Origin: a candidate division WOR-3 bacterium
GTDB lineage: Bacteria; SDB-A
Assembly: GCA_016934535.1 (NCBI GenBank)
Contig: JAFGSQ010000011.1
Coordinates: 1-43,481, forward strand
Direction of reading: 5' to 3'
Length of the DNA: 43,481 nucleotides
Part shown: in pieces, positions 1 to 43,481 of the stretch
How positions within the stretch are numbered: position 1 is the first letter of the stretch
Layout: each line of letters begins with the position of its first letter
Notes under the pieces: generated by a model
Databases searched by the model: none
What the model was told of the DNA's origin: nothing
The model's input: the letters and a program-made list of their open reading frames with translations, nothing else
Made by a program: the position numbers and the translations under genes

Positions 1-73
1 GAACCCACGAGGGAGCTACTAACCCCCTACACGATTTCCAATCGTGCTCCTTCGGCCTCTCGGACATCTCTCC
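1..73 (-). tRNA. tRNA-Ser (anticodon GGA), 3' end cut by window edge
   Basis: On the minus strand the sequence begins GGAGAGATGTCCGAG, a typical serine tRNA 5' acceptor and D arm. It continues through an anticodon arm ACGATT-GGA-AATCGT and then a long variable arm, as in class II tRNAs. The anticodon reads GGA (Ser, UCC/UCU codons). The T-arm begins (GTGGGTTC) but its end and the acceptor 3' strand lie beyond position 1. A consensus promoter sits just upstream (88-115). Confidence 0.93.
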
Positions 74-87
74 GTTTTAAAGAAAAC

Positions 88-115
88 ATTCTATCATACA
101 ACTATTGAGTGTCAA
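88..115 (-). promoter_or_regulatory. sigma70-type promoter of tRNA-Ser
   Basis: Minus strand: TTGACA (115-110), a 16-bp spacer, then TAGAAT (93-88). Transcription would start around 80-82, a few bases before the mature tRNA 5' end at 73. It is back to back with the tmRNA promoter. Confidence 0.75.
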
Positions 116-136
116 GGTTAATGAAACCGCAACTAC

Positions 137-166
137 TTGACTTTCTATTATTTAGGTTTATATTAT
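137..166 (+). promoter_or_regulatory. sigma70-type promoter of the tmRNA gene
   Basis: TTGACT (137-142), an 18-bp spacer and TATTAT (161-166) place the start site close to position 176, where the tmRNA acceptor stem begins. The spacing fits direct initiation at or near the mature 5' end. Confidence 0.75.
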
Positions 167-175
167 AAGATATAA

Positions 176-521
176 GGGGGCGAAAAGGTTTCGACGGGAC
201 TGAATGTCTCAGAGCTGCACGCCGGGCTGCCGATGCTCGTCAAAAAACGGCAAAAAATCAACTGCCAACAGCAGTTATTCACTAGCCGCTTAATTTAGCG
301 GCTCCTCTGCTTCTCTGTCGCCTGTCGTGGAGAATGTCAGGGGTCGCGCAGACAGGCTACCCACTGAACCTTGCGCGGGGGGACGGGGGAAACAAATAGC
401 GCTGGTCCCGAAAAAATCTTGTCCGGAGGAGGTTTTCGGGATGAGAACAAATTCCGGAATAAGCGTGTAGGTGTTTTGAAGGCTACTATCTCGGACGCGG
501 GTTCAATTCCCGCCGCCTCCA
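176..521 (+). ncRNA. ssrA: tmRNA (transfer-messenger RNA)
   Basis: The 5' end carries the tmRNA signature GGGGGCGAAAAGGTTTCGAC. The 3' end has a T-arm (GCGGG-TTCAATT-CCCGC) and an acceptor strand CGCCTCC that pairs with the 5' GGGGGCG through one G-U. The discriminator is A521 and CCA is not encoded. The tag frame ends at TAA near 291-296 and reads GKKSTANSSYSLAA if GGC is the resume codon (my choice, based on the usual Ala/Gly start and the terminal LAA). The RNA rescues stalled ribosomes and marks the nascent chain for proteolysis. Confidence 0.95.
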
Positions 522-526
522 TAAAA

Positions 527-865
527 GTGAAAAATAATAGATTTAAAGAAAAAACCAAAAAACTCGAAAGAGAAATTCTAACTCTTTATTATGCCTTCAA
601 AGATGTTGAAGTACCTTGGTATTCAAAGGTTTTTCTCGGCATGGTAATAGTTTATGCTTTAAATCCCATAGATATAATACCTGACTTTATTCCTGCAATT
701 GGATATCTCGACGATGTCATAATAATCAGCGCTGCTGTCTATGTTTCATACAAGATGATACCAAAAAAAATACTGGACAGATGCCGTATAAAAGCCTCGG
801 AAAATCAGGCGTCCGGGCTGGCGATTTCGAGTATTTCGTCCGCTTCTCTACGAGGTAATTCCTGA
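527..865 (+). CDS. DUF1232 (YkvA-like) small membrane protein
   Basis: A 112-residue product if translation starts at GTG 527. The frame is open further upstream, but that part runs through the tmRNA 3' half and cannot be coding, so the start must lie after 521. The core (VPWYSKVFLGMVIVYALNP, then IDIIPDFIPAIGYLDDV) matches the DUF1232/YkvA domain: a hydrophobic hairpin with the conserved DxIPDxIPxxGxxDD signature. The function of that family is not established. No Shine-Dalgarno is visible, and the gene may be read from the tmRNA transcript. Its last 61 bp overlap the 3' end of rmuC on the other strand, so the final ~20 residues are the least certain part. Confidence 0.75.
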   Translation: MKNNRFKEKTKKLEREILTLYYAFKDVEVPWYSKVFLGMVIVYALNPIDIIPDFIPAIGYLDDVIIISAAVYVSYKMIPKKILDRCRIKASENQASGLAISSISSASLRGNS

Positions 866-1971
866 ACTTCTGTAAGCTTCCTCCCTATCGCTCTCGTCCT
901 TTTTTCGGCTTCGGATACTGAACTGGAAGCCTCGTCCAGTTTTTTCTGAATTTTACTGAGCACGTCGTTGTATTTAGTCCATTCTGTCTTTACTGCGCTG
1001 AGAAGATGCCAGACTTCAGACGATCTTTTCTGTATGGCCAGAGTCCTGAAACCCATCTGCAGACTGCTTAAAATAGCCCAAAGAGTCGTCGGTCCGGCAA
1101 CAACTACATGGTTCTCTCTTTGAATTTTTTCTATGAGCCCCGGTTTTCTTACTATTTCAGCAAAAAGACCCTCGACTGGAAGAAACAAAAGCGCAAAATC
1201 CGTCGTCACGGGGGGAAATATGTATTTATCGTGAATATCTTTTGCCGACTTCATTATGTCGGCGTCGAGTGCTTTCGACAACGTTTCAACTTCCGTTTTG
1301 TCGGCCTTCTCCTGTGCTTCAACCAGTTTCTGATAGTTTGAAAGAGGAAATTTCGCGTCTAATGGCAGTAAAATTTTATCTTCTCCGGTTTCGTCCCTTC
1401 CGGGAAGTAAAACGGCGAATTCGACGGCTTCTCTGCCGTTTTTTGGTGAAAAATTTTTGACGTACTGCTCAGGAGCCATGACCTGCTCCAAAATATTTTC
1501 GAGCTGGACCTCGCCCAAAATACCTCTGGTCTTGACGTTAGACAGGACTTTTTTCAAATCCCCAACTCCTGATGCCAGAGTCTGCATTTCTCCGAGACCT
1601 TTATAGACCTGTTCAAGCCTTTCGCTGACAAGACCGAAAGATTCCGTCAGTTTTGTTTCGAGTGTTCCCTGCAGTTTTTCTTCCACCGTCGTTCTTATCG
1701 TTTCAATGCTTTTAGAGTTGTCCTCCCGCATAACTTTCATAGATTCACCCAGCGAGTTTCTTATGTTTTCGAGTTTGTTGTCATTTTCCTGTCGGGATCT
1801 GCTTAATTCATCAAGAAGTCTTTTTTCGGCGGCCTGGTTCTCGCGTAAAAAAGAATCGAAAAGGGATTTGTTTTCCGCCGAAGTTTTTTTGAATATTTTG
1901 AGCAATACGAACAAAAGCAGTAAAACCGAGACCGCGCTCAGACCGAGTGAACAATATAATAAATTTGGCAA
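805..1971 (-). CDS. rmuC: DNA recombination protein RmuC
   Basis: 388 residues. An N-terminal membrane anchor (about residues 4-27) is followed by a charged coiled-coil to about residue 120. Then comes the RmuC core, with GILGEVQLENILEQVMAPEQY, LPLDAKFPLSNYQ, TDFALLFLPVEGLFAEI and PTTLWAILSSLQMGFRTLAIQK. RmuC proteins are predicted nucleases that limit certain DNA rearrangements; the length is slightly shorter than the E. coli protein. The start is TTG at 1971, two bases after the symporter stop at 1974, so the two are probably translationally coupled. The 3' end overlaps the DUF1232 gene convergently. Confidence 0.93.
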   Translation of the reverse strand: MPNLLYCSLGLSAVSVLLLLFVLLKIFKKTSAENKSLFDSFLRENQAAEKRLLDELSRSRQENDNKLENIRNSLGESMKVMREDNSKSIETIRTTVEEKLQGTLETKLTESFGLVSERLEQVYKGLGEMQTLASGVGDLKKVLSNVKTRGILGEVQLENILEQVMAPEQYVKNFSPKNGREAVEFAVLLPGRDETGEDKILLPLDAKFPLSNYQKLVEAQEKADKTEVETLSKALDADIMKSAKDIHDKYIFPPVTTDFALLFLPVEGLFAEIVRKPGLIEKIQRENHVVVAGPTTLWAILSSLQMGFRTLAIQKRSSEVWHLLSAVKTEWTKYNDVLSKIQKKLDEASSSVSEAEKRTRAIGRKLTEVQELPRREADEILEIASPDA

Positions 1972-1973
1972 AA

Positions 1974-3671
1974 CTATCTCTTTTTTGCCAAAACAAGAAA
2001 ATACACTATACCGCCCAATAGCACGAAAGCCGTGAAGACGAAAATTATAGCGGCAAGAATGTCTTCGGGAATCGCTCTGTTGATGTTTCCGAGCAGGTCA
2101 TATTTCTTCATGACCCAAATCGCGGAGACAATGACAGCAGTGAATAATATTGCTTTCCAAGGAATTTTTTTAGTCGAAAGGTAATAAGCTCCTATCACTG
2201 CTATCAGAAGGGGCATCCATCCCCCTAAGAAAACCGCGAGAGCGGGATATCCTCCGTAGTTCGAGAATAAAATCGATTTTACAGAGAAAAACAGAAGAAC
2301 GAGAGATATTATTGGAATGAAATACTTCACGGAATATATCCACCATTTGCCAATTTTTATTTCCGACTGGGAATTTATATAATTTCGGATATCTTCGGGG
2401 CAAACTGCGTAACCGATGACAAGAGATTCCAGAAAACCGACAGTAAAAAGACCGAAATTGTTCATGAAATGATCCGTTATATCGAGCCAGTAAAGTCCCG
2501 CTCCAGTAGTGAAAAGGAGTCCTACAATGAACGCGGCGGCGGCGACTCCAAGGTTAGTCTTGGTTCTGCTTGTGTTAAATTTATCCATGAGACCCGCTAC
2601 TATACCTTCGACCAGCGAAAAAGCCGAATCAATGGCGAGAGTGAGAAGCATCAGGAAAAACAACACTCCAAAAACAGGCGCGAGCGGAAGTTTTGATATT
2701 ATTTCAGGATAAGTGACGAATGCCAGATGCGGACCTGACTGCATTACATCGCACACGGAAACTCCGCTCAACTTCGCGTAATATCCGAGAGCTGAAAAAA
2801 CGGCAAATCCTCCCACGAAAGCCGTCGCGGCGTCAGCGAGAGCGATTATTACCGCATTGTTGGCTATGTCTGATTTTGGCGGCAAAAAACTCGCGTATGC
2901 TATCATAATACCGAATCCGATCGACAATGAAAAAAACACCTGCGAGAACGCTGCGTGCCAAATTTCGAAATTCAACAGCATCGAAAAATTCGGAATGAGA
3001 TAATATTTTATTCCCTCCATGGCTCCGGGAAGAAAAACTCCCCTGACGACAAATACTATTAAAAGGAGCCACGGAAGAGTTACTGTGACAAAAACTACTT
3101 TTCCGACAGTTTTCGCTCCTTTCCATATGGAAATAATTATCCACACCCAGCTCAGAATAAGTCCTATGATCACGGGAACCTGTAATCTGCCCAAATTAAA
3201 AACACCGTCAGTCAAATGCAGAACGTTTTCGTAGAAAAATTTTTCTGGGCCGATTTGAGACCACGACATTTTTGCCGAATACCAAAGATAGTCAAATGAC
3301 CATCCCATCACAACTGCGTAGTAACAGGTAATGAAAAAACCAATAAAAAGAGCTATCCAGCCGACCCATTGGAAATTTCCTTTTTTTTCCGCCTGTTCCG
3401 TTTCTTCGGCGCTTCCCCTAAACAGGAATTTCAATTTGGAAAAAGCGAAAGGAGCGGAACCGGCCATTTTGTATCCGAGGGCGAATTCAAGAAGAAGAAG
3501 AGGTATTCCCGCCACAAACAAAGCGACAATGTAAGCTATCAAAAAAGAACCGCCACCGTATTTGTAGCAAATGTACGGGAAGCGCCATATATTTCCCAAA
3601 CCGATCGCTGAGCCTATTGCCGCCAGAATAAAAGCAGTTCTTGAATCCCAAAGACCTTTTTCCCTGCTCAT
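1974..3671 (-). CDS. Na+-dependent transporter, neurotransmitter:sodium symporter (NSS/SNF) family
   Basis: 565 residues, about 12 membrane segments. The N-terminus shows the family's TM1 signature (FILAAIGSAIGLGNIWRFPY), whose unwound segment binds Na+ and substrate. It takes up an amino acid or related solute with Na+ across the inner membrane; the substrate cannot be read from the sequence. The start ATG at 3671 has a good ribosome site (GGAGGG) about 8 bases upstream. It is the middle gene of an operon with the ATL gene (15-bp gap) and rmuC (2-bp gap). Confidence 0.93.
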   Translation of the reverse strand: MSREKGLWDSRTAFILAAIGSAIGLGNIWRFPYICYKYGGGSFLIAYIVALFVAGIPLLLLEFALGYKMAGSAPFAFSKLKFLFRGSAEETEQAEKKGNFQWVGWIALFIGFFITCYYAVVMGWSFDYLWYSAKMSWSQIGPEKFFYENVLHLTDGVFNLGRLQVPVIIGLILSWVWIIISIWKGAKTVGKVVFVTVTLPWLLLIVFVVRGVFLPGAMEGIKYYLIPNFSMLLNFEIWHAAFSQVFFSLSIGFGIMIAYASFLPPKSDIANNAVIIALADAATAFVGGFAVFSALGYYAKLSGVSVCDVMQSGPHLAFVTYPEIISKLPLAPVFGVLFFLMLLTLAIDSAFSLVEGIVAGLMDKFNTSRTKTNLGVAAAAFIVGLLFTTGAGLYWLDITDHFMNNFGLFTVGFLESLVIGYAVCPEDIRNYINSQSEIKIGKWWIYSVKYFIPIISLVLLFFSVKSILFSNYGGYPALAVFLGGWMPLLIAVIGAYYLSTKKIPWKAILFTAVIVSAIWVMKKYDLLGNINRAIPEDILAAIIFVFTAFVLLGGIVYFLVLAKKR

Positions 3672-3686
3672 TTTTCATCCCTCCGT

Positions 3687-4001
3687 TTAATCTCTGAAAG
3701 GTTTGAAAGAAAATTCCTCAAGATCAATTTTCCCTTCTTTGTCAAACACGATTCCTTCTTTTGAAAGCATTTTTTTCTGCAGGGAGTAAGCTCTTTTTTC
3801 AGTAAAAGAGATCTTGCCCATGGAGTTTATGACTCTGTGCCACGGCAAAGAATACTTTTCACTGCAGGAATGAAGTATTCGGGCCACTTGTCGTGCCGAC
3901 CCCGGTGATCCGGCGCAAAAAGCTATTTGCTTGTATGTCATGACTTTTCCCGCCGGGATCATTTTAATAATTTCGGCGACTACGAGAGTGAATTCTTCCA
4001 T
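3687..4001 (-). CDS. Alkyltransferase-like protein (ATL), O6-alkylguanine recognition
   Basis: 104 residues, covering the C-terminal DNA-binding domain of the MGMT/Ogt family. The helix-turn-helix (SARQVARIL) and the active-site region are present, but the acceptor-cysteine motif PCHR is replaced by PWHR (Trp54), as in the ATL proteins. ATLs bind O6-alkylguanine without repairing it and direct the lesion to nucleotide excision repair. The gene is first in an operon with a Na+ symporter and rmuC. The Shine-Dalgarno is weak. It is not a truncated methyltransferase, because ATLs normally have this length. Confidence 0.9.
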   Translation of the reverse strand: MEEFTLVVAEIIKMIPAGKVMTYKQIAFCAGSPGSARQVARILHSCSEKYSLPWHRVINSMGKISFTEKRAYSLQKKMLSKEGIVFDKEGKIDLEEFSFKPFRD

Positions 4002-4101
4002 TTACCGGTCGAAAATCCTTTATGTTTCAGTTGAAACATTATAACCTAAAAGAATTAAATCGCAATAATGTATAGTCTCCTGAAATTCGGGAAAGGTCTT
4101 T

Positions 4102-5463
4102 TTGAAAAACGGCGACACAAATAAATTTGATCCTGAAAGCATATCCTATCTAAATATATGGACGTTATCATGGCCCGTGATGGTCTCTTCTCTCGGATTC
4201 ACATTGCTCAATACGGTCGACATGTTCTGGATAGGAAAATTAGGTCACGTGTCCGTCGCCGCCGTCAGCATAGTCGGTTCACTTTTCTGGCTGTTGATGT
4301 CCTCGATTGCTTTGGTTTCGTCAGGCACCGTGGCTTTTGTATCCAGGGCCGCAGGATCCGGCGACAGTGATTTGCTCAAAAACAGCATATCTTTATCACT
4401 ATTTTCATCTTTGATAATATCGGTCTTGATTGTCGTCCCTTCATTTATATTTGCCAGGCAAATACTCGGTTTTTTCGGAGCCGAAAACAATGTTCTCAGA
4501 GAAGGTGCGGTCTATTTGTATATTATGCTCACAGGTTTTCCCGTTATTTTCATTTTTGAAATTTTCAACAACGCTTTCTTCGGCATTGGCGATTCAAAGA
4601 CTCCAATGAAAATTACTTTCATCGCTCTTGTGATAAACATTATTTTGGACCCGTTTCTCGTGTTCGGCTGGTCTTTTTTCCCGAGACTCGAAACAGCTGG
4701 AGCCGCTATTGCGTCAGTGTTTTCACTTTTCGCAGGTTTCTCCATTTATCTATTGTTTTTCTTCAGAAAATTCGGTTTCATCGTCCCTGCCGTTCACACG
4801 AAAATCTTCTCTCAATTCTTCAAAACAGGAGTGCCCGCTTTTTTTTACGGTATCACGAGACCGATAACCGGAACACTTATGTACAGAATAGTGGCATTAT
4901 ACGGAACATCATCCATTGCGGCTTTCGGCATAGGCAGCAGAGTGATAGGAATAACATTTATATACATGGACGGACTCATGATCGCCGTACAGACCTTTGT
5001 AGGACAATTACTGGGAAAGAAAGACCCGAAAAAGGCTAAAAAAGCCGCCATGAGGTCCCTGAAAATGGGTTATTCAGTTCAGATTTTCACTTGCGCTTTC
5101 ATGTTTCTCTTTTCTGATAAAATTATAGCCTTTTTCAATACAAATCCTGACGTGCTTCTCAGCGGTTCTTCTTATTTGAAAGTGATAGGGATTTCGCTCG
5201 TTTTTTATCCTCTTTCTGCCACTTTCAGCGCCGTACACCGAGGTTCCGGTTACAACATACCGCCGCTGATAGCTTCTGTTGTCTCAAACTGGATAATAAA
5301 ATTGCCGCTCTCATACGCTCTTGCAAAGTATCTGGGACTTGATTATACAGGCGTCTGGATTGGAATTGGATTTTCACTTCTCATTGAATCCACGATATTA
5401 GCCTTCTACTACAAAAAAGGGGATTGGTCTCGACATTCAGTACCCCCGACCCCGTGCATATAA
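4102..5463 (+). CDS. MATE family efflux transporter
   Basis: 453 residues with 12 predicted membrane segments and the two-fold MATE (NorM/DinF-type) architecture. Recognisable stretches are TLLNTVDMFWIGKLG and, in the second half, RPITGTLMYRIVALYGTSSIAAFGIGSRV. It exports cationic drugs or metabolites in exchange for Na+ or H+; the substrate is unknown. The likely start is TTG 4102, preceded by AAAGG; no in-frame ATG occurs before the first membrane segment. The ATL operon is transcribed divergently from the 100-bp gap upstream. The first selenoprotein gene follows 64 bp downstream with its own promoter-like sequence. Confidence 0.9.
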   Translation: MKNGDTNKFDPESISYLNIWTLSWPVMVSSLGFTLLNTVDMFWIGKLGHVSVAAVSIVGSLFWLLMSSIALVSSGTVAFVSRAAGSGDSDLLKNSISLSLFSSLIISVLIVVPSFIFARQILGFFGAENNVLREGAVYLYIMLTGFPVIFIFEIFNNAFFGIGDSKTPMKITFIALVINIILDPFLVFGWSFFPRLETAGAAIASVFSLFAGFSIYLLFFFRKFGFIVPAVHTKIFSQFFKTGVPAFFYGITRPITGTLMYRIVALYGTSSIAAFGIGSRVIGITFIYMDGLMIAVQTFVGQLLGKKDPKKAKKAAMRSLKMGYSVQIFTCAFMFLFSDKIIAFFNTNPDVLLSGSSYLKVIGISLVFYPLSATFSAVHRGSGYNIPPLIASVVSNWIIKLPLSYALAKYLGLDYTGVWIGIGFSLLIESTILAFYYKKGDWSRHSVPPTPCI

Positions 5464-5468
5464 TATCG

Positions 5469-5497
5469 TTGCGTTTTTTATTAATTGTCTCTAAAAT
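5469..5497 (+). promoter_or_regulatory. Candidate promoter of the first selenoprotein gene
   Basis: TTGCGT (5469-5474), a 17-bp spacer and TAAAAT (5492-5497) give a start near 5504, just before the ribosome site AGGGGAGG (about 5513-5520) of the gene starting at 5528. Confidence 0.45.
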
Positions 5498-5527
5498 GAA
5501 TAATCTTCAAATAGGGGAGGTTTGTTT

Positions 5528-7411
5528 ATGCTATCAATAATGTTGTCGTTGTTGATCGGTTTCAACACCGCTCAATACGTAGTAAACGGCGACTTCGAGC
5601 AGGATCTCAACACGGGATGGAAACAGGTTTTAAACGGAGCCGGAGCAAGCATAACCCGTTCCACCGCCTTTGATCCTGATCCCAATTACGAAGTTCGAGT
5701 CGGTAAATCCACAGGAGGAGGGTACGCCCTTCTTTCACAGACAATTTCGGTTCCGACAACCGATTTGGTTTTTTCAGCCAACGCAAAAATTTACGCTGTG
5801 GCCACTTCGACTGCCTGGGCTGGATCGGCGCTCATTCTGAAGTACCTGGACCAGAACGGAAATATTCTCGGTGAGACGAGAATTTGCGCAAAGACCGGGT
5901 ATTGTCCTTGGGCAAACTCACCGACAATGCATTTGATAGTAGTTCCGGATTCCCAATGGCACAATCATTCTTTCAACGTCAACACCGAACTTGCAAATCT
6001 CACGGCTGTAAATCCAGACAACGTAAAAAATATAGAAATTGCCCTGTTTGACTCAACGTACGATTGTTGAGGGGGCTCAGAATTGGCGGAGGTCTCCGCC
6101 GACGATGTGACACTGTCTTACACAGGCTCAACCCCTTACATAGTCCTTGTTCAGACAACCATAGACGACGATGCCGGAAACAACAACGGCAGACTCGACC
6201 CAGGAGAAACGATAGATCTCACCGCAACTATAAGGAATGCCGGCGGGGTCAATTTCACCAACGTCTCTTCACATTTGATATCAACAGACCCCTACATCAA
6301 CATAACCGATAACACAGGTGTATTCGGCGCTCTCATGATAGACAGTGTAAAAACTAACAATTCGGATCCCTTCACTTTGACTTGCAACGCTTCAACTCCC
6401 GAAGGGCATGAAGCCTCGTTCGGCCTTGTGATTAACGACGGAAGTTATTATGACACACTTGAATTTATAATAGTTGCGGGACATTATTCTTACCTCGTAC
6501 TCAATCTCGACGCCACCCCTCAGTCCGGAAATAACATCGACAGTATTTTGGACGCTCTCGGATATTCGGGAACCGTCACCGCGTCTCTTCCTTCCGATCT
6601 CTCCATATACAGGACTTTGTTCGTATGCCTCGGAATTTATCCAAACAACACAGTAGTTTCAGCTGGAGGCGAAATAGCGAACTCTATTGTGGCTTTCCTC
6701 AATAACGGCGGAAGCGTTTACATGGAGGGCGGCGACATGTGGTACTACGATATCGGGACCGGAGGTCACGATTTCGGACCGATGTTCGGTATACAACCTG
6801 TCGCTGACGGATCAGGTAATCTCGGACCTGTTGTAGGCATTTCAGGCACCTTCACTGCGACGATGAATTTCAACTACGGCGGTGAAAACAGCTACATAGA
6901 CCAGATAAACGCCACCGGAACCGGTACAGTTATATTCAGTGACGGAAACGACAACTACAACTGCGGAGTGGCTAATCAAACCTCAACATACAGAACCGTC
7001 GGCACGAGTTTCGAGCTCGGAATGCTCACAGATGCAGCTGACGCTTCGACCAGATCCGATTTACTCGACTCTATAATGACCTTCTTCCTGGAAGGATTGA
7101 ACGCCGTCGCCGAACAACCTGTTGTAAATCCATCGCCGACTTCTCTCATGATCACCCCGAACCCGTTCGTAAAACATGTGACTATAAGTTTCACAGCTCC
7201 GTCCGGAGTTACATCCGGAATGGAAATATTTGACATCTCGGGAAGAATAGTCAGAGAGTTTTCCTTCGGACAATCGGAAAACGACCGGATAGTCACGGTA
7301 AATTGGGACGGTAAAGACGGAAACGGAATTGAAGTGCCGGAGGGCGTCTATTTTGTCAATGTCATAGCCGGAGAAAGTTCGGGTTCAGAAAAACTGATTT
7401 TGGTAAAATAA
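5528..7411 (+). CDS. Predicted secreted selenoprotein, Sec181 (copy 1); UGA recoded at 6068-6070
   Basis: A 627-residue product if TGA at 6068-6070 is read as selenocysteine. ATG 5528 lies 7 bases after AGGGGAGG. The TGA follows Cys180 and the same frame stays open to TAA 7409-7411. Domains: short signal-like segment (1-16, no basic residues); CBM-like jelly roll (about 17-195; NGDFEQ near the start, SADDVTLSY at the end) with Cys120, Cys126, Cys180 and Sec181; CARDB-like Ig domain (about 204-316; GRLDPGETIDL); GATase/ThuA-like domain (about 321-521; SIVAFLNNGGSVYMEGGD); FlgD-Ig/type IX-like sorting domain (about 535-627; ITPNPF, FDISGRIVREF, GVYFVNV). A SECIS-like hairpin follows the TGA. 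Normal termination would give only the 180-residue CBM-like part. The function is unknown; a surface or secreted redox or ligand-binding role is inference. No family with this Sec position is known to me. Confidence 0.85.
6083..6102 (+). promoter_or_regulatory. Bacterial SECIS-like hairpin, copy 1
   Basis: Stem GGCGGA (6085-6090) pairs with TCCGCC (6095-6100) around the loop GGTC (6091-6094); flanking TT/GA extends the stem to 8 bp with one G-U. The loop begins 20 bases after the TGA, within the spacing used by bacterial SECIS elements (about 16-37 to the apical loop). The central AGGUCU equals the E. coli fdhF loop. The fdhF bulged U is not evident. The element lies inside the coding frame, as bacterial SECIS elements do. 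Confidence 0.85.
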
Positions 7412-7412
7412 T

Positions 7413-7440
7413 AAAAGGGGGCCACTGCCCCCTTTTTCTT
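7413..7440 (+). terminator. Rho-independent terminator after selenoprotein copy 1
   Basis: GGGGGC (7417-7422), loop CACT, GCCCCC (7427-7432), then a T run, starting a few bases after the stop codon. It separates copy 1 transcriptionally from copy 2. Confidence 0.9.
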
Positions 7441-7526
7441 TTCACTGATTTCTTTTCCGTTTATTTGCGCCGGCAGCAGAAAGCGAATGATATTGCAGTT
7501 TAAAAATCACATAGCGGGAGCCTAGC

Positions 7527-9410
7527 ATGATTGGCATACTTTTTTCTTTACTAATCGGATCCAACTCCGCTCATTATATGATAAACGGGAATTTTGAACA
7601 GGATCTTTCCTTGGGATGGGAACAGTTCATCAATGCCTGGGGCGCTGAAATAATCCGCGGAACAAATTTTGACCCGGATCCCGATTTCGAAGTCAAGGTC
7701 ATCAAACCTACCGGCGGAGGGCACGTAATTCTGGGCCAGATTGCGTTCGTTCCGACAACAGACATCGTTTTTTCAGCTGATATTAAATTATTCGCGAGCG
7801 CCACGTCGACATCCTGGTCGGCAGCGGCTCTGGTGATAGGATATATAGACGCTGAAAACTCCCTGCTCGGTGAGACGAGAATATGCGACAGGACAAGCTA
7901 TTGTCCGTGGATCAGCACTCCGACGATACATCTGATGGAGGCTACAGACTCCATGTGGCATTATTACACTTTCAATTTGAGCGACGAACTAACCAATCTT
8001 TCCGGAATAAATCCTGATAATGTCCAAAAAATCAGAATAGAGCTTCTCGACACTTCTTATAATTGTTGAGGCGCTTCGCAATTGGCGGAGGTCTCCGCCG
8101 ACAATATATCTCTTTCGTATAGCGGTCCGAACCCGTACGTCTCAATCATCAGCAAAACAGTCCTGGATCTGACCGGAAACAATGACGGACATCTCGATCC
8201 GGGAGAAACAGCCGATCTGACAGTCACTCTGAAAAACATAGGCGGGGTGAATTTCTCCACCTTGACGGCAACTCTTGTCTCAGACGATCCGGATGTTTCT
8301 GTAACAGACAACAGCGCAATTTACGGGGTAATAGCAATAGACAGTTCCAAGACGAATTCATCTGATCCGTTCACCGTCGTCTGTTCCTCATCGGCGCAGG
8401 AAGGGAGGGAGGCGCTTCTGAAACTGATTCTCAGAGACGGATCTTACTGCGATACTATGCCTTTGACATTGACAATCGGCATGTACGATTATCTCGTCCT
8501 CAATACAGATCCTACTCCCGTATCCGGATTCATCATAGACAGCGTTCTTTCCACGCTCGGTTATTCAGGCGTTTACACAGTAGAACTGCCTTCCGATCTG
8601 TCCTATTTCAAGTCGCTTTTCATCTGCCTCGGAGTCTGGCCCGACAATACAATCATACAACCGGGCAGCGATTACGAGACGGCTCTTGTAAATTTCATAA
8701 ATTCCGGCGGAAACGTATTTATGGAAGGCGGAGATGTATGGTTTAACGACCCTCTTGCCGGAGGTTGTAATTTCGGTCCGCTGTTCGGCATACAATCTTC
8801 CGGCGAAGCTTCAAACAACCTCGGACCGGTGTACGGTATTTCCGGGGCTTTCACTGCAGGCATGAATTTCGGATACGCGGGAGAAAGCAATTTCATAGAC
8901 TGTTTGAATCCCGTGGGAAACGGATTCAGAATACTTAGAGATCCGAACGACAATTACAACTGCGGAGTCGCAAACCAGACTGCCGATTACAAGACAGTAG
9001 GCATGAGTTGCGAACTGGGTATGCTCACCGACTATTCGGGCGTATCAACCAGATCAGCTTTGCTGGATTCAATAATGAGATTCTTCGGAGAAGAGGCAAA
9101 TTCTGCCGAGGAAATTCCGATCAAGACGGGTCCCGTTAATCCGATTTCTGCTTTCCCCAATCCGTTCACCGAACGAATTCTGATAACTTTCACGGCACCC
9201 ACAAACGTTATTTCAAGAGCCGAAATATTCGACATATCAGGAAGAACAGTCCGCGAATTCACTTTCGGCGCATCCGGCGTTGACAGATTAGTGACTATTG
9301 AATGGAACGGGAAAGATGAACAGGGAAATGGACTTCCCCGTGGCGTTTATTTTGTTAAAGTATCGGCTGGCGAAAATTCGGACCAGGAAAAAATGATCTT
9401 TGTTGAATAA
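7527..9410 (+). CDS. Predicted secreted selenoprotein, Sec181 (copy 2); UGA recoded at 8067-8069
   Basis: A tandem paralogue of the gene at 5528, roughly half to two-thirds identical by eye, with the same 627-residue length and TGA again at codon 181 directly after Cys180. ATG 7527 follows GGGAG by 6 bases. The same domains appear in the same order: signal-like segment, CBM-like jelly roll (conserved GETRIC...YCPW gives Cys120 and Cys126), CARDB-like, GATase-like and C-terminal sorting domain (FPNPF, FDISGRTVREF, GVYFVKV). After the TGA the residues are GASQLAEVSAD, against GGSELAEVSAD in copy 1. Keeping the TGA, its spacing and the hairpin in two diverged copies argues strongly against a sequencing error or a decaying gene. 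It has its own terminator. Confidence 0.85.
8082..8101 (+). promoter_or_regulatory. Bacterial SECIS-like hairpin, copy 2
   Basis: GGCGGA (8084-8089), GGTC (8090-8093), TCCGCC (8094-8099), at exactly the same distance from its TGA as in copy 1. The surrounding 23 bases (8080-8102) are identical to 6081-6103, although the neighbouring codons on both sides differ, including synonymous changes. Confidence 0.85.
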
Positions 9411-9437
9411 AAAAGGGGGTGAAAACCCCCTTTTTTA
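9409..9437. terminator. Bidirectional terminator between selenoprotein copy 2 and the minus-strand cluster
   Basis: A run of A, GGGGG (9415-9419), loop TGAAAA, CCCCC (9426-9430), then a run of T. The A and T tracts also pair, so the structure can end transcription from both sides. Confidence 0.88.
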
Positions 9438-9581
9438 CCTTTTTTTATTCAGGTAGTATTTCCTTCTGTCGTCGTTAAATTTTTCAATTGAATATCTGAG
9501 CATAGTTCTGGGCATTTTCGTGCAGTGTTCATCCAGGAATTTTTCGAGGACAGGTTTGTCTTTCCTGCTTTCCCGGAACAT
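9435..9581 (-). pseudogene. Orphan tail resembling the C-terminus of a DNA alkylation repair (AlkD-like) protein
   Basis: Translating the minus strand from ATG 9581 gives 48 residues, containing LEKFLDEHCTKMPRTMLRYS and ending KYYLNKKR. The MPRTMLRYxIEKF pattern resembles, from memory, the C-terminus of AlkD-type DNA glycosylases. Everything upstream in the family (about 180 residues) is missing and is replaced by the end of the TonB-dependent receptor gene. I read it as a remnant left by deletion; a short functional peptide is less likely. Other frames here give no recognisable product. Confidence 0.45.
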
Positions 9582-9626
9582 GCGTTTTGCCTGAGTTCTT
9601 TTCTGATTCGGTTCAGTGTTATTTTT

Positions 9627-11996
9627 TCAGAACTCAAAAACGACTCCTCCGACTACCATTCTGCCCATCTGATATACGCTTTCAACATCCCCGTCTTCGG
9701 CGTAATAATAATCCCAAACATTCGGATGATTGAAAAGGTTTTCAACCTCGAAATAATAGACAAGGTTCCATGATTTGAAATACCACCTGTTTGACAGCAT
9801 GATGTCGAACCTCTGATAAGGCGCCACTCTCGCCGAATTATAGAGCTGATTCGGATCTGTTACCCACCTTCTCCATTCAGGATGATAAGTCACGGGGGTG
9901 TATGGTTTGCCGCCAAGATATCTGTATTTCAGAGTGTATCCTGATTCGTCAGCCGGTACGAAAGGTAGGAACGAGATAATTTTATACAAAAGCGTCTTGG
10001 AAAAATTCCGGTACCAGGAATCCTTCATGAAATCTTTTTTATAACCGGCTATAACTGTAAAAACGTTTCCGTAATCAAAATCCCAACTGTATTCCCTGTC
10101 GTTGTCGCGCGGATCGAAAGCTCTCGCAACCGAATATGAATAACTGATCGTGCCCCAGAAATTCTTCATGACTTTTTTCTGAAGAAAAAATTCGATCCCT
10201 TTGGCGTATCCCTCTCCTTCGTTTATAAAAACGCCGTCCCAGTCGTTCGGATCGGAAGTTGTGGAAGACCTGTCAATAGGAACGTCCCGGTAATGTTTGT
10301 AGTAGCCTTCCACAGTGATTTTTATGTCGTCTGCAAAAAGATGTTCGATTCCAACGACTGCCTGTTCAGTGTATTTGCTTTTCAAAAAATGGTTTTGCGG
10401 ATCGAAAGCGAGCTCGTACCATTGCGGGGATTGATAATGAATTCCGTATGCGGCGTTGAGATCTGTTGCGGGAGTCAGGTGAAAAGTCAATGAAAGCCTC
10501 GGTGAAATGCAATCGAATTCCGTGTAATCGAATTTGTCATATCTCAGGCCAAGCCCCAGCGTGAGAAATGAACCGGCATCGTGTCTCAACTGGACATAGC
10601 CTCCGTATTTCCAGGAATCCGCTTCTTCGTCAACGTCTATGACGGTGATATAGTCGGTTGTGTCTACGATGTTGCCCGATGAATCGTATATGAAAAGGGT
10701 GTCCGGTCTCGCCCATGTCTCGTAATGAAATATTACATTTTTAGCGAACGCCCCCACAGCGAGTTTAGTGTGCCTTGCGAAATTGATGTTCAGGTCGAAT
10801 TTTGCTGTATTTTCTCCCTCGTCGGAGTCGTTGAACAGGTATCTCCTGTCGAGAGTGTCTATTATGTCATGGTTCCAAGTGCTGTACGTCCTGGAAAGCG
10901 TTAAATTATAATAACCCAGTGAATACAGTGATTTAAGACTGGCTCCAACAGTGTATTGATCGGATATGGCTTCTATCGTCTTTATATCATCGTATATCTC
11001 TTCGTCCGCTTCATCAGAGCTCTCTATTCTGATCCAGTCTTTTCCGTATATTCCGAGAAACGTAAGCTTCCTCGTGTACGAAAGATCATACACAGCTTTG
11101 AAATGGACATTGTAGTAATGCGGAACGGCTGTCAATCCGAAGCTTGAAGCTATAAGAGACAAAAAACTTCTGTGCGCCGACAAAAGGAAACTTCCGTTTC
11201 CCAAAGGCCCTTCGACTGTTCCTCCAGCACCGGCCATGCTCATGTCAAATTTATAATGCATCTTGTCTCTGGCGCCTTCTCTCAAAGTGATGTCGAGAAC
11301 GCTCGAAGCTTTGTCTCCGTACCTCGCGGGAAAAGCGCCGGCCATGAAATCAATACTTCTTATGAAATCAGTATTTATGACGCTGACAGGACCTCCACCG
11401 GTTCCCTGCCATCCGAAATGATTCGGATTGAGCATTTCCATGTTGTCTATGAGAAATAGGTTCTCGCCGTAGTTGCCGCCTCTGACAATTATCTCATTGT
11501 TCTGATCCGATCCGGAAACGACGGCCGGCAAAGCCTGTACGGCTCTTTGAACATCGTATACCCCTCCTGGTTGAGAAATTATTTCCTCGAAATCCATACT
11601 TCTCGTCGAAACAACTGCGTCTTCTGGTTTTTCAAAAAATTTCGGCCTTACGGTTATTCCTTCCATCTGAATCAGTTCCTCTTCGAGTTCGAAATCGACG
11701 TATGTCGTTATGTTGGGCCTGACGGAGATTCTGCTTTTGAAAAGAGTTTTATATCCCATTCTCATCGCCCTGAGGTTGTAACTGCCGACGGACAATCCTT
11801 CGATAGAATATGAACCGTCAGTTCCGGCTATCACTCCGGTCAATATGTTGCCGTCTATGTCGAACACAGCTACACTGGCTCCAATCACGGGTTGATGTGT
11901 GTGAGTGTCTATTACTTTACCTGAAATGGAAACTGCCGCAGAAACAGCGCCTGCCGCAAAAATTATTAACAAAAATATTAATGCTAATTTCTTCAA
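9627..11996 (-). CDS. TonB-dependent outer-membrane receptor
   Basis: 789 residues. A signal peptide (1-20) is followed by a carboxypeptidase-regulatory-like domain (about 22-110; SGKVIDTHTHQPVIGASVAVFD), a plug domain (about 125-235; EEIISQPGGVYDVQRAVQAL, NEIIVRGGNYGENLFLIDNME, FPARYGDKASSVLDI) and a 22-strand-type barrel ending in the typical terminal phenylalanine (VFEF). It imports a large ligand across the outer membrane using TonB energy; the ligand is unknown. The start is TTG 11996 with GGAGGG upstream. It lies 15 bp downstream of the metallophosphoesterase gene, probably in one transcript. Confidence 0.92.
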   Translation of the reverse strand: MKKLALIFLLIIFAAGAVSAAVSISGKVIDTHTHQPVIGASVAVFDIDGNILTGVIAGTDGSYSIEGLSVGSYNLRAMRMGYKTLFKSRISVRPNITTYVDFELEEELIQMEGITVRPKFFEKPEDAVVSTRSMDFEEIISQPGGVYDVQRAVQALPAVVSGSDQNNEIIVRGGNYGENLFLIDNMEMLNPNHFGWQGTGGGPVSVINTDFIRSIDFMAGAFPARYGDKASSVLDITLREGARDKMHYKFDMSMAGAGGTVEGPLGNGSFLLSAHRSFLSLIASSFGLTAVPHYYNVHFKAVYDLSYTRKLTFLGIYGKDWIRIESSDEADEEIYDDIKTIEAISDQYTVGASLKSLYSLGYYNLTLSRTYSTWNHDIIDTLDRRYLFNDSDEGENTAKFDLNINFARHTKLAVGAFAKNVIFHYETWARPDTLFIYDSSGNIVDTTDYITVIDVDEEADSWKYGGYVQLRHDAGSFLTLGLGLRYDKFDYTEFDCISPRLSLTFHLTPATDLNAAYGIHYQSPQWYELAFDPQNHFLKSKYTEQAVVGIEHLFADDIKITVEGYYKHYRDVPIDRSSTTSDPNDWDGVFINEGEGYAKGIEFFLQKKVMKNFWGTISYSYSVARAFDPRDNDREYSWDFDYGNVFTVIAGYKKDFMKDSWYRNFSKTLLYKIISFLPFVPADESGYTLKYRYLGGKPYTPVTYHPEWRRWVTDPNQLYNSARVAPYQRFDIMLSNRWYFKSWNLVYYFEVENLFNHPNVWDYYYAEDGDVESVYQMGRMVVGGVVFEF

Positions 11997-12011
11997 TTTC
12001 CCTCCGGATTT

Positions 12012-13730
12012 TTATTTCATTATCAATATTCCGAAAGTCGCCGGATCATATTCAATCGGAGTCTGCCAGTCGGCGTTCGCGCTTCCCGGCTGTTTTCTCC
12101 TGAAATTCAACAACATCACATCTCCTGAATTCAGGACAAGTCCTTCAAACTGAGAAACCGGAATTTTTGCTTCGAAGACCCAGTAATCGTCAAGCACATT
12201 AACGGCGCTCTCGATTTCTCCGTTCCATTCATTGTCCCCTTCATAAGAACCGGATTCATTTTTTACGAGCAAGGCGTCGTACAGCGTGCCCAGCGTATTA
12301 CAGTAAATCTGGTACATGCATTCTTTTCCGGTGTCGGGCATAATAAAATAACCGACGCAGTCCTCCGAAAAAATATTTTCGTCGCGAATCGTTTTTTCGG
12401 CGATTATGGAACTCATGTCTTCTTCATGACACAATGCCAATAGATAAAGGTTTTGCGTGTCGTAAGCAAAATAAAATTTGACATCGTCAGCAGTGGAAGA
12501 AATCTCTCCGCCTGAAAAAAACACTGTCACAGGCTCTTTCCAGCAGTTTTCATCCCCCACTCCGTCTATTGTCATCGGATTGTCCACCCTGACGGCATAA
12601 GCCTTTCTTTGAATTCTCAAATTTTTGGCAAGCGAAAAACTCATATCACTTCTCACGGGATAATTTATACTCAGCGAAGGAAGAGGATAAAGATTTCCTG
12701 AGTTGTTGAAAATAGCTTCAAAAGAGACCGAATCTCCCGGTTCGAGGTATACTGGTTTTTCTGAAAACGAAGCCGCCCAACCCTCGGGAAGATCGATTTT
12801 CAAAGTGTCACTCAAAGGCAAGCCGGGCAAAAGATTTCTCACCGTAATTCTCACGGAGGCGTCGACTACGGAAAGATCGCCGCCAACCTGAACCGGCGAC
12901 ATTATTTCAACACCTTCCGTCACCGCTTTGTCGGCGAGTTGAATGTCAGGAACGGTCACTTGGTCCCAGGAATGAACGCCCTCAAGAGATATTACGGCTA
13001 TCTCAATATTTTTATCGTCCGCACTGACCATAAGAAAATGATAAGCAGGACCGAGAATTCCCAGATGGGTTTCAGCCCCGGAACTGCCTACGCCGGTGTA
13101 TTTTATTCCGTCAATTTCGGCGCTGAAATATATGTGGTAATGGCCCGTAAAAACCGCGTCTACTCCGTATTTGACAAAAAGATCGTGAAGAGGCTCATCT
13201 TGCCCCTGAGAAAGTGTTTCAAACCAGAATGGCTTGTGATAAAAAACAAAAATCTGACTGGCTTCGCTGTTTTTTTTCAGGTCCTCTTCGAGCCATTCAA
13301 TCTGATCGCGGGAGTATTCCGATGAATTTTCAAGGCGCGAATTGTCCAGAACAATAAAATGAAACTTTCCATGGTCAAAACTATAATACGGTTCTCCGAC
13401 CATTGACCTGTAAATCGCATCCTGAACGTCGTTTGTTATGTCATGATTTCCCGGCGTGAAATAGAAAGGGCACGACAGGTTTCTTATGTGAGGGAGCAGT
13501 TCGTTCCATTCTTCCGTAATTTCCTGCTCGTTTTCGCTGTAACCTTCAATGAGGTCGCCGACGTTAATTATTAGGTCCGGATCGAGCATGTCGGCCTGAA
13601 CCAGAGCTTTTTCAAACACGCCTTCAACGTGCCCGCCTGTTCTGTCTCCCATGACGGCAAAGTGAATGTCAGCAGAAAAAACATTCGTTGCCAGGAAAGC
13701 AAAGAAAATAATCGCCAAAAGTTTTTTCAC
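12012..13730 (-). CDS. Secreted calcineurin-like metallophosphoesterase with C-terminal CBM9/DOMON-like domain
   Basis: 572 residues. After a signal peptide (about 1-19) comes a metallophosphoesterase domain with all metal-binding blocks: MGDRTGG, NVGDLIEG, TPGNHD, and TGHYHIYF near residue 200. A middle Ig-like stretch leads to a CBM9/DOMON-like module (about 375-572; MTIDGVGDENCWKEP, FYFAYDTQNLYLLALCHEED). It is probably a periplasmic or surface phosphoesterase; the substrate is unknown. The start GTG 13730 has a strong AGGAGG 4 bases away. The TonB receptor follows 15 bp downstream, which suggests joint use in nutrient scavenging (inference). Confidence 0.87.
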   Translation of the reverse strand: MKKLLAIIFFAFLATNVFSADIHFAVMGDRTGGHVEGVFEKALVQADMLDPDLIINVGDLIEGYSENEQEITEEWNELLPHIRNLSCPFYFTPGNHDITNDVQDAIYRSMVGEPYYSFDHGKFHFIVLDNSRLENSSEYSRDQIEWLEEDLKKNSEASQIFVFYHKPFWFETLSQGQDEPLHDLFVKYGVDAVFTGHYHIYFSAEIDGIKYTGVGSSGAETHLGILGPAYHFLMVSADDKNIEIAVISLEGVHSWDQVTVPDIQLADKAVTEGVEIMSPVQVGGDLSVVDASVRITVRNLLPGLPLSDTLKIDLPEGWAASFSEKPVYLEPGDSVSFEAIFNNSGNLYPLPSLSINYPVRSDMSFSLAKNLRIQRKAYAVRVDNPMTIDGVGDENCWKEPVTVFFSGGEISSTADDVKFYFAYDTQNLYLLALCHEEDMSSIIAEKTIRDENIFSEDCVGYFIMPDTGKECMYQIYCNTLGTLYDALLVKNESGSYEGDNEWNGEIESAVNVLDDYWVFEAKIPVSQFEGLVLNSGDVMLLNFRRKQPGSANADWQTPIEYDPATFGILIMK

Positions 13731-13747
13731 GTGTCCTCCTAATAAGT

Positions 13748-16700
13748 TCAGTATAGGCTGTAGTAGTTTTTATCCTTTATAACAGCACCTTTCTCAAGAT
13801 TTCTCAATTTGAATTCGTAGTCTTTCCTTTTCTTTTTTTTGTTGATTTCACATATCAATTTCAACGCTTCTTTTCTGTATTTTTCCGTTTTTTCCATTGG
13901 AATTCCGATCGAACCTTGTCCCGTCAAACAAAACTCCCACAATCTGTAAAGCACTTCAGCTCTCGCTTCTCTGTTCGTGTAAGTATCCAGCATTTTCTCC
14001 GTTTCTTTAAAAGAAGTCAATTTCTCCCGGGAGTTTTTTGCCGTCAAAAATTCAATTCTCCTTTTTACTATTTCAGACATGAAAATCCATTCCCGGTTTC
14101 CAATTTCAGACGCCGTTTTTTCTGACTTTTCTATATATTCATGCGCTTCGGTCATTTTTTCCATCTTGAAATATAAGGATGCAAGATTGTAAAACGAATT
14201 TATTTGAAGTATTTTTAAACTTAAATCTGACGCTATTTCAGCGCTCTTATTGTAAGCGACAACCGCCTCGTGGTTTTTTCCAAGAAAACTGTGATAGTTC
14301 CCAAATCCTGCCAAAGCATAAGCCATGCCGATTTTGTCGTGAAGTTCAAAATTGAGAAGTAACTGTTTTCTCAGGCACTCCATGTACTTTATAAAGTCTT
14401 CATTTTTAAGATAAAGAACAGACAAGTTTCCGTAAACAGTCGCAATCATTTTTTTGTCGCCCGTTTCCTTTGCCATTTTCAAACTTCTCTCGTACACTTC
14501 AAATGCTTCATCAATACGATCGAGATTCCTGTAACAGATGCCTAAATTCGGCAATATTCTGGACATCATTAGTTTATCGTTGTCTTTTTCTGACAGCTGA
14601 AAAGCCTTCAAATTATACGTCAGCGATTTCAAGAACCCGTTCATTCTCAAATAAACACGGGCCATGTTGAAATATGCCTTTATCACAGCTTCGTCATTTT
14701 TTAAACTCCTGGCGCTTCTCAGATTTCTGGTGAAGCAATCCAGAGCCTCAACGAAACGGTTTTTCAAAAAAAGCGATTCACCTTTAAGTGACTCCACATT
14801 AACCGTTTTTACATACTTTTTGTTCTTTTTATAAATTTCAAGCGCTTCTTCTATGTAAACATCAGCCTCGTTCGTCTTGTTTAAATTCAGTTTGATTCTC
14901 GCAAGATTTTCAAGAGCCTCGCCTTCGTATTTTTTGTAAGCATTTTCTCTTATAATTTTCAGAGAGATTTCACCGTTTGCTTCAGAGCTTTCCCTTTCTC
15001 CTATAATGCTCTGGACTCCGGACAGATCCAGAAGATTCTTCACATACAAGGGTTTGTAACTGCCATCCTTTATGATTTTGTCTCTGAGAATTTTATCCAG
15101 GTCCCCGAAATATTTCCGTGCCTTGAGGATTTCAAATCTTTTTTTGAAGACCTCCCCGGCTTTTTCAAGATATTCGATTTTTCTTTCGCTTTCGTCTGTT
15201 TTCAAATAGTGGCGGCAAATTTCACCGCAGTATTCTTCATTTTTATTCTGCCGTTTTCTTATCATAGCTTCTGCGTAAGCCTTATGAATTATCTTTCTGT
15301 TTTCTATAAGAAGAGTTTCATAAACAGCGTCTCTGAAAAACATACTGGAAAATCTGAAAACACTTTTTTCAGTCCGGTATATGACGCCCTCATTCTCCAA
15401 ATCAGTCAACAAAGAAGCAGTTTCATCCCGAAATCCAATGGTTTTAACAACTTCATCTATCAAATCATTTTCAAAGTGCTCGCCTGAAACTGAAAGCACC
15501 TGAAGTAATATTCTCTTTTCTTCTTCGAAATTATCCAGCCTCGACAGCATGAGGGACTTCAGGGACGACGGAAAAGTATCATTTTCCATAAAATCATTTC
15601 TTTTGATGCTTTTTGCCAGTTTACACAATTCAACCAGAAAAAGCGGATTTCCCTCAGCTTTCCTGATAATCTCGTTTTTTATGACGTCTTCAAATATATT
15701 TTTACCTGTGGCTGAATCAATCAGTTTCTCAGAATAGGTCTCATTCAGAGGTTCCATTTCGATTTTCTTCACCACTGCGCCAGACAGGCCAAAATTATCA
15801 TGATTTTTATCGCGCGATGTAAATATAAATACATACGAACCCGTGTGTTCGTCTTCCGATCTGAATTTCAAAGCATCCAGCACAGATTTTAAAGCCGAAA
15901 CATCGGATTCATCCGACTCATGGAAATCTTCAACGATGACAATCAATGAGCTCGATTTTATAAAAGCGTGCTGAGCTGTTGCTTTTATAAAATTCACAAG
16001 CGCCTGACGCGACGATATAAAATCGTTTTCCGAATTTCCGTAACTTTGGACATCTCTCTCTTTGGCAAAAAACAGCCCTATCATTTCGTGTTTTATTCGT
16101 TCATCCGCCATACAGGAATGAATCCAATTTGAAATTTTCTTTTCTACCTCTTCTTTTCTGTCTTCTATATTAATACCCAATTTTTCCCGAATCAGACCGT
16201 CGACAAATCCAAATCGCGTTTTTTTCACCATAGAACAAATCCCGAAAAGGATTTCTTCTCCATTCAAATCGGATTTGATGAGTTCATTTACTAGTCTGGA
16301 TTTTCCTATTCCGGAAGGTCCCGATATGAAAATAAAATAGAACCTGTTTTCTTCTGAGAAACCGGACTTCGTTGTCTTCGATTTATTGATTGTTTCTTTT
16401 ATATCCGAAAGCTCTTTTTCTCTGTCGACAAAAGTATTGAAGAATTTATCACCTCTAAAATCACATTTTTTTATGCCTTTTATCAAGCTGGTCTCAATCT
16501 TTTTTGATTTGCCTTTCAGTTTTAAATCGCCGAAAGGTTCAAATTCAAAACAGTCCGTCAAAGAATCCGCAAGCATATTAGGAACAAGTATTCGGTTCAA
16601 AGGAGCTCTTTCTTCAAGTCTAGATGCAATGTTTACTGAATCTCCGTAAACCGTGAAATCACCTTCTCTCTTCTCTCCTATCTTGCCTGTGGTCACCAAT

Positions 16701-17125
16701 CCGTAATTTATTCCGACCCTCAAAGAAATGTTGAAATCTCTGTACTCATCGTCATTTTTTATTATTCTGTTGAACGTCGCTACCTTATCGATCATTTCAA
16801 AACCCGACATGATGGCTCTCTCGGCATCTCTTTCACTCGCCTTTTTTGCGCCGAAAAGAGCCATTATCCTGTCTCCTTCGTATTTATCTACATATCCGCC
16901 GTAATTCTTGACACATGCGGTTAGAACTTGCATCAGTTTGTCGGCCAGCAGTCTGATTTTTTCAGGATCAAGTTTTTCTGATATGGCAGTAAATCCATTC
17001 ACATCAGCAAAGAGTATTCCTACGTCTCTTCTCTCGCCGTCCAGAAGTTTTAAACATGAAGACTGTGATTGATTCCCTCGTAAAAAAGAATCGTTTATCA
17101 GTTTATCTATGTCATCGAAAATCAT
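13748..17125 (-). CDS. Class III adenylate/guanylate cyclase fused to AAA/STAND ATPase and TPR repeats
   Basis: 1125 residues. A class III cyclase domain (about 30-215) has the metal-binding aspartates in ILFADVNGFT and KYEGDRIMALFG. A predicted ATPase (about 230-560) follows, with Walker A GPSGIGKSR and Walker B-like SLIVIVEDF, then many TPR repeats (about 640-1060; for example MSRILPNLGICYRNLDRIDE and YGNLSVLYLKNED). This is a signalling or scaffold protein that could make a cyclic nucleotide in response to ligand or partner binding. ATP against GTP preference is not clear. It is cytosolic, with no signal peptide. The stop is TGA. The start ATG 17125 lacks a clear ribosome site. Confidence 0.9.
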   Translation of the reverse strand: MIFDDIDKLINDSFLRGNQSQSSCLKLLDGERRDVGILFADVNGFTAISEKLDPEKIRLLADKLMQVLTACVKNYGGYVDKYEGDRIMALFGAKKASERDAERAIMSGFEMIDKVATFNRIIKNDDEYRDFNISLRVGINYGLVTTGKIGEKREGDFTVYGDSVNIASRLEERAPLNRILVPNMLADSLTDCFEFEPFGDLKLKGKSKKIETSLIKGIKKCDFRGDKFFNTFVDREKELSDIKETINKSKTTKSGFSEENRFYFIFISGPSGIGKSRLVNELIKSDLNGEEILFGICSMVKKTRFGFVDGLIREKLGINIEDRKEEVEKKISNWIHSCMADERIKHEMIGLFFAKERDVQSYGNSENDFISSRQALVNFIKATAQHAFIKSSSLIVIVEDFHESDESDVSALKSVLDALKFRSEDEHTGSYVFIFTSRDKNHDNFGLSGAVVKKIEMEPLNETYSEKLIDSATGKNIFEDVIKNEIIRKAEGNPLFLVELCKLAKSIKRNDFMENDTFPSSLKSLMLSRLDNFEEEKRILLQVLSVSGEHFENDLIDEVVKTIGFRDETASLLTDLENEGVIYRTEKSVFRFSSMFFRDAVYETLLIENRKIIHKAYAEAMIRKRQNKNEEYCGEICRHYLKTDESERKIEYLEKAGEVFKKRFEILKARKYFGDLDKILRDKIIKDGSYKPLYVKNLLDLSGVQSIIGERESSEANGEISLKIIRENAYKKYEGEALENLARIKLNLNKTNEADVYIEEALEIYKKNKKYVKTVNVESLKGESLFLKNRFVEALDCFTRNLRSARSLKNDEAVIKAYFNMARVYLRMNGFLKSLTYNLKAFQLSEKDNDKLMMSRILPNLGICYRNLDRIDEAFEVYERSLKMAKETGDKKMIATVYGNLSVLYLKNEDFIKYMECLRKQLLLNFELHDKIGMAYALAGFGNYHSFLGKNHEAVVAYNKSAEIASDLSLKILQINSFYNLASLYFKMEKMTEAHEYIEKSEKTASEIGNREWIFMSEIVKRRIEFLTAKNSREKLTSFKETEKMLDTYTNREARAEVLYRLWEFCLTGQGSIGIPMEKTEKYRKEALKLICEINKKKKRKDYEFKLRNLEKGAVIKDKNYYSLY

Positions 17126-17161
17126 ATCAGTAATAATTATATTCTTTTTATTCGATCATTA

Positions 17162-17806
17162 TTATAAGAAATGTCTGATACTTTTACATTCCTTTGAAAA
17201 AATATCTGCGATTCTTACCGGTTCCGGAAGTCTGTATGAAGACAGTTTCAAAACTATGTCAGCCGCCCTGAGAGGAGTCATCATGTGTCCGGGAGACACG
17301 AGAACCGGTTTTACGCCATCTTTTGTCCTCAAGGCATATCCCATTGTCTTTCCGTTTAATATGACCGGGCTTTTACCGCCCCTTTTCGTTTCGGGTTCTT
17401 CGTATTCTCCGCAGAGCCTGCTCTTGGCGCAACCAATCGAAGGTTTATTGAGAATGACACCGAGATGACAGGCGATGCCGAAAAACCTCGGATGTAATAT
17501 ACCCTGTCCGTCGACTATCAAAAGATCGGGTTTTATTTCGAGTTTTCTGAAAGCCGCTATGAGCGCGGGGATCTCTCTGAAAGACAAAAATCCGGGTAAG
17601 TATGGAAATTCCGCTTTACGAATGTCGAATTTCTTTTCAACAGTTACACATTCAGGATATTTCATCAGCACCACCGCTCCGATAATCATATCCTTTTCGA
17701 ACGCACAGTCGAAACCGGCGACAAATTCCATCTTGCCTGTAAAACATTTTAAAGACACACGTGTTCGCAGTTTTTCCTGAATTGATTTAAGTCTCGCGCA
17801 GTCCAA
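17162..17806 (-). CDS. nfi: Endonuclease V (deoxyinosine-specific)
   Basis: 214 residues, the normal length. The active-site motifs are all present: VAGFDCAF (Asp33), the family signature FPYLPGFLSFRE (Glu78), and LIVDGQGILHPRFFG (Asp99), which also forms part of the base-recognition region. Endonuclease V nicks DNA (or RNA) near deaminated adenine. The start is TTG 17806 with AGGAG upstream, inside the last codons of the DUF402 gene (20-bp overlap), so the two are probably translationally coupled. Confidence 0.93.
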   Translation of the reverse strand: MDCARLKSIQEKLRTRVSLKCFTGKMEFVAGFDCAFEKDMIIGAVVLMKYPECVTVEKKFDIRKAEFPYLPGFLSFREIPALIAAFRKLEIKPDLLIVDGQGILHPRFFGIACHLGVILNKPSIGCAKSRLCGEYEEPETKRGGKSPVILNGKTMGYALRTKDGVKPVLVSPGHMMTPLRAADIVLKLSSYRLPEPVRIADIFSKECKSIRHFL

Positions 17807-18275
17807 AAGAAATATCTCCTGAATTAACCATGGCGTTATAAATTATTTCTTTATAATCTCTTATTATCGTGTTTTTTGCATTCTCTATGTACAGGGCAAG
17901 GCTTTCAGGGATCTTCGCGGGAATTTCATCGGCGTCGAGAATTTCGTGGGAACCGTCGGGGTAGAAAAGTACGTCCAGCTCGAGATCTCTCCACTCTACT
18001 TTCCCTTCCGTTATTATGATCGAGTCGGCCACGTTGAAATAATCGGCTTTAAAACTGCCGTCGTTAGAAAACCATCTGTAGAGAACATACGGTTTCTTCT
18101 GCCAATAATAAGCAATTGTTATGTCGTATGGTTCAAGCTTGACTTTTGAAACTGATATATTTCTGTCAATAACATATTTCAAAACAGAAAAATTTTTCCG
18201 TGCAAGTAATAACTCACAACAGAATTTTTCTTTTTTCCCTGAGAGTTTTGTCTTTATCTCAAGGCTTTTTTTCAC
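17787..18275 (-). CDS. DUF402 domain protein
   Basis: 162 residues. The central part (YVLYRWFSNDG, KADYFNVAD, WRDLELDVLFYPDGSHEILDADEI) fits the DUF402/FomD-like fold. Some members hydrolyse nucleotide-linked phosphonates or nucleoside diphosphates, but this member's substrate cannot be assigned. The start is GTG 18275 without a strong ribosome site. The 3' end overlaps nfi by 20 bp, and a 93-bp gap separates it from the truncated radical SAM gene upstream. Confidence 0.75.
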   Translation of the reverse strand: MKKSLEIKTKLSGKKEKFCCELLLARKNFSVLKYVIDRNISVSKVKLEPYDITIAYYWQKKPYVLYRWFSNDGSFKADYFNVADSIIITEGKVEWRDLELDVLFYPDGSHEILDADEIPAKIPESLALYIENAKNTIIRDYKEIIYNAMVNSGDISFGLRET

Positions 18276-18368
18276 CGTTCTGAATTCACTGTTTTGAAAA
18301 TAATTTTCGTCATATTGAATAATTGTTAAAGTTTGTCGAAAATCCCGAAATCGCGGCGTGAAAAAAAA

Positions 18369-18812
18369 TTATGAAGAGAAAATTCTAATACCATTTTTAC
18401 CGTCTTTTGATGATTTATCCGTATAAAGGATCTGTCTCAAATTACAATCCAGCGTGTCGCGGCATTCAATAATATCAATTTCTAAGGTTCCCCGCAGCTC
18501 CGGTGCCTCTTCATCAATTAGAGTGCCGTTGGTTTCTATCGTGACTCCTAATTTCATTTCTTTCAGTCCCTTTATTACTCCGAGTATTTCCGGGTGAAGA
18601 AAAGGTTCGCCTCCGGTAAGCTTTACAGATGAAAGACCTATTTCCTTTGCGTCCTGGATTATCTTCTTTAATTCGTTCCAAGGAAGACATTTTCCGGCAT
18701 TTTTTTCGAAATGAGGATTTATCCAGCAATGCCTGCATTTTAAGTTACAGCTTCCCGTCAAATACATGTATATGGTTCTCAGAGGCCGGGTGTTACTCGA
18801 AGAATTCGGCAC
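18369..18812 (-). pseudogene. Truncated radical SAM protein, ScmF-like N-terminal third
   Basis: 147 residues. The N-terminal part is a good radical SAM start: TIYMYLTGSCNLKCRHCWINPHF? is split here as MYLTGSCNLKCRHCW, giving the CxxxCxxC iron-sulfur motif, then GLSSVKLTGGEPFLHPEI and VTIETNGTL. It resembles, from memory, the ScmF radical SAM/SPASM protein of SynChlorMet-type cassettes. After NGTL the similarity ends and the frame stops 35 residues later. The rest of the barrel and the SPASM cysteines expected in a protein of 350 or more residues are missing. GTG 18812 overlaps the end of the neighbouring radical SAM gene by 20 bp, so it was probably once its coupled partner. A short functional protein cannot be ruled out. 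Confidence 0.6.
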
Positions 18813-20205
18813 CGGTTTCTTCCTTAAGTTTCCTGTAGCAGTCCTGCATACTTGGCAATATGAAATTTTCTGCGCTCACACCGGCCAGGGCAGGACAACT
18901 GCCGTTGCAGAACATGTTCCATTCGCAGTCCATACAGGCTTGAACGGCACTCATTGGCACAAGTCTTCTTTCTTTCATCTTTTTCAGGACCGGACTATTC
19001 ATCCATATATCCTTGACGGAATCTCTGTTTATCTTTCCAAGCTCTATGTCCGGAAGCATGTTGCAGGGAACTATCGTCCCGTCATGATGAACCGCAAGCT
19101 TGCTGAACACGCATCCGCAGGCGGTCAGGTAATCCATACCCGGTTCCGGTTTTATTCCGTATTTTTTCATCTTCTCCATTTTTCTGTAAAGGTGCCATTT
19201 GGCGAGAGGACCGGCCTGAGCCACTATTCTACTGTCGTATTTTTCTTCCAGGTGCCCCAGCAATTTTATGGCTTCGACCTGCATAAAAGGATTCAGGGCT
19301 ATGTCTTCCTTGTTCCAGCAACCCGCTCCCATCGGCATGGCGTCGTTGGTGCTGAATGAATGAACGCCAAGGTCTTCGAGAAGAAATTTCGCCGCGTCTT
19401 CGAGATCTTCCAAATTGTGCCTGTTGACTGTAAGCCTTACAGCGATGTTCAGGCCGGCTTCTTTCGCCAGCTTCAAGCCCCCTACAGCTCTTTTGAAGCT
19501 TCCCTGACCTCTCGACAAATCGTGTATCTCTTCGCACGAACCGTCTATCGAAAACTGCATGTAAGATAAACGCGCGGCTCTTTTACCCTTGAAGAATTCT
19601 TCGATGCTTTTTTCGTTTACGAGAGTCCCGTTTGTCAGTATCGAATATCTCATGTTGTTTTCTACAACTGAATCAATGAGCTCCCAGATGTCTTCTCTTA
19701 CAAAAACCTCCCCTCCGCTTAGGCAAATTTCTTCGACGGCGAGGTTTTTCAATTCAGAATAAAAGTCAGACCACTCATTTATGTACAAGTCATCCCGGGT
19801 TTTCATCTCCCGTTCATAAAAACAGTATTTGCATTTCAGGTTGCACTTTTTTGTCACGGACACGTCTATAGATTTCGGTGATTCACCGGAATGGATAAAA
19901 TCTTCTCTTCTTGGAACCTTTTCAGAGGCGTTTTTTGAATGTGCGAATCCTCCGGAAACAAGACTTTCCAGAAATTCGGATATTTCTTTCCCGACGTCTT
20001 CTTTTTCAGAAGTGTCAAATTCATCCTTCAGCGCATTTTCAATGTCTTTTGAAGAGTTGCTTCCGTCGAGCATTCTCCAGATAAATATTCCGGTTGAGTT
20101 GAGATATCTTCTCGCGCCTGTGTCCGGATGAAAAAGGCTCGCCGAATTGTCTCCCAAAAGCCTTACTGAAACTGAATCGTCGGAACAATAGTATTTTTTC
20201 AACAC
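18793..20205 (-). CDS. PqqD-like domain fused to radical SAM/SPASM enzyme (ScmE-like)
   Basis: 470 residues. Residues about 1-95 form a PqqD-like peptide-recognition domain (FHPDTGARRYLNSTGIFIW, LEAL-type helices). The radical SAM core starts with CNLKCKYCF, followed by CLSGGEVF, SILTNGTL and MQFSIDG. The C-terminal SPASM region has LTACGCVFSKLAVHHDGTIVPCNML and CMDCEWNMFCNGSCPALAG. The segment GVHSFSTNDAMPMG together with AGPLAKWH resembles ScmE of SynChlorMet cassettes. Such enzymes modify ribosomally made peptides, with the PqqD domain holding the leader. No precursor peptide gene is visible nearby. The start is GTG 20205 (TTG 20202 also possible) with no clear ribosome site. Confidence 0.85.
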   Translation of the reverse strand: MLKKYYCSDDSVSVRLLGDNSASLFHPDTGARRYLNSTGIFIWRMLDGSNSSKDIENALKDEFDTSEKEDVGKEISEFLESLVSGGFAHSKNASEKVPRREDFIHSGESPKSIDVSVTKKCNLKCKYCFYEREMKTRDDLYINEWSDFYSELKNLAVEEICLSGGEVFVREDIWELIDSVVENNMRYSILTNGTLVNEKSIEEFFKGKRAARLSYMQFSIDGSCEEIHDLSRGQGSFKRAVGGLKLAKEAGLNIAVRLTVNRHNLEDLEDAAKFLLEDLGVHSFSTNDAMPMGAGCWNKEDIALNPFMQVEAIKLLGHLEEKYDSRIVAQAGPLAKWHLYRKMEKMKKYGIKPEPGMDYLTACGCVFSKLAVHHDGTIVPCNMLPDIELGKINRDSVKDIWMNSPVLKKMKERRLVPMSAVQACMDCEWNMFCNGSCPALAGVSAENFILPSMQDCYRKLKEETGAEFFE

Positions 20206-20240
20206 CAGATTATTTTACAGCCTCGACGAAATGATTCAAG

Positions 20241-23129
20241 TTAATTCTTATTCACTTCGCAGAGATTCCTGAAGGAACAGTACGAACAGCTTTTTTTTGA
20301 CGGTGTGGCTAAAAATTCCTCGTTAAAAAAGATGTCTCTCAGAACGCTTTCAAATATCCCGTTGAATTTATTGTAGTATTCCAATACAGTCTTTTTTTCT
20401 TTAAAAACTTTATTTTCGATTTTATCCGAAGATTCTCTGAGAAAATAATACTTCCCGTTTATGTTCCCGATTCCGTTCCCCATTTTAGACCGCATTCTTA
20501 TATAAACAAGCACCTGAAAACATTTACATATTTTATTCAGCTCTCTGAATTTTTTCCTGTAATTATCAGGGTCAAGATCAACAAATTCAGGAGCCTCGTA
20601 TTGTAAAAAGTTTTTATGAAACAATGACTCACTTTTTTTTGACTTGTAATCGCAAATTATAATCTCATTTTCTGATCGTTCTATTCTGTCTATTTTTCCC
20701 CGAAAACCGACTTTCAGACTTTCGCAATGAAATTCTTCCGATATTTCTTCTTCCAAGGCGATTATTTCAATTTTGTTTTCCTCGATGTTTTTTCTGTCCC
20801 ACTCGAGAAAATTCGTTACAATTCTATTCATCGCCCAGAATCTTATTTTTCCGAGTCCTTCATCGGAAATAATTCCCTTTTTATGGAAAATATTTGTCAG
20901 AATTTTTTTCATCTCAGAGATGTCATACGTTTTTTTACCGTAATATTCCTTCAGAGCCTCGTGGACAACCGTTCCGATCTCAGCGGCGTCAGGATTTTCT
21001 TCCAGGGACTCCCTTTCTTCGAGTTTGAGAATCCTCTTGAAATAAAATTTAAGCGGGCAGGAAATATAATCTTCGAAAGAGCTCGGAGACAGACCTTTTT
21101 CAAGCATCATTTCTTTTATCTCGTCTGTTTTTTTCACACTACGGGTTTTTTCAACCGGTGTCAGCGAGAACCGGAGCTTTTTTTTCGTTATAATATTCTC
21201 CCTGGAATCATTGTCTGATTCATAAAAAAGCGTCTCGATAAATCTGCTTCGCTTTTTTACCTGTCCACCGAGTTTTTCCGGATAGAATATTTTTACTGAT
21301 CCTGCTGAAGCAAGCACGGAAAAGAAATTCGACGCGTATATACTTTCCCAGTCGCCGTAATGTCTCATCGAGAATAATTCCTTAATATCGCCCGGCAGAA
21401 GAGGATCGTATTTAGAAACATCGGGCATTACGCCTTCGATGCAATCGGCAATGAAAACCGCGTCAAAGTTAATGTTCCTGAATTCGAGAGCTCCCATCAC
21501 CTGAATTCCCGCCAGGGGTGTCCCTTTGAACCTTACGGGGACAAGAGAAAGTTTGTGCCTTATGAGATTAGCGCTGTTTTTTGCACAGCCGCTGTCCGCC
21601 GCTTCAGGGTATTCTGCGAAAAAACCGCTTGTTTCAATCAAAGCTTCCCGCGCAGACAAGATAAAATCTCCGAAAAACAAATAAGAATACTTTTCAGAGG
21701 AAATTATATCTAGACATTCTATCAGTCTGCCGCACAGTTCCGTGAGATTTTCATCTTTTCGCGGCATATAAATCCTGTTGATCTTTCTGAAAAGTTCCGA
21801 AGGTTCGTTCCATTTCTCAATGTTTTTAAATCCGCCTTTTCCGTCAACTTCCAGCTCAAGTATGTTTTTTTCCACCAACAACTCTTCGAATCTGTGCAAT
21901 TCCACCCTCAAAAGGTTTTTGTCTTCACCATGTCCGGAAAGCTTTACGTATGGATGCCTTATCATATCCAGATAAAGACAAGATGGCACCATACCGTTTT
22001 TTATATTTTCGGTTATCTTCAACAAGGTGTCCAATAGCTGGAACAGAGGTGTTCTCTGGAACGGGTAATTTAATGTTATATTGAACAGTATTTTTTCTTT
22101 TTCGAGGTCGAACCTCGCGACTACGTTATTGACAAAAGACATCAGGTTCGAAGGTTCCGGGAGTAAAACTCCTATTTTTGTCAAATCTCCATTTTTATTT
22201 TCTCTCAAATATTCAGCCAAAGCGTCAAAAATCTGTATCATTTCGTGTTCGACATTCGAGCACGGATATATTTTTATTTTTTTCAGGATTTTCGAATAAT
22301 CGAACTTACCGGCTTCTTTCAAATTGCTGTCGCAGATGTCTTTCAATCCTTCCACCGTTTCATAAGCTGTTCTGAAAGGAGACAGGGCTGTCGTTTTTTT
22401 CGATCTTTCAGTTCTCAAAACAAAAAGTGAATTTTCGTATCTGTCCAGAACATTCCTGATTAACAGCTTTTCGCTCGAGTTCAAGGCGTTGAAACCCGCA
22501 AAGACAAAGGATTCGGCGCCGAGTAATTCAAATTTATTCATTATGCTTTTCGACCTTATTTTTCTGTAAGTCATTCCTCTCGTAAATTTCATTCTGTCTT
22601 CGTGAGACTTTACAAAACCGGAAATTATTTTCGGCATGTTTTCGATAAAACTTCTGTATTCGATGCTGTATTCGCCGAGTGAAGAGAATTTTTCGTAAAG
22701 ACTGTTTTGCTCCGGGATCTTTTCGGACTCGACGAGTATCTCTTCGACACACGCCATAATCTTAAGCGCCCAGGGATAGAACGAGGAAAAGCTTTCAGTG
22801 TCTTCTTTTCCTGCGTAAATTTTATTATCTATGAATATTTCTTTAACTGTTTTATATAGAATGTAAGAGGATTCCATCTCACTCGCCGCTGTAAAAGCCG
22901 GCGCCGAGAGTTGATACAGTTTTACGGCAAACTCGTCTATGGTCTTCATTTGAGGCAAAAAACAGGTTTTCTTTATCCTCTTTGCAAATTCATCTTTGAG
23001 AAAGAACTCGAATCTTTTGGATGGAAAAACAACATAAACCCTGGAGGATTCTTTACCCAGGTTCAATATTTCCTCGGCCGTTCTTTTTACAAGGTCTTCG
23101 GAAAAATCAATGATTTCAATTCTTGACAA
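20241..23129 (-). CDS. AddB-like helicase-exonuclease subunit, PD-(D/E)XK nuclease with Fe-S cysteines
   Basis: 962 residues. The N-terminal two-thirds resembles an inactivated UvrD-like helicase without a Walker A motif. The C-terminal nuclease begins PSSFEDYISCPLKFYFKRIL (first cluster cysteine), continues with GTVVHEALKEYY and KIDRIERSENEIIICDYKSK (catalytic Asp and Lys), and ends with CSYCSFRNLC, completing a 4Fe-4S-type cysteine set. With AddA it would process double-strand breaks for homologous recombination. The start is TTG 23129, overlapping the end of the addA-like gene by 14 bp. Divergence from Bacillus AddB makes the symbol uncertain. Confidence 0.85.
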   Translation of the reverse strand: MSRIEIIDFSEDLVKRTAEEILNLGKESSRVYVVFPSKRFEFFLKDEFAKRIKKTCFLPQMKTIDEFAVKLYQLSAPAFTAASEMESSYILYKTVKEIFIDNKIYAGKEDTESFSSFYPWALKIMACVEEILVESEKIPEQNSLYEKFSSLGEYSIEYRSFIENMPKIISGFVKSHEDRMKFTRGMTYRKIRSKSIMNKFELLGAESFVFAGFNALNSSEKLLIRNVLDRYENSLFVLRTERSKKTTALSPFRTAYETVEGLKDICDSNLKEAGKFDYSKILKKIKIYPCSNVEHEMIQIFDALAEYLRENKNGDLTKIGVLLPEPSNLMSFVNNVVARFDLEKEKILFNITLNYPFQRTPLFQLLDTLLKITENIKNGMVPSCLYLDMIRHPYVKLSGHGEDKNLLRVELHRFEELLVEKNILELEVDGKGGFKNIEKWNEPSELFRKINRIYMPRKDENLTELCGRLIECLDIISSEKYSYLFFGDFILSAREALIETSGFFAEYPEAADSGCAKNSANLIRHKLSLVPVRFKGTPLAGIQVMGALEFRNINFDAVFIADCIEGVMPDVSKYDPLLPGDIKELFSMRHYGDWESIYASNFFSVLASAGSVKIFYPEKLGGQVKKRSRFIETLFYESDNDSRENIITKKKLRFSLTPVEKTRSVKKTDEIKEMMLEKGLSPSSFEDYISCPLKFYFKRILKLEERESLEENPDAAEIGTVVHEALKEYYGKKTYDISEMKKILTNIFHKKGIISDEGLGKIRFWAMNRIVTNFLEWDRKNIEENKIEIIALEEEISEEFHCESLKVGFRGKIDRIERSENEIIICDYKSKKSESLFHKNFLQYEAPEFVDLDPDNYRKKFRELNKICKCFQVLVYIRMRSKMGNGIGNINGKYYFLRESSDKIENKVFKEKKTVLEYYNKFNGIFESVLRDIFFNEEFLATPSKKSCSYCSFRNLCEVNKN

Positions 23130-26100
23130 AGACGCCCTTCTTTTCGTCGAGATATATCAATACGCATTCAATTTTTCGTCCCGTATATATTTCTTCGAGC
23201 TTTTTTTTATACTTTTTTATCTGTTCGGAATGCTCTTTTTCATTCTCGCTTCCCGTCTTGAAATCAACAACCGCCATTGCGTCTTTTCCAACTACAATTC
23301 TGTCGGGCCTGTAAATTTCACCCGAATCAGACAAGATTTCCCGTTCATTAAAGAGTTCAATATCACCTACGAAATATTTTGAAATTTCAGGTTTTAAAAG
23401 ATAAGAGATCATCTCTTTTCTTTCATTTTTGTTCAGCAATTTCAGCCCGAGTCTTTCTTTCAAGTCTTCCTCGAATTTTTCACCGCTTTTATAAACTCCG
23501 AGAAACGAAAGAGTTTCATGTATCGTTTCTCCTCTTTTCTGTCTGTCAGATTTGATTTCACCGGTTTTGTAAACCAGATACTCCTTGTTCATGCTGAAAA
23601 CCGGCGTTTTTTTTGAAGGAATCCCAAGGAATTCTGAGTCAATTTCCGTTTTTATTTTTTTTTCATTGAGTGTTCCGAATGACAATAAATTATTTCCGTC
23701 AATTTTTTCCTTGATATGCCTGTTCTCTAAAACAATGTCCTGAAAACAGTTGATTCTGTTGATGCCCGTTTTATTTTCTCCGCTCTTTTTTCTTTTCCCT
23801 ATCATAAACAAACCGTGTTTTGCTCTTGTCATCGCTACGTAAAGCAGGTTAAATTCGCCCGAGTTGTCTTTGACGATACTTTTCCGGTAAACGTTTCCCA
23901 GTCTTTCGTCCAGACCCGCCCACTCCTTTTTAATATATTTAATTCCGGTTTCATCAGTGTATATGCTGTCGGTATTACCTTTTAATTCTTCGGAAATATC
24001 CAGTATTACATTGCTGAATTCGAGTCCTTTTGATTTGTGCAGCGTCAATAGTTTGATTTTATCCTCTCCCTGAGGTATGTCGATGTAAAAGGTCCGGTTC
24101 TTTTCTGACAAGATGTCTTCTATGAAAGAGAGAAAAGATGAAATTGATGTTCGTTGTGAAACCTCCAAATCGTGAAGTGTCTCTCCTAACTTGATTATGA
24201 AGAAGGATGACTCGGGAAAATTTTCATAAATCCTGAATCTGTAAATCATGTCCTGAAAAATGTCGTAAGCTGTCATGAAACCCACAGACTTGAAAAAAGG
24301 ATCTACAAATCTGTTCCACACTTCGCCGTGTTCGTCTCTGAAAACCGAATAAAACCGTCTCTGGGCTTTATAATACAAATCGTCGCGATGACGGTATTTA
24401 ATTCCTAAAGATTCGGCGGCTTTTCCGAGTAATCTGCTGCCGGCGAATTCGAAAAAACTGAGATCGTCCGGAGGAAAATCTAGAAATCTGATGAATGAAA
24501 TGATCTCCCTGATCAAGGCATCGTTTGTCAAATACATTGCCTCGTCAGTTATGCATTCGTGCCCTTTTTCAGAGAGATATTCAAACAGCTCCTTAATATG
24601 GTCGTTTTTCCTCAAAAGTACTGCAATGTCGCCGTTTTTCCATCCGGATTCTTTTAATTTAACTATCGTCTCATGAATTCTCGAATAAGCGGGATTTTCT
24701 AAATCGTCATTTTTTTCGACAACAGAGATTTCGACATAACCTGCGTCAAAATTTTTAAAAGCCGGAAGTTTTTGTTCCGTGTTTGAATAATTCCCGTCGA
24801 ACTCGTTTTCCAATCCGAAAACACCCAACATATCAAGATTCTCTTTTTTCCAGAAGGAATTGTTGAAACCGACGATTTCCCTGTCGCTCCTGAAGTTGTA
24901 ATCCAGATTTTCTCTGTAGGTGCCGGCAGTTCCCGCGCTTTCCTTTAGTTCGAAAAGTTCCAGCACTTTCTCCTGATCGAGCATCCCGCTTTCTATGCCG
25001 CGCCATTGATATATGGCCTGTTTTCTGTCGCCGACAATAAAAAGCGAGCTGTTCTCTTTTTCCGAAACGACGGCGTTGCTCGCCAGAGGAGCCAGCATTT
25101 TTATCTGAGCCGTGCTCGTGTCCTGAAATTCGTCTATGAGGTAATGAGAAAACCTTTCAGACAGTTTAAGATAAAGATAAGGAAGAGATTCTTCAGTGAG
25201 GCAGTTTTTAATAAGGGAGAATATCTCCTGCAGGTATACTGTGTTTTTATTCCTTCCGGAAAAATGAACCGTGAACTCTTCCGTCAGATTAGAAATCGCA
25301 GCCACTTTCAGGGAGGAATATATGTATACGAATTCTTTGAGCGACTTTGAAAACGGATCGAATACATCTTTTATTTCTTTTTTTACATCATCTCCCGTTT
25401 TGACCCTGATAATGTAGTCGTAACTTTTTGAAACAAAGGATTTTTCGGCTATTTTAATAAGTTGTTCAAATGTTTTTCGGTCATCATGAATTATAGATCT
25501 GAGAGACTGCCCTGCAGATTCTGAAAATGTATTGTGATTAATTTTACCGTAGTGCTTTTCAATGACCTCCAAATACTTTTTGCACAGCGAAACACTGCCG
25601 TAAAATGCTTTCCAAAGCTTATTTTCAAGGTTCTTAATTTCAATTATTTTTGAGCTCTCATTTTTTAAACTAAATATGCCGGCAATTTTTTTTATTAATG
25701 CTTTGTCTAAATTGAAATTTCCTCGGGGGTCTAATTGCACGATTTCTTCAATAGAAGTTTCCACTTCCCGCCAGTTGTTTTCGACTTTTGTTATGAGAAA
25801 ATCGCGCACCAAATCTTCCAAATCTTCTTTGATATTATCTTTGAGTTTAAAATCCGCCTTTATCCCTTGAATCTCCGGAGAGACCACTTTCAGTATTTTA
25901 GCTGACAGGGAATCTATCGTTCCCGTGTTGTAGTCTGAATAGCATGTCGTTATGAGCTCGAGAAAAAATTTCGACCAGGTTGCGACTATTTTTCTGCTTT
26001 CGTCTGCTTTAAAACCGCATCTTTCAGAAACTTCATCGAAAACTGTCATAATCGCGCCGTCGTAATTGCTATCAATATCCGAAAACTTCCAAAGATAGCC

Positions 26101-26364
26101 GAGTATCCTTTCACCCATCTCGTTCGCAGCGGGATTCGTGAAAGTCACTGCGATTACGGAATTGAGTGTTTTTCTGAATTCCTCGATATTTTCAGAAGTA
26201 AAATCATCGCCGGGATTTCTTTTAAGGATGAGGTTCCTGAAAGACAGGAACAATTTTGATAGGTATTCGGAGGCGAGCTTTGTCGTCTTTCCCGAACCGG
26301 CCGAAGCCTCAACTATTTTAAGATTGAGTTTGTTTTTTTCTTCCCGCACTACGGAGTTTTCCAC
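23116..26364 (-). CDS. AddA-like UvrD-family helicase with C-terminal nuclease domain
   Basis: 1082 residues. SF1 helicase motifs appear in order: EASAGSGKTTKLASEYL (Walker A, near residue 20), AVTFTNPAANEMGERI, LIDEFQDTS (motif II), IVGDRKQAIYQWRG (III), LTLHKSKGLEFSNVIL (V) and LLYVAMTRAKHGL (VI). The C-terminus has a RecB-like nuclease block (RPDRIVVGKDAMAVVDFKTG). It unwinds and degrades DNA ends with the AddB-like partner encoded next. The start is GTG 26364, inside the end of the preceding secreted-protein gene (16-bp overlap). Confidence 0.92.
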   Translation of the reverse strand: MENSVVREEKNKLNLKIVEASAGSGKTTKLASEYLSKLFLSFRNLILKRNPGDDFTSENIEEFRKTLNSVIAVTFTNPAANEMGERILGYLWKFSDIDSNYDGAIMTVFDEVSERCGFKADESRKIVATWSKFFLELITTCYSDYNTGTIDSLSAKILKVVSPEIQGIKADFKLKDNIKEDLEDLVRDFLITKVENNWREVETSIEEIVQLDPRGNFNLDKALIKKIAGIFSLKNESSKIIEIKNLENKLWKAFYGSVSLCKKYLEVIEKHYGKINHNTFSESAGQSLRSIIHDDRKTFEQLIKIAEKSFVSKSYDYIIRVKTGDDVKKEIKDVFDPFSKSLKEFVYIYSSLKVAAISNLTEEFTVHFSGRNKNTVYLQEIFSLIKNCLTEESLPYLYLKLSERFSHYLIDEFQDTSTAQIKMLAPLASNAVVSEKENSSLFIVGDRKQAIYQWRGIESGMLDQEKVLELFELKESAGTAGTYRENLDYNFRSDREIVGFNNSFWKKENLDMLGVFGLENEFDGNYSNTEQKLPAFKNFDAGYVEISVVEKNDDLENPAYSRIHETIVKLKESGWKNGDIAVLLRKNDHIKELFEYLSEKGHECITDEAMYLTNDALIREIISFIRFLDFPPDDLSFFEFAGSRLLGKAAESLGIKYRHRDDLYYKAQRRFYSVFRDEHGEVWNRFVDPFFKSVGFMTAYDIFQDMIYRFRIYENFPESSFFIIKLGETLHDLEVSQRTSISSFLSFIEDILSEKNRTFYIDIPQGEDKIKLLTLHKSKGLEFSNVILDISEELKGNTDSIYTDETGIKYIKKEWAGLDERLGNVYRKSIVKDNSGEFNLLYVAMTRAKHGLFMIGKRKKSGENKTGINRINCFQDIVLENRHIKEKIDGNNLLSFGTLNEKKIKTEIDSEFLGIPSKKTPVFSMNKEYLVYKTGEIKSDRQKRGETIHETLSFLGVYKSGEKFEEDLKERLGLKLLNKNERKEMISYLLKPEISKYFVGDIELFNEREILSDSGEIYRPDRIVVGKDAMAVVDFKTGSENEKEHSEQIKKYKKKLEEIYTGRKIECVLIYLDEKKGVFVKN

Positions 26365-27272
26365 CTGAACCCGAGACCTTCCACTCCTTTTACTGTGGCA
26401 GTCCCGGAAAATCTGAAAATGTGCTCAGCTGTTTCTGCGGCTTCTCTCGGTGTATAGCCGTTCTCTAATATAAGATTCAGGTAGTAAAATTCAAAAACCG
26501 CGCTTCCGGCCCAATCGACGGGCTGGACATAGCCGGACACGACAAGTCCGTCATTCCAGTCTCTTCGCGAACGCAGTATCCTGTCCGGTATATCCCCCGA
26601 CATAATGTTGCACGAGCTGAAATGAATGAGCAAAAGATTTTCACAGGGCTTAAGGGCGTCGACAATTTCATCTGCTCCGGCGATACCGTCTCTGAGAACC
26701 AAACCTTCTTTCTCTCCGTGCGTTGCGAAAAGGATGCACACTCTCCCGGGAAGAATCGCGGTTTCAGCGCAGAAATTTATGAGATCTCTCTTGTCGTGGA
26801 CGAATCTCTGCCTGACCTCGACTTCACTGAGGCGTGCGAAAAAGGCTTCCAGCATGTCTCCGAACGAGTATTCATCCTCGTTCATGGATTCCTGCCACTC
26901 GGATTCGAGAACTACGAGCCAGATTTTTGAAGTGTCTTCAGGCAAAGATCTCGTACCGGTCCAGTCGTACCAAACAACCGTTCCGTCCTGCCTCCATTTC
27001 CCCGTAAATGCTCCGCCGCCGGATGAAAGTTCGAACCATCCTTCGCCGACCGCCGAAGGTTCGACGTATCTGAAATTAAACCTTCCGTTCTCGTCTATTT
27101 TACCTGAAATTTCACAGTATCCGCTGAAAAAATACCCCCCTTTGACTTCATCGCCGCTCTGTTCAAGTATCATTCTTCCGTATGTAGTCTGCCAGTTTCC
27201 TGAAAAGTCCGCAGAAAAACAACATGCCGCTGAAATCAAGACGGCCAGGATTATGTAGATTTTTTTATTCAT
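26349..27272 (-). CDS. Secreted protein with caspase/CHAT-like His-Cys domain
   Basis: 307 residues. A signal peptide (1-20, ending CFSADF) leads into a small beta-rich domain (about 22-110; SGNWQTTYGRMILEQ, TGKWRQDG). The C-terminal half has RVCILFATHGEKEGLVL and, about 35 residues on, NLLLIHFSSCNIMSG. The HG and SC positions match the His-Cys dyad of clan CD peptidases (caspase/CHAT/C11-C25 type). It may be a periplasmic or surface cysteine peptidase; the substrate is unknown and I recognise no named family. Start ATG 27272 overlaps the flavodoxin stop (ATGA-type coupling), and its end overlaps addA. Confidence 0.65.
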   Translation of the reverse strand: MNKKIYIILAVLISAACCFSADFSGNWQTTYGRMILEQSGDEVKGGYFFSGYCEISGKIDENGRFNFRYVEPSAVGEGWFELSSGGGAFTGKWRQDGTVVWYDWTGTRSLPEDTSKIWLVVLESEWQESMNEDEYSFGDMLEAFFARLSEVEVRQRFVHDKRDLINFCAETAILPGRVCILFATHGEKEGLVLRDGIAGADEIVDALKPCENLLLIHFSSCNIMSGDIPDRILRSRRDWNDGLVVSGYVQPVDWAGSAVFEFYYLNLILENGYTPREAAETAEHIFRFSGTATVKGVEGLGFRWKTP

Positions 27273-27763
27273 TTGCCTTCTGCCTTTTCAGCCATGCTGA
27301 CTGCCCATTCTTTGGCTCTTGTCGACTCCAGATCCGTGTTTTCAGCGAGAGGATTTTCAAAATCCGCACTGCCCAAAATCTCATTGCCTGTGAGTGCTTT
27401 TTCCATGTTTTGGAATATCTTGCCTTTCCCTCCTCTGTGACAGCAAAAAAGAGCCGTCTTTTTTCCGCTCAAATAATCTTTTGAAAAGAAAGTCCTGAGA
27501 GGCGGTGCAAAAGATCCGGCCCAAACCGGAGATCCAATGATTATCAGGTCATATTCTCCGGGATTAATGGATATGGTCTCAAGGGGCGGTTTTTTTTTGA
27601 ACAGCACTGAAGTCCCGCCTGTGAAATATTTTCCAGCCCCCGAGGGTTTGTAGTCATTCACAGGTTTAATTCTCAAAAGATCGGCGTTTATCTTTTCAGC
27701 CATCGCTTTGGCAATCATATCGGTGTTGCCTTCGAGCGAATAGTACACTATCAAAGTTTTCAT
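27269..27763 (-). CDS. Flavodoxin-like FMN protein
   Basis: 164 residues. The phosphate-binding loop YYSLEGNTDMIAKAMAEKI lies at the N-terminus, DLIIIGSPVWAGSFAPPLRTF contacts the isoalloxazine ring, and FCCHRGGKGKIFQNM follows. It carries FMN as an electron-transfer or reductase protein in the cytosol; its partner is unknown. ATG 27763 overlaps the stop of the amidotransferase gene (ATGA), so translation is probably coupled. Confidence 0.88.
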   Translation of the reverse strand: MKTLIVYYSLEGNTDMIAKAMAEKINADLLRIKPVNDYKPSGAGKYFTGGTSVLFKKKPPLETISINPGEYDLIIIGSPVWAGSFAPPLRTFFSKDYLSGKKTALFCCHRGGKGKIFQNMEKALTGNEILGSADFENPLAENTDLESTRAKEWAVSMAEKAEGK

Positions 27764-28461
27764 CTTTCTCCTCTTTTTACAAATTCATCTATAAAGTTTT
27801 TAAAGATCAATTCCGCACCAAATCTATCGTCCGGCATTTCTGAGATAACCTTTTCCAGATCTATTCCGTATCCCTTCATTTTCAGTATTTCGTCGGTAAA
27901 CAGCTTTTTTGCAGTCGAGCCTTTCATTTCAGGGTGGAACTGAATCCCCATAACTGCTTTGGATGCGTTCAACATGGACTGGACCCTGCATTTATCGCTT
28001 TCAGCCGTCCTTTTAAAGTCATCAGGAACGATTTTGACTTCATCGTAATGTGCTCCGATGACCTTGAAGCGGCCAGGCAATCCCGAATAAATCGGTCCGT
28101 CTTCGAGAACTTTGACTTCAATAAAGCCCATCTCAGGTGATTCGGCTTTTCCAACGGCTTCTTTGCCTCCGTGAGCCCTGGCAATGAGTTGATGCCCGTA
28201 GCAGATGCCTATCACGGGAATCGATTTTTCAAAACACCGGAGATAATATTCCACGGCGTAATCGAGCCATTCGTAATCGTCGTTTATGGAATACTGCGAG
28301 CCTGAGATAACGACGAGAGAAGCTTCACAGAGATCAGGATATTTCATTTCGAATCCGTTTACGTATACGGTTTTCAAATAACCGCCTATGTCTTTGTTGA
28401 AATAATCGAAAAAATCCTGCCCGAGACTTAGATCCACTACGTAAGCTTTTTTCAACATCAT
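27760..28461 (-). CDS. Class I glutamine amidotransferase, GMP-synthase-like
   Basis: 233 residues. The nucleophile elbow GICYGHQLIARAHGG carries the catalytic Cys, and GIQFHPEM supplies the His-Glu pair, so the hydrolase triad is complete. Such stand-alone proteins release ammonia from glutamine or hydrolyse gamma-glutamyl bonds; the acceptor is unknown. Start ATG 28461 (or 28458) overlaps the end of the 5'-nucleotidase gene, and its stop TGA overlaps the flavodoxin start. Confidence 0.88.
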   Translation of the reverse strand: MMLKKAYVVDLSLGQDFFDYFNKDIGGYLKTVYVNGFEMKYPDLCEASLVVISGSQYSINDDYEWLDYAVEYYLRCFEKSIPVIGICYGHQLIARAHGGKEAVGKAESPEMGFIEVKVLEDGPIYSGLPGRFKVIGAHYDEVKIVPDDFKRTAESDKCRVQSMLNASKAVMGIQFHPEMKGSTAKKLFTDEILKMKGYGIDLEKVISEMPDDRFGAELIFKNFIDEFVKRGER

Positions 28462-30062
28462 TTGATCCTGATTCTTCCGTCTGTCAGCGCTTCTACTGAC
28501 CGGTTTTTAATGAAAAAATCGAGGAACGGATCCGGAGCATAAACAGAAGTCGGCTGTTTTTCAATGGAATCGCCGAGAAAAACAAAGTGTCCGTCTCCTC
28601 CTCCTGCCAACCAGTCGCTGACTATTACTGTATAGATTTTTTCGGGTTCCAGAGGGTTCCATTTTCCTTCCTGAAATATTTCGACACTGTCAATCCTGGC
28701 TCCAGGTTCGAGTACGCGCAAAACTTCCCTGCCGGAATAGACAGCGCAGAAAGAAGGTTTAAGCGTGTCTATTTCAAATCTGACTCCTCCGACCTGAAGA
28801 AATCCTCCGTATGAAGCGCGCATAGAATCCGGGCAGTCAAACTGAGCACCGAGTTGTCCGGAAGCCGAGACTTCGAGAGTCTGTTTGATTTCAGCGCCAG
28901 TCATTGCGACTTTTATCAGTTCATTCCTGAAAGGGAGTATTTCCAGCACAGTCCCGTATGTGATCTCTCCGGCAGGATATATCATGTCTCCTCTTATGGA
29001 ACCTCCGTTCAGGAAGGCGACGTCAGCATCCTGAAACCACCTCAACCACGAATCACAAATCAGATTCCCGATGTTGGACTCTCTGCCTCTTACAACTGCT
29101 CTCGTCGCGTCAAACGGAACCATTGAGACCCCTAATGGTGTAGACAAACCGCTTTTGTACTTTTCTTGAAATTCCAGCATGATCTCTCTCACTTCTTCGT
29201 CAGATCCGGCAGTAGAATCAAGTAATTGAGATCTAAAATCTATCGAGAATAGATTTGAATCCTCGAAACTCAGCACGAGAGTGCCTATCGTCTGTGCTCG
29301 TGCACCGTTTTGGACAAGGACAACACCGTTGACTTCAACGCAGTACTCTGTGTGGTCGTGCCCGCCTATGACAGCGTCTATTCCTTCGACATTCATTGCC
29401 AAGATACTGTCGTAAGTAAAACCCGTATGCGTCAAGCCTATTATGCAGCAACATCCGGCAATCTCTAACTCACAGACAGCTTTTTCGGCTGCATCAAGCA
29501 GGTCAAACGGCATAAAAACCTGTGAATCGCCGGGGTTTGTCAGTTTGAAAAAATCCGGTGTCATCAGTCCGAAAAATCCTATTTTTATTCCTCCGATTTC
29601 TTTTATCGTGTAAGGTTTTATTCTCGATTGAAGACTTGTGTCTGAAAAAGTCATATTGGCGCAAATCAGATCGAAATCAGCCTTTCTCATCGCTTCTGCG
29701 AAGACCTCCGCTCCGTTGTCAAACTCATGATTCCCCGGGCAATATACGTCGTAACGCGACATATTCATGCCGGTAACTTCGGGTTCTCCATTGAACATGG
29801 AAAAAAGAGGATTTATAAAATCGTCTCCTGAAGACACCAAAAGAACTCCGTGAAAACAAGTGTCGGATTCGAGGTTACTTTTGAAAGCCGATATCCTCTC
29901 AAAACCTCCCACAGTGAATTTTTGTCCATCTTTGGTCATTTCATAAGGCAAAATTACGCTCTGGAGATCCGAAGTCGCCGCAATGGCAATTTTTACAGTT
30001 TCTGAAGCAGCTGCGCTTGTCAGTAAAACCCAAAGCGCGAGGGCCGCAATAAATCTCTTCAT
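28458..30062 (-). CDS. Periplasmic 5'-nucleotidase/metallophosphatase (UshA family)
   Basis: 534 residues. A signal peptide (about 1-19) precedes a metallophosphatase domain with SSGDDFINP, YCPGNHEFDNGAEVF, GLTHTG and IGGHDHTEYCVEVNG. A 5'-nucleotidase C-terminal domain follows (about 330-530; VGRESNIGNLICDSWL-like and NGGSIRGDMIYPAGEITYG). The first metal motif reads SDLQS instead of the usual DxHG, as in some SoxB-like members. It dephosphorylates nucleotides or related esters outside the inner membrane. The start ATG 30062 has GGAGG 5 bases upstream, 29 bp after the DUF3160 gene. Confidence 0.9.
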   Translation of the reverse strand: MKRFIAALALWVLLTSAAASETVKIAIAATSDLQSVILPYEMTKDGQKFTVGGFERISAFKSNLESDTCFHGVLLVSSGDDFINPLFSMFNGEPEVTGMNMSRYDVYCPGNHEFDNGAEVFAEAMRKADFDLICANMTFSDTSLQSRIKPYTIKEIGGIKIGFFGLMTPDFFKLTNPGDSQVFMPFDLLDAAEKAVCELEIAGCCCIIGLTHTGFTYDSILAMNVEGIDAVIGGHDHTEYCVEVNGVVLVQNGARAQTIGTLVLSFEDSNLFSIDFRSQLLDSTAGSDEEVREIMLEFQEKYKSGLSTPLGVSMVPFDATRAVVRGRESNIGNLICDSWLRWFQDADVAFLNGGSIRGDMIYPAGEITYGTVLEILPFRNELIKVAMTGAEIKQTLEVSASGQLGAQFDCPDSMRASYGGFLQVGGVRFEIDTLKPSFCAVYSGREVLRVLEPGARIDSVEIFQEGKWNPLEPEKIYTVIVSDWLAGGGDGHFVFLGDSIEKQPTSVYAPDPFLDFFIKNRSVEALTDGRIRIK

Positions 30063-30091
30063 ATATCAGCCTCCGTTATAGACCGTTTATT

Positions 30092-32305
30092 TCATCGAGT
30101 TATATAAATCCAATCAGGTCTTTCCACTGCTTTATCGCCTGTCAATTCCCTCCACTTCTCGTCAGTCAGTCTGTCTCCCATCGGCCACGTGAATTCCCAG
30201 TAACTGAGTACCGGACCCAGGGCAGCTTCAATGTGTCCGTCGGGCCTTGCGTACACTATTATTGCGAGGTCGAGATCGCCTGAAGCGACTTCGAGGACGG
30301 ACGAACTGTTCTGATCCGTGTGAACATCTGCTATCAGGCTTGTTTCCACTCCTTCTGTTACGTCCCCTCCGTCGGACAGGGCGTTTTGAAGGCTCGAAGA
30401 AAAATATTTCAGGAAATCGGCGTCTTCAGCGCTTAAAGGTTTTCCTGCGAGTTCTTTCTCGGATATTTCTTTTATTCTTTCCATAACTGACCGAGCCCTG
30501 CTGAATTTCCACGTCAAAGCCTCGTCAAAATAGCCGTACGATTTTAAAGCTTTTTCGAGCATAGTCAGCACAGCGATGACTTCGGCATAGACTTCCGGAA
30601 CAGGCTCGACAAATCCAGCCGAAGGCGGCAGCGGCGGTTCATGCCCGTTGTTCGGTGCGCATCCGGCTTCCATTGTGTAACTCTGCTTGACGTACAAAAT
30701 ATTGTCGTGCCTGAGCATCGCCCATGAAGCCAGAAAATTCGACAGAGAATGTTTCTGCCAGAATTCAGTGGTCATGAAATCCGCGTATCCTTCCCCTCTC
30801 TCTTTCATCAGCAGATAAATACACAAAAGCCAGTTATTGTATAGCGTTTCATGCCAGACCTTCTGTTCGAATCCGAGAATTCTGTCCTTCAGATCATTCA
30901 GGTTCTTATTGTAATTTGAATAGAAAGTGTCTCCGTTCTCGCACAGTATTTTGTAAGCCGCCTGACTTCCGAATACGGCGGCCACATCCAGCCCTGACGG
31001 CATAAACCTTCTCTCACCTGATCTGTTCGGTCCTATTGTCGGAAACACCATTCTGCCGAGCACTTCGCTGTCGAAAGCGTATCTTTGACCGAAAAGCCTG
31101 AAGCCGGCTGTTATCTCCTGTGTTTTCATCAGTTCATTCGTGTCGAATTCTCCGGTTTCATCAGGCATGGCGACAAGAGCCCCGGTTCCGCTGTAAATTT
31201 TTGAATCAAGATAATTTTTAATCAAAATACCCGAAAATCTTCCGTAAAAATCACGGTTGTATAAATCTCCCGCTGTCAATTCGCCGCTTTCAGTCTCCTT
31301 GACCGCTCCGAGATACTCTGGAACAGACATGTCATCGGCAAAACCGGCGAAAAAAGCCGTAACAGAATATATTTTACACCATTTGTCTATATACTTTTCG
31401 CCGTCCGGCGCCGTCCCCGAACAGAGGTCCGAAACCATCTGAAGCGCGGTGCCCGTCATGTAAATCGCTTTTTCTTCGCTGACGAGATACATCTCCTGTC
31501 CGCTCTGATTTCCTTTTAGAGGGAAAGTCATTCTTCCGAGCCACATCATCGCCTTAAAATATCTTTTTAGGGAATCGCTCGACGGATAATGCCCTCTGGG
31601 GACGTACTGAGAAAAATCCTCTTTGTAACCGAAAACATTGCTCTCGGCAAAACCTTCATGAGCTTCAATCAGCTGTACTTCCTTTTCCACTATCTCTGCG
31701 ATGATCGGGTCCAGTTCATGCGACGGTTCGAGAAGTTTCAGAGCCACTCCTGAATAAGCGGCCGCTAAAAAGTTCTCCCTGCGCAAGTTTGTTTCGTAGA
31801 GATAAATCAATATCTTTACGAGGTCAGCGTAAAGAAAATTTTCTTCGACGTGTTTCAATGAATTGTCAAAAAATATGTGCATCAGGTGAAGTGCAATTCC
31901 CGATGAAACGAAAACAGGCTGATTCGAGCTTTCGATAACCTCGAAAGCACTGACCGGATTGTCCGTCAGATACAGGGAAGAAGTAACAATGAATCCGTTT
32001 TCAAGAAGTTCAGCCGGTACACCGGACAGCCCTGAAAATAACAGCACTTCGTTCAAGTTGATAATCGCGTTTTCATCGAAAGGAAGTCCGGCTCCCATCA
32101 TGCGCGGGTTCACGTCGCTGGAAACTTTTTCGTAAAACGTTTCTCCGAAATCCGAAGATATACCTATTTCGGTGAAATCGGTTTTTTCAGAGACGTCTTT
32201 CACAGGTTTGAGATCGAGAGCGTGGAGATTGGTTTCGGGAATGTTATTACTGCAAGAAAAGAAGAAAATGACTGCGGCGGAAAATACGAATCCTCGTTTG
32301 AGCAT
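30092..32305 (-). CDS. DUF3160 lipoprotein
   Basis: 737 residues. A lipobox-like FFFSC near residue 18 marks a lipoprotein signal. The body (LLFSGLSGVPAELLENGFIV, FVSSGIALHLMHIFFDNSLK, MFPTIGPNRSGERRFMPSGLD) fits the DUF3160 family of large secreted proteins found in FCB-type and deltaproteobacterial genomes. The biochemical role is unknown. It is the first gene of the long minus-strand run; ATG 32305 has AGGAG upstream. Confidence 0.85.
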   Translation of the reverse strand: MLKRGFVFSAAVIFFFSCSNNIPETNLHALDLKPVKDVSEKTDFTEIGISSDFGETFYEKVSSDVNPRMMGAGLPFDENAIINLNEVLLFSGLSGVPAELLENGFIVTSSLYLTDNPVSAFEVIESSNQPVFVSSGIALHLMHIFFDNSLKHVEENFLYADLVKILIYLYETNLRRENFLAAAYSGVALKLLEPSHELDPIIAEIVEKEVQLIEAHEGFAESNVFGYKEDFSQYVPRGHYPSSDSLKRYFKAMMWLGRMTFPLKGNQSGQEMYLVSEEKAIYMTGTALQMVSDLCSGTAPDGEKYIDKWCKIYSVTAFFAGFADDMSVPEYLGAVKETESGELTAGDLYNRDFYGRFSGILIKNYLDSKIYSGTGALVAMPDETGEFDTNELMKTQEITAGFRLFGQRYAFDSEVLGRMVFPTIGPNRSGERRFMPSGLDVAAVFGSQAAYKILCENGDTFYSNYNKNLNDLKDRILGFEQKVWHETLYNNWLLCIYLLMKERGEGYADFMTTEFWQKHSLSNFLASWAMLRHDNILYVKQSYTMEAGCAPNNGHEPPLPPSAGFVEPVPEVYAEVIAVLTMLEKALKSYGYFDEALTWKFSRARSVMERIKEISEKELAGKPLSAEDADFLKYFSSSLQNALSDGGDVTEGVETSLIADVHTDQNSSSVLEVASGDLDLAIIVYARPDGHIEAALGPVLSYWEFTWPMGDRLTDEKWRELTGDKAVERPDWIYITR

Positions 32306-32426
32306 ACATTCTCCTTTATTTTAACTATTTTCATATAACTCCGGTTAAGATTATAAATCATAGGTTTTCAAATTACAGCCGCTTTTTATGAAACCGAGTT
32401 TTAATTTTTTTTTAGCAGGTTTGTTA

Positions 32427-32432
32427 TATAAT
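32427..32432 (+). promoter_or_regulatory. Candidate -10 box (TATAAT)
   Basis: A perfect TATAAT, 29 bases before ATG 32462, in the 156-bp gap between divergent genes. The matching -35 region is only a T-rich tract, so this is a tentative call. Confidence 0.35.
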
Positions 32433-32461
32433 CATTTGGTACTTTCACAAACGAGGATCAA

Positions 32462-34450
32462 ATGTGGAGCTCAAAGGTAAAAATATTCGGAATGCCTCTT
32501 GTTTCGGCGGGCTTTTTCGCCAGGGGCTTTTTTTCAATAGGTTTTGCCGGCACCGGCGTCATAACCATAGCGCAATTCGGCACCGGCGTCATTTTCATAG
32601 GCCAATTCGGCATAGGATTATTCACCTTGGCGCAGTTTTCCGCGGGTTTTTTTTCAATGGGACAATTCGCCGCGGCGCTTTGCGTCGCCATCGGGCAGGG
32701 CGCAATAGGTTTTGCAGTTATGGCTCTGGGGGGATTAGGTTATTACAGCGTCATCAGACCCGCATCGTTCATGTCGGGTTTGGAAACTCTGTTTTCAAAG
32801 ATTTCAGCTGACCCCCTGCCCTTTCTGGCATGGACAACTTCGTGGCTGTTAATCTTTCTTTTCTTCTACATGCAGAAAAGCAAATTCACGGGCAACTGGA
32901 AGCTCAGGGATTTTTTCAGGCCGAAGTGGAAACACAGCTCTTTAAAATACAGAATAAAAAATATATCAAAAATCGGCAATTTGAAGATTCTTGAAGAAAT
33001 TGTCCTGAACGACCCGGTAACGGATGCTAAAATAGCGGCCATAGCAAACATTTCGGACCCGGCTACTCTCCGCTCTTTCGCGCTCGACAACTCCCTCAGC
33101 TCCATTCACAGTCACTCCGTCAGGAAAATCGAAGACGAAAACGTCCTGCTCGAAATAGCTCTCAATACCGACAACCACTCTATTGCAGGGGACATTTTTT
33201 CAAAAAAACCCCTGCAAACACACCTTAAAAAAATTGCCCGCGAAGCGAAAAACGATGAAATCAGAGCCAAAGCCATCCTTAAAACCGAACCGGACGAAAA
33301 TTTCCTGTCAGAACGGGCCGACAGGGAAACAAACGACTCGATTCTCATGTCAATAGCCGAAAAAACCGCGCGCCAGGAAACTTTGTTTGACATAATAAAG
33401 AAATCTGCGAATGAAAACGTCAAAACCTTTGCCGCGAAAAAACTTAAAAAGGAAAACATTCCGGTCATATCGCGGCTTTTGGCCGAAGAAGTTTTTCTTT
33501 CCTCCGCCCGCAGTCTGGCTTCACTGATAGACGACCAGGACACTCTAAAGTACTTGTCGAGAACGGCGGCACATCCCTCGGGACGCATAGCCTCTGTCGA
33601 AACCTTGACGTCTCCCGGAGATGATTTTTTGACCGATCTTGTCAGGGAAGAAAATGACATTTACGTATGTAAAGCCGCAATAATGAAGATTGCCGATACG
33701 GACCAGCTGAAAAACCTCGCCATGAACTACCCGAAGAAATCCATTTCCGTCCTCGCCGTGGGAGCAATAACTCAAAGACACGTTTTGTGGGACATATTCC
33801 GGAACGCGACAGACCCTAAAGTCAAAGAGGAGGCGAGATCGAGGTTTGAAGATTTGAAACCCGGATATTTCGGTTTTAAAATAGAAATGAAATGCCCTTA
33901 CTGCAGTCAGCCGGTATTCGTCAACGGATTGTTCAGTTCTATAAAATGCGGATCATGTCTTTCAAACATAGATCTCGACGTTCATTTCTGGAAAACTGTT
34001 ATTACGTCATCCACCGGTATAACAAGACAGCTGACGTATAACGATCTGACTGTCGAGAAAACAGCGTCTTTGCCGAAATGCCTGAAATGCGGAACAGAAC
34101 TCGACGTCGAATTGTATCCTGCCGGAAAAGACTCGTTCGTCGAATGTCCGTCCTGCAGGGAGCACAATCCTTCATTCCCTCTCCCCGAACAATTCAACTG
34201 GATACAAGACGCCAATCAGCTGTTTTGCGCTGAAAAACAGAGCGACGAAACAAAAATACTTGGTCAGACAAAACCTGTTTCAATTACGTGCGTAAAGTGC
34301 GGCGCTCCTCTTACCATAACTGTTGAAACGCCGAGAAATGCCGTCTGCGGTTACTGTGAAACGGTTCAGTATCTTCCGGACGTTCTTTGGACTTCACTCC
34401 ACCCTGCACGCAAAAAACGCCAGTGGTTCGTCTCTTTTACAAAATCATGA
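32462..34450 (+). CDS. Membrane protein with glycine/phenylalanine decapeptide repeats, helical repeats and zinc ribbons
   Basis: 662 residues, of no named family that I recognise. Residues about 12-91 are degenerate 10-residue repeats of the type GTGVIFIGQF / GIGLFTLAQF. A membrane helix follows (about 117-136; WTTSWLLIFLFFYM), then a long alpha-helical stretch with HEAT-like units (about 165-455; repeated 'ATLRSFALDN', 'NVLLEIALNT'). The C-terminus has at least three zinc-ribbon-like parts: CPYCSQPV...CGSC, CLKCGTEL...CPSC and CVKCGAPL...CGYC. The layout suggests an anchored scaffold with a cytosolic metal-bound tail (inference). ATG 32462 follows GAGGAT, and the stop is TGA. Confidence 0.75.
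   Translation: MWSSKVKIFGMPLVSAGFFARGFFSIGFAGTGVITIAQFGTGVIFIGQFGIGLFTLAQFSAGFFSMGQFAAALCVAIGQGAIGFAVMALGGLGYYSVIRPASFMSGLETLFSKISADPLPFLAWTTSWLLIFLFFYMQKSKFTGNWKLRDFFRPKWKHSSLKYRIKNISKIGNLKILEEIVLNDPVTDAKIAAIANISDPATLRSFALDNSLSSIHSHSVRKIEDENVLLEIALNTDNHSIAGDIFSKKPLQTHLKKIAREAKNDEIRAKAILKTEPDENFLSERADRETNDSILMSIAEKTARQETLFDIIKKSANENVKTFAAKKLKKENIPVISRLLAEEVFLSSARSLASLIDDQDTLKYLSRTAAHPSGRIASVETLTSPGDDFLTDLVREENDIYVCKAAIMKIADTDQLKNLAMNYPKKSISVLAVGAITQRHVLWDIFRNATDPKVKEEARSRFEDLKPGYFGFKIEMKCPYCSQPVFVNGLFSSIKCGSCLSNIDLDVHFWKTVITSSTGITRQLTYNDLTVEKTASLPKCLKCGTELDVELYPAGKDSFVECPSCREHNPSFPLPEQFNWIQDANQLFCAEKQSDETKILGQTKPVSITCVKCGAPLTITVETPRNAVCGYCETVQYLPDVLWTSLHPARKKRQWFVSFTKS
32495..32734 (+). repeat. 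In-frame 30-bp repeats encoding decapeptides
   Basis: About eight degenerate units of 30 bp. The best copies share GGCACCGGCGTCAT, at about 32549 and 32579. They encode G-x-G-h-x-x-I-G-Q-F, possibly two pentapeptides each. The repeats are clearer in protein than in DNA, which suggests selection on the protein pattern. Confidence 0.7.
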
Positions 34451-34471
34451 AATAGTCAAAACGGAAAACAA

Positions 34472-36259
34472 TCAGAAGTTTTTTTTGAAAAGAGATCTTT
34501 TTTTTTCTCTGTAAGCTGAAAATATGTCGGATCGCGTCAAAATTCCCTCGAATTTCGCGCCTTCATCTCTGCTCACTACTATGTAGAGAGGAGACGCCCT
34601 GAATTCGTTTTTAGTAAGTACGTCCTCAAGGGTGTCATCCGGATAGATTTCAATTATTTCCCTTCTCATAATATCTGATACTTTTAAAGATTTGTTTTCT
34701 TTTACGGACGCCATCTCTTTTTCTGTGATGATTCCCGTAACCCGATTATCTTTGACAACCGGAAATTTTCCGTAACCTGTTTCAATTATCAATTTTTCCA
34801 CATCTTCGATCGAGGAGTCTTCATTAACGGTGACGACATCAATTTTCATCACCTCTTCCACCGTTACGGTCTCAAGAGCGTTGACTTCCATGTCGTGTTC
34901 GATGTTCACTCCCCGTCTTTTGAGCTTTATTGTGTATATACTGCCTTTAAGAGTCACGATGGCGACAATATCACTTATGACACAAGACAGCATCAGCGGC
35001 ATTATTATGTTGTAGTTGCCCGTCATTTCAAAGACCATGATTATCGCCGTCATCGTCGCTCTGCTCATTCCGGCGAAAACGGCCGCCATTCCGACAATCG
35101 CGTAAGCCTGGAAACTTGCTGTAATCGAAGGGAACACCTGATTAAGAACGATTCCCAAACTGCCTCCGGCCATGGCTCCAATTACAAGAGAAGGGGCAAA
35201 AACGCCGCCGGATCCCCCTGAACCTATCGTAAAAGAAGTGGCTGCAATTTTAAGGAAAACAAGCGATGCTACTACAAAAAGCGACAAACGCGCATTCATT
35301 AAAAGATTTATAGTGTCGTATCCGTTGCCAAAAACCAGAAGATGTCCTGTTTTCACGAGTAAAATGGCGCCAATTATTCCTGTAAATAATCCGCCTACAG
35401 CCGGTTTCAGGAATTCTGAGAAATTCATTTTTCCGAAAACGTCTTCAGACAGGTAAACGGACTTCACGTATAAAAAAGCTATTCCTCCGCATATTAGACC
35501 CAAAATTATATAGAATAAAAATTCCCAATTGCTGACGATGTTGTATGGAGGAAGAGTAAAAATCAATTCAGGTTTTTGACCTATAAGAGAAAGGAATAAT
35601 TTGGACGTAAGGCTCGCGAAGACAGATGAGATAACTATCGGGACGAAAGATTTTGTTTTAAATTCCCTTATTATCAGCTCAATGGCAAACAGCACGCCTC
35701 CGACAGGAGTGTCAAACGTCGCGGATACGGCACCGGCAACACCGCACGAGAGGAGAATGCGGGTCTGATATACGTTGAGCTTAAAAAATTGGCCGAAAGC
35801 CGATCCTATTCCTGCTCCCATCTGGACTATGGGTCCCTCTCTTCCAGCCGACCCACCTGATCCGATAGTCACGGCAGAAGACAGAGCTTTTACAGCGACA
35901 ATCCTTTTTCTTATCTTTCCGCCGAACATTTCAAAAGCTTCCATAACCTGCGGGATACCATGCCCTTTTGCTTCTTTCGCAAAAAAATAAACCAGTAAAC
36001 CCGACAAAATTCCTCCCAGAGCCGGAAGAAAAATTATGTGAAAGGGATAGAAGGAATTCAGAGAGGCATTTATTTTAACCTGAAACAGATCGGTAAAAAC
36101 ATTGACTAGAAAACGGAAACAGACGGCAATGATTCCGCATACAATACCGGTTATAGCCGCCATAATATTCATACCGACGTATTTTGAGGTTTTTGAGCGG
36201 CTCTTTTTTCCGGTGAGTTTTCTTTTTATCAATTTAAGGTTAACTGTAATTTTCTTCAA
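34472..36259 (-). CDS. ClC-type chloride channel with two CBS domains
   Basis: 595 residues. Selectivity-filter motifs are GSGGSAGREGP (gating Glu141) and GSGGSGGVFAPSL; the tail has two CBS domains (about 465-590) that usually bind adenine nucleotides. Where E. coli ClC has IIEE, with Glu203 taking part in proton exchange, this protein reads FAIELI, so the internal proton glutamate appears to be Leu. This favours a channel-like mode but does not prove it. The start is TTG 36259 with a weak ribosome site, and the stop is TGA. It is convergent with the zinc-ribbon gene. Confidence 0.9.
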   Translation of the reverse strand: MKKITVNLKLIKRKLTGKKSRSKTSKYVGMNIMAAITGIVCGIIAVCFRFLVNVFTDLFQVKINASLNSFYPFHIIFLPALGGILSGLLVYFFAKEAKGHGIPQVMEAFEMFGGKIRKRIVAVKALSSAVTIGSGGSAGREGPIVQMGAGIGSAFGQFFKLNVYQTRILLSCGVAGAVSATFDTPVGGVLFAIELIIREFKTKSFVPIVISSVFASLTSKLFLSLIGQKPELIFTLPPYNIVSNWEFLFYIILGLICGGIAFLYVKSVYLSEDVFGKMNFSEFLKPAVGGLFTGIIGAILLVKTGHLLVFGNGYDTINLLMNARLSLFVVASLVFLKIAATSFTIGSGGSGGVFAPSLVIGAMAGGSLGIVLNQVFPSITASFQAYAIVGMAAVFAGMSRATMTAIIMVFEMTGNYNIIMPLMLSCVISDIVAIVTLKGSIYTIKLKRRGVNIEHDMEVNALETVTVEEVMKIDVVTVNEDSSIEDVEKLIIETGYGKFPVVKDNRVTGIITEKEMASVKENKSLKVSDIMRREIIEIYPDDTLEDVLTKNEFRASPLYIVVSRDEGAKFEGILTRSDIFSAYREKKRSLFKKNF

Positions 36260-36686
36260 TTACTATTTTCCCGCAATAAAATTTAAAACCTCATCTTTCA
36301 GACATTACGTTAATTAACCTATTCTTTTCGTTTCTGCCTGCTTTTTAAAGTCATTTTCCAAGCAACACGATAATTTACAGGATAACACATGAAATCCGCC
36401 AAACAAACATAAAAGCGAGCTGGGAATCTTCATTATTTTCAAAAATATTTATGTCTCATCCGCACACGAAGGCGGAAACCGGGAAAAGGCTTCAGATGTT
36501 TGATGAAATGGAATTTTTGAAAATTCTTCGGGGGTCTTAAAAATACAGTTAGACAAACATTTCATTAAATGGTAGAAATTACATATTGTAGGCAAGTTTA
36601 ATTATGTTTTTAAGTCAGGTAATCTCCAATATTCTCCCTTGAAAACATTTTAAACAGGTTATGTTGTTTTGCATACGGAGGTTTTG
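36260..36686. other. 427-bp intergenic region, no confident gene
   Basis: AT-rich upstream region of the ClC (minus) and RRM (plus) genes. It contains a 29-codon frame at 36451-36540 with no ribosome site, and a loose TTGAAA at 36639 that could belong to the RRM promoter. I see no RNA gene, no strong hairpin and no repeat. Confidence 0.5.
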
Positions 36687-36971
36687 ATGCAAGAATGCAG
36701 GTTGTATGTTGGTAATCTGGCTTATTCGGCTACTAAAGAAGAACTGCAGGAGCTTTTCCAGCAATTCGGAGAAGTCAAGCAGGTCAGTATAATCGAAGGC
36801 AAAGGATTCGGTTTTGTGGAAATGGCTAATCCGGATTCAGCCAGGAACGCCAAGGATTCTCTTGATGGAAGAGAATTCAAAAGCAGAGTCATAAAGGTCA
36901 ATGAAGCCAGGCCGATGAAAAAAGAAAGGCCGACGAGAGATAATTACAGGAGGAATTACAACAGAAACTGA
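36687..36971 (+). CDS. Small RRM-domain RNA-binding protein
   Basis: 94 residues: one RNA-recognition motif with RNP2 LYVGNL and RNP1 KGFGFVEM, then a basic Arg/Asn tail (RDNYRRNYNRN). Bacterial single-RRM proteins of this size bind RNA and are often cold-induced. ATG 36687 is preferred over the in-frame TTG 36669 because ACGGAGG lies 5 bases before it. A strong terminator follows. Confidence 0.93.
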   Translation: MQECRLYVGNLAYSATKEELQELFQQFGEVKQVSIIEGKGFGFVEMANPDSARNAKDSLDGREFKSRVIKVNEARPMKKERPTRDNYRRNYNRN

Positions 36972-36993
36972 TTCCGGTATTTAAATATATCAA

Positions 36994-37028
36994 AGAGAAC
37001 TCAAAAAAATTGAGTTCTCTTTTTTTTT
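36994..37028 (+). terminator. Rho-independent terminator of the RRM gene
   Basis: AGAGAACTCA (36994-37003) pairs perfectly with TGAGTTCTCT (37011-37020) around a 7-base A-rich loop, followed by eight T. Confidence 0.92.
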
Positions 37029-37037
37029 GTGTATAAT
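37010..37037 (+). promoter_or_regulatory. Candidate bioY promoter overlapping the RRM terminator
   Basis: TTGAGT (37010-37015), 16-bp spacer, TATAAT (37032-37037). The -35 lies in the 3' arm of the preceding terminator. Confidence 0.5.
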
Positions 37038-37069
37038 TAAAAATCAGCTCAACCAATACGGAGGAAATA

Positions 37070-37645
37070 ATGACACTGGCAGGAATTATTAAAGAAAAGA
37101 CTAACGTCAGGGCAATATTTTTTGAAACAGCACTTTTGATCGCAGGAACACTGTTACTGACAGCCAGCGCTCAGTTTTTCGTTTTTGTCCCTTTCAGCCC
37201 CGTACCATTCACGTTCCAGACTTTCGCGGTCCTCCTGCTTGGCGCCGCTCTTGGTTCCAAAAGAGGCGCATCTTGCGTCATCTTATATATAACTCAGGGA
37301 GTCCTCGGCCTGCCTGTTTTTTCCGGCGGGACGGCCGGATTTATTCATTTGGCGGGTCCTACCGGCGGATATCTGGCGGGTTTTGCTTTCGCCGCTTACG
37401 CAGCAGGATATCTCGCCGAGAAAAAATTCGACAGGAACATCCTCAAAACCGCCGCCCTGATGATAACAGGAAACGCGGTTATTTACGCTTTCGGCTTTGC
37501 TTGGCTTGGAATTTACACCGGATACTCCAGGGCTTTGCAAATCGGAGTCCTTCCATTTGTCGTTTCCGACCTTCTTAAAATAGCTTTGGCGTCTTTGATC
37601 CTGCCTTCAGCGTGGAAACTTGTCGGCAGAGGAGAACGTATATAA
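37070..37645 (+). CDS. bioY: Biotin transporter substrate-binding subunit BioY
   Basis: 191 residues, about six membrane segments. Family motifs are VPFSPVPFTFQTFAVLLLGAALG near the N-terminus and FSGGTAGFIHLAGPTGGYLAGF, the conserved BioY core. It is the S component of an ECF-type biotin importer, and no A or T component lies nearby. ATG 37070 follows ACGGAGG at good spacing. A small membrane-protein gene starts at its end. Confidence 0.93.
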   Translation: MTLAGIIKEKTNVRAIFFETALLIAGTLLLTASAQFFVFVPFSPVPFTFQTFAVLLLGAALGSKRGASCVILYITQGVLGLPVFSGGTAGFIHLAGPTGGYLAGFAFAAYAAGYLAEKKFDRNILKTAALMITGNAVIYAFGFAWLGIYTGYSRALQIGVLPFVVSDLLKIALASLILPSAWKLVGRGERI

Positions 37646-37649
37646 CAAA

Positions 37650-37865
37650 ATGCCGGCGATAATAAGCTGTACTACAGTCATTGCGATCATTCTATTTATC
37701 ATCGGTTTTTTGTTCTTGTATTTTCTCTTTTCATCGAGAATAAAACAAGACGCTTCCGGAAAAATTAAACGCCGGAACAATGACGATGAAACTTTGAGCA
37801 TATTTAAAAATCTTGATAAAAAAGCCGAGGAAGGCAAATTCGAAGACATTAAAAAGGACAAATAA
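37650..37865 (+). CDS. Small single-pass membrane protein
   Basis: 71 residues from ATG 37650. One strong membrane helix (about residues 5-27; SCTTVIAIILFIIGFLFLYF) is followed by a charged cytosolic tail. A longer form from TTG 37620, overlapping the end of bioY, is possible; GAGGAGA lies about 14 bases before ATG 37650, further than usual. I recognise no family. It is probably co-transcribed with bioY. Confidence 0.55.
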   Translation: MPAIISCTTVIAIILFIIGFLFLYFLFSSRIKQDASGKIKRRNNDDETLSIFKNLDKKAEEGKFEDIKKDK

Positions 37866-37946
37866 AATTAATTGCGATCAATTTGTAACGAGGTATTTTA
37901 TCCTTTGCCCGTAAATCGAATCAGTTGGGTCGCATTTCCTTTATAT

Positions 37947-38627
37947 TCACTCCAGCGGGGCGATGCATTCGGGTGAATCGAATGAAGGTGAATTGACTTT
38001 TTTCGACACTTCATGGAAAACCAGGCTTTTTCCTTCTTCATTATTCAACACACTGTCCAGCTTCCCCCTGTCGAAAATTCCGTTGTCTATCCAGACGTCC
38101 AGGTCTTTTCTGCCGAGAATTGCCGGCGCTCTTTCATGAATGAATCTTATCCCGGCACCTGCTTCGACTGTTACAATTGAAACAGTCTGCAAAAAAACAC
38201 CTTTCCCGTCTGTCCAGACGTCAAATATACCCGCGAAAGCCATGGTTTCACCGTTTTTATTAAACAAATAGAACGGCGTTTTTTCTTTTCCCGTTTTTTT
38301 CCATTCGTAATATCCGTCAGCCATCACTATGCATCTTTTGTTTCTGAAAGCTCCGGAAAAAGAAGGTTTTACGGCCAGAGATTCCGCTCTGGCATTTATC
38401 ATACTGTAAGACGTTTTCGGTTCCTTCGACCAGGAAGGAACAAGCCCCCACTTCGCAGACTTTATTTTCCGGTTTCCCTCAAAAACCAAAATCAGAACAT
38501 TTTGTCCGGGAGCCACGTTGTAAGACGGTGTTTTGACGGATTGGGCGTCAAAACTTTCAGCCATCGCGGCATCAAAATCCTTTTTCAGTTGAGCCAGCGA
38601 GCTTTTTACAGCAAATCTTCCGCACAT
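37947..38627 (-). CDS. SOS response-associated peptidase (SRAP/YedK), abasic-site crosslinking protein
   Basis: 226 residues. The start is ATG 38627, not 38633: it puts the catalytic Cys at position 2 (MCGRF) and leaves 6 bases to GGAG. Other conserved blocks are INARAES (DNA contact), CIVMADGYYEW (catalytic Glu) and FIHERAP (His). The N-terminal Cys forms a thiazolidine crosslink with abasic sites in single-stranded DNA and protects them. Confidence 0.93.
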   Translation of the reverse strand: MCGRFAVKSSLAQLKKDFDAAMAESFDAQSVKTPSYNVAPGQNVLILVFEGNRKIKSAKWGLVPSWSKEPKTSYSMINARAESLAVKPSFSGAFRNKRCIVMADGYYEWKKTGKEKTPFYLFNKNGETMAFAGIFDVWTDGKGVFLQTVSIVTVEAGAGIRFIHERAPAILGRKDLDVWIDNGIFDRGKLDSVLNNEEGKSLVFHEVSKKVNSPSFDSPECIAPLE

Positions 38628-38648
38628 TTTCATCTCCGGTTTAAGTCA

Positions 38649-38677
38649 TTGAATTGTATCAGAAAGCGTATTAGAAT
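38649..38677 (+). promoter_or_regulatory. Promoter of the aldolase gene
   Basis: TTGAAT (38649-38654), 17-bp spacer, TAGAAT (38672-38677), 44 bases before ATG 38722. The SRAP gene reads the other way from the same gap. Confidence 0.6.
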
Positions 38678-38721
38678 TTTAACCGAAATGTAGGGTTATT
38701 TTCAAAATAAAAGGAGGCCGC

Positions 38722-39774
38722 ATGATTGAAAAAATAATTCGATGTCTCGGCGGCGAAGCGGAAAACCTCCTGAACTACCGCTGTTCAGGCATCCCAAAAG
38801 AGAACCTTCATCTTCCAGGAAACGATTACATAGACAGAGTGTTTTCTGCAAGCGACAGACCAACGACCGTAATGAGAAATCTTCAGCAGATTTTCAACAC
38901 AGGAAGATTGGCCGGAACGGGATACCTTTCCATACTGCCCGTAGATCAGGGTATAGAGCATTCTGCCGGCGCTTCTTTCGCTCCGAATCCCGAATACTTC
39001 GATCCTGAAAACATTGTCCGACTCGCGATAGCCGGAGGATGTAACGCCGTCGCTTCCACTCTCGGAGTCCTCGGTTCCGTGGCGAGAAAGTACGCTCACA
39101 AGATTCCATTCATAGTAAAGATTAACCACAACGAACTTTTGACATATCCAAACATCCACGATCAGACGCTTTTTGCCTCCGTCGAACAGGCTTTCGATAT
39201 GGGAGCAATCGCTGTCGGAGCAACTGTTTATTACGGATCCGCGGAATCGAGAAGACAGATAACCGAGATTTCCGAGGCGTTCGAACACGCCCACGGACTT
39301 GGCCTTGTCACTATTTTGTGGGCTTATCTCAGGAATGAGAGCTTTAAAACCCAGTCAACAGATTATCACGTTTCCGCAGACCTTACAGGACAAGCCAACC
39401 ATCTCGCCGTAACCATTGAGGCGGACATAGTCAAACAGAAACAACCTGAGAACAACGGCGGATTCAGAGACTTAAAATTCGGAAAAACCCACAAAGATGT
39501 TTATTCCACTCTCGCAAAAATACATCCAATAGATTTGACGAGATATCAGGTCGCCAACTGCTACATGGGCAGAATCGGGCTTATCAACTCGGGCGGAGCA
39601 TCAGGCGAGAATGATCTGTCTCAAGCAGTTAAAACTGCCGTAATAAACAAAAGAGCGGGAGGTATGGGGCTGATTTCAGGCAGAAAAGCTTTTCAAAAAC
39701 CTTCGGAAGAAGGAGTCAGTCTGCTGAACGCCATACAGGACGTCTATCTGTGCGAAGACGTCTCCATAGCGTGA
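38722..39774 (+). CDS. fbaB: Class I fructose-bisphosphate aldolase (DhnA/FbaB type)
   Basis: 350 residues. The family signature [22 protein letters not shown] is at about residues 72-93, shown here in part as PVDQGIEH. The likely Schiff-base Lys is in [16 protein letters not shown], and the C-terminal phosphate-binding region reads [11 protein letters not shown]. It cleaves fructose-1,6-bisphosphate in glycolysis and runs the reverse in gluconeogenesis. A strong GGAGG precedes ATG 38722. The stop is TGA, 16 bp from the convergent diguanylate cyclase gene. Confidence 0.93.
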
Positions 39775-39790
39775 TGAGATTTTCTCCCTT

Positions 39791-40771
39791 TCATCTCTGC
39801 CCGTAGTTTTTGTAAAAATCTTCTTTTTTTCTGTACATTTGAAGGTCGGCGAACGAGATAAGCTCTTCAATGCTCCTTGGGTTCTGAGGATCGAACACTG
39901 CGAATCCGTAACTGACTGTTATGTTGTATTTCGTTTCTTCTTTTGCGTTGTGAGTGTCTAAATTTTTTCTAATCCTTTTCCAGATAAGATCGGTTTTTTC
40001 AAGCGCCAGGGACTGAAAAATTATTATGAATTCGTCTCCTCCGAGCCTGAACACGACGTCAGATTCCCTTATCGAAGCATTGAGAATCTCTGTGAGTTTG
40101 ACAAGCAGATTGTCTCCCTCGTTGTGTCCAAAATCATCGTTGATGTTTTTCAGTCCGTTGACGTCGACAAAACATATCAAAAATGGAAGGTTTTCCTTAA
40201 AAGATTCCTTTATCCTGTGCTCGAGAAATAAAAGACCCGCGCGTCTGTTATAAATGCCTGTCAGGTCGTCCGTAGAGGCGAAAAATCTAAGTTCTTCTTC
40301 TATTTCCATTTTTCTGTTCAGTTCTTCCTGCAGTTTTTGATTGGTCTTGGCGAGATTTGATGCCCTTCTTTCCACTCTTTCATTCAATGTGCTTTTAAGT
40401 TCTTCTAAATTTTTAGTCCACATTCTGTTTATCGAAGTGGCGTCAATAATAAAGCATACTGAGCCTGAAAAACCTGCTTCAATTTTAAAAGGAATAATCT
40501 TCATGATCGCGGTCATTTCGCGGTTGTCTTTTTCATATTTTATTTCGATTTGGGATTCTTTGCCATCCGCCATGATTTTTTCAAGAGCTGTCTCAATATA
40601 TTCTTTGTTCTTGGGTCCGAACAAATCCGAAATTTTTACATTTTTGCCGCTTTCAGACTTTCCTTCGGCTATCTTTAGAAAGTCTTTGCCGCAATTCAGT
40701 ACTGTCAACTCCGAATCTGTCAGAAGGACAGAAAAGTTTCTGAATTCGAATATATCTTTTTCTATGCCCAT
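39791..40771 (-). CDS. PAS-GGDEF diguanylate cyclase
   Basis: 326 residues from ATG 40771; an in-frame TTG at 40780 would add three. A PAS-like sensor (about 1-115) leads through a coiled coil (about 125-160) into a GGDEF domain (about 165-325) with TDDLTGIYNRR, DVNGLKNINDDFGH and the active site RLGGDEF. The inhibitory RxxD site (RESD) lies five residues before GGDEF, so product inhibition is expected. It makes cyclic di-GMP. There is no signal peptide or membrane segment, so the stimulus is probably cytosolic. Confidence 0.92.
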   Translation of the reverse strand: MGIEKDIFEFRNFSVLLTDSELTVLNCGKDFLKIAEGKSESGKNVKISDLFGPKNKEYIETALEKIMADGKESQIEIKYEKDNREMTAIMKIIPFKIEAGFSGSVCFIIDATSINRMWTKNLEELKSTLNERVERRASNLAKTNQKLQEELNRKMEIEEELRFFASTDDLTGIYNRRAGLLFLEHRIKESFKENLPFLICFVDVNGLKNINDDFGHNEGDNLLVKLTEILNASIRESDVVFRLGGDEFIIIFQSLALEKTDLIWKRIRKNLDTHNAKEETKYNITVSYGFAVFDPQNPRSIEELISFADLQMYRKKEDFYKNYGQR

Positions 40772-40938
40772 CGTATCCAATCAATAATTATATTTGACCG
40801 GCGTGAGTCGTAAAAATTGACTTCACATTATTTTGTAAATTTTATCTTTTTTATCGTCAATTGGGAAACAGTCTCTTCAAAAATATTTTATTTTCCGTTT
40901 CAGCAGTTTATGTTAAACATGAAATAGACCTGACTGTG

Positions 40939-40947
40939 TGATAGAAT
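40939..40947 (+). promoter_or_regulatory. Extended -10 promoter of the secreted-protein gene
   Basis: TGATAGAAT (TG-n-TAGAAT) 28 bases before ATG 40976; no convincing -35. Confidence 0.45.
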
Positions 40948-40975
40948 AACGAAAACTTTTCCATTGGAGGGTGCA

Positions 40976-41794
40976 ATGAAGAAAGTATTTTGTTTTTTCC
41001 CTGTTTTGATGATTTTCGCCACTGTTTCGCAGGCAGAATCGGGCATGCCGACATCGCTCGATATTTCTGAAAATTTGCATCCATATTACATTCAGGACAA
41101 CCTTGACCTCACAAGGCTCCCGGAGGGTACTATCAGAGTCTTGACCGAAAATGAATGGATCGAATTAACTGTAAATAACCTGTCTGAAAAATTTATGGAG
41201 TGGAACATCGCGAGCAGGAGAGAAGCCCTTCAAATGTGGAAAAACGGGGAGATGCCGCCTCTTTCGGGCCCTCATTCAGGTATGATCGCTTCATACGGCG
41301 GAAAAAGGGAAGACACCAGAATCAGCATTAACAACGCCGTAAAAGGTCTCGGGTTCCTTCCGAAAGAGGAATTCATTGAAGAAGTGTCAGAACTTCTGAC
41401 AGATAATTTCGATTCTTCTTTCATCCGTAAACTCGACATCCTCGATTCACTTTACAGCAATCCGGACATCTTCGACAAAACTAAACAGGTCAGTCTCGAA
41501 CTTTACACCACTGAAGAATTCAGGACCCACACTTTCCTTAACATAATTGCATGCCCGTTGGTTTCAATCGTCTTTCTCGACATACCGTCTTATGAGATAA
41601 AAGCCGTCGCTCAGATCATACATCCGGAAGATCCCAACCTTTCCGAATACGAAAGAAATACGGTCGAATACATAAACACCGTCCACGACTTCATACACGG
41701 TATTTCACCTGAAAAATCAATGGCTCTCGTCTTTCATGTGATAGAAGTCTTTGACAATTCACCGAGATCAAGGGGAATCAGGATAGTTCCTTGA
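40976..41794 (+). CDS. Secreted protein of unknown function
   Basis: 272 residues. A signal peptide (about 1-19, cut after SQA) is clear; the rest is a soluble alpha/beta protein with no motif that I recognise. Distinctive stretches are LPEGTIRVLTENEWIELTVNNL and SGPHSGMIASYGG. A start at TTG 40964 is possible, but ATG 40976 has GGAGGG at good spacing. The stop is TGA. Its 3' end faces an orphan sorting-domain tail on the other strand. Confidence 0.7.
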   Translation: MKKVFCFFPVLMIFATVSQAESGMPTSLDISENLHPYYIQDNLDLTRLPEGTIRVLTENEWIELTVNNLSEKFMEWNIASRREALQMWKNGEMPPLSGPHSGMIASYGGKREDTRISINNAVKGLGFLPKEEFIEEVSELLTDNFDSSFIRKLDILDSLYSNPDIFDKTKQVSLELYTTEEFRTHTFLNIIACPLVSIVFLDIPSYEIKAVAQIIHPEDPNLSEYERNTVEYINTVHDFIHGISPEKSMALVFHVIEVFDNSPRSRGIRIVP

Positions 41795-41811
41795 AATATC
41801 TCTTGGAATAA

Positions 41812-41982
41812 CTATAAAATTACAAACTTTCCCTCATGTAATTTTCTTTCACCCTCTATCCTGAAAAAGTAAACACCGGGATTCAGATTTCTGACGACAA
41901 TGCTTGTTCTGTTGTTTTCTGTTTGGACTCTGTAAGAGGATTCAATTTCTCTTCCTGACCCCAAATTTCTGCGACGGTAAAC
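41812..41982 (-). pseudogene. Orphan C-terminal sorting-domain tail
   Basis: Minus-strand translation gives about 56 residues containing SSYRVQTENN, TSIVVRNLNPGVYFFRIEGE and a terminal KFVIL, followed by TAG (41814-41812). This is the end of a type IX-like/FlgD-Ig sorting domain (compare GVYFVNVIAGE in the selenoproteins). An in-frame TGA at 41985 and the neighbouring SAP frame cut off everything upstream, so it is a remnant of a lost secreted protein. No SECIS-like hairpin follows this TGA. Confidence 0.6.
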
Positions 41983-41994
41983 TCATACCGGATT

Positions 41995-42663
41995 TTAGCG
42001 GTTCGGGCGTATATTTTTCCTTAGTTGCTTCCAGGATTTATAGCTCTTTTCGGCGTTCAATTTTTTTAGTTTTTTCCATTCGTCAATAGCCTGTTGTCTT
42101 GTCGCACGTTTTTCGTTTGCCAAATAGTCAGAAATAAAATTTATATATCTTCCGACATCAACCTTTTCAAATTTCCCCTCTGTCTGATTGAGTATAATAA
42201 ATTGGTTGATCAGGTCTCCATAAGTTATTCTTTTTCCATTTGTAATTTGTCGATCACGCCAACGGTTTAGACGATACCAGACTCCTGATTTTATTTTTAG
42301 TCCTCTTACAAGTTTGTCTGCTTCTGTTTTTATAAAATCCGTTGTCTGTTTGTTACTCGTATAATTGATAACCGGCAATGAAGCTGTCAGTCCGATTTCA
42401 ATGTCTTTTTTCCCACGTTTTACAACGTTCTTTCTGTCTGATTTTTTTACCCGTCCATTCCTGATGTAATATTTTATTAGTTGTTCTAATTCGTCTTTGC
42501 GAAGTTTGCCGATATATTTTATGCCGATTTCTCTGGCAAAGGCTTTTATCTCGTCAGAATACCAATATCCATTATCAAATTCAGTTTCGGTTATTTTCTT
42601 TGTGAGTTTAATCTTTTTTTCTTTCGGTTTAGTTGATCTTAATGTTGTATCACGGCTGCTTTT
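41995..42663 (-). pseudogene. SAP-domain protein reading frame lacking a start codon
   Basis: The frame is open for 222 codons from just after TAA (42666-42664) to TAA 41997-41995. Its N-terminal part (FDNGYWYSDEIKAFAREIGI, then KYIGKLRKDELEQLIKYYI) is a SAP-type DNA-binding helix pair; the rest is a basic helical region with KSGVWYRLNRWRDRQ and EWKKLKKLN. No ATG, GTG or TTG occurs before TTG 42378, which lies after the SAP domain. The gene has probably lost its 5' end, or it uses a non-standard start. It sits next to the toxin-antitoxin pair in the AT-rich end. Confidence 0.55.
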
Positions 42664-42685
42664 TTATATCTAGTTCACCCGCTTC

Positions 42686-42967
42686 TTAAATTTTTAATTT
42701 AATTTTATTTTCAGTATATTGATGAATTAATGCTCCTATTAATGTTTGATATGGAATTCCTGTTTCAATTGATTTTATTTTTAATTTTTGTATATCTTTT
42801 TCGGATAGTCTTATACTAATATGCTTAGATTTTGAAATAGTATTTTTAGCATATTCTTTTGCTGTTTTTATATCTTCTTTAAATGATTTTGATTGTTTTA
42901 ATTTTCCATTTTCATAGTTATTTAATATTTTTAATTCTTCATTATCATATTTTAATTTACTATTCAT
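42686..42967 (-). CDS. CopG/BrnA-like antitoxin
   Basis: 93 residues. The C-terminal half (HISIRLSEKDIQKLKIKSIE, then GIPYQTLIGALIHQY) is the ribbon-helix-helix-like pattern of CopG-type antitoxins. It would bind both the toxin and the operator at 43258-43269. ATG 42967 lies inside the end of the toxin gene (8-bp overlap) with a near-perfect AGGAGGT 5 bases upstream, so it should be translated more strongly than the toxin. Confidence 0.82.
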   Translation of the reverse strand: MNSKLKYDNEELKILNNYENGKLKQSKSFKEDIKTAKEYAKNTISKSKHISIRLSEKDIQKLKIKSIETGIPYQTLIGALIHQYTENKIKLKI

Positions 42968-43241
42968 GTTTACCTCCTAAAATAATCTTAGTTGCTTTTC
43001 TACTTGGTATTATAGTTTTAAGAAATATTTCATTATCATTTTTAACAAATGGCACTAAATATATAAAATTATTAACATTCACTGCATAAATTTTTTGATT
43101 TATGTAATCCTTCTGGTTTGGATGTTCATATACATCAACTAAATTTCCCTCATTAATTGCCAATATAATTTCCTCAAAGCTTATATTTCTTTCAAATTTA
43201 AGTTTTTCATTTTTTTCTTGATTCCAATTATAAACATTCAT
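42960..43241 (-). CDS. BrnT/DUF4258-like toxin
   Basis: 93 residues. YNWNQEKNEKLKFERNISFE is the start typical of BrnT-like RNase toxins; the C-terminus FLKTIIPSRKATK matches the conserved Arg-containing end of the family. The cut RNA is presumed, not shown. It precedes its antitoxin in the usual BrnT-BrnA order. There is no ribosome site, and the promoter places the transcript start on or next to ATG 43241. Confidence 0.8.
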   Translation of the reverse strand: MNVYNWNQEKNEKLKFERNISFEEIILAINEGNLVDVYEHPNQKDYINQKIYAVNVNNFIYLVPFVKNDNEIFLKTIIPSRKATKIILGGKHE

Positions 43242-43246
43242 ATATT

Positions 43247-43275
43247 ATTTTATTACTATGTATATACATTGTCAA
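43247..43275 (-). promoter_or_regulatory. Toxin-antitoxin promoter with palindromic operator in the spacer
   Basis: Minus strand: TTGACA (43275-43270), 17-bp spacer, TAAAAT (43252-43247). The perfect palindrome ATGTATATACAT (43258-43269) fills most of the spacer and is a natural binding site for a ribbon-helix-helix antitoxin. The +1 would fall at about 43240-43241. Confidence 0.75.
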
Positions 43276-43325
43276 TGTTATTAAATTCAATATACATTAA
43301 TCTTAAGGTTTATTCTTTCGAAAAG

Positions 43326-43463
43326 GGGGACGTTGGTTCCAAAACGATTTGACAAAACAGTATAAAAGGGACAGGTTTAATAAGTAGAATAACAGGGGCT
43401 GTTGGTTCAAAATTAGTTTTAATGGACAGTATAAATGGATTGGTCTATTGTTATCCCAAAAAA
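43326..43463. repeat. Two imperfect 69-bp tandem repeats
   Basis: GTTGGTTC recurs at 43332 and 43401, and ACAGTATAAA at 43357 and 43426, both offset by exactly 69 bases, with partial similarity between. The array may continue past the window edge. No coding frame is visible in it. Confidence 0.6.
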
Positions 43464-43481
43464 AGGTTGGATGAAAGCGGC

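Follow-up and report, generated by a model that had tools for sequence, protein, structure and literature searches.

The window analysed here is a 43,481-nt stretch of a WOR-3 genome (contig JAFGSQ010000011.1, assembly GCA_016934535.1). It contains two tandem genes, each with one in-frame TGA upstream of the same 23-base block. The features are the following:

5528-7411, + strand: candidate selenoprotein gene, copy 1; 627 aa with UGA read as selenocysteine (Sec181), single in-frame TGA, TAA stop
5528-6127, + strand: copy 1, signal-peptide-like start and predicted Sec-bearing N-terminal beta-sandwich domain (aa 1-200)
6068-6070, + strand: copy 1, putative Sec codon UGA, residue 181, with Cys180 just before it
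6081-6103, + strand: copy 1, 23-base block, identical to 8080-8102
6085-6100, + strand: copy 1, predicted SECIS hairpin, stem GGCGGA/UCCGCC, GGUC loop at 6091-6094
7151-7402, + strand: copy 1, C-terminal type IX sorting / FlgD-Ig-like tail (aa 542-625)
7527-9410, + strand: candidate selenoprotein gene, copy 2; 627 aa with Sec181, single in-frame TGA, TAA stop
7527-8126, + strand: copy 2, predicted Sec-bearing N-terminal domain
8067-8069, + strand: copy 2, putative Sec codon UGA, residue 181
8080-8102, + strand: copy 2, 23-base block, identical to 6081-6103
8084-8099, + strand: copy 2, predicted SECIS hairpin, GGUC loop at 8090-8093
9153-9398, + strand: copy 2, C-terminal type IX sorting tail (aa 543-624)

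The two copies have 628 codons each, with the TGA at codon 181 in both, and they align without gaps over their whole length (1884 nt) with a protein identity of 55%. An earlier, sequence-only reading of this DNA had reported that the 23-base block is identical in the two genes, and indeed both places, 6081-6103 and 8080-8102, read exactly AATTGGCGGAGGTCTCCGCCGAC. No other identical run in the paralogue alignment is as long, the runner-up having 17 nt. All seven codons inside the block (186-192) are identical between the copies; elsewhere, this holds for 47% of the degenerate codons that encode the same residue in both (Fisher p=0.005; residue-specific product ~3e-4). Across the 2.23-Mb genome, the exact 16-nt palindrome occurs at two places only, both of them the window copies; a copy with two mismatches (GGCGGAGTTCTCCGGC) lies on the minus strand at G000:C16:55354-55369. 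The Rfam gathering scan of the window returned nothing but tmRNA, with a tmRNA gene at positions 176-524 (185.9 bits).

The sequence-only reading had also placed a SECIS-like hairpin 20 bases after each UGA. This value is correct for the distance between the UGA and the GGUC loop, whereas the hairpin itself starts 14 nt after the UGA. Its further claims, that the centre AGGUCU equals the apical hexamer of the E. coli fdhF SECIS and that the spacing fits the bacterial rule, held on comparison: the match is real, and loop, stem and spacing all fall within the published bSECIS rule, which describes a loop of 3-9 nt with a G in the first two loop positions and a stem of 4-16 bp (PMC13188914). As for the remaining thresholds, we used a spacing of 16-37 nt from UGA to apical loop and a free energy of at most -7.5 kcal/mol. 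In 115 homologues in all, the two copies included, an in-frame UGA lies upstream in the same coding region, the loop is GGUC, AGUU or GGUU on a stem of at least 5 bp, and the loop follows the UGA after 17, 20, 23 or 26 nt; one row first called at 32 nt was a mis-picked hairpin, and the motif is present in all 115. Folding energies range from -11.9 to -16 kcal/mol (45-nt windows). Their z values, from -1.1 to -2.5, are unremarkable and not decisive by themselves, and the minimum-energy fold of copy 2 is a competing alternative rather than the SECIS hairpin. The decisive support for the predicted hairpin is covariation in homologues, not folding energy. A covariance model run over the genome did not reveal this SECIS type in any further gene: the known genes, all three of which belong to its training set, scored 46, 44 and 38 bits, and the next hit scored 14.6, a chance value.

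The apical hexamer AGGUCU and the position of the hairpin within the coding region are common to the window element and the E. coli fdhF SECIS. The distance from UGA to hexamer is 17 nt in fdhF and 19 nt in the window copies, and the host gene is unrelated to fdhF. The E. coli fdhF SECIS carries a bulged U, whereas the hairpin of the window family has an uninterrupted stem of 6-8 bp without it, so the element is fdhF-like in the loop only. Since it has the fdhF loop and obeys the bSECIS rule, the hairpin would be a SECIS of known kind, although the family element is far more sequence-conserved than described for bSECIS in general (PMC13188914).

A first scan with the whole protein mostly returned C-terminal homologues without the Sec domain, and the closest of them (L020) ends at a contig end, at residue 198. 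The family profile consists of the N-terminal 200 residues that carry the UGA. It matched three of the four genomes of the window's own phylum and 50 of 147 WOR-3 genomes, with up to nine domain matches in one genome, and the window's own genome holds a third paralogue. The Sec codon could be placed in 116 distinct homologues, window copies included, which sets the family size at 116 genes or more: it is TGA in 115 (three of these rows required a one-codon alignment shift) and TGC in one (L103). In a wider set of 386 genomes, two more sequences turned up: L176, a UGA copy that lies outside both the window's phylum and WOR-3 and has the identical core hairpin, and L177, a homologue that lacks the Sec position. 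Neither is counted among the 116. No TGA other than that of the Sec site is present in 99 of the 114 frames checked, and most of the remaining frames have their extra TGAs close to the end, where they probably act as the real stop. In one homologue (L086, G098:C196:4674-5288), the codon of the otherwise conserved Trp31 is a TGA as well, which probably reflects a mutation or an assembly error. No relative was found in viral contigs and no match in the single genome of the phylum of G017, and Marinimicrobia (the phylum of G018) gave only two weak partial matches, neither with a TGA; genomes outside the sampled phyla were thinly covered. Most or all of the genomes involved appear to be metagenome assemblies.

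The genome has the genes for using Sec, as tRNA-Sec, SelA, SelB and SelD are all present. The tRNA-Sec (anticodon UCA; 50.7 bits, above the Rfam gathering cut-off) is split over two contig ends, G000:C71:3-82 (L004) and C53:1-84 (L005), with ~79 bases in common, and on C53 it lies directly upstream of selA-selB; ARAGORN found nothing at either locus. In the SelD gene (G000:C43:23941-24861, L167), an in-frame TGA occupies the SelD Sec position (AGUAAKIGP) and, as in the window genes, a hairpin with GU in its loop follows. This hairpin (AGGUC-CGUGC-GACCU) differs from that of the window in sequence and loop. Given the machinery and a SelD with its own TGA, the genome very likely uses Sec in this recognised selenoprotein too. 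The same TGA and GU-loop hairpin are found in SelD of three relatives, two from the same genus and one from the same family. Among the WOR-3 genomes, SelB scores over the cut-off in 45 of the 50 that are family-positive and in 16 of the 97 that are family-negative (Fisher 1e-18). The five family-positive genomes without SelB over the cut-off (G009, G085, G099, G125 and G131) may be incomplete assemblies (MAG gaps).

The hairpin is present in every TGA homologue (115/115; loop GGUC in 104, AGUU in eight and GGUU in three), and no case was found in which it is lost while the TGA is kept. The covariation score, which rests on 42 distinct sequences with 98.8% of cells pairing, was 0.489, against 0.187 ± 0.017 in shuffles (0/500 reached 0.489) and at most 0.178 in slid-partner controls. 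Shuffles ignore relatedness; therefore, events were also counted by parsimony on one tree with one rooting, for which only the protein part before the Sec site was used. The pair 187.3-190.3 is Watson-Crick in 115/115 homologues (GC 98, AT 13, TA 2, CG 2, unpaired 0), position 187.3 being silent (Ala) and 190.3 usually silent, and on this tree it shows 14 inferred compensated switches and zero one-sided changes. Taken together, the four stem pairs have 34 compensated double changes and three changes to an unpaired state on the same tree. Furthermore, codons 188 and 190 switch as complements (AAG/TTC, GAG/TCC, AGG/CTC, TGG/TAC and CAG/TGT); therefore, RNA pairing dictates the amino acids at these two positions. 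The hairpin contains three four-fold sites, with third-base entropies of 0.45, 0.75 and 0.76 bits; for 14 further conserved four-fold sites of the domain the values are 1.64-1.95 bits, so that synonymous divergence is not equal inside and outside the block. The low silent-site entropy and the silent-silent covariation both support the proposal, made from the two copies alone, that synonymous identity is a sign of selection on the RNA.

These data have to be weighed against the idea that the hairpin is kept merely through a conserved protein motif, A-[KE]-V-[FSL]-A-D; the palindrome would then be incidental, and the UGA would be either a stop or an error. Residues 187, 189, 191 and 192 are nearly invariant, as this idea would have it, and the motif is retained even in the Sec-less L177 (G535:C157:10890-11414), a clear domain homologue from a distant lineage that has lost the Sec loop by deletion but reads HADVYADD and thus keeps AxVxAD. 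The same homologue speaks for the opposite as well, since it has the motif (codons GAC GTG TAT) without any hairpin or palindrome; it also indicates that the fold does not need Sec. Moreover, residues 188 and 190 change as complementary codons, the pairing of the silent third positions 187.3/190.3 in all 115 TGA homologues already refutes a protein-level cause, and sequencing error does not explain a UGA that recurs at one site in 115 genes. We consider this explanation extremely unlikely.

A regulated or leaky stop is another possible role of the UGA: the hairpin could aid readthrough by a near-cognate tRNA, or selenium supply could split the product, with Sec not functionally needed. Truncation at 181 would in fact remove the last strand and all C-terminal domains, and Sec-dependent termination at UGA is intrinsic to selenoprotein genes. 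Nevertheless, the strong co-occurrence with SelB, the fdhF-type loop, the bSECIS spacing and the Sec machinery, including a Sec-type SelD, argue against it, and the sole sense codon that replaces the UGA encodes Cys; this makes a leaky stop very improbable. The Cys homologue (L103, G118:C1:2500109-2500705) has an altered hairpin, in which the loop is AGUC and the stem is weaker and includes a G-U pair; its genome also carries several UGA copies. Reassignment of UGA to Trp or Gly in this lineage would account for in-frame TGAs within long frames, but there is usually a single TGA per gene, at the hairpin site, and internal in-frame TGAs are absent from the main neighbouring genes of the window. 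The third paralogue is informative here, as its internal TGA is accompanied by a hairpin and its terminal TGA, without a hairpin, serves as the stop. The probability of a reassigned code is therefore negligible.

Regarding the protein, the T9SS type A sorting domain (TIGR04183) scores 36.7 and 41.5 bits in the window copies against a cut-off of 23, and a type IX tail is usually present in other family members, although it varies. The hydrophobic start and a type IX tail above the NCBIfam cut-off in both copies suggest that the proteins are exported. The N-terminal domain has weak similarity to CBM_4_9 and other carbohydrate-binding beta-sandwich modules. The Pfam similarity to CBM_4_9 was seen in 7 of 37 members (best E 0.0034), the family does not reach the gathering score, and the window copy has no match at all. 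An AlphaFold model of the domain, computed from the two window copies alone, is an all-beta sandwich (pLDDT 63, pTM 0.68), and its best Foldseek matches include CBM families 11, 16 and 61 (TM ~0.4). The weak profile matches and this medium-confidence model suggest a CBM-like domain; the full-length model (pLDDT 35) was uninformative. To our knowledge, no CBM_4_9 or other carbohydrate-binding beta-sandwich member carries Sec.

In the domain model, Sec is located in a loop just ahead of the last strand of the beta-sandwich. The preceding residue is Cys in 66 of 116 homologues and no other Cys is invariant, which rules out CU as a universal functional motif, there being no invariant partner Cys. 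Most likely, Sec would act as a surface-exposed selenol or in a Cys-Sec bond, for redox or for ligand or metal binding. A more specific proposal starts from Sec being practically irreplaceable by Cys (115:1), without an invariant Cys partner, on an exported CBM-like module: it could be a surface ligand, a metal site or a cross-link and not a thioredoxin-type redox pair. We put this forward tentatively, with the odds somewhat against it.

The explanation that we favour, with a probability of about 0.95, builds on what this analysis observed: the UGA with its hairpin, the covariation of the stem, the genes of the Sec machinery and conservation throughout the family. The block would be the upper stem-loop of a bacterial SECIS, and both genes would encode exported selenoproteins with Sec at UGA181. 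Sec incorporation, SelB binding and export are what we infer from the sequences. SelB, with GTP and Sec-tRNA-Sec, would bind the GGUC-loop hairpin in the mRNA and, from a loop 20 nt downstream, deliver Sec at UGA181, so that translation would continue through the remaining 446 codons. The product would then be exported via its N-terminal signal and C-terminal type IX sorting tail.

We could not find this protein family described in the sources compared. A 2026 catalogue lists 119 prokaryotic selenoprotein families, several of which use a CU motif, as window copy 1 does; no listed family joins a CBM-like domain to a type IX tail, and the window family is absent from it (PMC13188914). In Pfam and NCBIfam (June 2026) there was no model of the family, and no NCBIfam selenoprotein model matched it. 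A sequence search of the PDB with the domain profile gave no match, and in the openly licensed literature we found no selenoprotein work on WOR-3, Stahlbacteria or Caldifarciminota. The authors of deep-Sep state that Cys homologues now appear to exist for all known selenoproteins, and that families without them may be filtered out by their pipeline (PMC12013277). The present family, whose 116 genes include a single Cys homologue, falls into this blind spot, and its genes would be split or truncated by any gene caller that takes UGA for nothing but a stop.

These results would add a large selenoprotein family in WOR-3 and related uncultured bacteria. Sec would here be carried by exported, probably surface-bound proteins without a thioredoxin fold, which is rare. 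With its compensatory codon changes, the near-fixed SECIS forms an unusually clean natural data set for SelB-SECIS recognition, which also bears on how RNA structure can dictate the choice of amino acids.
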